Below are positions 1-64,000 of a stretch of DNA of 64,000 nt, one piece after another. Each line of letters begins with the position of its first letter. Positions within the stretch are counted from its first letter, which is position 1. The notes under the pieces are model-generated. The model had not been told where the DNA came from, ran no database searches, and worked only from the letters and a program-made list of their open reading frames with translations. Source of the stretch: Methylophilus medardicus (GTDB lineage: Bacteria; Pseudomonadota; Gammaproteobacteria; Burkholderiales; Methylophilaceae); assembly GCF_006363955.1 (NCBI RefSeq), contig NZ_CP040948.1:2046001-2110000 (forward strand), given 5' to 3'. Both the position numbers and the translations under genes were made by a program.

Positions 1-57
1 GATAATCGGTGAAGGGCTAAGCTCAAGTTGAGTAATTAGAGATATCTCATGGCTCAT
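1..57 (-). CDS. 5' end of an unknown protein, coupled to the UmuD-like gene (partial)
   Basis: Nineteen codons are open on the minus strand from an ATG at 57-55 to the window edge. The start overlaps the stop of the UmuD-like gene in an ATGA arrangement, which implies translational coupling. The visible N-terminus begins MSHEISLITQLELSP. It does not look like the usual UmuC start (FALVDCNNFYASCE type), so no function is assigned. In many bacteria a UmuD-like gene is followed by a translesion polymerase subunit, but nothing here shows that. Confidence 0.5.
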   Translation of the reverse strand, partial: MSHEISLITQLELSPSPII

Positions 58-677
58 TTGAATCTCCTGAATGAACCCGTGACAACACCCGTGATTTCAA
101 ACTCCATCTGCTTTGTGATTAAGATAGGTGCATATTTGCCTGAAGAGTTTTCCGGCAACAGTTTGGGTAAGCCATTGGGTTGTTTAGATAGAGTTTTGAC
201 GGTGAACTCACCATCAATCATTGCAAGTACGATATCTCCCAGTGAGGCTTGCTTCCCTTTCACGACGATAGCTTTATCACCGGGCATCAGACCAGCCTCA
301 ATCATGGACTCCCCCTGAATGGTGATAAAGAAAGTGTCATTGCCATCCCTAATCAGGTACTCATACATGTCGATTTGCTCTTCGACATCGTTATCAGCAG
401 GCGCTGGCAAGCCTGCAGGCACCTTGGATTGATACAACGGCAAACTCAGGCTTGGCAAACCTAATACTGGTTCGGAAAATTCATCTACCGCATCCAGATT
501 GTCCTTTTGCTCAGCCTGTCTTTGCTTCTTTGCATAAGACTCAAGAAAATCAATAATCACTGGTTTCTGGCTATTAGGCACACGAATAACGGACGTTTCC
601 TCACGGAACGTGCCTGACCCTACTTTTCTGCCGGAGCCGGGTTTCCTGGTAGTGATTTTTCTGTTGTCATTTTTCAT
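54..677 (-). CDS. UmuD/LexA-like S24 self-cleaving protein with N-terminal basic extension (copy 1)
   Basis: A 207-residue serine/lysine autoprotease of the LexA/UmuD family (S24). Residues 80-205 align by eye with UmuD: a likely Ala88-Gly89 cleavage bond in KVPAGLPAP, nucleophile Ser124 in QGESMIEAGL and general base Lys161 in EFTVK. Unlike classical UmuD it has about 80 extra N-terminal residues with a GSGRKVGSG motif followed by RVP-SQKP, which could bind DNA. It is strongly similar, in the same register, to the protein at 25344-25964. Upstream lie two copies of a TTGTNACAA palindrome, suggesting autoregulation. UmuDAb of Acinetobacter, a UmuD with an N-terminal extension that represses damage genes, is the closest known analogue; a similar role here is inference. 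Confidence 0.85.
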   Translation of the reverse strand: MKNDNRKITTRKPGSGRKVGSGTFREETSVIRVPNSQKPVIIDFLESYAKKQRQAEQKDNLDAVDEFSEPVLGLPSLSLPLYQSKVPAGLPAPADNDVEEQIDMYEYLIRDGNDTFFITIQGESMIEAGLMPGDKAIVVKGKQASLGDIVLAMIDGEFTVKTLSKQPNGLPKLLPENSSGKYAPILITKQMEFEITGVVTGSFRRFK

Positions 678-681
678 GTTT

Positions 682-723
682 TTTATTGTAACAAAAATAA
701 ATATTTTATTGTAACAATAAAAT
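682..723. promoter_or_regulatory. Tandem operator-like palindromes upstream of UmuD-like copy 1
   Basis: TTTATTGTAACAA occurs at 682-694 and 705-717, 23 bp apart. The second copy sits in a 19-bp odd palindrome (TTTTATTGT-A-ACAATAAAA). The same core with nearly the same spacing precedes the paralogue at 25.97 kb. The position, 5 to 45 bp before the ATG at 677, fits an operator overlapping the promoter. Confidence 0.7.
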
Positions 724-842
724 TTAATGTTTATACTGACCTCATTGTATTGGTGACAAGTGCAAAGTATTTAAAATACGTAAACCGTTATTTTTTAGAC
801 ATGCAACAATATCTAACCAAAAGAAATGTTCTAAATTAAAGT

Positions 843-856
843 GCACATAAAGTGCT
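843..856. promoter_or_regulatory. Operator-like palindrome GCACATAAAGTGCT, copy A
   Basis: An imperfect palindrome with GCAC/GTGC arms lies 105 bp before the HTH gene. The identical 14-mer recurs at 1317-1330, directly before the AAA ATPase gene. A partial inverted match, AGCACTTT, lies at 898-905. It is a likely binding site for the HTH regulator encoded at 961; that assignment is inferred from position only. Confidence 0.6.
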
Positions 857-960
857 ACATAAACGCCACATAACTGTATCGCTTTAATAATATATGTAGC
901 ACTTTGTTGCGTTTTAATGTGAAAGTGATACAATACCTCTTGGTAAACAAGGGTTGGTAA

Positions 961-1314
961 ATGCCAAGAGTTAAGGTAGATAGTGAGTTGCTTGCTGAGG
1001 TGCAAGCGCTCGAAGCGGCGATTGGCAATCAGTCGAAATTAGCTCATATGCTTGGCGTAGACCGATCAACACTTTTGCGTTTTTGTAGCACGGGTAAAGC
1101 GATTGATAAGACCCGCGAAACAATGCGAAAAGGGTTAATACGCTACAAAAATGAAACAACTGGTAGCTCTGAAAAAGTAAGTGCATCCATCGGTGCGACT
1201 TTGACAGGAAACATACAAGAAGATATGCAAATGCTACGCTCGTTATGCACCACGGTTCTCACCGTATTAGATGGGTATGAGAAACTTTTAGCAAATGGGA
1301 CAAACAATAATTAA
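961..1314 (+). CDS. Small HTH protein, probable regulator of the AAA/subtilase operon
   Basis: A 117-residue protein. Residues 18-50 (QSKLAHMLGVDRSTLLRF region) form a convincing helix-turn-helix; residues 75-110 are a helical tail that could dimerise. The start at 961 has an AAGGG-type ribosome site about 10 nt upstream. It lies between the divergent UmuD-like gene and the AAA ATPase gene, 40 nt before the latter, and is flanked by two identical 14-bp palindromes. Repression of both itself and the downstream operon is the simplest reading. The family was not recognised beyond the HTH. Confidence 0.8.
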   Translation: MPRVKVDSELLAEVQALEAAIGNQSKLAHMLGVDRSTLLRFCSTGKAIDKTRETMRKGLIRYKNETTGSSEKVSASIGATLTGNIQEDMQMLRSLCTTVLTVLDGYEKLLANGTNNN

Positions 1315-1316
1315 AG

Positions 1317-1330
1317 GCACATAAAGTGCT
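1317..1330. promoter_or_regulatory. Operator-like palindrome GCACATAAAGTGCT, copy B
   Basis: Exact copy of the 843-856 site, placed 2 nt after the HTH gene stop and 9 nt before the strong ribosome site GGAGGTGA (1339-1346) of the AAA ATPase gene. Binding here could block transcription or translation of the operon separately from its regulator. Confidence 0.6.
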
Positions 1331-1354
1331 TACTCCGGGTGGAGGTGAAGAAAA

Positions 1355-2368
1355 ATGGCAACCAAGGCACAACAGGACAGAGCAGCACTAGAACGGACAA
1401 TGAACGCAATCATTGCGAGTTCCAGAAAAAATAAGCAACCACAGCTCATTGGGCTGGAGGAATCGGTTGCTCAAGCGACACCAGCCAGCATTGCATTGCC
1501 GGATCGTGTTGCTGAGCTTGTGTATGACATTCCAGCACGCCGCAAGCTGGATGAACTTGTACTGACCGAAGAGATTGTCAGCGAAGTTGAAGAATTCATT
1601 CATGAATACTCCAACACCGACTTGTTACGCTCTCACTCTATAGAACCTCGCCATACAGTTCTCCTTAAAGGACCTCCAGGTAACGGAAAGACGAGCCTCG
1701 CAGAAGTATTTGCAACTGAGCTGGATTTACCTTTGCTGTCTGTTCGTTACGATGCAATCATTGATAGCTACCTGGGAGAGACTGCCAGCCGCTTGAAACG
1801 CCTGATCGACTTTGCAGAACAAACGCCTTGTGTCCTTTTCTTTGATGAATTTGATGCACTTGGCAAAGAGCGTAGTGACGTTCAGGAAACTGGCGAAATC
1901 AAACGCGTGATCAGTTCCTTGCTCGTTCAGATGGACCGTTTACCGTCCCATACGATTGTTGTGTGTGCCACTAACCATCCTGAGTTACTGGATCGTGCTG
2001 TTTGGCGTCGTTTTGAATTGAAACTGGAGATTAATCCACCTGACAAATCACAACTGATGAAGTGGTTTGCAAATTTCAAGAAATCCATGGGCAAAGCAAG
2101 TGTTGGTATTAACGCTGAAGACTTTGCAAAATACATGGAAGGTGAAACAATGGCTGGCGTGGAATCGTTTATTTTAGACGTTCGGCGTAAAATAATTTTA
2201 TCGAAAGGTAAGCTCACTGCTTCCGATGCGATAAAGAATGTACTGAGTAGGTTGAAGAAAACAATAAATACTAACAATATTGCGGGGTCTCAGGCTCATG
2301 GCAACTCAACATCCAATCGTGCGCATCGCACGAGATCAGGCAGCAAAAAAACGAATTCCGGGACGTAA
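1355..2368 (+). CDS. AAA+ ATPase of a subtilase-associated pair
   Basis: A 337-residue classical AAA ATPase. Visible motifs: Walker A GPPGNGKTS at 106-114, Walker B LFFDEFDAL at 161-169, sensor 1 in VVCATNHPE (about 202-210) and second-region-of-homology arginines at 214, 218 and 219. The N-terminal 90 residues carry no recognised domain, and the C-terminus ends in a basic low-complexity tail. An excellent ribosome site (GGAGGTGA) precedes the ATG. The 3' end overlaps the subtilase gene by about 70 nt in another frame, so the two are co-translated. ATPase next to S8 peptidase is a recurrent, uncharacterised pair in accessory regions; a role in unfolding or presenting a substrate or gating the protease is inference. 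Confidence 0.88.
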   Translation: MATKAQQDRAALERTMNAIIASSRKNKQPQLIGLEESVAQATPASIALPDRVAELVYDIPARRKLDELVLTEEIVSEVEEFIHEYSNTDLLRSHSIEPRHTVLLKGPPGNGKTSLAEVFATELDLPLLSVRYDAIIDSYLGETASRLKRLIDFAEQTPCVLFFDEFDALGKERSDVQETGEIKRVISSLLVQMDRLPSHTIVVCATNHPELLDRAVWRRFELKLEINPPDKSQLMKWFANFKKSMGKASVGINAEDFAKYMEGETMAGVESFILDVRRKIILSKGKLTASDAIKNVLSRLKKTINTNNIAGSQAHGNSTSNRAHRTRSGSKKTNSGT

Positions 2369-4889
2369 GCCTCGGTTTCCGAGAGCTATTGGTTACGAAA
2401 AACAAGGGCAGAGATTATCAAAAACATTTGATACAGCTGCAAAGTCACTAGCAGAATGGGAGAAAGGCGCTAAAATCAGCGCCGATCCTAGAGCAGTGGT
2501 TCCAGAGCGTGCCCTTGTTTTTGATTTGCTTGGTCCTGTAGCAGACTTCCAACTGGCCGCACAAGCCTTGGGGCTTGAATGGCTAACAGGACAGCGTAAA
2601 AGCGAAGATGGCGATGAAGAGACCGCCGATGATGACGAGGAACTTCAAAGTCAAACCATCTACGTCACAATGCCAAGCCTTGCGGGTTTGCAAAAACTCC
2701 TGGCGATGTGGAATCGCTACCAAAAAGGCCAAAAACCAGAGAAACCTGAAGCCCCTTTCTGGAAAATATTTGAATGGCTATATGACCTTCGTGTCTGGTC
2801 CATTAAAGATAGAGTCGATCCTGCTTTAACCAACTTCATCAACAAACTCCTGAAAGAACAACCTGACCGCGTTGTGCAGGTAGAACTGGACTTTTGGTAT
2901 CGAAATGCCAAAGAACGCCGTGATAGTGCGATTACCACTCTGCAAACGATGCTGGATGAGGTTGGTGGCACTCTCATAGATTTAGTTGAAATTGAAGAAA
3001 TTCGCTATCAAGGTGCCCTCGTTGCCATTCCTGCCAAGGTTGCCAGCGAGCTGGCGGAGCGAAATGGGAAATTAGGTGGTTTGGATGAAATCATGACCAT
3101 CCGGCCCCAATCACAATATGCAGACGATGCTCCTGAAGACGAAAATGCTGAAGCAGAAGCAGGCTACGACTTCGGAGATAATCCACCCACCGGAGAATGT
3201 ATTACTGCCGTTTTGGATGGCTATCCAATTGAGAACCACGAAGCACTAGCGGGCCGCGTCATCATTGAAGAAGTAGATGTTACTGGCGCGCAAGTGCCTG
3301 CATTGAACAGAGAACATGGAACAGCCATGGCTTCCATGATCCTGCATGGGGATCTGGGGGCATTGCCGCCAGCTTCCATCAATCGGAAAATCGCATCGTT
3401 TCCGATTCTAACCATGAGTAAAAATGCTGAAGTGATTGCATCGAACAAACTAGCGATAGGTATTGTTCACAGGGCACTTCAAAGAATCGTAGCGCATGCG
3501 GAATCCGATAGTCCACTGCGAAATATTACGGTGATCAATCACTCTATTTGCGATACGAATGCACCATTCGTCCGCAGGCCTTCTCCATGGGCCATGCTCT
3601 TGGACTTCTACAGCCATCATCATCGATTATTGTTCGTCATCAGTGGTGGGAACATTTACTCGAAATTTCCAGTAACTAACTATGCAAACAATGCTGCATT
3701 CTTAGCGGCCACGCCTGCCGAAAGGGAGGCAAGTTTAGTCAATGCTATTGAAAAGGCCAAAGGTACACGGTCGATTTTAAGTCCAGCTGAGTCAGTGAAC
3801 TCGATCACTGTGGGCGCATTGCATGAAGAGGTGAATACCAATGCCCCTCAAAATGCAACAGACCCCTATCCAAGCTTTGTCATGACCAATCTAGCCTCTT
3901 CCGTAGGTTTTGGTGTCAATAGAAGTATCAAACCAGACGTGGTTGAACAAGGTGGCCGATTTGCAGTTCGCGGGTCGAATCATCCTGGTGGATATGTTGA
4001 GGTTCATCCGCATGTCACTTCAGACTTCGGCCAGGTGGCTGCATGTCCATCCAAAACAGGGGATTTACAGGCGACAAGAAGATCAGCAGGGACAAGTAAT
4101 TCTACTGCACTTATCACTCGCACGTGTAATCTGATTGCTGACGCTTTAGATGAAGTATTTGAGAATGATGGATTGAGATGGCTGGATATGGGTACACGCG
4201 TGCCTATCTTGAAAGCACTCTTGACGCATAGTTGCCAATGGGGCGATATCGGCAAAGTATTGGAGGTGGCATTTCCACCCCAAGGTCGTTATGTCTGGTC
4301 AAAGCGTAGAGATTCAGTCGCCAAGTTTTTAGGGTATGGAAGACCACAAGTTGAAGATGTCTTGGCGGGAAATAACAGGAGAATCACCTTATTGGGCGAT
4401 GATGTTATCAAGCCAGAGGAACGCCATGTGTACACCATCCCCATTCCCAAATCCATGTTCAGATCGCGTGAAATCAAGAAAATCAAAATCACGCTTGCAT
4501 GGACTGCCCCAGTATTGACCAGCATGGCCGATTACCGTGGCGTTGCACTGAGAGTGGTTGATGAACATGGTAGAGCAGACTTCTGGGAGGGATGCGAAAG
4601 AGGTGGCGCACTGCAACCTAATGGCGATACAACAGCGAGAGGCACTGTGATGCACTTACAAATGGAAGGTAAAGTTGCCAAACAACTGAAAGACAACAAC
4701 CAGAACTTAACTATTTGCGTACAAGCCCGTGCGTTGCATGATTCTCTGATAAATGCGCCGATTCCATATGCATTAGCCATATCCATTGAAGTAGGACAAT
4801 CGATCACGGCGAATATTTATCAAGAAGTGCAAGAGAACATCAGAGTGCCGCAACGCATTAGACAACGTGATCGTGTAGGGGGAGCATAA
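2298..4889 (+). CDS. S8 subtilisin-like serine protease with long N-terminal region
   Basis: The reading frame is open from a TTG at 2280 (869 residues); the ATG at 2298 (863 residues, starting MATQHPIVRI) is preferred. Counting from the TTG, the triad is Asp313 (AVLDGYP), His346 (REHGTAM) and Ser606 (GTSNSTA), with an oxyanion Asn near 458 (SGGN). No signal peptide is seen, so it acts in the cytoplasm. Residues 196-280 resemble an I9-type propeptide fold; residues 110-120 are strongly acidic. The C-terminal 200 residues look beta-rich. The gene overlaps the AAA gene at its 5' end and the next gene by one base (TAATG). The complete triad argues for an active protease whose target is unknown. 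Confidence 0.9.
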   Translation: MATQHPIVRIARDQAAKKRIPGRKPRFPRAIGYEKQGQRLSKTFDTAAKSLAEWEKGAKISADPRAVVPERALVFDLLGPVADFQLAAQALGLEWLTGQRKSEDGDEETADDDEELQSQTIYVTMPSLAGLQKLLAMWNRYQKGQKPEKPEAPFWKIFEWLYDLRVWSIKDRVDPALTNFINKLLKEQPDRVVQVELDFWYRNAKERRDSAITTLQTMLDEVGGTLIDLVEIEEIRYQGALVAIPAKVASELAERNGKLGGLDEIMTIRPQSQYADDAPEDENAEAEAGYDFGDNPPTGECITAVLDGYPIENHEALAGRVIIEEVDVTGAQVPALNREHGTAMASMILHGDLGALPPASINRKIASFPILTMSKNAEVIASNKLAIGIVHRALQRIVAHAESDSPLRNITVINHSICDTNAPFVRRPSPWAMLLDFYSHHHRLLFVISGGNIYSKFPVTNYANNAAFLAATPAEREASLVNAIEKAKGTRSILSPAESVNSITVGALHEEVNTNAPQNATDPYPSFVMTNLASSVGFGVNRSIKPDVVEQGGRFAVRGSNHPGGYVEVHPHVTSDFGQVAACPSKTGDLQATRRSAGTSNSTALITRTCNLIADALDEVFENDGLRWLDMGTRVPILKALLTHSCQWGDIGKVLEVAFPPQGRYVWSKRRDSVAKFLGYGRPQVEDVLAGNNRRITLLGDDVIKPEERHVYTIPIPKSMFRSREIKKIKITLAWTAPVLTSMADYRGVALRVVDEHGRADFWEGCERGGALQPNGDTTARGTVMHLQMEGKVAKQLKDNNQNLTICVQARALHDSLINAPIPYALAISIEVGQSITANIYQEVQENIRVPQRIRQRDRVGGA

Positions 4890-5785
4890 TGCCCGTATTT
4901 GATATAGCAGACTCTTTAGGCAGCCAGTCTAATGAAGACATCGCAGCATATTTAACCGACATTGGAGACCTTGCTGCCGCTCAAGACTTCATTGGGGCTA
5001 ACGTTGCAGGACAGGGAGGAATGTTTCCAACTAGAGCATGGAAACATGCCGGGGTAAGCGTTGGTTTTATTGATCCTGCAAACGCTCCAGCAAATGGGGT
5101 CTACACGATCCAAAGAGCCAGTGCAATCCAAGCAGATACTTCTCTCATAGGTCAATCACTCAAGATAACGCTGGACCATTTTTATGTGCATAATTACCCC
5201 GGCAATGGTATCCATACTGTCTTGTTTGATTTTTTGGGAAAAGCCCAAATTGCGCAGACCGTAGAAGAATTACACCATCCAGTAAAAGTAATGGTGGCTG
5301 ATGGAGCGCATGCGGGTGTTGTCAGCACCCCTATTTTCTTGGGCTTGAACGTAGAACCTAATGGAGTGGCTTTTGAAGGCCGAACCATCTGTGTTGAGAG
5401 TAGTGACGATAACTTCGTTTTATCAGCTTTTGACTCTCCGGTTTTTAAGGCTGGTCTTGCAATCGTTCATGCCGCCAAACCAGTGTTAAAGCCTTATACA
5501 GCGTTAACAATAGCAGCCATCACGGCCATCATGAAGAGGAAACAAAATACTCAAGTGCATAGTTTCGATTTGGGTTTAGATTTCGCTCAAAATATCACTT
5601 CAAACAAATTGAAATTAGGGTCATATTTGGTGATTCAGTCTGATGACCAAATTGATATGAATAATTATCGCTGGAATCAAAATACTTCTCGGTTGGAACA
5701 TTTTCTTGGGCCAAACCAACAAATCGATTTCAACTACTTGATTATCGGAGTAACCAACTACCAGGCACCAGCTTTGGTGCCTTAG
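4889..5785 (+). CDS. Unknown third protein of the AAA-subtilase operon
   Basis: A 298-residue protein of no family I recognise. The start codon overlaps the subtilase stop (TAATG), so it belongs to the same operon. It has no signal peptide, transmembrane segment or obvious enzyme motif; the composition suggests a mainly beta fold (repeated short hydrophobic strands, for example around 90-115 and 185-215). Its last codons overlap the convergent TniQ-like gene by 4 nt. It could be the substrate, sensor or adaptor of the AAA/protease pair, but the sequence alone does not decide. Confidence 0.7.
   Translation: MPVFDIADSLGSQSNEDIAAYLTDIGDLAAAQDFIGANVAGQGGMFPTRAWKHAGVSVGFIDPANAPANGVYTIQRASAIQADTSLIGQSLKITLDHFYVHNYPGNGIHTVLFDFLGKAQIAQTVEELHHPVKVMVADGAHAGVVSTPIFLGLNVEPNGVAFEGRTICVESSDDNFVLSAFDSPVFKAGLAIVHAAKPVLKPYTALTIAAITAIMKRKQNTQVHSFDLGLDFAQNITSNKLKLGSYLVIQSDDQIDMNNYRWNQNTSRLEHFLGPNQQIDFNYLIIGVTNYQAPALVP
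5764..5781. terminator. Hairpin at the convergent 3' ends
   Basis: GGCACC-AGCTTT-GGTGCC forms a 6-bp stem inside the last codons of the unknown operon gene, followed by TTAGCTTTTATT. It may terminate the plus-strand operon. The T-run is broken, so it is moderate evidence. Confidence 0.45.
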
Positions 5786-6585
5786 CTTTTATTCCCAAGC
5801 ATCGTTTTGAATGCCTTATACAACACCGGCTTTGCCAGCGTTTTACCTTCCAGCAAAAGCCGGTTATTCACCTTCCTGTTACTCACATAAACACCGCTTG
5901 CCTTTAACTCGTCCACAATGAGCTTCACCTTATTTACTGAAGACTCCTGATTGATAATGCCTGAGATTCGTTTGTAGTCTGCATGTTTTGAAGATATCCG
6001 TGCGCATTGTTCAGGAAACCAGTATCTCAAGCATGACCCGGTAAAGTTGAGCAACTTGGCAATTTCGGATAATGGCCGATGCTCGTTTCTGTCTTCTGCA
6101 AACTTGGTCAGAGTTTCTAACAACTCAATTCTTTGAGCTGCCACTAGTAAAGGTCTTTCCGCCCGGTCCAACATCTTTTCGGGGAGTTTTCTTAAGACAC
6201 GACCACTGAATTCATATGCTTGAGTTTCATTCAGGAAAACATCACTCAGGAACATATCCAAGCCATAGCAGACTGATAGAAGCTGCGGCAAGGAAGGCTT
6301 CTCTCCCTTGTTTAACCAACCTTTGATCGCCCAACTACTCAACCCAATTTGCTTACAAAAAGTGGTACCGATTCCATTGGCGTAATGACTGATGGCTTGC
6401 CTGAGAAATTTAGTGAGAGCGTCTACCGTAGCGACATTATCCCATTCATTCAGATGGCAGATCAGGTCTTCTATCGCGTAAAACACCCAATAGTCGAATT
6501 CGGAATATTCAACCATTTCATCGTCAGCCCGAACATTCAGACCCTGATAGCAATAAGCACATCTCGAAAGATCAGGATAATGCAT
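5782..6585 (-). CDS. TniQ/TnsD-like protein, apparently N-terminally truncated
   Basis: A 267-residue protein. It begins near a CxxC (Cys9, Cys12) and lacks the usual TniQ N-terminal region before it. Residues 75-120 hold a helix-turn-helix-like segment (CKQIGLSSWAIKGWLNKGEK) followed by a LLSVCYGLDMFLSDVF stretch. Residues 150-200 match the TniQ-type C-terminal pattern (repeat of LSEIAKLLNFTGSCLRYWFPE then YKRI), and residues 215-240 match the common SVNKVK...GVYVSNRKV tail. Upstream the frame stays open only to a stop at 6625-6627 with no better start. TniQ/TnsD proteins select target sites for Tn7-like transposons. No TnsA, TnsB or TnsC gene is seen, so this is likely a remnant. Confidence 0.65.
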   Translation of the reverse strand: MHYPDLSRCAYCYQGLNVRADDEMVEYSEFDYWVFYAIEDLICHLNEWDNVATVDALTKFLRQAISHYANGIGTTFCKQIGLSSWAIKGWLNKGEKPSLPQLLSVCYGLDMFLSDVFLNETQAYEFSGRVLRKLPEKMLDRAERPLLVAAQRIELLETLTKFAEDRNEHRPLSEIAKLLNFTGSCLRYWFPEQCARISSKHADYKRISGIINQESSVNKVKLIVDELKASGVYVSNRKVNNRLLLEGKTLAKPVLYKAFKTMLGNKS

Positions 6586-6711
6586 GATATAGGGCTGAAC
6601 AGTGTCTACAAAGTTAGTGGCGATTCAAGTTTCAGTATGTGAATCACCGCACAGAAACCTAAGACATACTGCCTCATGATTGAACTCCATCAATTGATTG
6701 GACAAAATATT

Positions 6712-7365
6712 ATGAAAACAGATACTCAGTTAAAGCACGATGTTACAGCAGAGCTTAAATGGGATAGCTCAGTGAACGAAAATGACATTGGTGTTGAGGT
6801 TAAGGACGGCATTGTCACATTATCTGGGCACGTTGGTAAGTATTCAGAAAAGTGGGCGGCTGAGTGCGCTGCTCAAAAAGTACCTGGCGTAAAAGCATTA
6901 GCAATCGAAATGGATGTTAAGTTATCAGGATCTAACAATCGTAATGATACTGACATTGCACGGACTGCCAAAAGCGTCCTCGAATGGACGACGAACTGGC
7001 CAAAAGACCAAGTAAAAGTGATGGTGGAAAAAGGCTGGATAACCTTGTCAGGTCAATTGGATTTTGAGTATGAGCGTCAACTCGCCCTCTCTAATGTGCG
7101 CCATTTGATGGGTGTGACAGGCGTGAGTAATCAAATTACGCTCAAACCATTTTTATCTACAAACAGTGTTAAATCAGTCATTGACGCGGCATTGAAAAGA
7201 AGAGCTTTGACAGACTCACAAGAAATCGTTGTCACGGTCGATGGTGACAAGGTTAACCTTTCGGGTGTCGTGCATAGCTGGTCTGAACGCGAAATGGTGA
7301 GTGATTCTGTTCGAAACACGCCAGGCGTTTCCGAAGTCAGCGACAATATTACTGTTGCATACTAA
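6712..7365 (+). CDS. BON-domain protein (three BON domains)
   Basis: A 217-residue protein starting MKTDTQLKHDV, the typical start of this family; upstream in-frame residues to 6676 are unlikely to be translated. Three BON repeats lie at about 5-70, 78-145 and 150-217, each with the VxDGxVTLSGxV-type signature (KDGIVTLSGHV, EKGWITLSGQL, DGDKVNLSGVV). There is no signal peptide, so it is probably cytoplasmic. BON domains bind membranes or lipids and are common in stress-induced proteins. It heads a same-strand group with a zinc alcohol dehydrogenase and a P-type ATPase. Confidence 0.85.
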   Translation: MKTDTQLKHDVTAELKWDSSVNENDIGVEVKDGIVTLSGHVGKYSEKWAAECAAQKVPGVKALAIEMDVKLSGSNNRNDTDIARTAKSVLEWTTNWPKDQVKVMVEKGWITLSGQLDFEYERQLALSNVRHLMGVTGVSNQITLKPFLSTNSVKSVIDAALKRRALTDSQEIVVTVDGDKVNLSGVVHSWSEREMVSDSVRNTPGVSEVSDNITVAY

Positions 7366-7517
7366 TTTATAAAGTTAGAAGCGGTCTTTATGAAAAACAA
7401 CTTCAATATTGAAGTTGTTTGAAGCGATTGCAGGAATATTTGACTCCCAACCAAACTGAATCGCCGTTAATTCAGAGACAACTCTATCTAACTCCTCTTA
7501 AAAGTAAGGTGTATTCA

Positions 7518-8555
7518 ATGAAAGCACTTGTTTACGAGAGTATTGGCAAGAAAGCTTTATGTGAGCGTCCTGCGCCGCAGATATTAGAAACAACGGATGC
7601 AATCATTAGAGTCACTAAAACAACCATATGCGGTACGGATTTGCATATCCTTAAAGGGGATGTACAAAGTTGTAAACCGGGACGAATCTTAGGACATGAG
7701 GGTGTCGGGATTGTTGATCGTGTTGGATCTGCTGTGGTTACTTTTAGGGTTGGTGACCACGTCTTGATTTCATGTATCAGTGCTTGTGGTAAGTGTGCGT
7801 ATTGTAAAAATAAAATGTACTCACATTGCATCAATGGTGGATGGATACTTGGAAATACCATTGATGGCACTCAAGCAGAATTCGTTCGTATTCCTTACGC
7901 GGATACCAGCCTCTATCCAATTCCAGAGGGCTCAGATGAAGACGCATTAGTGATGCTAAGCGATATCCTGCCAACCGGCTTTGAGTGTGGCGTGCTCAAT
8001 GGCAAGGTTGAGCCAAGCGCTACGGTTGCTATTATAGGTTCAGGGCCCATTGGGCTGGCGGCATTACTGACTGCACAGCTCTACTCTCCGGCAGAAATCA
8101 TCATGGTCGATCTTGCGGATAATCGACTTGAAGTAGCGAAACGTTTCGGCGCAACTGCAATCCTGAATAGTAGCAAAGTGGATGTAGTAGCTGAAATCAT
8201 GAAGCTAACGAATCAACAAGGCGTTGATACTGCGATCGAAGCTGTAGGCATTCCAGCCACCTTTGAAATTTGTGAACAAATTATCGGGCCTGGAGGCAGA
8301 ATTGCCAATGTTGGTGTACACGGTACCAAGGTCGATTTACACTTAGAAAATCTTTGGGATCGGAACATCACGATCACAACAGGATTGGTTGATACTGCCA
8401 GTACATCGATGCTGCTTAAGTTGGTGCAATCAAAGAAAATTGACGCCAAAACACTCATCACACATCGGTTCAAACTTGAAAATGTTTTAGATGCCTATAC
8501 GACTTTTGAAGATGCTGCAAAAACCAACGCACTCAAAGTTTTAATTGAAACTTAA
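7518..8555 (+). CDS. Zinc-dependent alcohol dehydrogenase (MDR family)
   Basis: A 345-residue medium-chain dehydrogenase starting MKALVYESIG, with an AAGGTG ribosome site at about 7506; a longer in-frame start at 7419 is less likely. Catalytic zinc ligands: Cys38 (TICGTD) and His60-Glu61 (GHEG). Structural zinc ligands: Cys90, 93, 96 and 104. The Rossmann motif is IIGSGPIGLAALL near residue 170. It oxidises or reduces an alcohol/aldehyde with NAD(P)H. It lies between the BON and P-ATPase genes; comparable neighbourhoods occur in low-oxygen loci of Burkholderia. An in-frame 56-codon open stretch follows the stop. Confidence 0.88.
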   Translation: MKALVYESIGKKALCERPAPQILETTDAIIRVTKTTICGTDLHILKGDVQSCKPGRILGHEGVGIVDRVGSAVVTFRVGDHVLISCISACGKCAYCKNKMYSHCINGGWILGNTIDGTQAEFVRIPYADTSLYPIPEGSDEDALVMLSDILPTGFECGVLNGKVEPSATVAIIGSGPIGLAALLTAQLYSPAEIIMVDLADNRLEVAKRFGATAILNSSKVDVVAEIMKLTNQQGVDTAIEAVGIPATFEICEQIIGPGGRIANVGVHGTKVDLHLENLWDRNITITTGLVDTASTSMLLKLVQSKKIDAKTLITHRFKLENVLDAYTTFEDAAKTNALKVLIET

Positions 8556-8743
8556 ATTGCAAATTTCCAAGGATTGACTTGCGGTGAATGCGATCCGCTC
8601 AATCGTAAAATGCAACGCTGGCTGCAATTTACTAAGCTGTTTCAGAAAATTAACTTGTCATTGTCCCTCAGTCAATTTGGTGACCATCCTAAACCGCATA
8701 TATTAGAGGTTCTCGATCAATGTTGAATCAACGGTGAGCATGC

Positions 8744-11356
8744 ATGCCAGCGCCTCAAGATAACCTCGATCATAAGCTCACACCAATCACTGCCGAAAAT
8801 GTTGGATTAACTTCAACTGAAGCCGCTGAGCGGCTTAAAACAGATGGTTATAACGAGCTCACATCACTAAAAAAGCGTGGCTTTTTCAGTGATGTGCTGG
8901 AAATTATTCGACAACCCATGTTTGCTCTATTGATTGGTGGCGGCTTAGTTTATTTATTGCTGGGCGATCGTCTGGAAGCTCTATTTCTCTTGGTATTCGC
9001 ATGTTTATCTGTCGCGATTACAATTGTCCAAGAATCACGCAGCGAGAGGGTTTTAGAGGCTCTCCGCAACTTGGCAAGTCCGCGCGCAACAGTCATTCGT
9101 GGTGGTCATAGAATATCAATTTCTGGGCGTGAAGTAGTCATAGGTGATGTAATGGTCATTACTGAAGGTGACCGAGTCGCTGCTGATGCAGGCCTGATCT
9201 CGGCTCACGATTTGTTGTTAGACGAGTCCTTGCTGACGGGTGAATCTGTAGCCGTCAGCAAATCGGCAACACAGTCCTTATCTGACACTTATGCGGGTAG
9301 TAAATTAACCCTATCCACTGGCGTTGAAAACTCACCTTTTATTTTCGCTGGCGCTTTGGTGGTACGTGGTACAGGGCTCGCATTAGTCCACGCAACGGGT
9401 GCCCGCAGCGAAATGGGCAAAATAGGTGGCGCCTTAAACAGCATAGATAATCAACAACCTCATCTGCAAAAACAGTTACAAGGCCTAGTTCGTAATTTCA
9501 GCATTATTGGCGCCTTTGCCGGCGGAATCGCAGTCTTGTTATATGGGATTTTGCGCGACGCCTGGCTTGAAGCGATGCTGAGCGGTATTGCTCTCGGCAT
9601 GTCTCTATTACCCGAGGAATTTCCGTTGGTCATGGCCGTGTTTATGGCCATGGGCGCATGGCGCATATCAAAAGCACGTGTGCTTACGCGTCGGGCTTCA
9701 TCCATAGAGTCCTTAGGGGCTACAACCGTGTTATGCAGTGACAAAACCGGCACTTTAACTGAAAATAAAATGTCTCTAGTCGCCATTCAAACTGATACTA
9801 AAACCTGGTTAGAAAGCGATAACTCTTCTTCCATAGTCGATATTCAAATCGTACTGAAAACAGCTTTATTAGCTTGTTCACAACAGCCCACCGACCCGAT
9901 GGATATTGCTATTCACACGCGGGCTAAAGCAAGCATTGGTGAACATAGCATCGATTTCGAGAAATATAATCTAGTTCACGCTTATGGCCTCAGACCAGAC
10001 TGCTGGGCAGTGGCGAATATTTTCACTACTGTTAATGGCGAAGTTACAGTCTATGCGAAAGGTGCGCTAGAAACGATCACAGCCCTTTGCCATTTAACAG
10101 AAAATCAGTTTTCAGCTATTCAAAAACGAGCTGAAAAACTCGCCATGGAGGGGATTCGGGTATTAGGTGTCGCACAGTCAAAAATAAATGACGCACAATT
10201 AAAATCGCCACCAGAAAAACTGCATGATTATCAATTTGAATATGTGGGCTTAATTGGGTTTGCAGACCCACTCCGCTCCAATGTCCCTGCTGCAGTTGCT
10301 GAATGCCGTAAAGCTGGTATCAGAGTAATGATGATCACAGGAGATTATCCAACGACTGCACTTGCGATAGGGCGGCAGGCAGGGCTTGATTCTGAGCGGG
10401 TATTAAAAGGCGATGTCATTGAACAAATGACAGATGACCAATTGATCATCGCGTTAAAGGTGACTTCAATATTCGCGCGTATTCGTCCTAATCAAAAACT
10501 ACGCATTGTTCAACTATTAAAGAAGAGTGGTGAAGTTGTAGCTATGACAGGTGATGGCGTTAACGATGCGCCTGCTATTAAGGCCGCAGATATTGGTATT
10601 GCGATGGGCGGGCGCGGTACCGATGTCGCCCGTGAGGCCTCCAGTATTGTATTACTCGATGATGACTTTGGCTCAATTGTAAAAACGATCAGATTAGGTA
10701 GACGCATTTACGACAATCTGCGTAAAGCCATTGAATACATTATTGCTGTCCATATTCCTATAGCCGGCTTAGCGATTATGCCGCTGCTGTTCGGCATGCC
10801 TCTGATACTTACCCCTGTTCACATTGCATTTTTAGAGATGATTATAGATCCTGCCTGCTCGGTTGTATTTGAAGCTGAAGCTGAAGAGGATAATGTGATG
10901 CAGCGCTCACCCCGCGACTCAAAAATCCCGTTGGTTTTACCCAAACGCATTATTTGGGCAGTTATTCAGGGCTCGATTGTTATAATTGTGTTGGCGATTA
11001 TCCTATTCATTGCTAGGCAAATGCAGCTCATCGAAACAGATTGCCGGACACTTCTGTTCACATCGCTGGTGATACTGAACATGGGATTGATTTTAATCAA
11101 CCGATCATTTAGTGCATCCATATTGACCGCAGTTTTAAAACCCAATCGTTCACTTTGGGTATTGTTATCCAGCGTCAGTGCCATACTAGCCATCACAGTT
11201 GCTTGGCTACCCGCACGCAAGCTATTTCAGCTCGGGCAATTTCATTGGCATTTATTCAGCATATCAATCGTTGCAAGTTTGGCGACTTTGCTTACGTTGG
11301 AAGCAATAAAATGGCAATGGTTTCGAACTGCAAATCAGTCACTTAAGCCTGCTTAA
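8744..11356 (+). CDS. P-type cation-transporting ATPase (P2-like)
   Basis: An 870-residue membrane pump. It has an N-terminal cation-ATPase domain, an actuator loop with LLTGES (about 160-170), a PEEFP motif in TM4, the phosphorylated Asp333 in CSDKTGTLTE, a nucleotide-binding domain, and the hinge GDGVNDAPAIKAADIG near 605. Hydrophobic segments at the N-terminal third and the C-terminal 200 residues give about ten TM helices. PEEFP, not the PEGLP of Na/K and Ca pumps, marks a distinct bacterial branch; the ion is uncertain. The ATG has a GGTGAG site 8 nt upstream. It is last in the BON-ADH-ATPase group and ends at a strong terminator. Confidence 0.9.
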   Translation: MPAPQDNLDHKLTPITAENVGLTSTEAAERLKTDGYNELTSLKKRGFFSDVLEIIRQPMFALLIGGGLVYLLLGDRLEALFLLVFACLSVAITIVQESRSERVLEALRNLASPRATVIRGGHRISISGREVVIGDVMVITEGDRVAADAGLISAHDLLLDESLLTGESVAVSKSATQSLSDTYAGSKLTLSTGVENSPFIFAGALVVRGTGLALVHATGARSEMGKIGGALNSIDNQQPHLQKQLQGLVRNFSIIGAFAGGIAVLLYGILRDAWLEAMLSGIALGMSLLPEEFPLVMAVFMAMGAWRISKARVLTRRASSIESLGATTVLCSDKTGTLTENKMSLVAIQTDTKTWLESDNSSSIVDIQIVLKTALLACSQQPTDPMDIAIHTRAKASIGEHSIDFEKYNLVHAYGLRPDCWAVANIFTTVNGEVTVYAKGALETITALCHLTENQFSAIQKRAEKLAMEGIRVLGVAQSKINDAQLKSPPEKLHDYQFEYVGLIGFADPLRSNVPAAVAECRKAGIRVMMITGDYPTTALAIGRQAGLDSERVLKGDVIEQMTDDQLIIALKVTSIFARIRPNQKLRIVQLLKKSGEVVAMTGDGVNDAPAIKAADIGIAMGGRGTDVAREASSIVLLDDDFGSIVKTIRLGRRIYDNLRKAIEYIIAVHIPIAGLAIMPLLFGMPLILTPVHIAFLEMIIDPACSVVFEAEAEEDNVMQRSPRDSKIPLVLPKRIIWAVIQGSIVIIVLAIILFIARQMQLIETDCRTLLFTSLVILNMGLILINRSFSASILTAVLKPNRSLWVLLSSVSAILAITVAWLPARKLFQLGQFHWHLFSISIVASLATLLTLEAIKWQWFRTANQSLKPA

Positions 11357-11405
11357 ATTTTGGAAGTGGCGTTTTCCTTTAAAATTTCTTGGCAAACATC
11401 AACAC

Positions 11406-11433
11406 AAAAAAGCGACCTGAGCGTCGCTTTTTT
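11406..11433. terminator. Bidirectional intrinsic terminator
   Basis: A perfect 11-bp stem, AAAAAAGCGAC and GTCGCTTTTTT, with a 6-nt loop lies between the converging P-ATPase (+) and chemoreceptor (-) genes, so it can serve both strands. Confidence 0.9.
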
Positions 11434-11447
11434 AAGTTAAACGTGGG

Positions 11448-13775
11448 TCAGTACTCCTGCCAACTTTCTTCATTTGTCCCTGATTTCAGTCGCTTTTTCG
11501 GAGTGTCATAGTTTGATTTTTGATTTTGGGCACTTGGTTTTTGATGATTTTCAAAAGTGCTTTGATGCTTAGATGTGCGGTCAAAAGCTGCTATTTTTTT
11601 GGAACGCGTCTGCGTCTGTAAAGAGAGTTTGAAGGCACCTACAGTTTCCATGAGCTCGCTGGCTTGTTCAACGAGACTCTCCGCCGCTGCCGCTGCTTGC
11701 TCAACGAGCGCGGCATTTTGCTGGGTGACTTCGTCCATACTTGTGATCGCTGAGTTGACTTGATCAATGCCTGAGCTTTGCTCTTCTGAGGCGGCCGTGA
11801 TTTCTCCCATAATGTCCGTCACACTTTGGACTGATTTCACGATTTCATTCATGGTAGCGCCTGCATCTTCCACCAGTTTTGTGCCTTCTTGCACTTTGTT
11901 TACAGAGTCTGAGATAAGGTCTTTAATTTCTTTTGCAGCGGTCGCAGAGCGTTGGGCTAGATTTCTAACTTCTCCAGCAACGACTGCAAAACCTCGCCCT
12001 TGCTCACCTGCTCTTGCTGCCTCAACCGCTGCATTTAGGGCAAGAATATTGGTCTGGAAGGCAATGCCGTCAATCACCGAGATAATATCTTCAATTTTCC
12101 TGGCGCTGGCGTTAATGTCTGCCATGGTCGTCACCACGTTGCCAACAACTTCTCCACCTTTCAGTGCGACACCAGAGGCAACGCTCGCGAGTTGATTAGC
12201 TTGTTTGGCATTTTCAGCATTTTGTTTAACCGTGGATGCCAATTCCTCCATGCTTGAGGCTGTTTCCTCCAAGCTTGAGGCTTGTTGTTCGGTGCGCGAT
12301 GACAAATCATTGTTTCCCGAGGCGATCTCGCTTGCTGCGGTATTAATGGTTTCAGAGGCTTCGCGAATGTGCGAAACGACCTCTGACATCTTATCCAGCA
12401 AAGCATTAATGCCTTCCATGGTTTTTACTGTGGCCGCTGATTTACCAATCGTTTGTAAACGTGCGCTAAGGTCGCCATCCACTGCCGCTTGAACGATTTC
12501 ACTTATTTGCGTTTCAGATTGTTTTTCCAAAGTGACATCTAACCACTCCAGTACGCTACCGATTCGCTTGCCTTGTTCATCATAAATCGGGTTTGCATTT
12601 AATTTTACAAAGAGGTCCCCCAATGGCAAAGTGACGCTGTAAGGGCCTTTAAGGCTACTCAACAAATTGCGCTGATGAGCTGGATTTTTATGAAAAACAT
12701 CAAAGTTTTGATTGATGATTTTGTTGGGATCAAAGTTGGGCAATACTTTTTTAAAGTTGCTTGCAGACGCCTGCATAAACTTTTCAGTGGATGGGTTCAT
12801 GTATCGGATGATGCCATCATTGTCTGCCATCATCATGTTGATCGAAGCCGCTTCTAACGTGCTTTTGATTTGCATGGCAAAAGCAGATTTCTTAGCATTT
12901 TCGAAATCTTTTTCTATTTCGGCCGTCACATTTTGTGCGTATTTGACAATTTTTGATAGCTTGCCGGTATCGTCAGTAATCGGATTATAAGAGCCCTGAA
13001 CCCAGATCTCTTTACCAGACTTGCTGATGTTTTTGTATAACCCTGATTCCGGCTCACCACGGGCTAGTTTTTCCCAGAGTGTTCGGTATTCTTGACTGTT
13101 TTTGCATGCTTGATCGACCAATATTGCGTGATTTTTTCCGACTATTTCTTGTGAAGTGTAGCCAAGGTAATTTAAAAAGTTTTCATTGGCTGAAATAATA
13201 TTGCCCGAAGTATCAAACTCAATCACCCCTTGCAGCTTGTTAATGGCTTTGATTTGACCCGCAGCCTCAGCATCTTCAAGTGATTTGCGACGCTCGGCGG
13301 TCACATTACGCCATTCGAGAACATTGCCCGTATGTTTTCCGCTGGTGTCGTAGGTGGCAGTGACGTACAAGGCAACGGTCAAGCTGCCGACTTTAATATC
13401 AGTTTTAAAAGGTAAGCGCGAGGGGTCTGCGAGCATTTGACGCTGATGAGCAGGGTTTTTGTGGAACACGTCTATGCAGGTGCCCATTATTTTTGATGTG
13501 TCGAAATTGGGATAGGCTTTCTTAAACTCTTCTGCATTGTCAGTAAATAGTTTAATGGTGGCATTATTGACATACGTCACGATGAAGTCTCTATCGATCA
13601 TCATGATCGCAGAAGAGGTATTATCCATCGCACTCTTGATAGCCAATAAGGCTTGTTCACGCTGGATAATTTGGTTTACTTGCTGATCTTTCTGATCTAA
13701 TGCAATGATGTTTTGCTCGTTCTCAGCCTCAAGTTTTTCTATTTTGCTTTTTGCAGAAAAAAAATTGGTAATCAC
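11448..13775 (-). CDS. Cytoplasmic methyl-accepting chemotaxis protein with three PAS domains
   Basis: A 775-residue receptor without transmembrane segments. A short coiled coil (10-40) precedes PAS1 (45-165), PAS2 (178-288, Aer-like [17 protein letters not shown]) and PAS3 (300-420). PAS1 and PAS3 are clear duplicates: both carry FHKNPAHQR (104-112 and 361-369) and end in VLEW. A linker with HAMP-like features leads to the signalling hairpin containing [20 protein letters not shown]. The tail after about 710 is flexible and ends ESWQEY, which resembles the W-x-x-F/Y pentapeptide that tethers CheR/CheB. It probably senses redox state or a small ligand inside the cell. No che genes are in the window. 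Confidence 0.92.
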
Positions 13776-14231
13776 TTTAGTGCTCCATGAAGATTGTATT
13801 AAGCAGCCGTTAATCAGAAATTTTCCATCAATTTTTTAAACGTTCAATGACCGTGTTGATTTAAATTTTGATCAAGTAAAAACTTGTCCTACAAAACTGG
13901 ATAATATTATGTTGATCGCCATCAACAGTATTTTTCTAACAAATATCTAATTCTTAAGATGCCTATGAACGCCAGCACACATCTCATTTGTGCATGGATT
14001 TGACAACTGTTTTTCATTGAATGTTAGTGGATAAACGATGGGGTCAAATGCAGAAAAAAGCACTTAATTATTATTTAATTCGCGAAGTAATCATTCTCAG
14101 ATTAACTAAGATCAGCCTAAGCGATATCATGGATGAGCGTGCCTTGATGGGTGATGTATTTCGCTTGAGCAAAAAAACCCGCAATAAAGGACTTTAACTG
14201 TGCATCATATTTTGAATTGTTACCGCTTTCT

Positions 14232-14382
14232 GTGAGCAGTTTTGACCGTATAGAACCAAAAAAACTGCGGCTTTAAAGGTGCGCAATCTAGTTGAATTCT
14301 TGTGGTGCACTGCTCACTTTCATCCCCTCCGGCGCACCTCACATTGAAAAGGCTTATTCCTAAAAGGTTTAAGCCTTTTTTG
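14232..14382 (+). ncRNA. Candidate small structured RNA ending in a terminator
   Basis: GTGAGCAGT (14232-14240) is exactly complementary to ACTGCTCAC (14309-14317), and GGTGCGC (14278-14284) can pair with GCGCACC (14332-14338). The segment 14315-14338 matches 19751-19774 with one mismatch in 24, and the likeness continues a few bases (ACATT then AAAA). A strong terminator follows at once. The two pairings nest imperfectly, so alternative folds are possible. No tRNA T-loop or CCA end is present. Function unknown; it could instead be a repeat remnant. Confidence 0.4.
14347..14382 (+). terminator. Intrinsic terminator after the candidate RNA
   Basis: AAAAGGCTTA (14347-14356) pairs perfectly with TAAGCCTTTT (14370-14379), followed by more T residues. 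No protein gene ends just upstream on the plus strand, which is why a short RNA is suspected. Confidence 0.75.
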
Positions 14383-14779
14383 TTTTCCATCGAGTGCAAT
14401 TTAACTGCGTATTTTTCAATTGTTAACTTGGTCATTTAAGCGCTCATTTGATCAGTACATCACTGCACCAATGATTTCTGTTTGGTTGTTCAGGTTAGGG
14501 ATCATCGGATACCGAACAAATTGGCCTAGACCTCGAAACGCAGCGCAATCAATCGACTCGCGCATGTCTACAAAATGCGTAGCGCATTAGGATTCACGCC
14601 TGTGCATGGAGGCGGGAGAAGCTTTTTTGATTGGCTTTTTGTTCATGCTAATGAATTTTTCGGGGCTGTTTGAATAGCGTTAGAGCTTGTGAGCGAATTT
14701 CATTTTATGTTCGATAGCTAACAGAAGCACATTTAAAGCAATGCAATACTGCCGTTTTATCGCACAGCGAGGCAACTTC

Positions 14780-15787
14780 ATGGCTACATCTAACTCCCAA
14801 AATTCCAATCCACTTCAACCGAATACGCCCAATTCAAACTTACCCTTGAACGAACAGCGCATAGGGGCGAATGTTTTTCCAAATGACCAAAATAACGCAA
14901 GTGATGGCTTGACCGGTGCCACCGCATGGGGTGCCATTTTTGCAGGTGCCATCGCTGCGCTAGTGCTTACCATGCTTTTATTATTGCTCGGCGCAGGAGC
15001 CGGTCTCTCGAGTATTTCACCATGGTCGCAACAAGGCATCAGCGCCACTGCTTTTGGCGTATCTACAATTGTCTGGTTGATTGTCACGCAAATGCTTGCC
15101 TCCGGTATGGGCGGTTATTTAGCGGGAAGATTAAGATGCAAATGGGCTGGCACGCAGTTAGATGAAGTCTACTTTAGAGATACAGCACATGGCTTTTTAG
15201 CCTGGTCTGTGGCGACGCTTGTAGCAGCATGCATGATTTCATCCACGATAGGTTCGATCGTTGGTGGTGGTGTGCGCTCTGTTTCAACAATCACGGGCGC
15301 AGCTGTTTTGGGGGGTGTGACGGCCGCGGAGAATCAAATGAATCAGGCTGACAATGCAAGCCCTTCAAGTGCCATGCATTATGTGATTGATTCACTGTTT
15401 CGTACGAATGCGCCAGCAACAGGCGAGAGCAACAACGCCGCCGTAGAGGTAAAACCAGCGGTCACTACCAAGCCAGAAGTCATGCGCATCCTCACAAACG
15501 CCCTCAGCATGAAAACCATGCCACCCGCCGACCTAACTTACATCAGCCAATTGGTGGCGAAGCACACCGGCCTAACACCTGCGGAAGCGGAAAGTCGCGT
15601 AAGTGACCTGTATAGCACCATGCAAAAAAGCAAACAGGAAGCTGAAATCGCGACCAAACAAGCGATTGACCAAGCCAGAAAAGCCTCTTTTTACTCGACG
15701 CTATGGCTGTTTGCAGCTTTGCTGATCGGTGCATTTTCAGCAAGCCTTGCCGCCACTTGGGGCGGTCGTGCAAGAGATACGTATTAA
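14780..15787 (+). CDS. Multi-pass membrane protein of unknown function
   Basis: A 335-residue protein; the ATG at 14780 with GAGG 9 nt before it is preferred to the upstream in-frame ATG at 14741. Residues 1-45 are Asn/Pro-rich. Hydrophobic segments lie near 48-75 (GAIFAGAIAALVLTMLLLLL), 87-112, 140-175, and at the C-terminus (about 310-328). A soluble part (about 190-300) contains Lys/Glu-rich helices. I know similar uncharacterised proteins by their AWGAIFAGA start but not their function. It precedes a TM micropeptide, hemerythrin and catalase on the same strand. Confidence 0.75.
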   Translation: MATSNSQNSNPLQPNTPNSNLPLNEQRIGANVFPNDQNNASDGLTGATAWGAIFAGAIAALVLTMLLLLLGAGAGLSSISPWSQQGISATAFGVSTIVWLIVTQMLASGMGGYLAGRLRCKWAGTQLDEVYFRDTAHGFLAWSVATLVAACMISSTIGSIVGGGVRSVSTITGAAVLGGVTAAENQMNQADNASPSSAMHYVIDSLFRTNAPATGESNNAAVEVKPAVTTKPEVMRILTNALSMKTMPPADLTYISQLVAKHTGLTPAEAESRVSDLYSTMQKSKQEAEIATKQAIDQARKASFYSTLWLFAALLIGAFSASLAATWGGRARDTY

Positions 15788-15850
15788 TACTTGAATCAGA
15801 CTTCTTTTGATTAACCTTCGATACAACAACCCCTATTAGGTATTTTAATC

Positions 15851-15925
15851 ATGCGCTCATTACTCCTTTTTTTTATTGGCATTCCCATTCCCATCATTAT
15901 TTTGATTGCATTATTTGTGCATTAG
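15851..15925 (+). CDS. 24-residue single-TM peptide
   Basis: ATG at 15851 to TAG at 15925 encodes MRSLLLFFIGIPIPIIILIA-LFVH, essentially one transmembrane helix. Tiny proteins of this IPIPIIIL type recur in proteobacteria, which supports it being real despite its length. It lies between the membrane protein and hemerythrin genes, 63 nt after the former. Function unknown. Confidence 0.6.
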   Translation: MRSLLLFFIGIPIPIIILIALFVH

Positions 15926-16005
15926 CGCGTTTGTGCCACTGCAGTGCAAGGCCGTTTGCTCAACACCTACCAGCAGCCCATTTTTCAGATTAAGGAATAT
16001 CAATC

Positions 16006-16494
16006 ATGACTGTTATACAAAAAACGCTTACCAAACCAAGTGCCCCTACGAAAGCGCAAGACGCAACAGCATTGTTGCGCGCTGACCACAAACTGGTTAG
16101 CGGCTTGTTTGAGGATTACCAAAAGGCCTCCACTAAAAGCATGAAAAAAAAGCTGGTGAATCAAATCTGCCTAGAACTCAGCGTGCATGCGCAAGTGGAG
16201 GAAGAGATTTTTTACCCCGCGGTGAAACAGGCGCTCAAAGACCATGAAATGGTGCCAGAGGCGACCGTAGAACATGCGACTTTGAAATCGCTCATTGCAC
16301 AAGTGGAGGGCGTGGAGCCAGATGGCGAAATGTATGATGCGAAGGTAAAGGTACTTTGCGAGTATGTTGAGCATCACGTGAAAGAAGAGCAGGATGAAAT
16401 GTTCCCCAAAGCCAAAGCTTCTAAACTCGACATGATGGCATTGGGTGAGCAGATTGCAACGCGTAAAAAAGAGCTCATTGCAGAAAAAGGCTAA
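16006..16494 (+). CDS. Hemerythrin HHE-domain protein
   Basis: A 162-residue four-helix protein with iron-ligand His/Glu motifs: LLRADHKLV (about 24-32), HAQVEEEIFYPA (about 60-71), EATVEHATLK (about 84-93) and EHHVKEEQDEMFP (about 118-130). These bind a di-iron centre and, by family, oxygen, NO or peroxide. The first 25 residues are Lys/Thr-rich. The neighbouring catalase, 67 nt downstream on the same strand, supports a role in oxidative stress. Confidence 0.9.
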   Translation: MTVIQKTLTKPSAPTKAQDATALLRADHKLVSGLFEDYQKASTKSMKKKLVNQICLELSVHAQVEEEIFYPAVKQALKDHEMVPEATVEHATLKSLIAQVEGVEPDGEMYDAKVKVLCEYVEHHVKEEQDEMFPKAKASKLDMMALGEQIATRKKELIAEKG

Positions 16495-16561
16495 GGTTAA
16501 CCGCTGGATTTTAAGCTTTTATGGATAAACAGACCGATTAACAGACCTTAGGAAAAAGCAT

Positions 16562-18634
16562 ATGAGTAACGATCAAGCTTCGAAAAGTAAAGCCTCGGCA
16601 ACCGACCAAGATGTACAGTTAGGGACAGGCGGCGAGTTGCATCAAATGGCAAATGGTGAGCATGCATTGTTGACCACCAATCAAGGTTTGCCGATTTCTG
16701 ACAATCAAAATTCTTTAAAAGCCAGCCCTTTGGGACCTACCTTACTAGAAGACTTTATTTTACGAGAAAAAATAACGCACTTTGACCATGAGCGGATTCC
16801 AGAGCGGATTGTGCATGCACGCGGCTCCGGCGCGCATGGTTACTTTGAACTGACACACTCCTTAGAAAAATATACCACAGCAAAAATTTTGACTGAGCTG
16901 GGCGAAAAAACGCCGCTGTTTACGCGGATTTCTACTGTGGCGGGTGGTTCTGGCTCGGTGGATACGCCGCGAGATGTGCGTGGCTTTGCAACCAAGTTTT
17001 ATACCAAAGAAGGCAATTGGGACTTGGTTGGCAATAATGTGCCGGTATTTTTTATTCAAGACGCGATTAAATTTCCAGACTTGGTGCATGCCATCAAAAT
17101 GGAGCCAGACCGTGGGTTTCCACAAGCAGCCACGGCGCATGATACTTTTTGGGATTATATTTCGCTCACGCCCGAATCCATGCACATGATCATGTGGATT
17201 ATGTCTGACCGCACCATTCCGCGGTCGTTACGCATGATTGAAGGGTTTGGTGTGCACAGCTTTCGTTTAATCAATAGTCAAGGCGAATCCACCTTTGTGA
17301 AGTTTCATTGGCGGCCGCAATTAGGTTTGCAATCGATGGTGTGGGATGAAGCCGTGAAGACCGCTGGCGCGGACCCAGACTTTATGCGCCGTGACCTGTT
17401 TGAGGCGATTGAATCTGGCAATTTCCCTGCATGGGACTTAGCCGTTCAATTGTTTACCGAGGAGGAAGCCGCACAATTTCCGTTTGATCATCTAGACGCC
17501 ACCAAGTTGATCCCCGAAGAGCTGGTGCCTTTGCGAGTGATTGGCCACATGGTGCTAGACCGCTGGCCAAACAATTTTTTTGCAGAGACCGAGCAAGTGG
17601 CTTTTTGCCCCTCACACGTGGTGCCAGGCATTGATTTTTCAAACGATCCATTGTTGCAAGGGCGCTTATTTTCTTATCTTGATACGCAGCTCTCGCGCTT
17701 GGGTTCGCCGAATTTTAATCAGATTCCAATCAACGCGCCAAAGTGCCCATTTGCCAATCACCAACGTGACGGCCATATGCAAATGCAACAACCCGTCGGC
17801 CGAGTGGCTTATGAGCCCAACACACTCTCTAACACCTCGCCCCGCGAAACACCGCAAGGTTTCCGCACAGCCGCTTTGGATGAAAACGGTGTGAAAGGCC
17901 GCGTTCGCCCTGAAAGCTTTGCTGACCATTACAGCCAAGCTAAGCAATTTTTTATCAGCCAACATAGCCATGAGCAATCGCACATTGCATCGGCTTTAAT
18001 CTTCGAACTCTCAAAAGTGGAACATGTATACATCAGAGAAGCGATTGTCGGACATTTAAGAAATATTTCAGAGGATTTAGCCAGCCAGGTAGCGAATGGC
18101 TTGGGCTTGCAACAATTACCGGCGCCCTACCCATCGGCCGTGCGTGCACAAGATTTGCCGCCCTCACCCGCCCTTCAAATCATCGGCAAAATGAAAAATA
18201 CGCTGCAAGGTCGCGCAATCGGCATACTCATCGCCGATGGTTCAGATGCACACACCATTCATGCGATTAAAACCGTTGCCAAAAAATCGGGGGCAACCGT
18301 AAAAATTGTCGCCCCTAAAATTGGCGATGCCACTTTAAGTGATGGTGCGATGCTCAAAGTAGATGGTCAGCTCGCGGGCACGCCATCGATGATGTTTGAC
18401 GCCGTTGCGATTGTTCTGACAAGTGATGCTGCAAATGCACTATTGGAGGATGGCGCTGCAAGAGACTTTGTGAACGATGCTTACAGACACCTAAAAGCGA
18501 TTGCCACAGATGTAGGTGGCGAAAAACTGCTCAACATGCCGAATATCAGCTTTAACGTGAATGGCGATGCGCTTTCAACAGTAGACGCCTTTATCGACGC
18601 TGCTAAAACGCGCTTTTGGGACAGAGAAAAATAA
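16562..18634 (+). CDS. katE: Large-subunit monofunctional catalase (HPII type)
   Basis: A 690-residue heme catalase that turns hydrogen peroxide into water and oxygen. The catalytic His85 is in [12 protein letters not shown], the catalytic Asn in the VGNN segment (about 158), and the heme-ligand Tyr in [14 protein letters not shown] (about 378). The length and the C-terminal flavodoxin-like domain (about 545-690, starting [11 protein letters not shown]) match KatE/HPII, not the 480-residue class. It follows hemerythrin with a 67-nt gap and ends before a strong terminator. Confidence 0.95.
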
Positions 18635-18683
18635 AGCCAAGCTTAGGCTAAAGGATGAAGATGCATTTTATTGAGCAAACCTG

Positions 18684-18736
18684 AAAATACTTGTCTTGCA
18701 GCCAAATAAGAACGTAGTCTGCAAGGCAGGTATTTT
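18684..18736. terminator. Strong intrinsic terminator after catalase
   Basis: An 18-bp stem with two G-U pairs (AAAATACTTGTCTTGCAG at 18684-18701 and its partner at 18719-18736) ends in a T-run. It separates the converging catalase and LON-domain genes. Confidence 0.85.
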
Positions 18737-18830
18737 TACAAATTCAAGCTCAATATGGGTGTGTTTATTGTATGTTGATTGGCGGGATGCTGCGACTTGC
18801 AAAACATCCCCACAAAACTAGGATGATCGA

Positions 18831-19451
18831 TCAGTTAAACTTTTTTGCGTTTAAATTTAATGCATCATGAATCAGCTCTAATCTCACAATTGGGCTATCC
18901 ATCTGCATCAAGCGTTGCTTCTGAATGAGCGGCAAATCAAGTAATTCAACCCATCTATTTGAAACCCATGCCGCATCGTTGTATTCATAAGGCTTAAGAA
19001 TCGGAATATCGCTTTCTGCTATCCCTTGCAAAGGCAACGACTCAATCAGATGTTGCAGGTGTTCACTAACACTTTTCAAATCATCAGGGATCGGGACCTG
19101 CAAATCGTTTTCAATATCCGAAACGTTGCCCATGACAAGACCATCAGCTTGAACAGTAAACCCATTGATATGAATCCTGCGGGTTCCGCGACAGCTCACC
19201 ATAATAATCCCGACAGTTGTCACATCCGCATCTAAAATCTCTAACACAGTCCCCACGCTTGCAAAGGGCAAATGGCTCGATTGATCTGACTGGGTATCTG
19301 GCTGCGCAGCCACAATTGCAAACCCTGTTTGTTCCCGAAGGCAGGCTTTGATCATGTCTAAATACCTCGCCTCAAATATACGCAGATTCATCAGCCCTTT
19401 AGGGCAAACCACTACGTTGAGCGGAAAAAGCGGTAATTGATAGGATTCCAT
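18831..19451 (-). CDS. LON substrate-binding-domain protein
   Basis: A 206-residue stand-alone LON N-terminal domain. The signature LPLFPLNVVVCPKGLMNLRIFEARYLDM spans about residues 6-33 and GTVLEILD lies near 89. No ATPase or protease domain follows, so it is not Lon itself. Proteins like this are common in proteobacteria and may bind peptides; their role is not established. It converges with catalase. Confidence 0.85.
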   Translation of the reverse strand: MESYQLPLFPLNVVVCPKGLMNLRIFEARYLDMIKACLREQTGFAIVAAQPDTQSDQSSHLPFASVGTVLEILDADVTTVGIIMVSCRGTRRIHINGFTVQADGLVMGNVSDIENDLQVPIPDDLKSVSEHLQHLIESLPLQGIAESDIPILKPYEYNDAAWVSNRWVELLDLPLIQKQRLMQMDSPIVRLELIHDALNLNAKKFN

Positions 19452-19795
19452 AACTTGATATGGCTATTTGAGTGCGTTTTCGTTCACGTTTTGCATCATA
19501 AAAAATGTTAAGCGATTAATAACAAAGAGTTACTTTAGGCCACTGTAGCGTAAAAATATTCACCTTTTATCTAGTGTCGAAAATGCCATGAACGTGCCCT
19601 TCTCCACATTTGTCCCTCTCATTAAAAGTGACTTAATTCCGGTAACTGGATTGAGTCTAACTTTACTTTAGGGCAATAAATTTGATTTTTGGCGAAAGTA
19701 GTGGCTGGTGCACCATTGGTGGATAGTTACCGAAGAGGACGAGTGATTGCCACTTTCATCCTCTCCGGCGCACCATACATTTCAAAAAAAAGCGT
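19452..19795. other. 344-bp intergenic region
   Basis: Apart from the promoter of the LON-domain gene and the repeat element at 19707-19774, nothing else is recognised here. Confidence 0.5.
19707..19774. repeat. Structured repeat, second copy
   Basis: GGTGCACC (19707-19714) pairs with GGCGCACC (19767-19774) with one mismatch. Inside, AGAGGA (19734-19739) pairs with TCCTCT (19759-19764) around an AGTG/CACT hairpin (19742-19754). The last 24 nt match 14315-14338 with one difference. It directly follows the molybdopterin oxidoreductase gene read on the minus strand. It may be an RNA element or a small mobile repeat. Confidence 0.5.
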
Positions 19796-21922
19796 TCACA
19801 CTAGCGCGACTTCAACCAGATTATCGCTAAAAGTATTTGAGTGGCCCATGTCTCCATATTCGGCCGAGCTGATGCAATTGACGGTGCCTTTGTTGAGTTG
19901 CCGCCAATAGCCCAAGGTGGCGACCACGATGCCGGGATTGACGTCGGTAGTGACGCGGGCGACGGCTTCAAAAGCCCCCCTGTCGTTGTAGGTCTTGACC
20001 ATGACGCCATCTTCGATGTTGCGTGCGAGTGCATCTAATGGATTGATCATCAGGTATTGCTCGCCTTGCACACGGATTTTGGATGCCATGTTTGCGTAGG
20101 ATGAGTTGATGAAACCATGGCTTTTTGGAGAGATGATGTTGAGTGGGAACCGAGCCGCGAGCGCACCATTGGACTCTACCGTCTCTCGACTTGGCACGTA
20201 GGCCGGGAGTGGGTCGAGATCTTCGCCCGGTTGAAAACCTTCATACATCTGCCTGAAGGGGCCTGCTACGAAGTTCTTAGCGCCTTCTACCATGAACATG
20301 CATTTCCCGGTCGGGGTGGGGAAGTTGCCTTGCCGGTGCGGGGCACGGTCGTCTTTTGTGCCGACATTCAATCGGGCAAAGCCATGCTCACGCATATAGT
20401 TGAGATCTATACCCTTGCAGGCGGCTGCGTCCCAGTCGACATAGTGCTGCAGACATTCGCTGTCGCTCCATTTAAAATTGTCTTCTTCAAAGCCCAAACG
20501 TTGGGCTAAGCGGCGGAATATTTCATTATTGGCCAGAGCTTCTCCGGGTGGATCTATGCATTTGGTGTTGTATGTGAGATATAAGTGACCCCACGATAAG
20601 ATCATGTCCTCTTGTTCTGCGCCCATGGCGGCTGGCAACAGAATATCTGCATAAGCGGCCGTGTCTGAAATGAAATGCTCGGCCACCACGGTGAACAGGT
20701 CTTCGCGCTTTAATCCCTCGATCACCTTGTCGGTTTCAGGCGATTGCGTGACTGGATTGGTGTTCCACACCATGATCGATTTAATCGGCACCGCTAAAGG
20801 TGTTTCGCCAAGGAGCGCTCTCCCCAATTGCAGGATATTCACCACGGGCGTTCCTTCGGGAATGAGGTCTGGCCGGCAAATCACATCAAACTTATAGGGA
20901 TGCTCCCACACTGGAAATTGTAACGCGCCGCCGCCGACATGGCGCCAGGCTCCGATGAGGGCGGGCAAGGAGGTGACGGCGCGGATCGCCTGACTGCCGC
21001 CATAACTACGTTCGAGTGCCACACCGATGCGAATAGCTGCTGGCGGTGTCGTGGCATATTCACGGGCAAATAAGCGAATCTGTTCCGCGGGGACGCCGGT
21101 AATGTCAGCCGCCCATTCTGGCGTACACGCTTTGGCTCTTTCTGCCAGTTCGCTATAGCCCACGGTATATTGATCAACATAATCTTGGTCGACTAACCCC
21201 TCTTCAATGATGACATTCATCATCGCCATGGCCAGTGCGCCATCGGTGCCGGGCTTAGGCGCAATATGCCAATCGGCTTCTTTGGCCGTTTTAGAAGCAA
21301 ATGAATCGACCACCACCACCTTGGCGCCGCGTTTTTGCGCCTCTTTAATAATGTGCCAGTGATGAAGATTGGTTGAGACCGAGTTGCAGGCCCAGATGAC
21401 AATGAAATTGGCATGAATGAAACTTTCAGGATCCACACCGGCGGTTGGCCCGACAGTCAGCAACCAAGCAGTACAAGAGCCTTCACCACAGAAGGTCCTT
21501 TCGCAGACGGTGGCGCCGAGTCTGTTAAAAAAAGCATCCCCGCCATTGAGCCCATGCACCAGCCCCTGATTCCCCAAATAACTGACAGGCAATATGGCAC
21601 GCGGGCCATCCGCCTTAATCAGCGCTTGCCAACGATCAACAATGGTATCCAAGGCCTCATCCCAGGAGATGCGCTCAAACTGTTTAGTCCCTTTGGGCCC
21701 TACCCGCTTCATGGGATAAAGAAGACGATCTGGATGATAATGCCGCTTTTCGTAATCCTTTAATTTCACGCACAAGCCACCGCGTGTCATCGGATGGTCA
21801 GGGTTGCCTGAGACCGATATCAACTCACCATTTTTGACATGAAACTGCATTGAGCAGGTATCGGGACAATCATGAGGACAACCACCATGAAACGTTTGAA
21901 TGACCTCTGCAACATTATTCAT
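19796..21922 (-). CDS. Molybdopterin (bis-MGD) oxidoreductase with [4Fe-4S] cluster
   Basis: A 708-residue DMSO-reductase-family enzyme. The cluster-binding cysteines are Cys15, 19, 23 and 51 (GGCPHDCPDTC ... GGLCVK). A molybdopterin domain and the dinucleotide-binding C-terminal domain (from about 590) are complete. It has no Tat or Sec signal, so it is cytoplasmic. The substrate is unknown: stand-alone relatives are annotated as oxidoreductase or formate-dehydrogenase-like. It lacks a partner electron-transfer gene in the window. Confidence 0.88.
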   Translation of the reverse strand: MNNVAEVIQTFHGGCPHDCPDTCSMQFHVKNGELISVSGNPDHPMTRGGLCVKLKDYEKRHYHPDRLLYPMKRVGPKGTKQFERISWDEALDTIVDRWQALIKADGPRAILPVSYLGNQGLVHGLNGGDAFFNRLGATVCERTFCGEGSCTAWLLTVGPTAGVDPESFIHANFIVIWACNSVSTNLHHWHIIKEAQKRGAKVVVVDSFASKTAKEADWHIAPKPGTDGALAMAMMNVIIEEGLVDQDYVDQYTVGYSELAERAKACTPEWAADITGVPAEQIRLFAREYATTPPAAIRIGVALERSYGGSQAIRAVTSLPALIGAWRHVGGGALQFPVWEHPYKFDVICRPDLIPEGTPVVNILQLGRALLGETPLAVPIKSIMVWNTNPVTQSPETDKVIEGLKREDLFTVVAEHFISDTAAYADILLPAAMGAEQEDMILSWGHLYLTYNTKCIDPPGEALANNEIFRRLAQRLGFEEDNFKWSDSECLQHYVDWDAAACKGIDLNYMREHGFARLNVGTKDDRAPHRQGNFPTPTGKCMFMVEGAKNFVAGPFRQMYEGFQPGEDLDPLPAYVPSRETVESNGALAARFPLNIISPKSHGFINSSYANMASKIRVQGEQYLMINPLDALARNIEDGVMVKTYNDRGAFEAVARVTTDVNPGIVVATLGYWRQLNKGTVNCISSAEYGDMGHSNTFSDNLVEVALV

Positions 21923-22449
21923 ATTTCACTCCAATCGCTAGGCTAAATGCAGTTTTATTTTAAGAAAGCCAACCCAAGACAGGTCTGTCTGTTCGATATA
22001 CTATACGCCTTGCGCTAGAAACACAATGCTGCGGGGGGAGTGCAACTGATTGCGCACAACACCCGAGTTGATGACCGCATACACGCATGACTACCGCAGT
22101 AGAATAATGCGACCAATCAGTGTGTTAAGTAAAGGCCAACCAACAATAACGTTAAGCGGTCTGGTGGTCTGTTTAGGATGCAAACTCACACAATATCAAG
22201 CTTAAATCTTCAATGCCTAGCGTCAGGCTCATGAGCGCATCCTTCAAAAAACAAAAAGCCAAGCTAGTGATGACTAACTTGGCTTTTTAAGGATACTTTT
22301 CTGGCTATTTTTTAATGGCGGATGCAGTTGAACCCGATGGCGTTGGATGCATGAAAAACTCAATTTTGATTATTTTTGGTGCATCAGTGCCTGCATACAT
22401 GTAAGCCTATCTTTTGGGTGAGAGCGCCATCGGTTTTATGACTACCCTT
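21923..22449. other. Intergenic region with one terminator
   Basis: It holds the promoter of the molybdopterin enzyme and the terminator of the OmpA gene (22253-22288). No protein frame in it looks real. Confidence 0.5.
22253..22288 (-). terminator. Intrinsic terminator of the DUF4398-OmpA operon
   Basis: AAAAAGCCAAG (22253-22263) and CTTGGCTTTTT (22278-22288) form an 11-bp stem, read on the minus strand as the end of the lipoprotein operon 160 nt upstream. Confidence 0.8.
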
Positions 22450-23400
22450 TTAATTTGCAGGCGTGCGAGGGTTCTCAATGATCACTTCCACGCGGCGGTT
22501 CAACTGGCGCCCGGATGCGCTGTCGTTGCCGGCAACAGGAGAAACTTCACCCTTGCCAGCGGTCACAACGCGATCTGAAGCCACCCCTTGCTTCATCAGC
22601 CAACCTTTGACGGCATCAGCGCGACGTTGCGATAAAGCCTGATTGTAGTCGGCGTTACCCACCGTATCGGTGTGGCCTTCGATAATCACGGAACGGTCTG
22701 GATATTGATTGAGGAACGTCGCGAGTTTGGCAAGGTTGGTGGCTGCGCCACTTTTGAGTACCGATTTGTCTGTATCAAACAGCACGTCGCCGAGCGTGAC
22801 AACCAGACCGCGCTCGGTGGGTTTTGCATTGAGCGCGGCAATCTGCAGTTGCAAATCATCGGACTTCTGCTGGGCGGCGGCTGCCGTCTGTTGCGCATTG
22901 GCAGTGTCCTGTTGCGCAGCCAGTGTTTTCATGCGTTCAGCTTCGGCACGGCTGCGGGCGTTATCGGCCTCTTTTTGCGCCGCTAATGCCTGTATACGCG
23001 CAGCATCCGCATTACTGCGGGCCGCATCAGCTTCTTGTGTGCGTGAATCAAGGCGTGCACTCTCGCGTTGCTGGCTCAATGCCGTGCGCTGCACAACTAA
23101 CTGCCGACTTTCGGCCAAGGCTTGTGCGGTATCCACCTTGCTTTCGGCAAGATACATCAGATGTGCCGTTCTTTCTTTGTCCCCTGAGGATGCCTCTGCC
23201 GCACGTAATGCGTCTTCTGCATCCTTGATCGCCACGGGCGCTTGACTAGCGAGTGGCTGATCAGCCTGCAACTTGGTCAACTTGATACGTGCATTGTTTA
23301 CCACCTCTGGTTGAACGGGCTTGGCGGCACAGGCCACCAAAAAGAGCGATGCCAGTGCAGTCGCGATCAACACGCCAGGTCGCTGCATTGTTGTTTTCAT
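22450..23400 (-). CDS. OmpA-family lipoprotein with DUF4398 and coiled coil
   Basis: A 316-residue lipoprotein. Signal and lipobox LVAC end at Cys24. A DUF4398-like region and an Ala/Gln/Arg-rich coiled coil (about 60-190) lead to the OmpA peptidoglycan-binding domain (about 205-310, with EGHTDTVGNADYNQ and SQRRADAVKGWL). It anchors the outer membrane to peptidoglycan. It overlaps the upstream DUF4398 lipoprotein gene by 4 nt, so they form an operon and probably a complex. Confidence 0.92.
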   Translation of the reverse strand: MKTTMQRPGVLIATALASLFLVACAAKPVQPEVVNNARIKLTKLQADQPLASQAPVAIKDAEDALRAAEASSGDKERTAHLMYLAESKVDTAQALAESRQLVVQRTALSQQRESARLDSRTQEADAARSNADAARIQALAAQKEADNARSRAEAERMKTLAAQQDTANAQQTAAAAQQKSDDLQLQIAALNAKPTERGLVVTLGDVLFDTDKSVLKSGAATNLAKLATFLNQYPDRSVIIEGHTDTVGNADYNQALSQRRADAVKGWLMKQGVASDRVVTAGKGEVSPVAGNDSASGRQLNRRVEVIIENPRTPAN

Positions 23401-23807
23401 TTTTGTTCTCCAGTCTTACGTTTCATTTCAAGCTTGAGGGTATCGGTACCTTTTTGCATTTGCTCGTTGACCACACGCGCTTTAGCCACTTCGGCGCGCG
23501 CGGAAGCCAATTCAGCATCCGCTCTGGCCTCTTGGGCGAGTCGCTGAGCGAGGACCATTTTTTCGGCCTGCACTGCGCTTTTGGCTGCCGAGAGTTTGTC
23601 GCGCGCTGCGCTTAATTCAACAGAAGCATAATCGGCCACATTGGCGCGCTCTGCACCGGCAATGGCTTGTTCGGCCGCATGCAAAGCCAATGTTGGCGGC
23701 TGGGGCGTTGAGGCGCAGCCACCCACTAACAATAATGCACTGAATAAAGAGGCTAAGCCGATGCGGTTGCTTGGTTTTGCCGTGGGTAAAGGGATCGCGT
23801 GTGCCAT
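23397..23807 (-). CDS. DUF4398 lipoprotein
   Basis: A 136-residue lipoprotein. A signal peptide with lipobox LVGGC at about residue 31 precedes an Ala/Glu/Lys-rich helical DUF4398 domain (SVELSAARDKLSAAKSAVQ) resembling the first half of the downstream OmpA-family protein. The ATGA overlap with that gene indicates coupling. Function beyond the envelope is unknown. Confidence 0.88.
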   Translation of the reverse strand: MAHAIPLPTAKPSNRIGLASLFSALLLVGGCASTPQPPTLALHAAEQAIAGAERANVADYASVELSAARDKLSAAKSAVQAEKMVLAQRLAQEARADAELASARAEVAKARVVNEQMQKGTDTLKLEMKRKTGEQK

Positions 23808-24140
23808 GTCATTCTCCTAGTGTGTTTCGATGCACTGGGTGCCCGAATACCCAGTAGTGTCACAGGTTAGCGTCGAAACCACCGTGCACTGGCGAACATA
23901 TGGCGCTGGGTGGCAGATTGGACTAACTGCTCACGCATGCTGGGCCTATGTCTATGACAAGTACGCTTGCTGCAAACAGTCTGAATTTTATTGCTGAAAG
24001 ACAGCAGGATCGCGAGAACGCATGATGCGCGCTGAGCGCTTGCTGAGCAGCATCGGCCGAACATTCGTGCTGAAAGTTTGCTTGTATTTGAAGCCAACAG
24101 CCCCTATAGTCACCGCACGCAAATAATGGAAAGACAACCT
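23808..24140. other. Divergent promoter region
   Basis: A 333-bp gap between the divergent DUF4398 and 24141 genes. A 7-bp hairpin (ACTGGGT at 23834-23840 with ACCCAGT at 23849-23855) lies close to the lipoprotein start. Nothing else is recognised. Confidence 0.4.
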
Positions 24141-24392
24141 ATGAAAAAAATATTGGTGAACGTGCAAGTGGAACTAGATGTCCCTGACACCTGGCAGTTG
24201 GTAGAGCATCCTGACGAGGTGCAAGCGATTAAGCTGGAAGATGGGCGCTTTATGTATATGAGTTTTTTACCGATGTTTACCACCGACCCTAATGCGGGGG
24301 CGGAATGGTCTAGCGAGTGCACGGATGCGTTCAGTGAAGAGATTTTAGATATGGTCGCAGACGAAGAAGTGTTGATGAAAGTTGAAACGTAA
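24141..24392 (+). CDS. Small acidic hypothetical protein
   Basis: An 83-residue protein starting MKKILVNVQVELDVPDTW; an alternative ATG lies 15 nt upstream (24126). It is acidic, without signal or membrane segments. The N-terminal VNVQVELDVPDTWQLVEHPD pattern is conserved-looking but I do not recognise a family. It stands alone between divergent lipoprotein genes and a convergent hydrolase. Confidence 0.65.
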   Translation: MKKILVNVQVELDVPDTWQLVEHPDEVQAIKLEDGRFMYMSFLPMFTTDPNAGAEWSSECTDAFSEEILDMVADEEVLMKVET

Positions 24393-24465
24393 CGCCAACA
24401 TCACCTTACCGCAGATCAGCAGAGTGAGGAAAAAAACGCTGCTGAATCAACCCCATAGACTATTA

Positions 24466-25341
24466 CTAATTGGCACTTGCTGAATACCCTGAGTACCTTT
24501 TGCTAGCCTGATAAAGTTGGTCGTTGGTGACTGCCGGTTTACAAAATGCATGAATCGCTGTGGCTAAACGGTCAGGCGCATCATAAGGCAGCTCATGGCC
24601 TGCGTCCGCAATCAGTTGATATTGCAGATCAGGGTTGAGGGCATGCAGCGCACGTGCTGATTCAGTCGACACAATGCCTTCGTTACCCAGCAGCAATAAG
24701 GTTGGCACATAGATATTACGCACCAACTCATCAAACTCGGGGTGTGGCGGAACTAACACATCAAAAGCGCGCGGGTTGGTTCTGAATTTGGCTTGCACCA
24801 GATGTTCAACAAGCTCAGAGGAGCGATAGCGGTTTTTGAGTTTGGCCTCGGTGAATAAGTCTGCTTTGCTGGCTCGTAATAACTGACGATGCTGTTTCAC
24901 CGCCTCACGATCATCTAGCTGATATTGCCACTCCGGGCTGATGAAGTTGGGCTCGGCCAGCACGATGCCCTCAATCGCAAACCCCAAACGACTGGCAACC
25001 ATGGCTGCGGTCATGCCACCCATTGAATGCCCCAGCAGATACGGCGACTGAATGTTGAGTGTTCTAATCAATTCGATGACATCATTGGCATGGTCTTGGT
25101 AGGTATAGCCATGCAGTGGCGCACTCGACTGACCATGGCCGCGCGCATCTGGCATGATGATGTCGAAGTGTGCTTCGAGTTCACGGGCCAATTGCGACCA
25201 GCAAGCACCACTTGCCGTTAAGTCATGCAGTGCAATTAATGTGGGTTTGTTGCCACCCGTTCTTAAATAGTGAATATTGAGCCCGTTTACGCGGCAAACT
25301 GCATTCGTCCAGTGTGCTGAAATAATGTTTTTACGTGTCAT
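24466..25341 (-). CDS. Alpha/beta-hydrolase fold protein
   Basis: A 291-residue hydrolase. Motifs: oxyanion HD in ALHDLTASG (39-40), nucleophile Ser106 in LGHSMGGM, and catalytic His in DAGHELPYD (about 267). DARGHGQSS at 65-73 is typical of esterase, haloperoxidase and related enzymes; the substrate is unknown. The start lies 2 nt after the stop of the UmuD-like gene, so the two are probably co-transcribed, which is an odd partner for a hydrolase. Confidence 0.9.
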   Translation of the reverse strand: MTRKNIISAHWTNAVCRVNGLNIHYLRTGGNKPTLIALHDLTASGACWSQLARELEAHFDIIMPDARGHGQSSAPLHGYTYQDHANDVIELIRTLNIQSPYLLGHSMGGMTAAMVASRLGFAIEGIVLAEPNFISPEWQYQLDDREAVKQHRQLLRASKADLFTEAKLKNRYRSSELVEHLVQAKFRTNPRAFDVLVPPHPEFDELVRNIYVPTLLLLGNEGIVSTESARALHALNPDLQYQLIADAGHELPYDAPDRLATAIHAFCKPAVTNDQLYQASKRYSGYSASAN

Positions 25342-25343
25342 GA

Positions 25344-25964
25344 TTAAAACCTTCTGAAAGATCCAGTGACCACACCCCAGACCGAAAATTGCATCTGGCC
25401 CTGAATAAGGATGGGAGCATATTGACCCGAGCTGTTGGCAGGCAACAGTTTCGGATCGCCATTTTTCTGTTTCGCTAATATTTTGATGGTGAACGCGCCA
25501 TCCACCATTGCCAGCACGATATCGCCGATCGCGGCCTGTTTCTTTTTATTCACAATCGCTTTGTCACCCGGGATCAACCCTGCCTCAATCATCGATTCGC
25601 CCTGAATAGTGACAAAAAAAGTACTAGACGGGTCATCAATCAGATAGCCGTTCGGGTCCATCCGCGACGCTTCGTCACTGTCGGCTGGCGCCGGCAAACC
25701 AGCCGGCACTTTGGATTGATACAAAGGTAAATGTAAGGCCTCAGACGCCTGTGCAAGTTGGGTAAACTCCCCCACCCTATCTAGATGATTGGCAATTTCA
25801 TCTAAGCGCTGCTTTTTGGCATAAGCGTCGAGAAAACTAAGAATGATCGGCTTTTGACTGTCTGGCACACGCATGACCGTCGTATTTTCCCGATAAAGCC
25901 CTGAGCCAACCTTGCGGCCGGAGCCGGGTCTTTTACCACCATTTTGTTTGTCATTCAGCGTCAT
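25344..25964 (-). CDS. UmuD/LexA-like S24 self-cleaving protein with N-terminal extension (copy 2)
   Basis: A 206-residue paralogue of the protein at 54-677. The frame is also open to a TTG at 25988, but that lies inside the operator repeats; with the ATG at 25964 the two proteins align residue for residue: Ala88-Gly89 in KVPAGLPAP, Ser124 in QGESMIEAGL, Lys161 in AFTIK, and GSGRKVGSG at 14-22. This settles the start. It carries the same tandem TTGTNACAA sites upstream and is followed by a coupled alpha/beta hydrolase gene instead of the unknown gene that follows copy 1. A damage-triggered repressor role is inferred. Confidence 0.88.
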   Translation of the reverse strand: MTLNDKQNGGKRPGSGRKVGSGLYRENTTVMRVPDSQKPIILSFLDAYAKKQRLDEIANHLDRVGEFTQLAQASEALHLPLYQSKVPAGLPAPADSDEASRMDPNGYLIDDPSSTFFVTIQGESMIEAGLIPGDKAIVNKKKQAAIGDIVLAMVDGAFTIKILAKQKNGDPKLLPANSSGQYAPILIQGQMQFSVWGVVTGSFRRF

Positions 25965-25967
25965 GCG

Positions 25968-26009
25968 AATTATTGTAACAACAATCAAGAATTATTGTAA
26001 CAACAATCA
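25968..26009. promoter_or_regulatory. Tandem operator-like repeats upstream of UmuD-like copy 2
   Basis: AATTATTGTAACAACAATCA occurs twice, at 25968-25987 and 25990-26009, a 22-bp period (two helical turns). The core TATTGTAACAA is shared with 682-723. The repeats begin 3 bp before the ATG at 25964, so bound protein would block both transcription and initiation. Confidence 0.75.
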
Positions 26010-26071
26010 GTTTATTTTTTATAGAAAGGAATCTCCAAAAAATAAAAACCCAACTCGACAACCCAGACACC

Positions 26072-26377
26072 TTGAGCAAAGACGAGGTCATCGTTGCCGC
26101 CAACGCGATTGCGGCCGCCGCAAATACAGGCTTAGGGGCACTTTATGCCCCGAGCAGGGACAAAGGAGAAGGCTGGCGTAAAACGCGACTGAAATCAGCG
26201 TTTTTTGAAAAACCAGAAGAGGCAAAAAAAGTGGCTTTACAGTTCAATCTAGAAGCGAACGAATTTGCTAAGGTCGCGGCCACTGGCGATGTTGGTCAGA
26301 TCAAGGCGAAATTTGGCAAACTGACACAATCATGCAAGTCTTGCCATGACAGTTTCCGAGAAAAAGATGCAAAATAA
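26072..26377 (+). pseudogene. 5'-truncated cytochrome c'
   Basis: The frame encodes the later helices and heme site (CKSCHDSF, about 88-95) of cytochrome c'. In-frame codons upstream (NLQKIKTQLDNP...) continue the homology-like sequence to about 26030, but there is no ATG or GTG, no signal peptide, and a stop at 25976-25978 inside the UmuD-like operator. The first helix and export signal are missing. The likely cause is replacement of the 5' end when the UmuD-like/hydrolase unit arrived or rearranged. A TTG at 26072 could start a non-exported protein, but a heme-binding c-type domain would then be useless. Confidence 0.75.
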
Positions 26378-26414
26378 CCCTGTATAGTCACATTAACCGA
26401 ATATGATGTTAAAT

Positions 26415-26436
26415 ACGGCTGACGCTTGTCAGCCGT
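26415..26436. other. Perfect 9-bp hairpin before the RND operon
   Basis: ACGGCTGAC-gctt-GTCAGCCGT with no T-run, 60 bp before mdtA. Twenty bases later GTGCACTGCTCAC (26456-26468) repeats exactly a segment at 14305-14317. It might be a terminator without a T-tract or a regulator site. Confidence 0.4.
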
Positions 26437-26496
26437 TGTGCGTGATAAACCCAGCGTGCACTGCTCACCTTTTGCTGTATAACGATTAAATCAAGT

Positions 26497-27861
26497 ATGA
26501 CTTATAAAAAACTCATTCTCACTAGCGCCATTGGTTTGCTTCTGATTGGCGGCGGCACTTGGCTTTGGCAAAAAACCCATCCGCCATCGGCGCAAGCGGC
26601 AGCAGCGGTTGGACGCGAAGGCGGCAGTTCGGATAAAGCTGGGCGTCACGGCGGCCCCGGTGGGGGCAAACGCGGTGGGCATGGCAAATGGGGGGATAAA
26701 CCCTCGCCGGTCACCGCCGCTACTGTCAAGACGGCCGATGTTCCGGTGACGCATACGGCACTCGGCACGGCGATTCCCTCGGCAGTGGTGACCGTCACCA
26801 GCCGCGTGGCGGGCCAATTGATCCAAGTGGGTTTTCAAGAGGGCCAATTGGTCAAACAAGGCCAGTTACTCGCCAAGATTGATCCGCGTCCCTTTGAAAC
26901 GGCCTTGGCACAAATTCAAGGCCAGGCAGTGCGTAACCAAGCCTTACTCAAAAACAGCCAGATCGATCTGGAGCGCTTTAAAACCTTGCAGGCACAAGAT
27001 TCCATCGCCTCACAACAAGTCGATGCACAAGCTTCGTTGGTGCAACAATATCAAGGCACTGTTCAAGCGGACCATGCCTCGGTCGAGAGTGCAAAACTAC
27101 AGCTGGCCTTTACCAATGTTACGGCGCCAGTGAGTGGCCGCATCGGTTTACGTCAAGTAGATAACGGCAACAACATCACCACCACGAACCCGATTGCTGT
27201 GATCAATACCATTCACCCTATTCATGTGGTATTTAACCTGCCTGAAGATAAAATCTCCGCGTTAATTCAGCAGAGCCAGTCCACCTTGGGGACACGCAAA
27301 TTAAAAGTAGAGGCCTGGGATAAAAGTAATACACAACGACTCGCCACCGGCGTGCTGGCCAGCCTCGACAACCAGATTGACACCACCTCTGGCACCCTCA
27401 AACTGAAGGCGGCCTTTTCGAATGAGGATAACCGGCTGTTTCCAAACCAGTTTGTCAATGTCAAACTGTTTAGCGAAACAATTCCGCATGCCAGCGTGAT
27501 TCCGTTAAATGCGTTGCAGCACGGCCCCGATGGCCCTTTTGTGTACATGATTGTTGCAGACGAGCATGGCGACAAGGTGCGCTTGCAACCGGTCACCGTC
27601 GGCCATACCGATGGTGATATTGCGGCCATCACCCACGGCTTAGCATCCGGTGACCGCGTGGTCAGTAGCGGCATAGATAAACTCAAAGACAATGCCAAAG
27701 TGCGCATCAAGGATCCAAACCGCGCATTTGACAAAGAAGCAGGCACTGGGCGTGGCGCGCATCCCCCACGCGAAAACGATGGCGCGGCGCAAGCCTCACC
27801 AGCGAGCACAGCACCTGAGGCTTCTCGTCCGCATCGTCGTCGCCAAGCCGGTGGCGCTTAG
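26497..27861 (+). CDS. mdtA: RND efflux periplasmic adaptor (MdtA type)
   Basis: A 454-residue membrane-fusion protein. An N-terminal anchor (about 5-25) is followed by a low-complexity Gly/Lys linker (about 40-65), the lipoyl/hairpin region (SRVAGQLIQVGFQEGQLVKQ start) and beta-barrel domains, and a Pro/Ala-rich tail. It links the inner-membrane pump to the outer-membrane channel. It is the first gene of a four-gene operon with 18-nt or overlapping spacings. Confidence 0.92.
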   Translation: MTYKKLILTSAIGLLLIGGGTWLWQKTHPPSAQAAAAVGREGGSSDKAGRHGGPGGGKRGGHGKWGDKPSPVTAATVKTADVPVTHTALGTAIPSAVVTVTSRVAGQLIQVGFQEGQLVKQGQLLAKIDPRPFETALAQIQGQAVRNQALLKNSQIDLERFKTLQAQDSIASQQVDAQASLVQQYQGTVQADHASVESAKLQLAFTNVTAPVSGRIGLRQVDNGNNITTTNPIAVINTIHPIHVVFNLPEDKISALIQQSQSTLGTRKLKVEAWDKSNTQRLATGVLASLDNQIDTTSGTLKLKAAFSNEDNRLFPNQFVNVKLFSETIPHASVIPLNALQHGPDGPFVYMIVADEHGDKVRLQPVTVGHTDGDIAAITHGLASGDRVVSSGIDKLKDNAKVRIKDPNRAFDKEAGTGRGAHPPRENDGAAQASPASTAPEASRPHRRRQAGGA

Positions 27862-27879
27862 TCCAACGACAGATAGACC

Positions 27880-30800
27880 ATGAATCCGTCCCGTCTTTTC
27901 ATATTGCGTCCAGTGGCGACGTCATTGTTGATGATCGCCATTTTGCTGGCTGGTATTTTGGCGTATACCCTGCTGCCGAAATCGGCCTTGCCACAGGTCG
28001 ATTATCCGATCATACAAGTGGTGACCTTATACCCGGGCGCCAGCGCTGAAGTCATGGCGATGAATGTGACTTCACCGCTAGAGCGGCAATTTGGCTCCAT
28101 GTCGGGTCTGGCGCATATGTCTTCAGCCAGTTCAGGCGGGGTTTCGGTCATCACACTGCAGTTCAGCTTAAAAAACAGTCTGGATGTGGCGGTGCAATCG
28201 GTGCAAGCCGCCATGAATGCCGCCAGTAGCTTTTTGCCCGCGGATTTACCATCGCCGCCCATTTATAACAAGGTGAACCCTGCCGATGCGCCGGTATTGA
28301 CTTTGGCCGTGACCTCGCAAAGTGTGCCTTTGCCCAAACTACGTGACTTGGTCGATACCCGCATGGCGCAGAAAATTGCCCAAGTCAGTGGCGTTGGCTT
28401 GGTCAGCGTGGATGGTGGACAGAAGCCGGCGATTCGCATTCAAGTCAATCAAACGGCGCTGGCCGCTTATGGCATTGGGCTCAACACCTTACGCACGGTG
28501 ATTGACAGTGCTAACTCCAATCAAGCCAAAGGCAACATCGATGGCCCACTGTTGGCCTATGAGCTAGATGCCAATAGCCAGTTGCTGTCAGCGGAAGAAT
28601 ACCGCAACCTCATTATTGCCAACCTCAACGACCGCCCGGTCAGGTTGCGTGATGTCGCAAAAGTAAAAGAGGCGCAAGAAGATTTATATCTATCCGCCTG
28701 GGCAAACAATACCCCGGCAGTGTTGATCAATATCAAACGCCAGCCGGGTGCCAATGTGATCGAGGTGGTTGACCAGATTCATCAGCGTTTACCTAGCCTG
28801 ACCGCAGGTCTACCAGCGGATGTCACAGTCAAAGAATTGACGAACCGCACGCACACCATCCGCAGCGCGTTGCATGACGTGCAGTTTGAGCTGATGCTGG
28901 CCGTTGGATTGGTGGTCATGGTCATTTTTCTGTTTTTGCGCACCGCAGCAGGCACACTGATTCCGAGCTTGACCGTCCCTTTATCACTGGTGGGGACCTT
29001 TAGTGTGATGTACGCAGCCGGGTTTAGTATCAACAACCTGACTTTAATGGCACTGACCATTGCCACCGGCTTTGTGGTGGATGATGCAATTGTGATGATT
29101 GAAAACATTGCGCGCCACATTGAAGAAGGCGAAACGCCGATGAATGCTGCGCTCAAAGGGGCGCGCCAAATTGGCTTTACCATCATTTCACTGACCTTTT
29201 CGCTGATCGCGGTATTGATTCCATTGTTGTTTATGGGCGATGTGATTGGCCGCTTGTTCCGCGAGTTTGCTGTCACTTTGGCCGTGGCCATTCTCATCTC
29301 TGCCGTGGTATCACTCACCCTGACCCCCATGTTGTGCGCCAGATTACTGAAGGCAACCCCACCAGCGCAAGCGCAGCGTCCCTCGCTCAGCGACCGTATC
29401 ATCGCGTTGTATGGCAAGTGGCTGACGGTAGCATTGCGGCACCAAGGGTGGGTGTTGTTCATCGCAGCACTCTCGCTGGGGCTGACCGTGGCGCTCACTG
29501 TGATCATCCCCAAGAGCTTGTTCCCCACACAAGATACCGGCTTTATTCAAGTGATCACCGAAGCGGATGGGGCAGACGCCTTTCAGGTAGTGAGCCGCAA
29601 GCAGCAAGCGGTGGTATCTGCCATTTTGCGCGATCCGGATGTGGAGAGTGTTTCTTCGTTGGCGGGCGTTGATGGCGTGAATACCACCCACAATAGTGGT
29701 CGCTTACTGGTGAATCTGAAGCCTTATCCGCAACGTGCAGTGTCTGCCAGTGAAGTGATTACCCGACTGCAGCACCGGCTCGAAAACAAAACGCCGCTCA
29801 AAATTTATATGCAGCCGGTGCAGGACTTAACCCTGTCTGATCGGATCAGCCGCACGCAGTATCAATATTTGCTCACCAGCACAGACCCGGACGCACTAGA
29901 CGAGGCGCTGCCAGAAATGATGCAGCAGCTTGAGGCATTGCCGCAACTTGAAAAAGTGAGCCACAACCGGCATGAAGATGGTTTACGGGCAGCGATTATG
30001 GTCGACCGCGATAACGCGGGGCGGCTAGGGATTACCATGGCCGATGTCGACAATGCCCTGTATAGCGCGTTTGGCCAACGCATGATCAGCACGATTTTCA
30101 CCCAAGCCAATCAGTACCGCGTGATTCTGGAGGCGCAACCCGCGCCGCAACCAGGTTTGCTGTCGCTGGAGCAAGTATTTGTCACCAGCAACACCGGCCG
30201 ACAGGTGCCCCTAAGCAGTATCGCGACCATTAGCGAGCAAGCAAGTGCACTGGTGGTGAACCGCGAAGACCAATTGCCTTCGGTAGAAATCGGTTTTAAT
30301 CTTGCCCCCGGTTACGCGCTCGGCGATGCGGTGTCCGCCATTGAGCAAGTCAAACAGCGCATGCAATTTCCGGCCACGATCATCAGCCGCTTTCAGGGCG
30401 CGGCCGCTGCCTTTAACACGGCGCTCGGCAATGAGTTATTTCTGATGCTGGCTGCGATTCTCACCATGTATATTGTGCTCGGCATCTTGTATGAGAGTTA
30501 TATCCATCCGCTCACCATCCTCTCCACCCTCCCTTCGGCCGGCGTAGGCGCCTTGCTTGGGCTGATGCTGACACAACACCCGCTGAGTGTGATTGCCATT
30601 ATCGGGATTATTCTGTTGATTGGCATTGTGCAAAAAAATGCCATCATGATGATTGACTTTGCACTCGAAGCGGAACGTCAGCACGGCAAGTCGCCGCAAG
30701 AGGCGATTTATCAGGCTTGCTTGCTGCGTTTTAGACCCATTTTAATGACAACTTTAGCGGCGCTACTCAGTGCGGTGCCGTTGGTGACGGGAGACGGCCC

Positions 30801-30963
30801 CGGGGCAGAGTTGCGCGCACCGCTGGGCATCGCCATGATTGGTGGCCTGCTCTTGAGCCAGTTACTGACCCTGTTTACCACGCCAGTCATCTATTTAACC
30901 TTTGATCGGCTATCGCGCGCAGTGCGGCGCGACACTGCGGCCACCCAAGGCTTGGCAAAATGA
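27880..30963 (+). CDS. mdtB: RND efflux permease (MdtB type)
   Basis: A 1027-residue inner-membrane pump with the RND layout: 12 TM helices and two large periplasmic loops. It starts [17 protein letters not shown]. The TM4 proton-relay motif is intact, [11 protein letters not shown] (about 398-408). It overlaps the next permease gene by 4 nt. Two permeases side by side are characteristic of MdtBC heteromultimers, which by family export bile salts and other hydrophobic compounds. Confidence 0.93.
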
Positions 30964-33900
30964 ACTGGTTAACGCTCTTTTTACGGCGCCCGGTGGCCAC
31001 CAGCCTTCTGGCACTGGCGATTGCACTGCCCGGCGTCGCGTCCTACTTTGCCTTACCGATTGCCTCCCTGCCGCAAGTCGAGATGCCGAGTATCGATGTC
31101 TACGCCCGCTTGCCGGGCGCCAGTGCGGAAACCATGGCTGCGGCTGTCGCCTCACCACTGGAGCGCTCATTGGGCAACATTGCCGGCGTCAACGAAATGA
31201 CCTCCAGCAGCAGCAAAGGCCAAACCAGAGTCAGTCTACAGTTCGACTTGGGACGTAACGCCGATGGCGCGGCGCGAGATGTGCAAGCGGCGATTAATGC
31301 AGCAGTGCCCTTGCTGCCTGCGGGGATGCAAAGCAACCCCACCTGGCGCAAAAGTGGCCCTACCATGATCATGCATGTGGCCCTCACCTCCGATCGATAC
31401 AGCCAACGCGAGCTGTATGACTTTGCATCCACCTTGATCGGCCAGCGTATCTCACAGGTGGATGGCGTGGGTCAGGTCAATATCAATGGCAGTGCACTGC
31501 GCGCGGTTCGGGTAGAGGTCAACCCACTCACAGCCAATCAATATGGCGTGAGTCTCGACCAAGTGCGCATGGTCATTGCCAACACGAATGCACACCTGCC
31601 AAAGGGCTTTATTGAAAACGCCAGCAAACGCTGGCAGCTGGATGTGAATGACAGTGACCATCAAGCGTCTGACTTCACTGACCTGATTGTGGCTTGGCGC
31701 AATGGGGCGCCGATTCGGCTGCGCGATATTGCAAATGTCACCGACTCGGTGCAAGAGTTGCGTAGCGCCGGTAGCGTCAATGGCAAACCTGGCGTGGTGA
31801 TTTCAATTAACAACATCCCCGGTGCCAATATTGTGGCAACGGTCGACGGCATCAATGCCCTGTTACCGCGCCTCAAGCCGTTATTGCCGCCCGGCGTCAG
31901 CATGGAGGTGCTCATCGACAGAAGCACCATCGTGCGCGAATCGCTGCATGAAGTGCAACGCACCCTGTTAATCTCTATCGCACTGGTCATTTTGGTGACC
32001 TTTGTCTTCTTGCGCAGTGGTCGGGCAGCCCTGATCCCCAGCATTGCCATCCCCATCTCGCTAGCGGGCACATTAACCGTGGTCTATCTATGTGGGTTCA
32101 GTTTGAACAACCTAACTCTGATGGCGCTTATTATTGCCACTGGCTTTGTGGTGGATGATGCGATTGTGGTGGTTGAAAACACGGCCAGACATATTGAAGA
32201 TGGCATGCAGCCCTTGGCTGCCGCACGGCAGGCAGTGCACGAAGTGTCGTTCACCATTATCGCCATGAGCCTGTCATTAATTGCAGCATTTATTCCCCTG
32301 CTGTTTATGGATGGGGTGGTGGGGCGGATGTTTCGCGAGTTTTCGATCACGCTGGCCGCGACGGTGCTGATCTCGCTACTGGTGTCATTAACACTCACTC
32401 CGGTGCTCGCTTCACGCTGGCTCAAACCGCGCCGTGCCAGCCAGTCAGACAGCAAACTGGCGCACATATTCGCCTGGCCTCAGCAAGCGTATGCCCAAGC
32501 CTTACGCTGGAGTATGCGTCATGCTTGGTTGATACTCACCTTGTTTGTCCTCGCGATTGCCAGCAATGTCTACTTGTATGCCATGGTGCCCAAGGGCTTT
32601 TTTCCGCTGCAAGACACTGGCCGACTGCAAGGTAGTTTTGAGGGCGATCAGAACCTGTCTTTTTGGGCCATGCGTGACAAGGTTGACCAGTTTATGCGCA
32701 TCATTGCCCGTGATCCCGATATTGATGCCTACTATGAATATACCGGCGGCTTTGGCGGTGGGCAATCCAACACCGGCATGCTCAATGCGCGCCTTAAACC
32801 CCGCGCGCAACGCGATGTCTCGGCGCAAGAAGTGGTAGACAGGTTACGTCCACAACTTGAGCGTGTCGCTGGCGCATCGCTACGCATCCGGCCACAGCAA
32901 GAGTTCAATATCGGCTTGCGTCCGGGCGCAGCCGAATTTCAATACACACTGCTATCGAGTAGCATCGAGGACCTGCGGCTGATCTCGCCCAAATTACGTG
33001 ATGCCATGGCAAAGTTGCCACAATTGTCCGACGTCAGTAGTGATGCGCAAGACAAAGGCTTGCAGACGAAACTGGTGGTAGACCGTGATGCAGCCACCCG
33101 ACTGGGCGTGACCCAACAACAGATTGATGCCGCGTTGAATAATGCTTTTGGTCAACGGCAGGTTTCCACGATTTATGAACCATTGAACCAATATTTTGTA
33201 GTGCTCACAGTGGCGCCAAAATTTGCGCAAGGCCCTGAATCATTACAGAATATTTATCTTAATAGTGCGCAAAACCAGCGCATTCCTTTGGCTAGCCTGG
33301 CGCATTGGGAGATGGTCAATACCCCGCTGGCGGTCAATCATGAAGGTCAGTTTGCCGCAGCGACCATTTCATTCAATTTGGCCCAAGGCTATGCCCTTGA
33401 TGCGGCCAGCCAAGCCATTGAAACCGCCTTTACTGCGCTGAATCCACCCGAGACGATTCATGGGAGTTTTTCAGGCAAAGCCAAAGCATTCCAAGAATCC
33501 ATGGACAGCCAGCCTTGGTTGATTCTCACGGCCCTGATTGCCATCTACATTGTGCTGGGTATGCTTTACGAGAGTTTGATTCATCCGTTAACCATCCTCT
33601 CCACGCTGCCCTCTGCCGGCATCGGCGCCCTGTTGGCCTTGCTTTGGCTTGACAGCGAGCTAACGATTATCGCCATGATCGGCATCGTGCTGCTCATTGG
33701 CATCGTCATGAAAAATGCCATTATTATGATTGATGCCGCGTTGTATATCCGTCGCGAACAAGGTCTGAGCGCTGAGGCAGCGATTTTTCAGGCAGCCCTG
33801 CAGCGTTTACGCCCCATTCTGATGACCACCTTTGCTGCCGTACTCGGTGCAGTGCCGCTGTTATTAGGTGTCGGTGATGGGGCTGAAATCCGACAACCAC

Positions 33901-34058
33901 TGGGTATTTCAATTGTAGGCGGTCTGCTGGTGGGACAATTACTGACCTTATTCACTACCCCGGTCGTCTACCTTTTCCTAGACAAGCTTGGCCGAGTGGT
34001 GACGTCTTACTTCTCGTCAAAGTCCCCTTATTCTTCTTCAAAAATAACGCCAGTATGA
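30960..34058 (+). CDS. mdtC: RND efflux permease (MdtC type)
   Basis: A 1032-residue partner of MdtB, beginning [19 protein letters not shown]. The TM4 relay [11 protein letters not shown] is present, and the C-terminal TM block ([19 protein letters not shown]) matches that of MdtB. Overlap of 4 nt on both sides implies coupled translation of permeases and outer-membrane factor. Confidence 0.93.
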
Positions 34059-35464
34059 ATGCCATTAAACCCCTGATTTTGATCACCATCGGCCTACTCG
34101 CGAACGGTTGCAGTGTGTGGGAAGCCTACACGCGGCCCAGTCTCAACCTGCCAACGCAATATAAAGAGGCGCATGATGTATCGGGTTGGAAAACCGCAGC
34201 GCCCAGCCAGCCCGAGGTCACCGCATCTTGGTGGAGCGCCTATGCAGATCCGCAGCTAATGGCTTTATTAACGCAGGCCAATCAGGCGAATTTTTCAATT
34301 CAAATCGCTGAGGCGAATTATCGGCAAGGCATTGCCTTGGCACGCGCCAGCCGCGCGCCATTATTGCCCGCCATCAATGGGCAAGCCGGAGCTGTGCGCG
34401 GCCAAACCGGCAATAACGGTGCCAATTCCGAACTGAGTTTGGGCGTCAATGCCAGTTGGGAAATGGATTTATGGGGCAGGATACGCAACAGCATCCTTGC
34501 CGGCGAAGCCAATGCTGACGCCACGGCCTCAGATTTGGCTGCGGTGAAATTATCTGTCCAGTCAGCGCTTGCGCAAACCTACTTTCAGTTGCGTATTTTG
34601 GACTCACAAAAGCAATTACTCGACAGCACCGCGCAGAGCTTTGAACGCTCGCTCAAGCTCACCGTCAATCGTTATAACGTGGGCTTGGCCTCTCGTACCG
34701 AAATTGCGCAGGCCGAAACACAACTCAGAAATACGCTGACACAAGCCATAGACATTACCGCCTCACGTGCGCAACTTGAGCATGCCATCGCGGTGCTGAT
34801 CGGTCAGACGCCCGCTGCGCTGACCATTCCATCCACACCCTATGGCAATGTGACCAACATTAGCTTTCCGGTCACCAACGCCAGCTTACCGGCCACGCTG
34901 CTAGAGCGCCGCCCAGACATTGCGGCAGCTGAGCGCCGGGTTGCCCAAGCCAATGCGCAAATTGGGGTCGCCAGAGCGGCTTTATTTCCGACATTATCCT
35001 TAGGGGCTGCATTCGGTTACAGCAACGACAGCCTCGGTAACTTACTCTCGCTACCGAATCGGTTGTGGTCGCTCGGTCCGACCTTGGCCGGCCCAATCTT
35101 TGATAACCAGTTGCGAAAGTCGCAAACCGACGCAGCGATTGCCCGGTATGATGCAACGGTCGCCAGCTATAAACAAACCGTGATCAGCGGTGTGCGTGAG
35201 GTCGAGGACAACTTGGCCTTATTAAGAATCTTAGAAGCCGAAGCCATCGAACAAGCGGCTGCAGTCAAGTTTGCGCGTGAGGCAGTGGTGCAAACGGAGA
35301 ACCGTTACCGGGCCGGGATTAGTGAGTATCAAAGCGTGGTCATCGTGCAGTCCACCCTGCTCACCGCAGAGCGTAATCTGTTGTCGATTACCGGCAGAAG
35401 ATTGAATGCCTCCGTAGCCTTAATGATTGCCTTGGGCGGCGAATATCCATCGGCTGCGAGGTAA
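34055..35464 (+). CDS. Outer-membrane efflux lipoprotein (NodT family)
   Basis: A 469-residue TolC-like channel with a lipobox near residue 19 (LLANGC). Two OEP repeats are visible, with typical SWEMDLWGRIRNS and LLERRPDIAAAERRV segments. It completes the MdtABC pump, and probably serves the second RND system (38.6-42.9 kb), which has no channel gene of its own; that sharing is inference. Confidence 0.92.
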   Translation: MNAIKPLILITIGLLANGCSVWEAYTRPSLNLPTQYKEAHDVSGWKTAAPSQPEVTASWWSAYADPQLMALLTQANQANFSIQIAEANYRQGIALARASRAPLLPAINGQAGAVRGQTGNNGANSELSLGVNASWEMDLWGRIRNSILAGEANADATASDLAAVKLSVQSALAQTYFQLRILDSQKQLLDSTAQSFERSLKLTVNRYNVGLASRTEIAQAETQLRNTLTQAIDITASRAQLEHAIAVLIGQTPAALTIPSTPYGNVTNISFPVTNASLPATLLERRPDIAAAERRVAQANAQIGVARAALFPTLSLGAAFGYSNDSLGNLLSLPNRLWSLGPTLAGPIFDNQLRKSQTDAAIARYDATVASYKQTVISGVREVEDNLALLRILEAEAIEQAAAVKFAREAVVQTENRYRAGISEYQSVVIVQSTLLTAERNLLSITGRRLNASVALMIALGGEYPSAAR

Positions 35465-35632
35465 ACCGCTGCGCTTTACGCCATACTGGCGCGGCCACCT
35501 GTGCATGGGAGGCGGATGGGCCAGCGCCGTAGGTCCATTCTGACCTACATTCCAGACCATGCCCGATGCGCCCACCCCCATCCAGCGTTTAAGATGTGTC
35601 CATGTTCAACGCTGTGACGAAAGGTCCAACCC

Positions 35633-35806
35633 ATGCTTTATTATGCGCTGCTGTTTCTGGTGATTTCTTTTATTGCTGGTATGCTCGGTTTTAGAGGCCT
35701 TGAGTCTGGTGCTGCCACCATTTCAAAAGTATTTTTCTTTATTTTCCTGCTGATGGCGATTGGTATTGTGCTGGCCGCCGTGCTCGGTATTAGCTTGTTT
35801 GCCTAA
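35633..35806 (+). CDS. DUF1328/YtjA-like small membrane protein
   Basis: A 57-residue protein with two TM helices (MLYYALLFLVISFIAGMLGF and a C-terminal FLLMAIGIVLAAVLGI). The GxRG-type turn between helices and the length match the DUF1328/YtjA family, which is widespread and of unknown function. A terminator follows. Confidence 0.75.
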   Translation: MLYYALLFLVISFIAGMLGFRGLESGAATISKVFFFIFLLMAIGIVLAAVLGISLFA

Positions 35807-35840
35807 CGCGGCGAGCAAAGTGGTCACCTTGTTCTAGCCA

Positions 35841-35874
35841 AAAACGCATCTTGCTCGCGCGCATGATGCGTTTT
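35841..35874 (+). terminator. Intrinsic terminator
   Basis: AAAACGCATC (35841-35850) and GATGCGTTTT (35865-35874) form a 10-bp stem ending in T residues, just after the DUF1328-like gene. Confidence 0.75.
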
Positions 35875-35913
35875 ATTCTTTACGCTGATGCACAATCACG
35901 GCGATAATATTTT

Positions 35914-38136
35914 ATGGTTTCCACACATCGTCCGCCTGCCGCAGCCGCTGCCTCCGATACACACCTCATCAGTGTGTGGTTAGACGCATTGTCGCCTCGC
36001 TTTGCCGCCACTGAAGTCGACGCATTTCGCCAAGCGGCTGACATCGTAACCCCGCTCTATGCTGGGCAATCTGCGCTCAACGGCAGTCCACTGTTGCCGC
36101 ATGTGTTGGGCATGGCCTCGATTCTGGTGGACCTGAACATGGATGCCGACACGGTGCTCGCAGGGATCCTGTCGGCAACTCCTGAACACCTCCCTGACTG
36201 GGCTGATACCCTCGCTGCACAATGGGGAAAGCCAGTCATCGACTTGATTGATGGCCTGTCACGGATGTCCCATATTCAGGCATTGAGTGCGGCTGAAGGC
36301 GCGCCGCAAACAGCGCAAAAAAATAACGACCGCGCGCAACAGCTGGAGGCATTGCGCAAAATGTTACTCGCCATGGTGCAAGACATTCGCGTGGTGTTGA
36401 TCAAACTGGCAGAGCGCACACAGCTGCTGCGTCAGTTGTCTGGTGCCAGCCCTGCGCAACAGCAGCACATCGCGCGCGACAACCAGAATATTTTTGCGCC
36501 GCTGGCCAACCGTCTGGGGGTTTGGCAATTGAAATGGGAGCTTGAGGATTTATCCTTGCGCTACCTAGAGCCACAGCTCTATAAAGAAGTCGCCAAGATG
36601 CTGGACGAACGCAGAGTCGACCGCGAGTTGTATATCACGGATGTAGTCGCACAGTTACAGCAAGCACTCGCCCAAGCAGGCATTGCGGGCGAGGTCACTG
36701 GGCGGCCAAAACATATTTACAGCATCGTCAAAAAAATGAAGAGCAAACATCTGCAGTTTAACCAACTGTATGATGTGCGCGCCGTGCGCATTTTGGTCGA
36801 AGATATCAAAGATTGTTATGCTGCGCTGGGATTGGTCCATCACTTGTGGCAACCGATTCCAGGCGAGTTTGACGACTATATTGCCCGACCAAAATCAAAC
36901 AACTATCGCTCTTTGCATACCGCGGTGAGCGGACCAAGGGGATTGGCGCTTGAGGTGCAAATCCGCACCCATGACATGCATCATGCCTCCGAGTTGGGGG
37001 TTGCGGCCCATTGGCGCTACAAAGAGGGTGCAAAATCAGATGCCAAATTTGACGAAAAAATCGCCTGGCTGCGGCAGATATTGGCTTGGAAAGACGATGT
37101 GGCGGACCATGGCGACTTGCTCGAGCAGTTCAATAGCGAACTGTTTCAAGACAAGGTCTATGTGCTGACACCGCAAGGCAAAGTCATCGACTTACCGCGC
37201 GGGGCCACGCCGATAGATTTTGCTTATGCCGTGCATTCGGATCTGGGACATCGCACACGCGGCGCCAAAATCAATGGCAACATCGTGCCGCTGAACACCC
37301 GTTTGGAGAACGGTCAGCGCGTCGAAATTTTAACCGCCAAACATGGCGCCCCCAGCCGAGACTGGCTCAATTCAGCCTTGGGATATCTGCAAAGCCCAAG
37401 CGCCCGTGCCAAGGTCAGGCATTGGTTTAAATACCAGCACTTTGAAGCAGACATGGCGCAAGGGCGGGCAAAGCTGGATAAAGAATTGCACCGCGCAGGG
37501 GTGAGTACGCTGTCTTTAGAAAAGATTGCGCATCAACTGCAATTTCACAAACTGGAGGATTGTCTGGCGGCCATTGGTCGGGGCGATATCAGCGAACACC
37601 AGATTGCCATTACGATTCAAGCCGAGATGTCGCCTGGGGTTACAGAACCGCAATCGATCCCCATCAAGCGGCCAGCAAGCTCGCAGTTTAATCAGGCAGG
37701 GGTGACGATTGAGGGCATCGGCAACGTGCAAACTAGCATGGCAAAATGCTGCAAACCAGTCTCGCCAGAACCCATCGTGGGCTACCTCACTCGCAACCAC
37801 AGTGTGACCATTCATCGCCAAGTCTGTCCGTTTATTAGCCGTCTGACGGATGATCGGCAGAACCGCTGTCTGAGTGCACAATGGGGCAGTCAGTCTCACG
37901 GCGTGTCTGCCGTCGACATCAGCATAGAAGCCAATGACAGACAGGGCCTGCTGCGCGATATTAGCGATTTATTTGCCCGTGAAAAAATCAACACGACCAA
38001 AGCCAATACCCTCTCGCGCAACCATGTGGCGCTGATGCAATTTACGGTAGAGATTACCGATATGGATCAACTACAACATTTGCTCACGCGCTTACAGCAA
38101 GTGGCAGGGGTGATCACTGCCCATAGACAGACTTAG
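35914..38136 (+). CDS. relA: RelA, (p)ppGpp synthetase I
   Basis: A 740-residue alarmone synthetase. The N-terminal HD-like domain has no HDxxED hydrolase motif (AGILSATPEHLPDW instead), so it should be synthesis-only. The synthetase domain carries the RelA-type EFDDYIARPKSNNYRSLHT (about 323-341). A TGS domain (KVIDLPRGATPIDFAYAVH), a conserved-cysteine region (MAKCCKP) and a C-terminal ACT domain (DRQGLLRDISDLFA) follow. It makes ppGpp on starved ribosomes. Confidence 0.95.
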   Translation: MVSTHRPPAAAAASDTHLISVWLDALSPRFAATEVDAFRQAADIVTPLYAGQSALNGSPLLPHVLGMASILVDLNMDADTVLAGILSATPEHLPDWADTLAAQWGKPVIDLIDGLSRMSHIQALSAAEGAPQTAQKNNDRAQQLEALRKMLLAMVQDIRVVLIKLAERTQLLRQLSGASPAQQQHIARDNQNIFAPLANRLGVWQLKWELEDLSLRYLEPQLYKEVAKMLDERRVDRELYITDVVAQLQQALAQAGIAGEVTGRPKHIYSIVKKMKSKHLQFNQLYDVRAVRILVEDIKDCYAALGLVHHLWQPIPGEFDDYIARPKSNNYRSLHTAVSGPRGLALEVQIRTHDMHHASELGVAAHWRYKEGAKSDAKFDEKIAWLRQILAWKDDVADHGDLLEQFNSELFQDKVYVLTPQGKVIDLPRGATPIDFAYAVHSDLGHRTRGAKINGNIVPLNTRLENGQRVEILTAKHGAPSRDWLNSALGYLQSPSARAKVRHWFKYQHFEADMAQGRAKLDKELHRAGVSTLSLEKIAHQLQFHKLEDCLAAIGRGDISEHQIAITIQAEMSPGVTEPQSIPIKRPASSQFNQAGVTIEGIGNVQTSMAKCCKPVSPEPIVGYLTRNHSVTIHRQVCPFISRLTDDRQNRCLSAQWGSQSHGVSAVDISIEANDRQGLLRDISDLFAREKINTTKANTLSRNHVALMQFTVEITDMDQLQHLLTRLQQVAGVITAHRQT

Positions 38137-38182
38137 GCAAAGTGCGCTAAGGTACCCGCTTACGCACTAGAACAGGGGCTAT

Positions 38183-38554
38183 ATGTCTTATCTGGATGAT
38201 CCACGGGTCTATTTTGCAGCCGAACGCACGCTGCTGGCTTGGCAACGCTCGGCCATTGCATTGATGGGCTTGGGATTTGTGATTGAGCGCTTTGGCCTGT
38301 TTATGCAACTGGTGGCCCAAGATCACCCCATGACCGCTGCACAAACCACCCTTTCGCTCTACATTGGCGTAGGGTTTATTTTGATTGGCGCTTGCACAGC
38401 CGTGTTGTCAGCCGTGCAGTTCAAACAGTTTTGTCAGACGCTCAGTGCAGCCGAAACACCCAACAGCCACGTGTTATGGCTGCCGCCTGCGATCAATCTA
38501 CTTTTAGCAGCCGCCGCAGTCGGATTGAGTCTGTGGTTAATCGTGGCGCGTTAA
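38183..38554 (+). CDS. DUF202/YidH-family membrane protein
   Basis: A 123-residue protein with three hydrophobic segments. It begins with the family pattern YLDDPRVYFAAERTLLAWQR. Function unknown. It follows relA by 46 nt and converges on the RND adaptor gene 13 nt away. Confidence 0.85.
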   Translation: MSYLDDPRVYFAAERTLLAWQRSAIALMGLGFVIERFGLFMQLVAQDHPMTAAQTTLSLYIGVGFILIGACTAVLSAVQFKQFCQTLSAAETPNSHVLWLPPAINLLLAAAAVGLSLWLIVAR

Positions 38555-38567
38555 GCATCTGCTGCCA

Positions 38568-39728
38568 TTATCGCGGAGCGACTGCCGTCGCCAGATTGAC
38601 CCGTACCCCATCGCTGATGCCATCTGGCGGGTTTTCAATCACCTGATCGCTGGCGAGTAAGCCTGATTGCACCTCTAGCGTTTTGCCGAGATCGCGGGCA
38701 ATCGTAATCGTTTTCAACACCACTTGGTGCTGCTGGTTCACGGTGGCGACCTTCATTCCGTTCTGATCAAAAATCAAAGCACTGGCTGGAATGCTCAGGC
38801 GCCCGGTCTGCTCATTGAGCGCGAGATCCACGTTTGCAAAGCCACCGGGTAAAAAGCGGCCAGCCGTGTTATCTACCAATAACTGTACCAAGGTGGTGCC
38901 AGACGAGGCTGTGATCGCGCCAGAAGTCGATTGAATGGTGGCCTCAAACATCGCTTCAGGCAACTCAGGCACGCTAAACTGCGCCTTGCCGCCGGCCTTG
39001 ATGTGGCTGACATAGTTTTGTGGCACATGGGTATATAAACGTAATTTACGCGTATTGGACACCTCGAATAAAGGCAGTGTAGTACTAGCGTTACTACCGG
39101 CATTAATCAATGCGCCTGTATCGGTATTACGCGTAGTGACCGCGCCGTCAAACGGTGCCTCAATACGGGCAAAGCGTTTGAGCGCCAGCAGCCGGTTGAC
39201 ATTGGCTTCGGCGGCATTCACCAGCGCTTTCTTGCTCTGATAATCACCCAATTTTTCATCGACCTCTTGGCGGGCAATCGATTGCGTTTTCCACATGTCT
39301 TGCCAACGCTTGGCCGTGGTTTCGGCTAACGCCACGGTTGCCTGCGCACTGGCCAAATCTGCCCGCGCTTGTAACAACTCTTGATCAAGGTCCGGCGTTT
39401 CGATTTCAGCCAGCAATTGGCCACTTTTCACGCTGCCGCCAATGTCGACTTTCCAGCCTTTTAAATATCCACTGACGCGCGCGTAAATAGGTGCCCGCGC
39501 ATAGGCTTCAAATCGACCCGGCAACACCAAACTGCCGCCAACCGCGCCATTGGTCGGCGGATTCACAGTCACGGTGGCGACCGCCTGTTTGTCTGTCCAG
39601 TCTTTGAGTTTGGTCTGATGGCTAGCCCGACTGCTCATGCCAACAACCACTGCGCCAATGGCAGCCAGCAATAGTAAAAAACTGCCCAGTTTGAGCCCAC
39701 GAGACACACCCGCCGTAGAATTACTCAT
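38568..39728 (-). CDS. RND efflux periplasmic adaptor (second system)
   Basis: A 386-residue membrane-fusion protein with an N-terminal TM anchor (SFLLLLAAIGAVVVG) and the lipoyl/hairpin region (about 90-180, LAEIETPDLDQELLQARADL). Its start overlaps the permease gene end by 8 nt. No outer-membrane gene accompanies it. The order permease then adaptor is reversed compared with mdtABC. Confidence 0.9.
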   Translation of the reverse strand: MSNSTAGVSRGLKLGSFLLLLAAIGAVVVGMSSRASHQTKLKDWTDKQAVATVTVNPPTNGAVGGSLVLPGRFEAYARAPIYARVSGYLKGWKVDIGGSVKSGQLLAEIETPDLDQELLQARADLASAQATVALAETTAKRWQDMWKTQSIARQEVDEKLGDYQSKKALVNAAEANVNRLLALKRFARIEAPFDGAVTTRNTDTGALINAGSNASTTLPLFEVSNTRKLRLYTHVPQNYVSHIKAGGKAQFSVPELPEAMFEATIQSTSGAITASSGTTLVQLLVDNTAGRFLPGGFANVDLALNEQTGRLSIPASALIFDQNGMKVATVNQQHQVVLKTITIARDLGKTLEVQSGLLASDQVIENPPDGISDGVRVNLATAVAPR

Positions 39729-42700
39729 CTTGATCTCCTGTAGAAACGCTCACAGGTCGCGTTTGCATGGTTCGGTGCACCGCACTAAATACCACGGGCA
39801 CAAATAATAAGGTGGCGATGGTGGCGAATATCAACCCACCAATCACGGCGCGGCCGAGTGGCGCGTTTTGCTCACCGCCCTCGCCGAGGCCCAATGCCAT
39901 CGGCGTCATACCGATGACCATGGCCAGCGCAGTCATCAGTACCGGACGGAACCGCACAAATCCAGCATCAATCGCCGCGGCCGCGCCGTCTTTCAACTCG
40001 GCCAGCCGTTCGCGGGCAAAACTGATCACCAGCACACTGTTCGCAGTGGCCACACCCATACACATAATGGCCCCGGTCAATGCCGGCACGGATAAAGGCG
40101 TAAAGGTGAGAAACAGCATCCAAACGATGCCCGCCAGCGCGGCAGGCAGGGCTGAAATAATCACGAAGGGATCACGCCAGGATTGTAGATTGACCACAAT
40201 CAACAAATACACCAGCACAATCGCGCCAAGCAAACCAAAAAACAAACCATTAAACGCATGCTCCATGGTTTGCACCTGCCCCAGCATCACGACACTGGCG
40301 GCTTTAGGCACTTGCGCTTCGGTCTGGGCTAGAATGTTGCGGATATCGGCGGCCACCGCGCCCAAATCGCGGTCTTGCGTGCTGGCATGAATCTGCACCA
40401 TGGGCTGGATATCGTACTGGCTGACCACTGCGTTTCCAACGTTGCGTTTAAAGGTCGCCAAGCCCCCCAAGGTTTGCAACTGACCGTCAGCGCCACTGAT
40501 CGGCAAGTTAGCCAGTGCACTCAGGCTATCGAGTTGATATTGCGGTGTTTGCAACACAATCGGATAAGTCACGCCGTTGGCCGGGTTTAACCAATAGGTG
40601 GGGGAGACTTGCGAGCTACCGGCCATGTTAATGACCATGCTATTGGTGACGTCGCGTGTACTGATGCCCAGCTCTTGTGCACGTGTTTTGTCTAGTCGGA
40701 TATCAAATGCTGGACGACTCCGGGATTGCTGGATACGCGCATCAACCACGCCTGGCACCTGCCGGATTTTTGCCAACAATTGGCCAGCGTAGACAAAATC
40801 CTCAGCTAATTTTCCGCCGCGAATCTGAATATCAATCGGCGCAGGGGACCCAAAATTGAGAATCTGGCTGACAATATCGGCGGGAGGAAAAGAGAAGGTC
40901 GTGTCTGGGAAACGCTTGGGCAACACCTCACGCAGGGTACGGATATATTCCGCCGTGGGCGCATGCTCTGCTCGTAATGCAATTTGCAGGTCGCCATCAT
41001 GGGCGCCGGTAAGCCCCGTGTTGTTATAGGTCAGATTAATGCTACTGATCGGCATGCCGATGTTATCCACAATCGTCACAATTTCTTCGGCGGGGATCAC
41101 TTGTTTGACCGCGGCTTGAATATGCGCAAAGCGGTTAGCCGTTTCTTCGATACGGGTGCCGACGGGCACCCGCACATGCATCAGGATTTGACCGCTGTCG
41201 ACCGACGGGAAAAAATTACTCCCCAGCATGGGCACCAACAGAAACGACAACATCACCAGCGCCATAAACCCCGCCATAAACAGACGGCTATGCAGCACCG
41301 CCCACGTCAGCAGGGCTTTATAGGACAACCGGATACGCTCAAACCCACGCTCAAATGCCTGCTGAAAGCGCACCAGCGGATTGCGACTGGCCGATACATG
41401 CGCCTGTGCAACATGTGGTTTGAGCAGGTAATTGGCCATGGTCGGCACCAGCGTGCGCGACAAAATAAAGGAGCTGATCATGGCAAAAATCACTGATTCC
41501 GCCATCGGCACAAATAAAAAGCGTGACACCCCTTCAAGAAAAAACATCGGCACAAACACAATACAAATACACAGTAGCGACACAAAAGCCGGCGTCACGA
41601 TTTGCGCGGCACCATCCAGAATCGACTGCTCAACTGGTTTGCCTTGCTCGAGGTGCCAGTTAATATTTTCAATCGTGACCGTCGCTTCGTCCACCAAGAG
41701 GCCAACTGCGAGCGCCAAGCCTCCCAAGGTCATGATATTGAGTGTTTCGCCCACCATAGACAAACCGATCACTGCCCCCAATACCGACAACGGAATGGAG
41801 GTAGCAATGATTAGCGATGAGCGCCAGCTGCCTAAAAATAGCAATATCATCAGGCTGGTCAATAAAGCCGCGAGCACGCCTTCAAACACCACGCCATCAA
41901 TGGCTGCCCGCACAAAAATCGACTGATCATTAATTGGGGTCGCCACCAGTGCGTCTGGCAACCCGGGCTTAATTTCTTCGAGCTTGGCTTTAATGCCATC
42001 CACAATGGCTAAGGTCGAGATGGCGCCATTCTTGAGGATGGTCATCAGCACCGAACGATTGCCATCGACATGCACAATATTGGTTTGCGGCGGGCTACCA
42101 TCACGCACCTGCCCAATATCACGCATATAGACGGTGGCCCCTTGCACAACCTTGATCGGGATATTGGCGATTTCTTCTACATCGGCCGCAGCGTTATTCA
42201 AGTTTAAGGTATATTCAATCGCGCCTATTTTCTGCGTTCCGACCGGCACCACCATATTATGTGCGGCCAAGGCAGTGGAGATATCCTGCGCAGACAGTCC
42301 GCGTGCCTGTAGCGCGCCCGGATTGAGATCGATCTGAATTTGCCGGCTTTTACCACCATAAGGAAAAGGCACGCCCGCGCCGGGCACGGTCACCAGCCGA
42401 ATACGCACAGCGTTCAGGCCCAGATCCGCGAGGTTTTGTTCGGTCAAACCCTTGCCTGATAACGCAATTTGCAAAATCGGCACGGTCGAGGCGTTGTAAT
42501 TCAGAATCAGCGGCGGCGTCGTGCCAGTGGGCATTTGCCGCGTCACGGTTTGCGATATCGCCGCCACTTGCGCATTGGCGGTCGCAATGTTCACCCCAGA
42601 ATGAAAAAAGATTTTGACAATGGCAAAGCCGTTGTACGAATTGGCCTCAATGTGTTCGATGTCATTCACCGTGGTGGTCAATGACCGCTGATACAAGGTG

Positions 42701-42894
42701 GTGATGCGCCCGGCCATATCATCTGGGGGTAAGCCGGTGTATTGCCAAGCCACGGCCACCACCGGGATGCGAATTTCAGGAAAAATATCGACCGGGCTTC
42801 GCATGGCAGACAGCGTGCCAAAGATTAAAATCAGCAATGCCATCACCACAAAAGTGTATGGGCGTTTGAGTGCAATCCCGACCACGTTAAACAT
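39721..42894 (-). CDS. RND efflux permease (second system)
   Basis: A 1057-residue permease. The start MFNVVGIALKRPYTFVV is chosen because GGAG lies 11 nt before it and typical RND proteins begin there; an upstream in-frame extension of 19 residues is unlikely. Twelve TM segments are visible. The TM4 relay reads LLVDEATVTIEN, so the second Asp of the usual VDDA is Glu. This is a different subfamily from MdtBC and its substrate is unknown. The gene overlaps the DedA-rhodanese gene by 8 nt. Confidence 0.9.
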   Translation of the reverse strand: MFNVVGIALKRPYTFVVMALLILIFGTLSAMRSPVDIFPEIRIPVVAVAWQYTGLPPDDMAGRITTLYQRSLTTTVNDIEHIEANSYNGFAIVKIFFHSGVNIATANAQVAAISQTVTRQMPTGTTPPLILNYNASTVPILQIALSGKGLTEQNLADLGLNAVRIRLVTVPGAGVPFPYGGKSRQIQIDLNPGALQARGLSAQDISTALAAHNMVVPVGTQKIGAIEYTLNLNNAAADVEEIANIPIKVVQGATVYMRDIGQVRDGSPPQTNIVHVDGNRSVLMTILKNGAISTLAIVDGIKAKLEEIKPGLPDALVATPINDQSIFVRAAIDGVVFEGVLAALLTSLMILLFLGSWRSSLIIATSIPLSVLGAVIGLSMVGETLNIMTLGGLALAVGLLVDEATVTIENINWHLEQGKPVEQSILDGAAQIVTPAFVSLLCICIVFVPMFFLEGVSRFLFVPMAESVIFAMISSFILSRTLVPTMANYLLKPHVAQAHVSASRNPLVRFQQAFERGFERIRLSYKALLTWAVLHSRLFMAGFMALVMLSFLLVPMLGSNFFPSVDSGQILMHVRVPVGTRIEETANRFAHIQAAVKQVIPAEEIVTIVDNIGMPISSINLTYNNTGLTGAHDGDLQIALRAEHAPTAEYIRTLREVLPKRFPDTTFSFPPADIVSQILNFGSPAPIDIQIRGGKLAEDFVYAGQLLAKIRQVPGVVDARIQQSRSRPAFDIRLDKTRAQELGISTRDVTNSMVINMAGSSQVSPTYWLNPANGVTYPIVLQTPQYQLDSLSALANLPISGADGQLQTLGGLATFKRNVGNAVVSQYDIQPMVQIHASTQDRDLGAVAADIRNILAQTEAQVPKAASVVMLGQVQTMEHAFNGLFFGLLGAIVLVYLLIVVNLQSWRDPFVIISALPAALAGIVWMLFLTFTPLSVPALTGAIMCMGVATANSVLVISFARERLAELKDGAAAAIDAGFVRFRPVLMTALAMVIGMTPMALGLGEGGEQNAPLGRAVIGGLIFATIATLLFVPVVFSAVHRTMQTRPVSVSTGDQDE

Positions 42895-43837
42895 CTGATA
42901 CTTTCTCCACCACCGCGGTATGAATCTCAAATCCGGCATCGCGCCAAGCATCGATACCGCCAGTCAATGGCCGAATATTGCGATAGCCCCGTTGCATGAG
43001 TTTTTTAGCCACTTTGGCAGCGGTGACTTCGTTTGGACATGAACAATAGAGCACCACCGGCGCATCTTCATCGATATCTAGCACTAATTGGTCGACGGCT
43101 TCTAGGGGGACAAACTGGGCGCCGGGAATCCAGCCATCTTGCACCAGATGGACCGCGCGGGTATCTAAAATCACAGGTGTCGCGCCTTGTTGAATCATCT
43201 CGTTTAATGCGTCAACGCTGATTCGGGCCATGTGCAAGCTTTTGATGAAGCGCTGCCTGTCCCACCATTTATAAGCAATAAACGACGCCAACAACAGCAG
43301 TACCAGCAGCGTTCCCCATTTGCCCATTTCAACCAGCGTTAACATCAACTCATCAATCGTTGCGCTAAACAGATTACCCAGCCATAAGGCAGAGCCAGCC
43401 CATACCAGGGCGCCCAGACCATCCATCAGCACAAATACACAATAGCGCGTGCCAGACGAGCCTGCCAGCGCGCTGGAGATCGAGGCGAAACCCGGAATAA
43501 ATTTGCACACCAACAATGCCGGCGGCCCAAACTTCAGGTACAACGCCTCTGTTTGCCTGACACAGGTATCAGGGGACAAGGAAATCTTGCACAGCTTACC
43601 CATCACCCGTTTGCCATACTTGCGTCCGGCGCGATACCAGAGGCTGTCTGCGATGAGCGCTGCCAACACCGCGATCAGCAGCATGGCGCCCCAAGTGTAT
43701 TGTCCGTTGCCAATAAAAACGCCCGCCAGTAGCAACGTCGGATAGGCAGGTAACGGGAGCCCCATTTGTTCTAAAAACACACTGGCAAATACGATCAGCA
43801 AGCCATATTGCTGCATCAGCTCAAACACCACATTCAT
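42887..43837 (-). CDS. DedA-rhodanese fusion protein
   Basis: A 316-residue two-part protein. Residues 1-195 are a DedA/SNARE-associated membrane domain (FLEQMGLPLPAYP, KFIPGFASISSALAG). Residues 205-310 are a rhodanese domain with Cys265 in LYCSCPNE, so its active loop carries a second Cys267. DedA proteins are linked to lipid scrambling and membrane homeostasis; rhodanese to sulfur or redox chemistry. It is the first gene of the second RND operon, which suggests a joint envelope-stress role. Confidence 0.92.
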   Translation of the reverse strand: MNVVFELMQQYGLLIVFASVFLEQMGLPLPAYPTLLLAGVFIGNGQYTWGAMLLIAVLAALIADSLWYRAGRKYGKRVMGKLCKISLSPDTCVRQTEALYLKFGPPALLVCKFIPGFASISSALAGSSGTRYCVFVLMDGLGALVWAGSALWLGNLFSATIDELMLTLVEMGKWGTLLVLLLLASFIAYKWWDRQRFIKSLHMARISVDALNEMIQQGATPVILDTRAVHLVQDGWIPGAQFVPLEAVDQLVLDIDEDAPVVLYCSCPNEVTAAKVAKKLMQRGYRNIRPLTGGIDAWRDAGFEIHTAVVEKVSDV

Positions 43838-43873
43838 CTGTTTTTTATGTCTCGGTCAGCGCTGGGCAGACCA

Positions 43874-44965
43874 TTACATCCCCAAAGCAGCCAACATGGC
43901 AAATGCCATAAATAATACAAAGTGTGTCATGCCCTCAATCGCATTGGTTTCGCCGTCGTGCAAATTGATGGTCGCCACAATCAAGGTCAAAAATGTCATG
44001 ACAATCTGCGTCGGCGACAAGCCCACAATGAGCGGTCGGTCCTCGATCAAAGCGATGGCCTCGATCACCGGTACCGTCAAGATCACCGTAGACAGGGTGG
44101 CGCCCAACGCAATATTGACCACGGTTTGCATGCGGTTATTAACTGCAGCTTTGAGCGCAGTCAGCACCTCTGGGCTGGCTGCAATGATGGCCACCACAAT
44201 CGCCGCCACAATCGGTGGCACACCGCTACCAGTCAGCCCGGCATCCATGTGTATGCTCATTTCTTCAGACAGAAATCCGATGGTCACGATGCCGGCCAAC
44301 ATATATAAAATCGACCACCTGACATCATTACTCATGCGGCCACTGGCCGCCTCTGCCGAAGAGGATTGGTGCTGGTCACGATAACTAAAATAAGCGCGAT
44401 GGCGACCGGTTTGCATTTTCAAAAACAAGGCATAAAACACGCTCATGGTCACAATGGTAAACATTGAATACACGCGCCAGTGTTCGGCTGGTAAAAATGC
44501 GGGCAGCACCATGGAGATCCCCAGTGCCGTCATGATCATGACAATGTAAGTATTGCCCGAGTTGACGTTGTATTCGACCTCACCATATTTAATGCCGCCG
44601 ATAATGGCACACAGGCCAAGAATCCCGTTGATATCGAGCATCACCGCCGAATAGATGGCATCTCTGGCCAGCGTGGTGGACGAGGTATGGCTTAACATCA
44701 TCACAATAATCACCACCTCGATGATGACCGCACTGATGGTCAATATCATGGTGCCGTAGGGCTCTTTCAGCCGCTCGGCCACATACTCGACCTGAAATGA
44801 CAGCTGAAATGCCAGATTGATGATCAGCAGCACAAACAGAATCGAAATGGCCAGCGACTCGGCCTGACCGAGCTGGATGAAGTTGTCAGCCTGCGCCAAT
44901 GCCAGATAGGCGACGATAGAAACAATTAGGGCAATCACACCCGGTGGCGGTTTGTCGGCAAGCAT
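43874..44965 (-). CDS. chaA: Calcium/proton antiporter (ChaA, CaCA family)
   Basis: A 363-residue membrane exchanger with about 11 TM segments. The two inverted alpha-repeats are visible: TISAVIIEVVIIVMM (about 78-92) and AASPEVLTALKAAVNNRMQ (about 260-280, with the key Glu in SPE). It exports calcium or other cations in exchange for protons. It lies 36 nt upstream of the DedA-rhodanese gene and may share its transcript. Confidence 0.9.
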   Translation of the reverse strand: MLADKPPPGVIALIVSIVAYLALAQADNFIQLGQAESLAISILFVLLIINLAFQLSFQVEYVAERLKEPYGTMILTISAVIIEVVIIVMMLSHTSSTTLARDAIYSAVMLDINGILGLCAIIGGIKYGEVEYNVNSGNTYIVMIMTALGISMVLPAFLPAEHWRVYSMFTIVTMSVFYALFLKMQTGRHRAYFSYRDQHQSSSAEAASGRMSNDVRWSILYMLAGIVTIGFLSEEMSIHMDAGLTGSGVPPIVAAIVVAIIAASPEVLTALKAAVNNRMQTVVNIALGATLSTVILTVPVIEAIALIEDRPLIVGLSPTQIVMTFLTLIVATINLHDGETNAIEGMTHFVLFMAFAMLAALGM

Positions 44966-45092
44966 GCACGTAAATTGTGATCAATGAATCATTATCTTAA
45001 CAGAGCAAGCCGCAATCTGTTGCAGTTTGCCGACGACAAACCACAACCATGATCCACCCGGCAGGCGGGGCCCGGTGGATCATGCGACTTAG

Positions 45093-46136
45093 CTAGGCCT
45101 TGATTGAGGTCATATCAATCACAAAGCGATACTTCACATCGCTGTTAAGCATTCGCGTATAGGCCTCGTTAATGTAAGGGGCCTCGATCATTTCAACATC
45201 GCTGACAATATTATGCTTGCCACAGAAATCGAGCATTTCTTGCGTTTCGGCAATCCCACCAATCAATGAGCCAGCCACCTGGCGACGTTTGGTGATCAGG
45301 TTAGCACCATGCACCTCCACCGGATCTAGCGGCCCCACCAGCACAATGGTTTTGTCACGTTTGAGCAACCCAATATAGGGGTTCAAATCGTGCGCGACCG
45401 GCACCGTATCAATAATCAGATCAAAGCTAGCCGCATGCTTGGCCATCGCCTCCGCATCTTTTGAGATCAACACTTCATGCGCACCCAGCCGGGTTGCATC
45501 AGCAGCTTTGCTGGCCGAAGTAGTGATCATCACCACATGCGCGCCCATCGCAGAAGCGAGCTTGACACCCATGTGGCCTAACCCACCCAGACCGATGATG
45601 CCGACTTTTTGACCGGCTTGCACATCCCAATGCCTGAGCGGCGAATATAAGGTAATACCAGCACACAATAAGGGCGCCACTGCTTTGGTATCCAGATTTT
45701 CAGGCACGCTGACGACAAAATTTTCATCAACGGTAATGCGCTCAGCATAGCCGCCAAAGGTCAGCCCGCCATGCTTAGGGTCTTTGGCGTTATAGGTAAA
45801 TACCGTGCCTTCGCAATATTGCTCTTCACCTGCGTGACAGTCTTCACAGTGGCGGCAGGCGTCGACCATACAGCCGACGCCAACCAATTGCCCCAGCTTG
45901 AATTTAGTGACGTGCGTGCCCACTTGGCTTACGCGGCCCACGATTTCGTGGCCTGGCACCATCGGATAGAGAGAGCCGCCACCCCACTCATTTCTGGCCT
46001 GATGAATATCCGAATGACAAATACCACAGTATTCGATATCAATCAGCACATCATGTGGCCCGGCCTCTCGACGGTCAATTTGCATTGGTGCAACTGGGGA
46101 GGTCGCATCTTGTACACCATAGGCTGCAGTTTTCAT
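45093..46136 (-). CDS. yahK: NADPH-dependent zinc alcohol/aldehyde dehydrogenase (YahK type)
   Basis: A 347-residue MDR enzyme starting MKTAAYGVQD, with GGAGAA 6 nt upstream; 8 further in-frame residues are unlikely. Catalytic zinc: Cys40 (CGICHSD) and His63-Glu64 (PGHEIVG). Structural zinc: Cys94, 97, 100 and 108. The coenzyme motif is GLGGLGHMGVKLA. It belongs to the YahK/CAD group of aldehyde reductases. An AraC regulator gene lies upstream on the same strand and may control it. Confidence 0.92.
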   Translation of the reverse strand: MKTAAYGVQDATSPVAPMQIDRREAGPHDVLIDIEYCGICHSDIHQARNEWGGGSLYPMVPGHEIVGRVSQVGTHVTKFKLGQLVGVGCMVDACRHCEDCHAGEEQYCEGTVFTYNAKDPKHGGLTFGGYAERITVDENFVVSVPENLDTKAVAPLLCAGITLYSPLRHWDVQAGQKVGIIGLGGLGHMGVKLASAMGAHVVMITTSASKAADATRLGAHEVLISKDAEAMAKHAASFDLIIDTVPVAHDLNPYIGLLKRDKTIVLVGPLDPVEVHGANLITKRRQVAGSLIGGIAETQEMLDFCGKHNIVSDVEMIEAPYINEAYTRMLNSDVKYRFVIDMTSIKA

Positions 46137-46306
46137 TATTTCTCCATTCATCGATGACATCCGTCACGCACGGACAGCGTTGCCGCGGTCAAACAAAATA
46201 GTCTAAACAAGCGAAGCCAAACGCGCTTGCCTGCTTTTATCAAAAACTTGCCTAATCCTCTACGATGGCAAGCTGTCGCTGAGCGCCAGCTTGCGCTTGG
46301 CCGACA

Positions 46307-47272
46307 CTATTGCTGCACCGTGACGTAGGGATCCATGGTTTGAGGGCTCAAGCGCTCGCCGGGCGAAGTGATCAATGCGCTGCGGACAGCGCTCACCTCC
46401 TCCATCGGACTTTTACCGAACATCCGCTTAAACTCGCGACTAAACTGCGAGGCACTTTCATACCCCACCTTGGTGGCGGCTAAGGTGGCATTAATGCCAT
46501 CTTGCACCATCAGCAGGCGCGCTTTGTGCAAGCGGGTCTTTTTTAAATATTGAATCGGAGAGGTGGCGGTCACCTCTCTAAACGCGGCATGAAAAGACGG
46601 CACACTCATGGCAGAGACTGCCGCCAGCATGTCAACACTCAACGCATTGGCAAACTCAGCGTGAATCAATCTGAGTGCTTTACTGATTTTACCGACATTA
46701 TTGTGCGTGCTATGTGCGGCAAGAATGGCAGAGGCCTGAGAAGACTGCAAAATACGATAGTGAATCTCGCGGATGATGGCATGCCCAAGCACTGAGGCGT
46801 CGGTTTTGGTTTGCAAACACTCCAGCAATCTGACCACCGCATTCGACAAACGCATATCGAGCGCGGTGGAAGTGATGCCACTTTTAGCATTGATATGCAC
46901 GGGGTGCGCGTGCGTAATGCTCAACAACAGCTCAGACACCATCGACAGATTTATCCGAATAGAAATGGCCAGCAAGGGCTCCTCGGCAGAGGCAATCGTC
47001 TCACTTTCAAACGGCAAAGGCACCGACAGGATTAGAAACTGTTGCGGATTATATTGATAGACTTCGCCGCCGAGATAGCCTACTTTGCGGCCCTGACAAA
47101 CAAATACAATACTGGGTTCATACAATACCGGGCTCCGCGGGATGGTGCGGTTCCAACGCATCAGCTTCACGCCATCCAGAGCGGTTAGGGTAAAGCCCTC
47201 TGACGGTGTCAAGGAAGACAGCAGCGCAATGGTGCGTGCTTTGTCATGTGCATGCCAGCATTCGTTATTCAT
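46307..47272 (-). CDS. AraC-family transcriptional regulator
   Basis: A 321-residue regulator. The start MNNECWHAHD is preferred over a 10-residue upstream extension. An AraC_N (type II) sensor domain (about 15-180, VCQGRKVGYLGGEVYQYNPQ) is followed by the two-HTH AraC domain (about 215-300, ending REFKRMFGKSP). It is probably the activator of the aldehyde reductase gene 170 nt downstream; similar AraC/YahK pairs are common. Confidence 0.9.
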   Translation of the reverse strand: MNNECWHAHDKARTIALLSSLTPSEGFTLTALDGVKLMRWNRTIPRSPVLYEPSIVFVCQGRKVGYLGGEVYQYNPQQFLILSVPLPFESETIASAEEPLLAISIRINLSMVSELLLSITHAHPVHINAKSGITSTALDMRLSNAVVRLLECLQTKTDASVLGHAIIREIHYRILQSSQASAILAAHSTHNNVGKISKALRLIHAEFANALSVDMLAAVSAMSVPSFHAAFREVTATSPIQYLKKTRLHKARLLMVQDGINATLAATKVGYESASQFSREFKRMFGKSPMEEVSAVRSALITSPGERLSPQTMDPYVTVQQ

Positions 47273-47448
47273 AATCAGCAGCCGAATAAAACAATTAGGC
47301 ATTTATATTACTATTAATCAGCTATAAGCATCACTTCAATAATAGGATTAGGCAATCATTTCATATTTTTTCACTTTTCAGGCCAAGTCGGACTGCTTAC
47401 ACTGGGTGCAACGCAATTTAATTGATTGCAATATTTAAGGAAAATAAT

Positions 47449-49392
47449 ATGGATACGCGCCAACGCCTAAGCAGTCTGATCACGACGCTGTTGGCTACTG
47501 CCTCTTGTACTGTCTGGGCAGACAGCAATGAAGTACGTGCTAACCTGCACAAATTACATGTGCCTGCAGGCTTTTCTATAGAGGTCTACGCCGACGTCCC
47601 GGGCGCACGCCAAATGGCCATAGGCACAAACGGCAATGTGTATGTAGGCACCCGTGGCAACAAAGTCTACGCGGTGGTTGATAAAAATAAAGACCACAAA
47701 GCCGACCAAGTGGTCACCATTCTCGATGATTTGAAAGTGGGCAATGGCGTGGCGATGGTCGACGGCCATTTGTATGTGGCAGAGCAACACCGCATCACGC
47801 GTTATGCCGCACCCGATTTTGATTTAACACTGCCGTTCAAGGCGATGCGCGAGGTCATCTACGACCAGTTACCAGACAAAGCCCACCATGGTTGGCGTTA
47901 CCTCGCCGTCGGCCCAGACAACAAGCTGTATGTCACCTTGGGCGCCCCTTGTAATATTTGTGACCCCGTAGGCCTAGAGGCTTCGATTATCCGCATGAAT
48001 CCAGATGGCAGCCAAGTGGAAACCTTTGCCAAGGGTGTACGTAACTCGGTCGGGATGGACTTTCAACCGGGCAGTAATACCCTGTTTTTTAGCGATAATG
48101 GCGTGGACCTGCTCGGGCCCGATGTGCCTCATGATGAACTGAATGCAGCGCCCAAAGCAGGCTTGCATTTTGGCTTTCCTTACTTCGCTGGCGGCGATGC
48201 ACAAGACCCAAACTGGAAAAACAAAACGCCACCGATGGCCGTCACGGCGCCTGTGGCTGAATTTCAAGCACACACGGCTAATCTTGGTTTTAAGTTTTAC
48301 ACTGGCAAGCAGTTTCCAGCCGAATATCAAGGCAATGCGGTGATCGCGCAGCATGGTTCATGGAATCGCAAAACGCCGGTTGGCTACCAACTCGTCCGCG
48401 TCATCTTTGACGCGCAGCATCAAGTCAAAGAAACCAAACCGTTTATCGATGGCTGGTTGAGTGCAGAAGGCGAAGTCTGGGGGCGCCCCAACGATGTGTT
48501 GCAATTGCCGGACGGCTCATTACTGGTGTCGGATGATTACAATGGTGTGATTTACCGGATCAGCTATGATGCAAAAACACAGGGTGCGATGGCCCCCGCG
48601 ACTGAAGCCAATACCTTGCATGATTTTGCCATGCCGGAATCTGTGTTTGCCACCCCTGCAGGGGTGCGTTACGTGTCTGAAATCGGCGAATTTGGTAAAT
48701 TGGGAGATGGCAAAATTACCCGCATCGCAGTCGACGGCAGCCGAACCATGCTGGCTGAGGGCTTAAATGATCCCAAAGGCATCGATATGTTTGACGGGCA
48801 ATTATATGTCGCCGATATAGATCGGGTTGTGCGTATCGATACTGCGAGCGGCGTGCAATCAGTGATTGCAGCACCCAAGGCTTTTCCAAAACCGCCTGTA
48901 TTTTTAAATGATATTGAAATCGACGGCTTGGGCAATGTGTATGTCTCAGACAGTGGCGACGATCATGGCCGCGGTGCAGGCATTTTCAAAATTGCACCCA
49001 ATGGCAAACTGACACAGGTGCTTGGCGCTAATGCAGGCATTCAACGACCCAATGGTTTGCTGATGGATGGCCCGGATCGTTTATTGGTCGCAGACTTTGG
49101 CACGGGTAAATTATTTAGTGTTCAAATTGGCCCGAAAAAACCCCGCGTCACATTGCTCAATCAGGGGTTTGGCGGCGCCGATGGTTTGGTCAGAGACGCG
49201 CATGGGATGCTTTATGTCAGTGACTGGGCGGGCGGCAACGTCTGGCAACTGACTGAGCCAAAAGCCACACCACAACGGCTGATACAGGGCTATCAGTCGG
49301 CGGCGGATATCAGCTTATCAGCAGATGGCCGTGCACTATTCGTACCTGACATGAAAGCTGGCACCTTACATCAAACTCCCATTCATGAATGA
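47449..49392 (+). CDS. Exported sorbosone-dehydrogenase-like protein with two beta-propellers
   Basis: A 647-residue secreted protein, with AAGGA 8 nt before the ATG at 47449. A signal peptide ends around VWA-DS (25). Residues 28-380 match PQQ-dependent sugar/sorbosone dehydrogenases (VPAGFSIEVYADVPGARQMA, GWRYLAVGPDNKLYVTLGAPC, AQHGSWNRKTPVGY, WGRPNDVLQLPDGSLLVSDD). Residues 390-640 form a second NHL/SMP-30-like propeller (GLNDPKGIDMFDGQLYVAD). The second half seems an addition to the usual single-propeller enzyme. It acts in the periplasm on an unknown sugar or alcohol. Confidence 0.88.
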   Translation: MDTRQRLSSLITTLLATASCTVWADSNEVRANLHKLHVPAGFSIEVYADVPGARQMAIGTNGNVYVGTRGNKVYAVVDKNKDHKADQVVTILDDLKVGNGVAMVDGHLYVAEQHRITRYAAPDFDLTLPFKAMREVIYDQLPDKAHHGWRYLAVGPDNKLYVTLGAPCNICDPVGLEASIIRMNPDGSQVETFAKGVRNSVGMDFQPGSNTLFFSDNGVDLLGPDVPHDELNAAPKAGLHFGFPYFAGGDAQDPNWKNKTPPMAVTAPVAEFQAHTANLGFKFYTGKQFPAEYQGNAVIAQHGSWNRKTPVGYQLVRVIFDAQHQVKETKPFIDGWLSAEGEVWGRPNDVLQLPDGSLLVSDDYNGVIYRISYDAKTQGAMAPATEANTLHDFAMPESVFATPAGVRYVSEIGEFGKLGDGKITRIAVDGSRTMLAEGLNDPKGIDMFDGQLYVADIDRVVRIDTASGVQSVIAAPKAFPKPPVFLNDIEIDGLGNVYVSDSGDDHGRGAGIFKIAPNGKLTQVLGANAGIQRPNGLLMDGPDRLLVADFGTGKLFSVQIGPKKPRVTLLNQGFGGADGLVRDAHGMLYVSDWAGGNVWQLTEPKATPQRLIQGYQSAADISLSADGRALFVPDMKAGTLHQTPIHE

Positions 49393-49398
49393 TCTGCA

Positions 49399-49421
49399 AA
49401 GCCCGGCATTTGACCGGGCTT
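49399..49421 (+). terminator. Intrinsic terminator
   Basis: AAGCCCGG-catttga-CCGGGCTT followed by a T-run, 6 nt after the sorbosone dehydrogenase stop. Confidence 0.9.
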
Positions 49422-49526
49422 TTTTTATACCCAACGCCAATGCTCTATGTCACAATAGTTGCGCAGGCTGGCGATTTGGCAGCCTCAACTCAAAAAAATA
49501 CTAATCTTTATTGTTTGGAGACTTTC

Positions 49527-49814
49527 ATGAATAAACTGGTGATTGCCTTGTTGTTGTCTGGAATCTGTCTATCTGCTAATGCGGGCCCGCAGCAAGAAAA
49601 AATGAAAACCTGTAATGCCGATGCTAAAACTAAAGCACTGGCAGGGGATGAACGCAAAGCCTTTATGAAAGCCTGTCTGTCTGCGGACGGGGCAAGTAGC
49701 GGCCTCACCGCACAACAAAACAAAATGAAAACCTGCAATGCCGATGCTAAAACCAAAGCACTGGCAGGCGATGAACGCAAAGCGTTTATGAAAACCTGTT
49801 TGTCCGCAAAATAA
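49527..49814 (+). CDS. psiF: PsiF-repeat periplasmic protein
   Basis: A 95-residue protein beginning MNKLVIALLLSGICLSANAG (signal peptide, ribosome site GGAG at 49517). Two PsiF repeats follow, each with KMKTCNADAKTKALAGDERK and the conserved two cysteines. PsiF in E. coli is phosphate-starvation induced, with no known biochemistry; whether this copy is under Pho control cannot be seen. Confidence 0.9.
   Translation: MNKLVIALLLSGICLSANAGPQQEKMKTCNADAKTKALAGDERKAFMKACLSADGASSGLTAQQNKMKTCNADAKTKALAGDERKAFMKTCLSAK
49599..49807 (+). repeat. Tandem 86-nt duplication within psiF
   Basis: Two near-identical units (49599-49684 and 49722-49807, 123 nt apart) differ at only a few, mostly synonymous positions. 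The high nucleotide identity points to recent duplication or gene conversion. Confidence 0.85.
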
Positions 49815-49838
49815 CGCGATTCACGCACCACACAACGA

Positions 49839-49864
49839 TCGCCTGCTGTTAATTCCGCAGGCGA
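49839..49864 (+). terminator. Intrinsic terminator of psiF
   Basis: TCGCCTGC (49839-49846) and GCAGGCGA (49857-49864) followed by TTTTATTTTT. Confidence 0.85.
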
Positions 49865-50004
49865 TTTTATTTTTAATTTAGTCTTCAGTTTATTCATGTT
49901 CTGCCGTTAATCAAGTTATCCCTTGGTGTTGCCGCCAATCCGTTGTTACCTGCCGGCGAGAACCGAGACTTGATTTGCGACCTCTAAAACGGGGACGAAA
50001 TGGT

Positions 50005-51585
50005 ATGAATAATGAGATGAAGAGACCGAGCTACAAACAATTACCCGCCATCACCGTTGTGATGCATCACAGTGCTTTTGCCGCCCCTAGCGTGCTGTCA
50101 GGCACGCAATCCCATACGGCTTTCAGCCAGATGCTATCAGCGCCGTGGCTCATTATCATCGCGCTCATTTGCACGGCAATCCTGTTTCTATGTTTGCGCT
50201 TTTATCAGCAGACAAAACGGCGCGAAGCTGACAGCCGTCAACAACTTTGGCGCCAAGCCAATGTTGATTTCCTGACTCAATTACCAAATCGCCATCTGTT
50301 GCAACAACGTCTGCAACAAGCGCTGGCCGAGTGCCATCAATCGCAACAATTATTGGGGGTGTTACTGATTGATCTCGATGGTTTTAAGGATGTGAATGAT
50401 ATTGCCGGCCACACCATTGGCGATCGCTTGCTGCAAAATGCAGCCTTGCGCATCCAATCTTGCGCAGGTCACGGCAGCACAACGGCGAGGTTGGGCGGGG
50501 ATGCGTTTGTGGTGATGGTCCCAACAATAAGCGATGTTAAGGGGTTACATGCCATCAGCACCCACATTGTAGAAAGTTTACGCAGCCCTTTTCATATTGA
50601 AAACAATCAATATTTTGTCACCGCCAGCATCGGCATCGCGGTCTATCCTGAGCATTGCCAAACCAGTGAAGCGTTACTCATGTTCGCCGATCAGGCATTG
50701 CACGCCGCCAAGCGTGCTGGCAAAGATCAATATCAATTCTTTAACAAAAGCTTGCACCGCGAATTCCAAGAGCGCTTGTCAATCACACAGGATTTACGCT
50801 CTGCGATCGCCAATGGCGAATTCCACCTCGTCTATCAACCCATTTACCGCTTGCGCGATCATAGACTAGTCAAGGCAGAAGCGCTGATCCGTTGGCAACA
50901 CCCGACACGTGGTGCCATCGCGCCCGCTGTGTTTATTCCACTGGCCGAGGCGTGTGGCTTAATCATAGACATCGGTAAGTGGGTTTTCGATACCGTCCTG
51001 CAGGATCTTGCCACGATTGATCTGCTGCACCTGCAAGGTACGCAAATCAGCATCAACATTTCGCCGGTACAATTTGCCCACCCGCAACCATTGCGGGCGT
51101 TCATTCAACGGCTGCAATATTCTAATATCCCCTGCGAACGTTTTTGCTTCGAGATCACTGAAGGCTTGCTACTCGAGCCATCCAAAATCACCCAAGACAC
51201 CTTGAATGCCCTGAAACAAGCGGGCATTAAGCTATCCATAGACGATTTTGGCACTGGCTATTCGGCGCTCGGTTATCTAAAAAAATACCACATTGATTAT
51301 GTCAAAATTGACCAATCATTCATCAAACATATTGAGCGAGATAACTATGCCTTTGTGTTGTGCCGATCCATTATTCAAATGGCGCACGAGCTGGATATCA
51401 AACTGATTGCGGAAGGGGTTGAAAATGCCAGCCAAGAGAACATTCTCAAAGTGATTCAATGCGACTATATACAAGGATTTTTACACGGCAAGCCCGCACC
51501 GTTTAGTACATTGCTGACACAAGCCTACCAACAGACCAAGTCAGTGCAGGTGCCGCATTTGTTTAACAGTGACACAAAACATTGA
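50005..51585 (+). CDS. c-di-GMP phosphodiesterase with degenerate GGDEF and intact EAL
   Basis: A 526-residue membrane protein starting MNNEMKRPSY with GGGGAC about 12 nt upstream. One TM helix lies near 47-65. In the GGDEF domain the motif reads GGDAF (164-168), so the catalytic Glu is lost and cyclase activity is unlikely; it may bind GTP. The EAL domain is complete: EALIRW, SINISP, EITEG, DDFGTGYSAL, VKIDQSF and EGVEN. It should hydrolyse c-di-GMP, lowering biofilm-promoting levels. Its signal is unknown. Confidence 0.92.
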   Translation: MNNEMKRPSYKQLPAITVVMHHSAFAAPSVLSGTQSHTAFSQMLSAPWLIIIALICTAILFLCLRFYQQTKRREADSRQQLWRQANVDFLTQLPNRHLLQQRLQQALAECHQSQQLLGVLLIDLDGFKDVNDIAGHTIGDRLLQNAALRIQSCAGHGSTTARLGGDAFVVMVPTISDVKGLHAISTHIVESLRSPFHIENNQYFVTASIGIAVYPEHCQTSEALLMFADQALHAAKRAGKDQYQFFNKSLHREFQERLSITQDLRSAIANGEFHLVYQPIYRLRDHRLVKAEALIRWQHPTRGAIAPAVFIPLAEACGLIIDIGKWVFDTVLQDLATIDLLHLQGTQISINISPVQFAHPQPLRAFIQRLQYSNIPCERFCFEITEGLLLEPSKITQDTLNALKQAGIKLSIDDFGTGYSALGYLKKYHIDYVKIDQSFIKHIERDNYAFVLCRSIIQMAHELDIKLIAEGVENASQENILKVIQCDYIQGFLHGKPAPFSTLLTQAYQQTKSVQVPHLFNSDTKH

Positions 51586-51609
51586 GCCAGCGGACACTTA
51601 TCCGCTGGC
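51586..51609. terminator. Hairpin between converging genes
   Basis: GCCAGCGGA (51586-51594) and TCCGCTGGC (51601-51609) form a 9-bp stem. The T-tract is poor, so termination is likely but not certain. Confidence 0.55.
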
Positions 51610-51626
51610 GTCATGTTTGGTCTCAA

Positions 51627-52523
51627 TTAAACCAGATAATGATCTAACAGCAGCGCAGCAAAAATCAGGCTCAAATATAAAATAGAATACTTAAATGTGG
51701 TTTTGGCCAACGCATCTGAATAATGTCTATACAGACTCACCACATAGTACATAAACACGCAGTTCAATATCGCAGCAGCGGCCAGATATAACCAACCACT
51801 CATGCCCAGGCCAAACGGCATCATAGAAACGACCACCAGAATAATGGTATAGAGCACAATATGCAGCAATGTGAATTGCTCGCCATGCGTAACGGGCAGC
51901 ATGGGCATGCCAACTTTTGCATATTCTTCACGGCGGTATAAAGCCAAGGCCCAAAAATGGGGTGGCGTCCAGGCGAAAATAATTAGAAACATCACCAAGG
52001 CCTCCGGCGATACCGTGTTGTTGACTGCGGCCCAACCGAGAATAGGCGGCATTGCACCCGAAGCGCCACCGATCACAATATTCATTGGCGTGGCTGGCTT
52101 GAGAAACACGGTGTAGATGACCGCATAACCGACAAACGTCCCCAACGTGAGCCACATGGTCAGCGGATTCACCCAATAATACAGCATGCTCAAACCAAGG
52201 CCGCCCAACACACTGGCAAATAGCAAGGTCTCCATTTGTGAAAGTTGGCCAGTGGGCAAGGGCCGCGCACGGGTTCGTGCCATCATGGCATCAATCTTAT
52301 ACTCAATCAGGCAATTAAATGCTGCCGCCGCCCCAGAGGCAAAAGCAATCCCCACGGTCGCTACCAGCAATGTCTGCAGTGGCACCATACCGGGCGTTGC
52401 CATAAACATACCAATCATCGCCGTAAAGACGATCAAGGCCGTCACCCTCGGCTTACATAGCGCATAAAAGCTGCGGGCGCTCATTCTTGCTGTGGCCAAT
52501 TGGGTTATCCAGGTTGTTTGCAT
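51627..52523 (-). CDS. ctaB: Protoheme IX farnesyltransferase
   Basis: A 298-residue UbiA-family membrane enzyme that makes heme O from heme B, the first step of heme A synthesis. The Asp-rich motif is near 75-85 ([15 protein letters not shown]). The order ctaA then ctaB on the minus strand, 33 nt apart, closes the oxidase assembly part of the cluster. Confidence 0.95.
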
Positions 52524-52556
52524 CGCGTTCTCCCCCTTTTATTTAATACGACTTGA

Positions 52557-53531
52557 TTAATGTGATGTATTCAACAGTCTGGCGTGAATGGCTACTAACC
52601 AAACACCGAGCAAGGCTGCGCCAGCGTTGTGTAGCACCGCCAACACCAATGGCAAGTGCAGCAACAAATTTCCGATACCAATCAATACTTGGCACAACAC
52701 AATGAGCAACAACCCCACGGCTAATCCACGCGAGGCCGTTTGTTTCCATAACAATGTTGCGCTGATTACCATCCACACCAACACCACCAAGGCGCCAAGA
52801 CGATGTATCCACTGAATCGTGGTCAGCGCACTCAGATGCAATTGACCACCATCACGACTTTCACCCAAGGCGCGCGTCAGGTGAAATGCCTCACCGAGGT
52901 CCATTTGCGGCCACCACATGCCATGGCAAGTCGGAAAATCGGTACATGCCAAGGCTGCATAATTACTGCTGGTCCACCCCCCCAGCATGACTTGCAATAG
53001 CCACACCAGCAATGCCAATCGCACCCAGCGCTGCTGACCCACTGGCAAGGCGATGTGCGGTTGGCTGTAGTGGCGAAAGACGACCCAACTCAACAAGGCC
53101 AAAGTCGTCATGCCTCCTAACAAATGTAAGGTGACGATCACTGGTTTCAGTAACAAGGTGACCGTCCACATCCCAAGCAATGCCTGCATGCTAATCAGCA
53201 CCACCAAGCCTGCTGACAGTTGCCAAGGCGTTTGAATGAAACGCCGTTGGCGATAAGCCAATATCCCTAAAGCAAGCACCAACAGTCCTAAACTGCCGGC
53301 CAAATAGCGATGTGCCATTTCTTTCCAGGCCTTGGCATGCTCTAAAGGCTTGTCTGGATATGCTTGTTGCGCATTTTGAATGGCGATCTCACTCTGCGGC
53401 ACACTGAGCGCCCCATAACAACCCGGCCAATCGGGACAACCCAAACCGGCATCGGATAGCCTTACATAAGACCCCAACACCACCACACAAAACGCTACTA
53501 CCGCAGCCAATAGACTCAACGTTTTAAACAT
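52557..53531 (-). CDS. ctaA: Heme A synthase
   Basis: A 324-residue eight-TM protein starting MFKTLSLLAAVV; a 5-residue upstream extension is ignored. It has conserved GAYVRLSDAGLGCPDWPGC-type sequence near 20-40 (GSYVRLSDAG) and paired His in transmembrane segments. It converts heme O to heme A. It lies 2 nt after the SCO-like gene. Confidence 0.94.
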   Translation of the reverse strand: MFKTLSLLAAVVAFCVVVLGSYVRLSDAGLGCPDWPGCYGALSVPQSEIAIQNAQQAYPDKPLEHAKAWKEMAHRYLAGSLGLLVLALGILAYRQRRFIQTPWQLSAGLVVLISMQALLGMWTVTLLLKPVIVTLHLLGGMTTLALLSWVVFRHYSQPHIALPVGQQRWVRLALLVWLLQVMLGGWTSSNYAALACTDFPTCHGMWWPQMDLGEAFHLTRALGESRDGGQLHLSALTTIQWIHRLGALVVLVWMVISATLLWKQTASRGLAVGLLLIVLCQVLIGIGNLLLHLPLVLAVLHNAGAALLGVWLVAIHARLLNTSH

Positions 53532-53533
53532 GC

Positions 53534-54148
53534 TTAACCCGCCCAAGACGCCTTTAATAATTTGACTAAATCCTTACGTATCCACTTAGCTTCTATCGCT
53601 GGGGCATACTGCATCATCACATTGCCCAAGGGGTCAATGAAATAAACGCGTTGCGCATCAAGGGTATTCTGGCCACCGTTACTGAGCATCCGCCCCAAAT
53701 CGACGATCTGCTCTGGCTGCCCATTAATAATCAACAAATCCGGGTAACGGGCACGAATCGCAGTCGTGTCGCTTTGCTGAGTGATCAATACGCGTTGTAC
53801 GCGAATCATATCCTTGTAAAGGGACACATAAATTTGGCGCAAGTCATATAAGCGTTGCATGCAAACGGCATCGCAATCGCGCGCGATCAATACCATGTTC
53901 CATTTGTCCTGCCAGAATGCAGGCAAAGCTTGTTGTTGATCACTTACCCAATGCGAGGTGTGCATGATCGACACGGGCGGTTGAATCAGCTCGCCATAGC
54001 TTTTGCCGGTGGGGCGCCAGTCAAATTTAATCATCGCCACCACCACCAACAATGGCACGGTAAAAAATACAGCTAACAGCAAAAAAACCATGCGCCCTTT
54101 GCGCTGCTGTGCCGGATTGACCACTATTTCAGTGACGTTTTCATGCAT
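53534..54148 (-). CDS. Membrane-anchored SCO/thioredoxin-like oxidase assembly protein
   Basis: A 204-residue protein starting MHENVTEIVV; the preceding in-frame 40 residues overlap surf1 and are not real. A TM anchor (about 20-40) precedes a thioredoxin-like domain with the copper-type motif Cys92-x3-Cys96 (ARDCDAVCM). SCO proteins insert copper into Cox2. The third ligand, a conserved His, is not obvious, so this may be a divergent relative. Confidence 0.8.
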   Translation of the reverse strand: MHENVTEIVVNPAQQRKGRMVFLLLAVFFTVPLLVVVAMIKFDWRPTGKSYGELIQPPVSIMHTSHWVSDQQQALPAFWQDKWNMVLIARDCDAVCMQRLYDLRQIYVSLYKDMIRVQRVLITQQSDTTAIRARYPDLLIINGQPEQIVDLGRMLSNGGQNTLDAQRVYFIDPLGNVMMQYAPAIEAKWIRKDLVKLLKASWAG

Positions 54149-54150
54149 GA

Positions 54151-54876
54151 TCACACCCGTTTTTCTATCATCTGATACAAGCCAATGGCAACCGTTGCCA
54201 AGGCGAAGCCAAACCACTGGTAGGCATAACTGAGATGTTTCTCCACTTGCCCAGTTGGCACATCCCATTCACGCAAATAACCCTCAGCACTGGCTGGGTC
54301 AAGCTTGAGTACGACATCCGAAAAAATATATGGCACATGCTGACGCAAATAAGCAAAGTCGATCACGGGTTGCACCGTCTGCCAAGTCTCCGCCGGCTTG
54401 TCTAAACGGAATCCGGTTTTGGTTTGCTTCCAGAACAAGCCCGTAATCAATTGCTCGGAGGACGAGGTGTCAATATGCGGTATTTTCTGGTGGTCAACAA
54501 ACCCGGCAATCCAGCCACGATTCACCCACACCACGTGTGTTTTGTCCTGCAACAAAAAGGGGGTCAGCACATGAAAACCAGCACGCCCTTCCGCTAACTG
54601 GTTATCGAGAAAAAAATTGAATTGCGGCAGATACATGCCCTTGAGAGACACGGTTTGCAGATGCAAAGCGTCGACCTTGGCATTGCTATCTAAATCGCTG
54701 GCCTGCAACTGAATTGCGCCGGCATGATGCGTCAATGCACGCGTGATTGCCTGCTTCTGTTCCGCTTTGTGCCATTGCCATAACCCCAACCTGACACAAC
54801 TCCAGATTGCGACCACCATCACACACACCACCAGCCAGCGCACACGAACGACATACATTCCCAAGGGTATTTGCAT
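54151..54876 (-). CDS. SURF1-family oxidase assembly protein
   Basis: A 241-residue protein with a TM helix at each end and the SURF1 patterns LGLWQWHKAEQK (about 31-42), FFLDNQ (about 83) and WVNRGWI (about 111). The start MQIPLG has AGGAAA just before it; the ATG 6 codons further is possible. SURF1 helps insert heme a into Cox1. The gene is tightly packed with the SCO-like gene. Confidence 0.88.
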   Translation of the reverse strand: MQIPLGMYVVRVRWLVVCVMVVAIWSCVRLGLWQWHKAEQKQAITRALTHHAGAIQLQASDLDSNAKVDALHLQTVSLKGMYLPQFNFFLDNQLAEGRAGFHVLTPFLLQDKTHVVWVNRGWIAGFVDHQKIPHIDTSSSEQLITGLFWKQTKTGFRLDKPAETWQTVQPVIDFAYLRQHVPYIFSDVVLKLDPASAEGYLREWDVPTGQVEKHLSYAYQWFGFALATVAIGLYQMIEKRV

Positions 54877-54925
54877 TTTCCTACTTACGGCCCATAATGT
54901 GATCAACTTAACGCGAGATCACATC

Positions 54926-55126
54926 ATGATCATTAAAATTGTCACCATTTTGATACTGATTACTATTGTCGGCAGTCTATTCTCTGCCCTGCTTTTTTTG
55001 CTGAAAGATAAGCGCGGTTCTGACCGCACAGTTAAAGCACTGACCATGCGAATCGGCTTATCCATCTTTCTGTTTCTTGGTCTGATTACCGCCGCACATT
55101 TTGGCTATATCGGCCACACGCTTTAG
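54926..55126 (+). CDS. DUF2909 twin-transmembrane protein
   Basis: A 66-residue protein with two TM helices (residues 1-24 and about 42-62) split by KDKRGSDR, the DUF2909 pattern. It is the only plus-strand gene in the oxidase cluster, placed between surf1 and coxC as in related betaproteobacteria. Function unknown. Confidence 0.85.
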   Translation: MIIKIVTILILITIVGSLFSALLFLLKDKRGSDRTVKALTMRIGLSIFLFLGLITAAHFGYIGHTL

Positions 55127-55140
55127 TTCACAGGCAGAAC

Positions 55141-55167
55141 AAAAAGGGCGCGAACAGCGCCCTTTTT
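55141..55167. terminator. Bidirectional intrinsic terminator
   Basis: AAAAAGGGCGC-gaaca-GCGCCCTTTTT, a perfect 11-bp stem between the converging DUF2909 and coxC genes. Confidence 0.92.
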
Positions 55168-55172
55168 ATTGC

Positions 55173-56105
55173 TTAAAGCATGTAGACGAAAATGTAGAGG
55201 CCTAACCAAACCACGTCGACAAAGTGCCAGTACCAAGCCACGCCTTCAAAGCCAAAATGATGCTCAGGGGTAAAATGGCCTTTAATACTGCGTAACCAAA
55301 TCACAATCAACATCAGAGTACCGATAGTTACATGAAAGCCATGAAACCCTGTGAGCATAAAAAACGTCGCGCCATACGCCCCAGACTTCAGCGTCAACCC
55401 CATTTCAGTGTAAGCATGGTGATATTCCGCCGCCTGACAACACAAAAAGGTAATCCCCAAGGCAATCGTCAAAAACAGGCCTATAATCAGTTGCTTACGA
55501 TTATTCTTGATTAAGCCCCAATGGGCCCAAGTAATCGTGGCACCTGAGCTCAGCAACAACAGCGTATTGATCAACGGCAAACCACTCCATGACATCGGAT
55601 GAAATGCTGGATCAGGTTTGTAAGTCTCACCGAGTACCGTTCCACCGGGGCCTTGCGACGGCCAAGCACTCAAAAAGTCTTTGTAGGGGGTGATGTCTGG
55701 CGCATAGGAGGCCAAATCGGGCACCGAGAGCACCCGCATATAAAACAGTGCGCCAAAAAAAGCTGCAAAAAAAGCCACCTCAGAACAAATAAACACGATC
55801 ATGCCAATACGGAAGGATTTATCCTCCCACTTTTTATATTGCCCAGTCAGGCTTTCAGTAACAACCGCGCTCAGCCACTTGAACATCATGGTCAGGATCA
55901 CAGCCAGACCAAAATACATCATGTATTTACCAGGGGTCGCTAAATAAGATAACGCTGGATTTTTAAAAGAGCCGTCTAGGCGCGTATCCGAACCGGTGAC
56001 GTTAAAAACAAAACCACTGGCCATCGACAGCAAACCGACAGAAATCAATGCCGGGTAGATGCTGCCATGCGGGACAAAATAGTGATTTTCTGAATGACTA
56101 GCCAT
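55173..56105 (-). CDS. ctaE: Cytochrome c oxidase subunit III
   Basis: A 310-residue, seven-TM subunit. FICSEVAFFAAFFGALFY (about 108-125) and GFHGFHVTIGTLML (about 253-266) are diagnostic, and the C-terminal WYWHFVDVVWLGLYIFVY is typical. GGGAG lies about 10 nt before the ATG. It belongs to the aa3-type oxidase encoded with coxB and ctaD. Confidence 0.96.
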   Translation of the reverse strand: MASHSENHYFVPHGSIYPALISVGLLSMASGFVFNVTGSDTRLDGSFKNPALSYLATPGKYMMYFGLAVILTMMFKWLSAVVTESLTGQYKKWEDKSFRIGMIVFICSEVAFFAAFFGALFYMRVLSVPDLASYAPDITPYKDFLSAWPSQGPGGTVLGETYKPDPAFHPMSWSGLPLINTLLLLSSGATITWAHWGLIKNNRKQLIIGLFLTIALGITFLCCQAAEYHHAYTEMGLTLKSGAYGATFFMLTGFHGFHVTIGTLMLIVIWLRSIKGHFTPEHHFGFEGVAWYWHFVDVVWLGLYIFVYML

Positions 56106-56148
56106 GCATGAACTCCCTATCCTTAAACGTATTACACATCATTATTGT

Positions 56149-56685
56149 TTATTGACTTGCCGGAAAAAATGAATACGACAAAGTCATTTCTTGAACATCT
56201 TTAGGCAAGTCTGCACTGACAAAAAACCGTAGCGGCAGCGCTCTTACCTCCCCTGGTTTGAGCGTCTGCCTAACAAAACAGAAACACTCAATCTTCTTCA
56301 AATGTGCGGATGCTTTGCCCGGCGTGACACTCGGTATTGCCTGACCGGCGACCTCGACATTAGTCGTATTCTTCGCCTCAAACATGACCGTAGTCACTTG
56401 ACCCGGATGCACCACGACACTGCTTTGCTTGGGGTAAAAGTTCCACCCCAAACCGGGCATCACCGAGGACACAAATTGCACAGTGACCTCACGTTTTAGA
56501 TCCACCACCGCTTTTGCTGCACTCGCTGCCGAAGTATTGGTTTTACCGTTTAGTCCGGTGACTGTACATATCACGTCGTACAGCGGCACCAGTGCAAACG
56601 CAAACAACAGCGCACCTGCAATAATCCACACCAACTTCAATGCCAGCTTTTTATTTGCTGCCAGTTGCGCTCGCTCTAATGCCAT
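56149..56685 (-). CDS. ctaG: CtaG/Cox11 copper assembly protein
   Basis: A 178-residue protein with an N-terminal TM helix and the copper site ECFCFVRQTL (about 133-142). It delivers copper to the CuB site of Cox1. It lies between a 32-residue small ORF and coxC, the usual place. Confidence 0.95.
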   Translation of the reverse strand: MALERAQLAANKKLALKLVWIIAGALLFAFALVPLYDVICTVTGLNGKTNTSAASAAKAVVDLKREVTVQFVSSVMPGLGWNFYPKQSSVVVHPGQVTTVMFEAKNTTNVEVAGQAIPSVTPGKASAHLKKIECFCFVRQTLKPGEVRALPLRFFVSADLPKDVQEMTLSYSFFPASQ

Positions 56686-56703
56686 AACCGTCTCAACTGC
56701 CGT

Positions 56704-56802
56704 TTATTTCCAAATAGTAAACATTGAGACTACGTACCAGATCACCGCCACTGCCGCCAACAGCCAAGCAATCTTTCTATTTGACCGTTTGGGATCATTC
56801 AA
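56704..56802 (-). CDS. Cytochrome oxidase small assembly protein (32 aa)
   Basis: A TTG start at 56802 with AAGGTGG 7 nt upstream gives a 32-residue peptide: a basic N-terminus (MNDPKRSNRKIA) then one TM helix (WLLAAVAVIWYVVSMFTIWK). Its position between ctaD and ctaG and its form match the small assembly protein found there in betaproteobacteria. A longer in-frame TTG start (9 residues more) is possible but has a weaker ribosome site. Confidence 0.75.
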   Translation of the reverse strand: MNDPKRSNRKIAWLLAAVAVIWYVVSMFTIWK

Positions 56803-56861
56803 AATACGTCCACCTTTACAGAGTGCCAATCCATCCGGGATGGACTGGCTTTGATCACTTT

Positions 56862-58454
56862 TTATTTAACAACAGGCTGCTCAGTGAAGCTGTGGTAAGG
56901 CGGTGGGGACGATAATGTCCACTCCAATCCTTGCGCACCTTCCCAAACACGGTCAGTGGCTTTTTGTCCACCTTTTACACAGCTAATGATGATGTACACA
57001 AATAGCAATTGAGAAAGACCCAAGACAAATGCACCCACGGTTGAAATCATATTGAATTCAGCAAATTGCAATGCATAGTCAGGAATCCGGCGTGGCATGC
57101 CTGCCAGCCCGACAAAAAACTGCGGAATAAAAGTCACGTTGAATGAGATGGCTGTTAACCAGAAGTGCAGCTTGCCAAGTTTTTCGTTATACATGTGACC
57201 GGTCATCTTTGGCAGCCAGTAGTACACGCCAGCCATGATGCCCATGATGCCACCCGCAAACAGGGTGTAGTGGAAGTGCGCCACGACAAAGTAGCTATTG
57301 TGATATTGCGCATCGGCAGCCACATCTGCCAGCACCAAGCCGGTCAAACCGCCAATACCAAACAATATAATCCAGCCGACAGTGAACAACATCGGCGTTT
57401 CAAAACTCATTGAGCCTTTCCACATGGTGCGAATCCAGCAGTAGAACAGCACCGCTAAAGGCAGTGAAATCGCCATGGTGCTATACATAAAATACAACAA
57501 GGCCGGCACCGGCATCCCAGCGGTGAAGAAGTGGTGTGCCCAAACGACCACAGCCAAGGCACCAATCGCCCACAACGAGTAGACTTGCGCTTTGTAACCG
57601 TACATTGGTTTACGGCTGAACGTTTGCAGAATTTGTGGAATGAAACCCCAAACCGGCAACAACAGGATATAAACTTCTGGGTGGCCGAAAAACCAGAACA
57701 AGTGTTGGAACATGATCGGATCACCACCACCGGCGGCATCAAAAAAGTGTGTGCCAAAATGACGATCTGTCAGCAGCATGGTGACGGCGCCTGCCAGCAC
57801 CGGAATCGTTGCAATCAGCAAGAAAGCGGTAATCAACCAACCCCAAGCAAACATTGGCATTTTCATTAATGTCATGCCTGGCGCGCGCATGTTGTAAATA
57901 GTCACAATAATGTTAATGGAACCCAGCACCGAGGAGATACCCAGCAGGTGAACCGCAAAAATAGCAAAGTCGACCCCAATGCCCCCTTGCACCGAAAGTG
58001 GCGGATAAAATGTCCAACCGGTCGCCAGCGCACCATCGCCTACCCCAAACAAGGCAAGCGTAAATGGTAATGTTAATAAAATGGCTGAAGGCGGCAGAAT
58101 CCAGAAACCCCAGTTATTCAAGCGTGGCAAGGCCATATCTGGCGCACCGATCTGCAGCGGTAACATCCAGTTAGCAAAACCAGTGGCGGCGGGCATCAGC
58201 GCTGCAAAAATCATGATCAGCGCATGCACACCAATCAGTTGATTAAAAAACTCAGGGTTCATTAATTGCAAACCGGGTTTGAACAGCTCGGCACGGATGC
58301 CCAAAATCATTGAGCCCCCGACCAAAAACATCACCAACGAAAACGTTAGGTACATGGTGCCGATATCTTTATGGTTAGTGGTTGTTAACCAACGCATAAT
58401 CCCAGTCGGGTGATCGTGATGCTCATCATGATGTGCTACGGTTGTAGTACTCAT
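56862..58454 (-). CDS. ctaD: Cytochrome c oxidase subunit I
   Basis: A 530-residue, twelve-TM catalytic subunit. The heme-copper ligands are in WFFGHPEVYILLLP (CuB His and cross-linked Tyr), VWAHHFFTAGM (two CuB His) and SYFVVAHFHYTLFAGG (heme ligands). It reduces oxygen to water and pumps protons. It follows coxB by 26 nt. Confidence 0.97.
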   Translation of the reverse strand: MSTTTVAHHDEHHDHPTGIMRWLTTTNHKDIGTMYLTFSLVMFLVGGSMILGIRAELFKPGLQLMNPEFFNQLIGVHALIMIFAALMPAATGFANWMLPLQIGAPDMALPRLNNWGFWILPPSAILLTLPFTLALFGVGDGALATGWTFYPPLSVQGGIGVDFAIFAVHLLGISSVLGSINIIVTIYNMRAPGMTLMKMPMFAWGWLITAFLLIATIPVLAGAVTMLLTDRHFGTHFFDAAGGGDPIMFQHLFWFFGHPEVYILLLPVWGFIPQILQTFSRKPMYGYKAQVYSLWAIGALAVVVWAHHFFTAGMPVPALLYFMYSTMAISLPLAVLFYCWIRTMWKGSMSFETPMLFTVGWIILFGIGGLTGLVLADVAADAQYHNSYFVVAHFHYTLFAGGIMGIMAGVYYWLPKMTGHMYNEKLGKLHFWLTAISFNVTFIPQFFVGLAGMPRRIPDYALQFAEFNMISTVGAFVLGLSQLLFVYIIISCVKGGQKATDRVWEGAQGLEWTLSSPPPYHSFTEQPVVK

Positions 58455-58480
58455 AGTGCTCTCCTAAAATCGCTCAAATA

Positions 58481-59647
58481 TTATTCGCGTGCGGCTTTGA
58501 CTTGCGCCGGCTGCACAATTGCATCAACTGCGGCGGTGTTGCCCAGCGCATTGCGCTCATAGGTAATCACTGCAGCAATCTCTGTGTCATTTAATGTGGC
58601 CTTCCAGGCGGGCATGACGCCCTTACCATTCAGCACACGATCCAGATGGCTATCTTTTTGGTATTTACCATCGCTGCCAAAAATCGCGCCCGTGGCAATT
58701 TTGCTACCGGTGAGTGCCGGAAATGCTGGCGGCAAGCCTGCGCCCGTCACCTGATGACACACCGCACAGTTTTTCTCGTAAACCACTTTGCCTTGTACCA
58801 TCAACGCATCTTTGGTCATTTCTTTCACATCGCTGGCAGCTTTCTGCTCGTCCTGTTTTTTATTTGCCCACTGCGCAAACTCCTCTTTAGACACCGCATT
58901 CACCACCACTGGCATATAGCCATGCCCCTTGCCACAGAGCTCCTTGCATTGACCACGGTAGACCCCCGCCTTTTCTACCTGCACCCAAGTCTCACGAATA
59001 AAGCCTGGCACCGCTACTCGCGAGGAGCCAAACTGCGGCACCCACCAGTTGTGCAACACATCAGAGGCTGTCATTAAAATGCGCACTTTTTCGCCAACTG
59101 GCAGCACCAACGGGTTATCGACCTCGAGCAAATAATGCTCACCTTTGTCTTCTTCGTTGTGCATCTGACCATTGGTGGTGGCGAGGTTGCTGACAAATTT
59201 GATGCCTTTAGCATCTCCGTCCAAATACTCATATTGCCAGCGCCATTGCGAGCCAGTGATTTTGATTACCATGGTGGATTGGTCTCGCGTATCCTCCATC
59301 ATCACCACGCTGTGGTAAGCAGGAATCCCCATGATGACAAAGTCAATCAATAGCAGAATAGCAAAAGGAATCAGCGTCCAGAAAATCTCAACCGCGGTTG
59401 AGGGCGCTTTATCGGCCACGGGTTTGTAGCCTTTGCTTTGACGGTGCGTCACGATGGAATAAATCATGATGGCTAACACTGCGACAAAAATCACCGCGGT
59501 AATCAGCATAAATTTGTTGTGTACGTGTAAGGTATCCAAAGCCATTGGCGTGACCGGCTCCGGAAAATTCCAAGTGAAGTCAGCACGTGCACTTAAAGAC
59601 AAGAACAATCCAACTGCACCAACCCCGAGTTTCTTCATCCCTTGCAT
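58481..59647 (-). CDS. ctaC: Cytochrome c oxidase subunit II with fused cytochrome c
   Basis: A 388-residue subunit: signal peptide, two TM helices (about 45-67 and 86-108), and a CuA domain with His199 (DVLHNW), Cys234, Glu236, Cys238, His242 and Met245. A cytochrome c domain is fused at the end, CAVCH at 294-298, giving a caa3-type electron entry. It is the first structural gene of the oxidase group, followed by ctaD. Confidence 0.96.
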   Translation of the reverse strand: MQGMKKLGVGAVGLFLSLSARADFTWNFPEPVTPMALDTLHVHNKFMLITAVIFVAVLAIMIYSIVTHRQSKGYKPVADKAPSTAVEIFWTLIPFAILLLIDFVIMGIPAYHSVVMMEDTRDQSTMVIKITGSQWRWQYEYLDGDAKGIKFVSNLATTNGQMHNEEDKGEHYLLEVDNPLVLPVGEKVRILMTASDVLHNWWVPQFGSSRVAVPGFIRETWVQVEKAGVYRGQCKELCGKGHGYMPVVVNAVSKEEFAQWANKKQDEQKAASDVKEMTKDALMVQGKVVYEKNCAVCHQVTGAGLPPAFPALTGSKIATGAIFGSDGKYQKDSHLDRVLNGKGVMPAWKATLNDTEIAAVITYERNALGNTAAVDAIVQPAQVKAARE

Positions 59648-59667
59648 CTAATCGCTCCAAAATCCAG

Positions 59668-60129
59668 TTATTTAGTTTTTAGAAGTACCCGCTTCAGATG
59701 AGATGCCACTTGTTCGCGCTGCGCGTTGTCCATAGTATCTCGACCAAACTCAACTTCTTGATCATGGGACCCTATCCAGAGTGACGTCTTGCCATTCTCA
59801 CCTTCCCTGAGCGTTACCCGGGCCCAATAACAATGAAAGCGAACGTGTTTTATTTTCCCCAACACACTTTGTTCGATTTCAATTTGATCCTGAACGATCG
59901 TGATTTTTTCGTAATCACTCGCATGACGCATGACCACCACAAACGCCAGAACCACCAACACCAACTCTAAACCGGCAAACGGCAACACCATCCAGGCACC
60001 CATGTGCAAAAATGCCAACGCGATCAGACCTGAAAGCACTAGCAAGCTTAATAACAGCTTGCTGACGCTCTCTGCAGAAGCAGAAGCATTTGGCCGAGTG
60101 ATGCACTGTGTTTCGCAGATAGATAACAT
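59668..60129 (-). CDS. DUF2244 membrane protein
   Basis: A 153-residue protein starting MLSICETQC; 5 upstream residues are unlikely. It has two TM helices (about 25-65) and a soluble part (HCYWARVTL, VEFGRDTMDNAQREQVASHL) that fit DUF2244. It is common just upstream of coxB in proteobacteria, 20 nt here. Function unknown. Confidence 0.85.
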   Translation of the reverse strand: MLSICETQCITRPNASASAESVSKLLLSLLVLSGLIALAFLHMGAWMVLPFAGLELVLVVLAFVVVMRHASDYEKITIVQDQIEIEQSVLGKIKHVRFHCYWARVTLREGENGKTSLWIGSHDQEVEFGRDTMDNAQREQVASHLKRVLLKTK

Positions 60130-60652
60130 GCTTGCCAACCCCAAATTTGGCTTGTATCAGCCAAATTACGTTTAGTTACAAATTTGTTACATGTTGTAAA
60201 TTATCACAAGACAAACAGGGTGACAAGACAAAAAATTGGGAATGTTCCCGTCATCAATGTAAATCTATGGCGAAAAAAGGTTAAAGCGCGTAGACCATAT
60301 CCTGCACACAATCGCAGGCAACACTAGGCTATTAAACAGCCGCCAACGCCTTTGTTGACTCGCATCTGGCCCACATATCACGGTTGCATTTCACGCGCCA
60401 AAACAAACGCTCACGCATGCACCCGCCTTCCCTTATCGCGTCTCAGATTTTAAAAATCCACTGAACAGCCACGCAAAGCATCACTCGTAACGTGTGAATT
60501 TCGGTGGTATGCTAATCAAAAAAGTGTTTGCATTAATCGATAAAAGAACGTCGGCGAACAACGCACTTGGGCGGGTTTTAAAGACTCAAGTGCGTTCATT
60601 GTGTCGCTAACGTGTATTAGACGTGGCCGTAAATTAACCGGGAGTAAACCAC
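60130..60652. other. Divergent intergenic region with a hairpin
   Basis: It holds the oxidase operon promoter (AT-rich near 60180-60210) and a 10-bp inverted repeat, AACGCACTTG (60560-60569) with CAAGTGCGTT (60587-60596), 57 nt before the DUF2189 gene. The flanking GGCGA/TCGCT can extend the stem. No T-run follows, so it may be a structured leader. No protein frame is recognised. Confidence 0.5.
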
Positions 60653-61438
60653 ATGAGCATTCACAACTTACCAGCAAATAAGGTCAGTCTCGATGATGAA
60701 ATCATCATTCGTCATGTAGACGCCAATATCATCTTAGATTGGTTGCACGCAGGTGTGACCGACATCCATCTTGGTGGCAAAGCCAGCTTGTTTTACGGCA
60801 TCATCTTTGCCGCCACCGGCGTGATCATTCATGCAGTATTTGCTGAAAATTATTGGTTATTGGCAGGGCTCTCAACGGGCTTCTTTTTGTTGGGCCCATT
60901 TTTGGCGATGGGGCTGTATGACTTGAGTAGACGCATGGAATCAGGCGAGCCGCCAAGCCTGCGCCCGACCCTCATCGCATGGCTACCAAACCTAGTCAAT
61001 ATCATGCTATTTACCGTGTTATTGATATTCGTATTTCTCGCCTGGGCGGGGCTCTCTATGAGCATTTTTGCCCATTTTTTTCACGGTGCTGAACCCACAT
61101 TTATTGATGTCGTCATTAGCGTATTCACATTCAAACAGCCCACTTTTCTACTGATCTATTTTTCTGCAGGCGCTGTGTTTGCTGCCTTCATCTTTAGCAT
61201 TAGCGTGATTGCCATGCCACTCATGCTAGATCGCAATACCAGCGCATGGACTGCCGCCATCACCAGTTTACGCACATGCGCTCGCAACCCAATCACCATG
61301 ACCCTCTGGGCGGGTTGTATCGTCGTATTGGTGGGGTTTGGCCTAGCCACAAACTTTCTTGGGTTGATTTTAACTATGCCCGTCGTTGGTCACGCCAGCT
61401 GGCACGTTTATCGGCAGTTAATCGTCATCAAAGAATAA
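60653..61438 (+). CDS. DUF2189 membrane protein
   Basis: A 261-residue protein with about six TM helices; the motif DANIILDWLHAGVTDI near the N-terminus and the LAMGLYDLSRRMESGEPP loop mark the DUF2189 family. GGGAG precedes the ATG. Function unknown. Confidence 0.88.
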   Translation: MSIHNLPANKVSLDDEIIIRHVDANIILDWLHAGVTDIHLGGKASLFYGIIFAATGVIIHAVFAENYWLLAGLSTGFFLLGPFLAMGLYDLSRRMESGEPPSLRPTLIAWLPNLVNIMLFTVLLIFVFLAWAGLSMSIFAHFFHGAEPTFIDVVISVFTFKQPTFLLIYFSAGAVFAAFIFSISVIAMPLMLDRNTSAWTAAITSLRTCARNPITMTLWAGCIVVLVGFGLATNFLGLILTMPVVGHASWHVYRQLIVIKE

Positions 61439-61540
61439 ACCCCCGGCGCGCTAGCAGTGAATGCTCAACGAATCTAGTAAGACAAATTGAGCAACTGCCG
61501 ATACGCCACAAACATCAACCTCGAGGCTTTTGCCCCAATA

Positions 61541-61569
61541 AAAAATGCCCTGATCAACAGGGCATTTTT
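61541..61569. terminator. Bidirectional intrinsic terminator
   Basis: AAAAATGCCCTG-atcaa-CAGGGCATTTTT, a perfect 12-bp stem between the converging DUF2189 and PEP-CTERM genes. Confidence 0.92.
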
Positions 61570-61585
61570 ATTTATTACTGCATGA

Positions 61586-62194
61586 TTATTTTTTATTTTG
61601 ACGACGCGCAGACAAGGTCAACAAACCCAAGCCAAGCGCAAACATGCCCAGAGACTCTGGCTCTGGCACTGGGGTGACCACACTCGGCGTGTACCAAGCA
61701 CTACCGCCCTGCGCCGTTGTTAAACCTTGAACATGCGCAGCATAGTTAGTAAAAGTGACATCTTGAGAAAACGTTGCTCTCCATGAAACTGACTCATTCG
61801 CCGTCAAACGATTCGCTTCACCTTGACCAAGCACAAAACTAAAATCCCAGCCGCCTGTTGGACCACCCGCATTTGAAGCGCTCAATTTTGTCACGCCACC
61901 TGAGAGGTTGCTAATATCAAGAGTAACGGCATTTCTGCCGACCAAGCTGATATCAGGATCAGTTTCAACAACCAATCTTCCGATAAAAGCACCACTGGTG
62001 AACAACGCGTTTAAATTATTGGTCGTCAACGTAAAATCATACACGCTACCTGAACCTGTGACGCTCAAGCTAGCGAAGCTAGAAGAGGGCGCGTAATCGC
62101 CCGACAATAGAACACCAAAGTACTCAACTGCCGCCTGTGACGACATTGAGCTTAACAACAAGCATGAGGCTAACAACGATTTCAAGAGTTTCAT
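61586..62194 (-). CDS. PEP-CTERM exported protein
   Basis: A 202-residue secreted protein: signal peptide ending in SSQA (22), a beta-rich middle, and a C-terminal PEP-CTERM tail, VPEPESLGMFALGLGLLTLS then ARRQNKK. Exosortase normally recognises such tails and the proteins reach the surface or matrix; no exosortase gene is in the window. Confidence 0.92.
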   Translation of the reverse strand: MKLLKSLLASCLLLSSMSSQAAVEYFGVLLSGDYAPSSSFASLSVTGSGSVYDFTLTTNNLNALFTSGAFIGRLVVETDPDISLVGRNAVTLDISNLSGGVTKLSASNAGGPTGGWDFSFVLGQGEANRLTANESVSWRATFSQDVTFTNYAAHVQGLTTAQGGSAWYTPSVVTPVPEPESLGMFALGLGLLTLSARRQNKK

Positions 62195-62468
62195 AAAAGC
62201 TTTCCCGAGTGAATAAGAGTTGATTGGTTTTAATTTAATTATCGCAATAATAAATTGAATTCAAGTTAATTTATATAACTCTTGGGTAAATGTAAAAAAA
62301 GCTCCGATTTATCAACGCGTTCTCCTGAAAGCGATGTCCTCACAGGCTGACAATTAATGAAGTATCATGGGCTGTCTAGTTAAAAGACCTGTCATCTGGT
62401 GACGAACCCATATGCTTCAATCGACAATAAAATAAAGCGATTGATATCAAGAGACGGTATGATATGAA

Positions 62469-62496
62469 AAAGGCCTAGATTTCCATCTAAGCCTTT
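62469..62496 (-). terminator. Terminator read on the minus strand
   Basis: Arms 62469-62480 and 62485-62496 pair with one mismatch; on the minus strand the stem is followed by TTTTTCAT. It lies about 50 nt after the tRNA-end-like site, as a tRNA terminator would. Confidence 0.6.
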
Positions 62497-62544
62497 GAAA
62501 TTCTTACGTTTTGCGTCTTTTTGATACTGTTTGAAAGTACTACA

Positions 62545-62564
62545 TGGTGCGGGAGCCTGAACCG
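62545..62564 (-). repeat. Candidate attachment site (tRNA 3'-end-like)
   Basis: On the minus strand GGTTCAGGCTCCCGCACCA (62563-62545) looks like the end of a tRNA whose acceptor is GCGGGAG (the acceptor of several tRNA-Leu genes) with CCA encoded. No tRNA body lies upstream. Such 3'-end fragments mark the far border of islands that integrate into tRNA genes. The T-stem part is shorter than normal, so this is tentative. Confidence 0.45.
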
Positions 62565-62763
62565 AATGATTTGTTTTAAGCAAATATATACGCCATTTAA
62601 AGAAAATTTAAAATAACTGTTACCCCTAAAGTTACCCCACTTTAGTAAAAGTGACGTGCAAATAATTAATTGAATCTCTTACATTAAATTTTTGTAGTTC
62701 TATTAAAAACATGAATATTCTTGCTGTAAGGAGCCACCAAATATTGCTGGATATGCACAAAGA

Positions 62764-62940
62764 TCACAACTCCCCATTATGACTTTTGAATTTTCCACTT
62801 TCTAACATCTGATCATCTGTTAACGCAGAGGACTCCAATGGCTCATCTAGCCTAGCCAAATCATCAAAACTTTCTCCAGACTCAAGCTTAAATTTTCTAT
62901 CTGATGCTAAAAATAGAGTAAAGCAATTAAGTGGCTTCAT
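62764..62940 (-). CDS. Small acidic ORF (58 aa), uncertain
   Basis: ATG at 62940 with AGAGAGG 5 nt upstream encodes MKPLNCFTLFLASDRKFKLE and an acidic remainder. It has a better ribosome site than chance would suggest, but no family or partner gene is recognised. Confidence 0.35.
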   Translation of the reverse strand: MKPLNCFTLFLASDRKFKLESGESFDDLARLDEPLESSALTDDQMLESGKFKSHNGEL

Positions 62941-63060
62941 GCACACCTCTCTAATTTAAACCAATCAACTGTGCCTCGAGCTTCGCTCGAACTGCACGAC
63001 CAATTCGCTAAGCTTTTTGGGCAAAAGATGGAAAAACTCATAAAGCACTCACTGAATGAT

Positions 63061-63702
63061 TTACATTTTTACTTTTCTGAATGAAAAAACAGCGAGTAAA
63101 CCAAAGGTTAACATAAGAGTTGTATTTGATTCAGGTACAGGTGTGGTGACCGAGCCAGTTAAAATAAGACCTGTGCTTAGGTCTGAGCCCAGGCTTATAT
63201 ATTCTGTCGAGTAATTACTTTTTATAAACGTTTTTGTTTTATCGCCCACATCGTAAAATACGAGACTTCCACTAAAAGTACTCCAAATTTCTGGTGGAAA
63301 ATCAAAAACCGCCCAGTAATAGTTCGGAGTTAAGGTTAACTCAAATCCATTAATTCCTTGCCAGCCTGGGCTTGTAATATTGATTACTTTGCTTACAAGA
63401 CTGTCACCTGGCTGAGCGTTCTTATTATCAAAAATTGATACCCTCACCCCCCCAGAATATGTCACATTAAACAAACTGGATAACGAGTTAACTGTTGAAG
63501 TGTTTTTGATATCAAACAAGACTGCAATAGATTGTCCATTATCAACAACACCATTTGAATCAAAAATGTAAGACGTTGGCCTAATTAAACCAAGACCAAG
63601 AGTTTCATTTGTATTGCCAGTGTCAAAAATAATTGTTGTAGCGCCTATGTTTGTACTAAAAAATATGTACGCTAACAAAACAAGCAACTTTGTGATTTTC
63701 AT
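63061..63702 (-). CDS. Exported protein with variant PEP-CTERM tail
   Basis: A 213-residue protein starting MKITKLLVLLAYIFFSTNIG (signal peptide). The C-terminal tail is PVPESNTTLMLTFGLLAVFS then FRKVKM: VPES replaces VPEP, then a hydrophobic helix and basic end. The middle is beta-rich. It is in the AT-rich stretch after the tRNA-like site. Whether exosortase accepts the variant motif is unknown. Confidence 0.8.
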   Translation of the reverse strand: MKITKLLVLLAYIFFSTNIGATTIIFDTGNTNETLGLGLIRPTSYIFDSNGVVDNGQSIAVLFDIKNTSTVNSLSSLFNVTYSGGVRVSIFDNKNAQPGDSLVSKVINITSPGWQGINGFELTLTPNYYWAVFDFPPEIWSTFSGSLVFYDVGDKTKTFIKSNYSTEYISLGSDLSTGLILTGSVTTPVPESNTTLMLTFGLLAVFSFRKVKM

Positions 63703-63812
63703 TATTAACCTCTGTAACAATTTCGTATCTGCCAAAGCTTAGGTTTATTCGGTTAACCAATTACCGACTGACACTGAGCAGATACTCTTAAATAAGTTAA
63801 GACTTCGATCCT

Positions 63813-64000
63813 TTAAACGTCGCCCCCAACACCCTTAAATTTCTCAACAAACGCAACAATCTTTTGAAAGACGGTTTGCTTTTTAGTTAAATATTGCGGA
63901 TTCAACGGGCTTATTTTTGGCAATATTGAATTAAGCTCGGTGCCGTTTTCGCTGGCATATTCACGTTTTAATGAGGTCGCAATGTAGCGCTTTGCAGCCT
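63813..64000 (-). CDS. C-terminal part of an unknown protein (cut by window end)
   Basis: A minus-strand frame is open from the window edge to TAA at 63813-63815, giving about 61 residues ending [14 protein letters not shown], with [20 protein letters not shown] earlier. It reads like a real, mostly helical soluble C-terminus, but the family is not recognised. Confidence 0.55.

Follow-up and report, generated by a model that had tools for sequence, protein, structure and literature searches.

An IetAS-type ATPase-subtilase operon with a constant third gene in Methylophilus medardicus

Based on profile matches, the ATPase and subtilase genes located in the 64,000-nucleotide stretch of the Methylophilus medardicus genome analyzed here (hereafter, the window) are assigned to IetA and IetS, a known toxin-antitoxin and anti-phage pair, and are therefore not new. 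The third gene of the operon (hereafter, T3) was identified through sequence comparisons as the constant partner of one IetS clade, and its membership is firm at that level. Our preferred reading, which we consider about an even bet, is that this form of IetAS has three components, with IetA restraining IetS and T3 serving as a dedicated partner of the protease, most likely as both substrate and effector in a gasdermin-like scheme.

Operon layout and assignment of the ATPase and subtilase

The three genes are preceded by an HTH regulator gene (Table 1), with a 40 nt gap between the HTH gene and the AAA gene. According to ORF coordinates, the IetA and IetS frames overlap by 71 nt and the IetS and T3 frames by 1 nt, showing that the tight coupling (overlaps of about 70 nt and 1 nt) described in an earlier annotation made from the DNA alone (the sequence-only reading) is real. 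IetA matched PADLOC model PDLC04232 (407 bits across residues 3–308) and IetS matched PDLC04233 (833 bits across residues 1–856), with E-values (Table 1) that identify the pair as already known. The two genes are adjacent and co-directional with ietA first, and encode an IetA-family AAA protein and an IetS-family S8 protein with its triad. Both proteins scored under the cut-offs of the corresponding NCBIfam families, IteA and IteS, which are labeled anti-phage (IetA: 241.7 bits, cut-off 510; IetS: 56.7 bits, cut-off 900). What had been called a candidate proteolytic system is indeed a proteolytic pair, but the word candidate no longer applies, because PADLOC recognizes the named IetAS module.

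The ATPase is intact, as had been proposed: in the translation, the Walker A motif reads GPPGNGKT and the Walker B motif reads LFFDEFDA. Asp307, His340, and Ser600 of IetS, which we take to be the catalytic residues based on the S8 family, were invariant in an alignment of 15 IetS sequences (made without L020, L022, and L024), in agreement with the complete triad reported earlier. Residues are numbered from the ATG start (863 aa); an upstream TTG gives 869 aa, so that Ser606 of the sequence-only reading corresponds to Ser600. An obvious hydrophobic signal was absent from the IetS N-terminus when read by eye. The N-terminal region has a predicted beta-alpha-beta-beta-alpha-beta pattern, possibly present twice (residues ~73–166 and 193–270), which fits the I9-like, prodomain-type region suggested previously, although a family match proving I9 was absent. 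The structural model of IetS (pLDDT 81, pTM 0.86) comprises this I9-like region, a catalytic domain, and a C-terminal beta domain, and its best Foldseek match was the KP-43 protease (2.1e-14).

Table 1 Features of the operon in the window (positions are those of the window)
Feature	Position	Strand	Evidence or remark
Operator-like repeat copy 1 (GCACATAAAGTGCT)	843-856	+	5' of HTH gene; overlaps inverted repeat 849-861 / 893-905
HTH regulator (Fis-type HTH_8), 117 aa	961-1314	+	Pfam HTH_8 3e-6; homologue 5' of ietA at 10 of 17 ietA-ietS-T3 loci
Operator-like repeat copy 2 (GCACATAAAGTGCT)	1317-1330	+	Exact copy, within HTH-ietA gap
IetA, AAA ATPase (putative antitoxin-type partner), 337 aa	1355-2368	+	PADLOC IetA 1.7e-122; Pfam AAA 9.4e-32
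IetS, S8 subtilase, 863 aa	2298-4889	+	PADLOC IetS 5e-251; triad D307/H340/S600
T3, third gene, 298 aa	4889-5785	+	No significant family match; paired with one IetS clade
Terminator-like hairpin	5763-5782	+	Operon end; consensus match only

The HTH gene is bracketed by an exact 14-nt repeat, and the double operator noted earlier is thus real as a motif. A 13-mer of GCACATAAAGTGCT has exactly two exact copies within 64 kb, and the three matches found in 64 kb with two mismatches were not above chance (mean 2.74). Terminator-like sites showed no excess (5 found vs. 5.5 in shuffles), and a promoter scan returned six sites, fewer than in shuffles (8.8). The HTH gene stands before the pair in the window, as had been stated, but its homologues are less constant than T3 (Table 1). 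The downstream ORF (5782-6585), previously read as a TniQ fragment, had only sub-threshold matches in family scans (Pfam phage zinc-binding model, 0.17; NCBIfam IS3 model, 5.5e-4) and none to PADLOC or PHROGs, and a TniQ transposon origin was therefore set aside.

Pairing of T3 with one IetS clade

In a T3-first search, the arrangement ietA-ietS-T3 was found at 17 of 21 loci; because the scan used two short peptide patterns, there are at least 21 T3 loci, and those recovered are biased to close relatives. The IetS-first searches agree with this result: T3 accompanied all seven near-full-length IetS relatives at ≥37% identity among the matches listed (the window included), and was not detected with the 118 other, weaker IetS matches, including one phylum genome (G232) with 38% identity across residues 304–527 only, in a split frame. 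IetS matched in 25 of 398 genomes, with T3 beside all three near-full-length relatives at ≥37% identity. T3 was also present with both such relatives on plasmids (81 records with IetS; identities cover the 40 listed) and with both on viral contigs (19 with IetS). The third gene thus recurs beside the ATPase-subtilase pair, and the lack of conserved co-occurrence that would have counted against the sequence-only reading was not observed.

The IetS tree was split by one branch (SH-aLRT 100, quick method) into T3-positive (18) and T3-negative (16) rows. This tree was built without L020 and L022 (interrupted IetS frames) and L060–L072 (partial or distant), used 7 of 79 T3-negative plasmid records, and had long branches flagged at L081 and L059. 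Independent events are fewer than loci, given the near-copy locus pairs (L003/L021, L019/L020, and L023/L024) and the apparent identity of G195 and G367 with the genomes of L024 and L026. The position of T3 is constant, with overlapping or closely spaced frames, in Alpha- and Betaproteobacteria and in phage contigs, and T3 diverges in parallel with IetS (mean identity 44.3 vs. 44.2%, r = 0.84; 91 pairs from 14 loci). Most IetAS modules were found without detectable T3, and the slot after IetAS is filled by other genes in other lineages.

T3 was detected in 1 of 101 relatives, i.e., in the M. medardicus genome itself, which excludes housekeeping genes kept at the same locus in all relatives. 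T3 searches of Chloroflexota, Bacteroidota, and Verrucomicrobiota-type groups recovered 2/201, 1/198, 1/29, and 1/194 genomes (counts include the seed genome; the 29 are a class inside the first group), with L044, from the 2/201 search, as the sole new T3. A scan of genome contigs with a single-sequence IetS found no relatives. Two ietA-ietS-T3 operons reside on phage contigs, one flanked by a tail gene on one side and a CI-like repressor on the other (L152), and the second adjoining endolysin and tail genes (L153). A broader T3 profile had two matches among viral contigs and two narrower T3 queries had none; neither T3 nor IetS matched the GenBank phage records (50,697). PDC-S67 and AbiV-like genes lie nearby, and the flanks of T3 loci (61 of 80 flanking ORFs compared) also hold ordinary metabolic and regulatory genes. 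The earlier view, in which an AAA-linked subtilase works in the cytoplasm and its genes lie in an accessory, defense-type setting, is supported.

Predicted fold of T3 and the proteases beside it

T3 had no significant match in PADLOC, Pfam, NCBIfam, or PHROGs (one chance-level NCBIfam match, 0.07). No Pfam family, gasdermin and other effector families included, matched at E 1, and sequence searches of PDB returned chance-level matches only. The T3 model (pLDDT 87, pTM 0.87) is a beta-sandwich of eight main strands (counted by hand) with a helical insert (residues 172–215). Foldseek comparisons to PDB produced weak C2-like matches (best E 5.7e-3, none reaching 0.001), including a weak match to the ITCH C2 domain (probability 0.97, TM 0.29/0.56, rmsd 7.9); sequence searches gave no match to C2 domains. 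Gasdermins were absent among the best 50 of 912 Foldseek matches. An amphipathic helix is conserved in T3, and a transmembrane-like segment was not found (best Kyte-Doolittle 19-mer 0.7–1.6).

T3 relatives also adjoin proteases other than IetS. In L044, T3 starts directly 3' of a CHAT-WD40 gene (one genome), and an internally shortened T3 copy lies 60 nt 5' of a C14 caspase gene in Tolypothrix/Fremyella plasmids (one plasmid lineage). This proximity to other self-destruct-type proteases suggests that the protease acts on or with T3. The T3 of L027 has no protease partner, with 407 nt of non-coding sequence upstream to the contig start. The IetS profile had no match in the genomes of L027, L028, and L044, and found two weak pieces within one open frame in the L029 genome. 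In fungi, the proteases with which gasdermin genes are reported to cluster are of the S8 (~60%) or CHAT (~17%) type, and HET-Q2, an S8 protease, is reported to cleave, and thereby activate, its gasdermin (PMC10989679). S8 and CHAT are the partner pair common to T3 and fungal gasdermins. Somewhat improbable, and put forward tentatively, is the broader proposal that T3 founds an undescribed family of protease-activated effectors, paired over evolution with three unrelated types of protease (AAA-controlled S8, CHAT, and C14), that would represent a non-gasdermin counterpart of gasdermin whose C2-like, membrane-engaging sandwich is released by cleavage.

Proposed mechanism and alternative readings

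The SGI1 homologue is described as a pair in which the protease is the toxin and the ATPase the antitoxin (PMC5006074), and the same roles are given for the mycoplasma AAA/subtilisin pair (PMC8562856). By analogy, we infer that IetS acts as toxin and IetA as antitoxin in M. medardicus. Given that most IetAS modules lack T3 and that SGI1 is described as a pair, T3 would be dispensable for IetS toxicity as such. In the proposed variant, IetA would keep IetS, which has its own N-terminal prodomain-like region, inactive until a trigger (e.g., phage infection or element loss) releases it. Released IetS would then work with T3, most likely cleaving it to switch on a membrane-acting effector, and the infected cell would die or arrest. 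Favoring this reading are the pairing of T3 with one IetS clade, the parallel divergence, the CHAT and caspase neighbors, the fungal parallel, the weak C2-like matches, the conserved amphipathic helix, and the two phage-contig operons. Weighing against it are the frequent T3-less form, the absence of a transmembrane-like segment, of a Foldseek match below E 0.001, of an effector-family match, and of matches in GenBank phage records, the one genome and one plasmid lineage behind the CHAT and caspase pairings, and the L027 copy with no protease partner. The HTH protein may govern its own promoter and the operon via the GCACATAAAGTGC sites.

The known IetAS systems (pTiC58 ietA-ietS, SGI1 sgiAT, and the mycoplasma pair) share the same two families, the leading ATPase gene, and a mobile-element setting with the window operon. 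Unlike these, the window operon has a constant T3 and often an HTH regulator, its IetS clade stands apart from the 16 T3-negative rows compared, and its IetA and IetS score below the NCBIfam cut-offs. Bacterial and fungal gasdermin-protease pairs resemble it in that an S8 or CHAT protease gene neighbors the gene for a partner of ~300 aa (fungal: PMC10989679). They differ in that T3 has weak C2-like fold matches instead of a Pfam gasdermin match. We know of no IetA-type ATPase in gasdermin-protease pairs. Hachiman and AVAST nuclease-protease proenzyme pairs, described as anti-phage (PMC12799240), likewise join a protease to a latent partner, but use a trypsin-like protease and a nuclease, whereas T3 has no nuclease match. 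In Tolypothrix, the T3-like gene adjoins an EACC1-type caspase (below the model cut-off) and an EAD10 protein, as in the EACC1-type caspase/EAD conflict systems (PMC7159879), whereas the window operon lacks a caspase or EAD domain (Pfam).

Several other roles for T3 were considered. It is unlikely, yet deserving of attention, that T3 serves in recognition or as an adaptor, not as a substrate, sensing a trigger (a phage component or the state of the membrane) and then activating or positioning the protease: its location beside proteases of different families would also fit a shared adaptor, and C2-like sandwiches are often localization modules, but T3 is encoded last in the operon and diverges no faster than IetS. 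Because of this matching divergence, a diversifying sensor was set aside. The in-step divergence and operon coupling might also mean that, in this clade, T3 inhibits IetS or acts as its second antitoxin, which we regard as improbable because IetA is already the antitoxin in homologues (PMC5006074, PMC8562856), the T3 gene lies 3' of the protease gene, and T3 homologues beside unrelated CHAT and C14 proteases make a shared inhibitor less likely.

A role in cytoplasmic protein quality control, with the ATPase feeding the protease and no part in conflict, is very improbable for the operon. Its AAA-protease architecture, the AAA matches of IetA that include proteasome-activating nucleotidases and FtsH, and the ordinary genes among the flanks would all suit this role, but the patchy accessory distribution, carriage on plasmids and phage contigs, and nearby PDC-S67 and AbiV-like genes argue against it, and housekeeping proteolysis was set aside for these reasons. 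We give hardly any credence to a two-gene IetAS with T3 merely hitch-hiking downstream; although the T3-less form is common and the slot is held by other genes elsewhere, T3 has kept its position across Alpha- and Betaproteobacteria and phage contigs, and accompanied every close IetS relative among the matches listed.

The mode of action of IetAS was called unknown in a recent study (PMC11878078). Under the three-component reading, T3, which diverges in step with the protease, is a concrete candidate for the substrate or partner through which IetAS may act. Should T3 prove to be an effector that a protease activates, it would constitute a second family, unrelated to gasdermin, for protease-triggered cell death.

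Operon identity, layout and control sites

The operon comprises four co-directional genes (table), with overlaps of 71 nt between the ATPase and subtilase genes and of 1 nt (TAATG) between the subtilase gene and T3, and ends in a terminator-like hairpin. Judged by sequence, the ATPase and subtilase are the already known IetAS pair: PADLOC matched IetA (1.7e-122) and IetS (5e-251) along almost the full length of both, and NCBIfam indicated the anti-phage IteA/IteS families with scores below cut-off. A 2020 screen reportedly tested IetAS for phage defence. Published studies describe S026-S025 of SGI1 as a functional toxin-antitoxin system with a subtilase toxin and an AAA antitoxin (PMC5006074), a mycoplasma AAA/subtilisin pair as likewise functional (PMC8562856), and an association of IetAS with phage resistance in one P. 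aeruginosa study, where the mechanism is called unknown (PMC11878078).

Asp307, His340 and Ser600 are invariant in the alignment of T3-clade IetS (15/15 sequences). The IetS model (mean pLDDT 81, pTM 0.86; best Foldseek match KP-43 protease, 2.1e-14) places the subtilase between an N-terminal region and a C-terminal beta domain. The N-terminal region, called I9-like in the sequence-only reading, can be read twice in a beta-alpha-beta-beta-alpha-beta order (about 73-166 and 193-270), that of I9 prodomains; the predicted strand-helix order thus fits, and no family match proves the assignment.

The double operator proposed earlier stands as a motif, an exact 14-nt repeat found 5' of the HTH gene and in the HTH-ietA gap. 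The nearest relative found, in a Methylotenera sp. assembly (L010), shares 69% identity in HTH, 86% in IetA, 76% in IetS and 62% in T3 (over the 196 residues preceding the contig end). In the corresponding position upstream of its HTH gene it carries a 30-nt inverted repeat of its own, and it lacks the GCAC-N5-GTGC motif. An operator upstream of the HTH gene is plausible, with a sequence that is not conserved. HTH homologues occur at 10 of 17 ietA-ietS-T3 loci, so this gene is the looser part of the operon.

Locations of the operon genes and of other features discussed
Feature	Description	Location
Gene 1	HTH protein, 117 aa	window, within 961-5785
Gene 2	AAA ATPase (IetA), 337 aa	window, within 961-5785
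Gene 3	subtilase (IetS), 863 aa	window, within 961-5785
Gene 4	T3, 298 aa	window, within 961-5785
UmuD-like gene	near T3 operon	window, 54-677
Former TniQ fragment	267-aa ORF	window, 5782-6585 (-)
AbiV-like and PDC-S67 genes	about 3.6-2.3 kb left of window start	L125:8411-9646
ImuA/ImuB (as read)	adjoin T3	L006:1-1171
T3-like gene	shortened	L009:4707-5243
T3-like gene	shortened	L031:5779-6315
hsdM-hsdS-ietA-ietS-hsdR	frames overlapping	L084:4-9602
ietA-ietS-hsdR		L083:1320-8038 (reversed-strand coordinates)

T3 as partner of one IetS clade

T3 had no significant match in Pfam, NCBIfam, PADLOC or PHROG. Searches starting from T3 gave 21 loci on genome contigs, with the order ietA-ietS-T3 in 17, including L010, where the contig end cuts T3, and L020 and L022, where the IetS frame is interrupted. 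T3 lies at contig starts at L027 and L028, and is degraded with no ietS in view at L029 and L030.

Searches starting from IetS are free of T3 bias. IetS was matched in 25 of 398 genomes of the phylum, and T3 is present in exactly three of these, the ones whose IetS is near full length at >=37% identity (the window, G195 and G367). IetS was matched in 81 plasmid records, and T3 lies next to it in the two where IetS identity is >=42% (next, among the 40 of 81 matches listed, 34%); at E 5, T3 was otherwise matched on plasmids only by three cyanobacterial ones that are related to each other. IetS was matched on 19 viral contigs: the two at 42% have T3, whereas none was found in the 17 at <=33%, even by maximum-sensitivity profile scan. 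In total, T3 accompanies 7/7 close IetS versus 0/118 others (22 + 79 + 17), many of the latter being weak subtilase matches or having short flanks; a very divergent T3 could also have escaped the searches. The 18 T3-positive IetS fall on one side of a fully supported branch, and T3 and IetS diverge in step. The co-occurrence of the third gene with the pair, named as a check in the sequence-only reading, was thus found from both directions, and T3 is a genuine component of the operon.

Mobility and alternative neighbours

T3 occurs in one of 101 relatives, its own genome, and in one of 21 genomes of the genus listed. Synteny with the congener G008 breaks off near window position -4885, and the best congener match of the gene at 6676 is in another part of the G008 genome. 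The non-syntenic stretch between these two points contains an AbiV-like gene (1.1e-9) and a PDC-S67 gene (8.2e-73). The supposed TniQ fragment gave only sub-threshold matches, to a Pfam phage zinc-binding and an NCBIfam IS3 family. T3-type operons lie on two plasmids and two phage contigs. On one phage contig (L152) the operon is flanked by a tail protein gene on one side and a CI-like repressor on the other; on the second (L153) it adjoins endolysin, tail-fibre and baseplate genes. We infer that both contigs are prophages; it counts against this that GenBank phage records had no match to T3 or IetS. Among 61 flanking ORFs of T3 loci scanned (25 of 50 families listed), a resolvase, an IS66 transposase and a MazG-type protein each appear once, alongside ordinary metabolic and regulatory genes. 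IMS (impB/mucB) matches occur in 2 of the 61 ORFs, and a UmuD-like gene and genes read as ImuA/ImuB were also seen (table); SOS mutagenesis genes near T3 operons possibly mark an insertion hotspot.

In T3-negative IetAS, other genes can fill the same slot: two genomes have hsdR there, one of them also with hsdM and hsdS upstream, and two others have a DNA methylase gene, in one case as a short or broken frame. This suggests that IetAS is a module joining other systems. At L084 and L083 the pair is nested in a type I restriction operon (table). In two further genomes (L082 and L085), ietAS has on one side a gene we read as PglZ-like, whose L082 piece gave no PADLOC match, and on the other a large DNA methylase. 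The methylase has HmaB, PglX and DUF1156-type PADLOC matches at L082 and is represented by a shorter related frame at L085.

Predicted structure and possible role of T3

The T3 model (20 sequences) is confident (pLDDT 87, pTM 0.87), with N-terminal helices and a sandwich of eight main strands, between which three helices (172-215) carry the motif FKxGLSLLTTAQPALKPFxxLAxxVV. The shortened T3-like genes at L009 and L031 precede those for a caspase and an EAD10-FGE protein; they lack the central sandwich strands and helices and are still open frames. PDB matches were weak, with large rmsd and none at 0.001 or better; among the 50 listed most were PI3K or PLC chains, from proteins that hold C2 domains, and the ITCH C2 domain matched at probability 0.97. 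Across the two libraries searched, a single structural match reached E 0.001 or better: BFVD A0A1V0SF49 (E 4e-7, TM 0.49), a predicted protein of unknown function from the giant virus Hokovirus.

T3 also stands beside other proteases. At L044, from a genome of the same phylum as the Anaerolineae locus L027, it begins directly past the stop of a CHAT-WD40 gene (CHAT 2.3e-29), and on the cyanobacterial plasmids (two of the three read), a caspase gene follows 60 nt after a T3-like gene that has lost its middle part. Fungal gasdermins similarly have S8 or CHAT protease neighbours, and the best-described one is activated through cleavage by an S8 protease (PMC10989679). On the strength of the S8, CHAT and caspase neighbours and this parallel, we favour, at roughly even confidence, the reading that T3 would be a protease substrate and effector; its main rival, that T3 is an adaptor or sensor, appears about half as likely.

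In literature listings and in the papers cited above we found no description of the three-gene form. The IetAS pair is known and the three-gene form is a new variant, its interest lying in the T3 family and in T3's change of protease partner.
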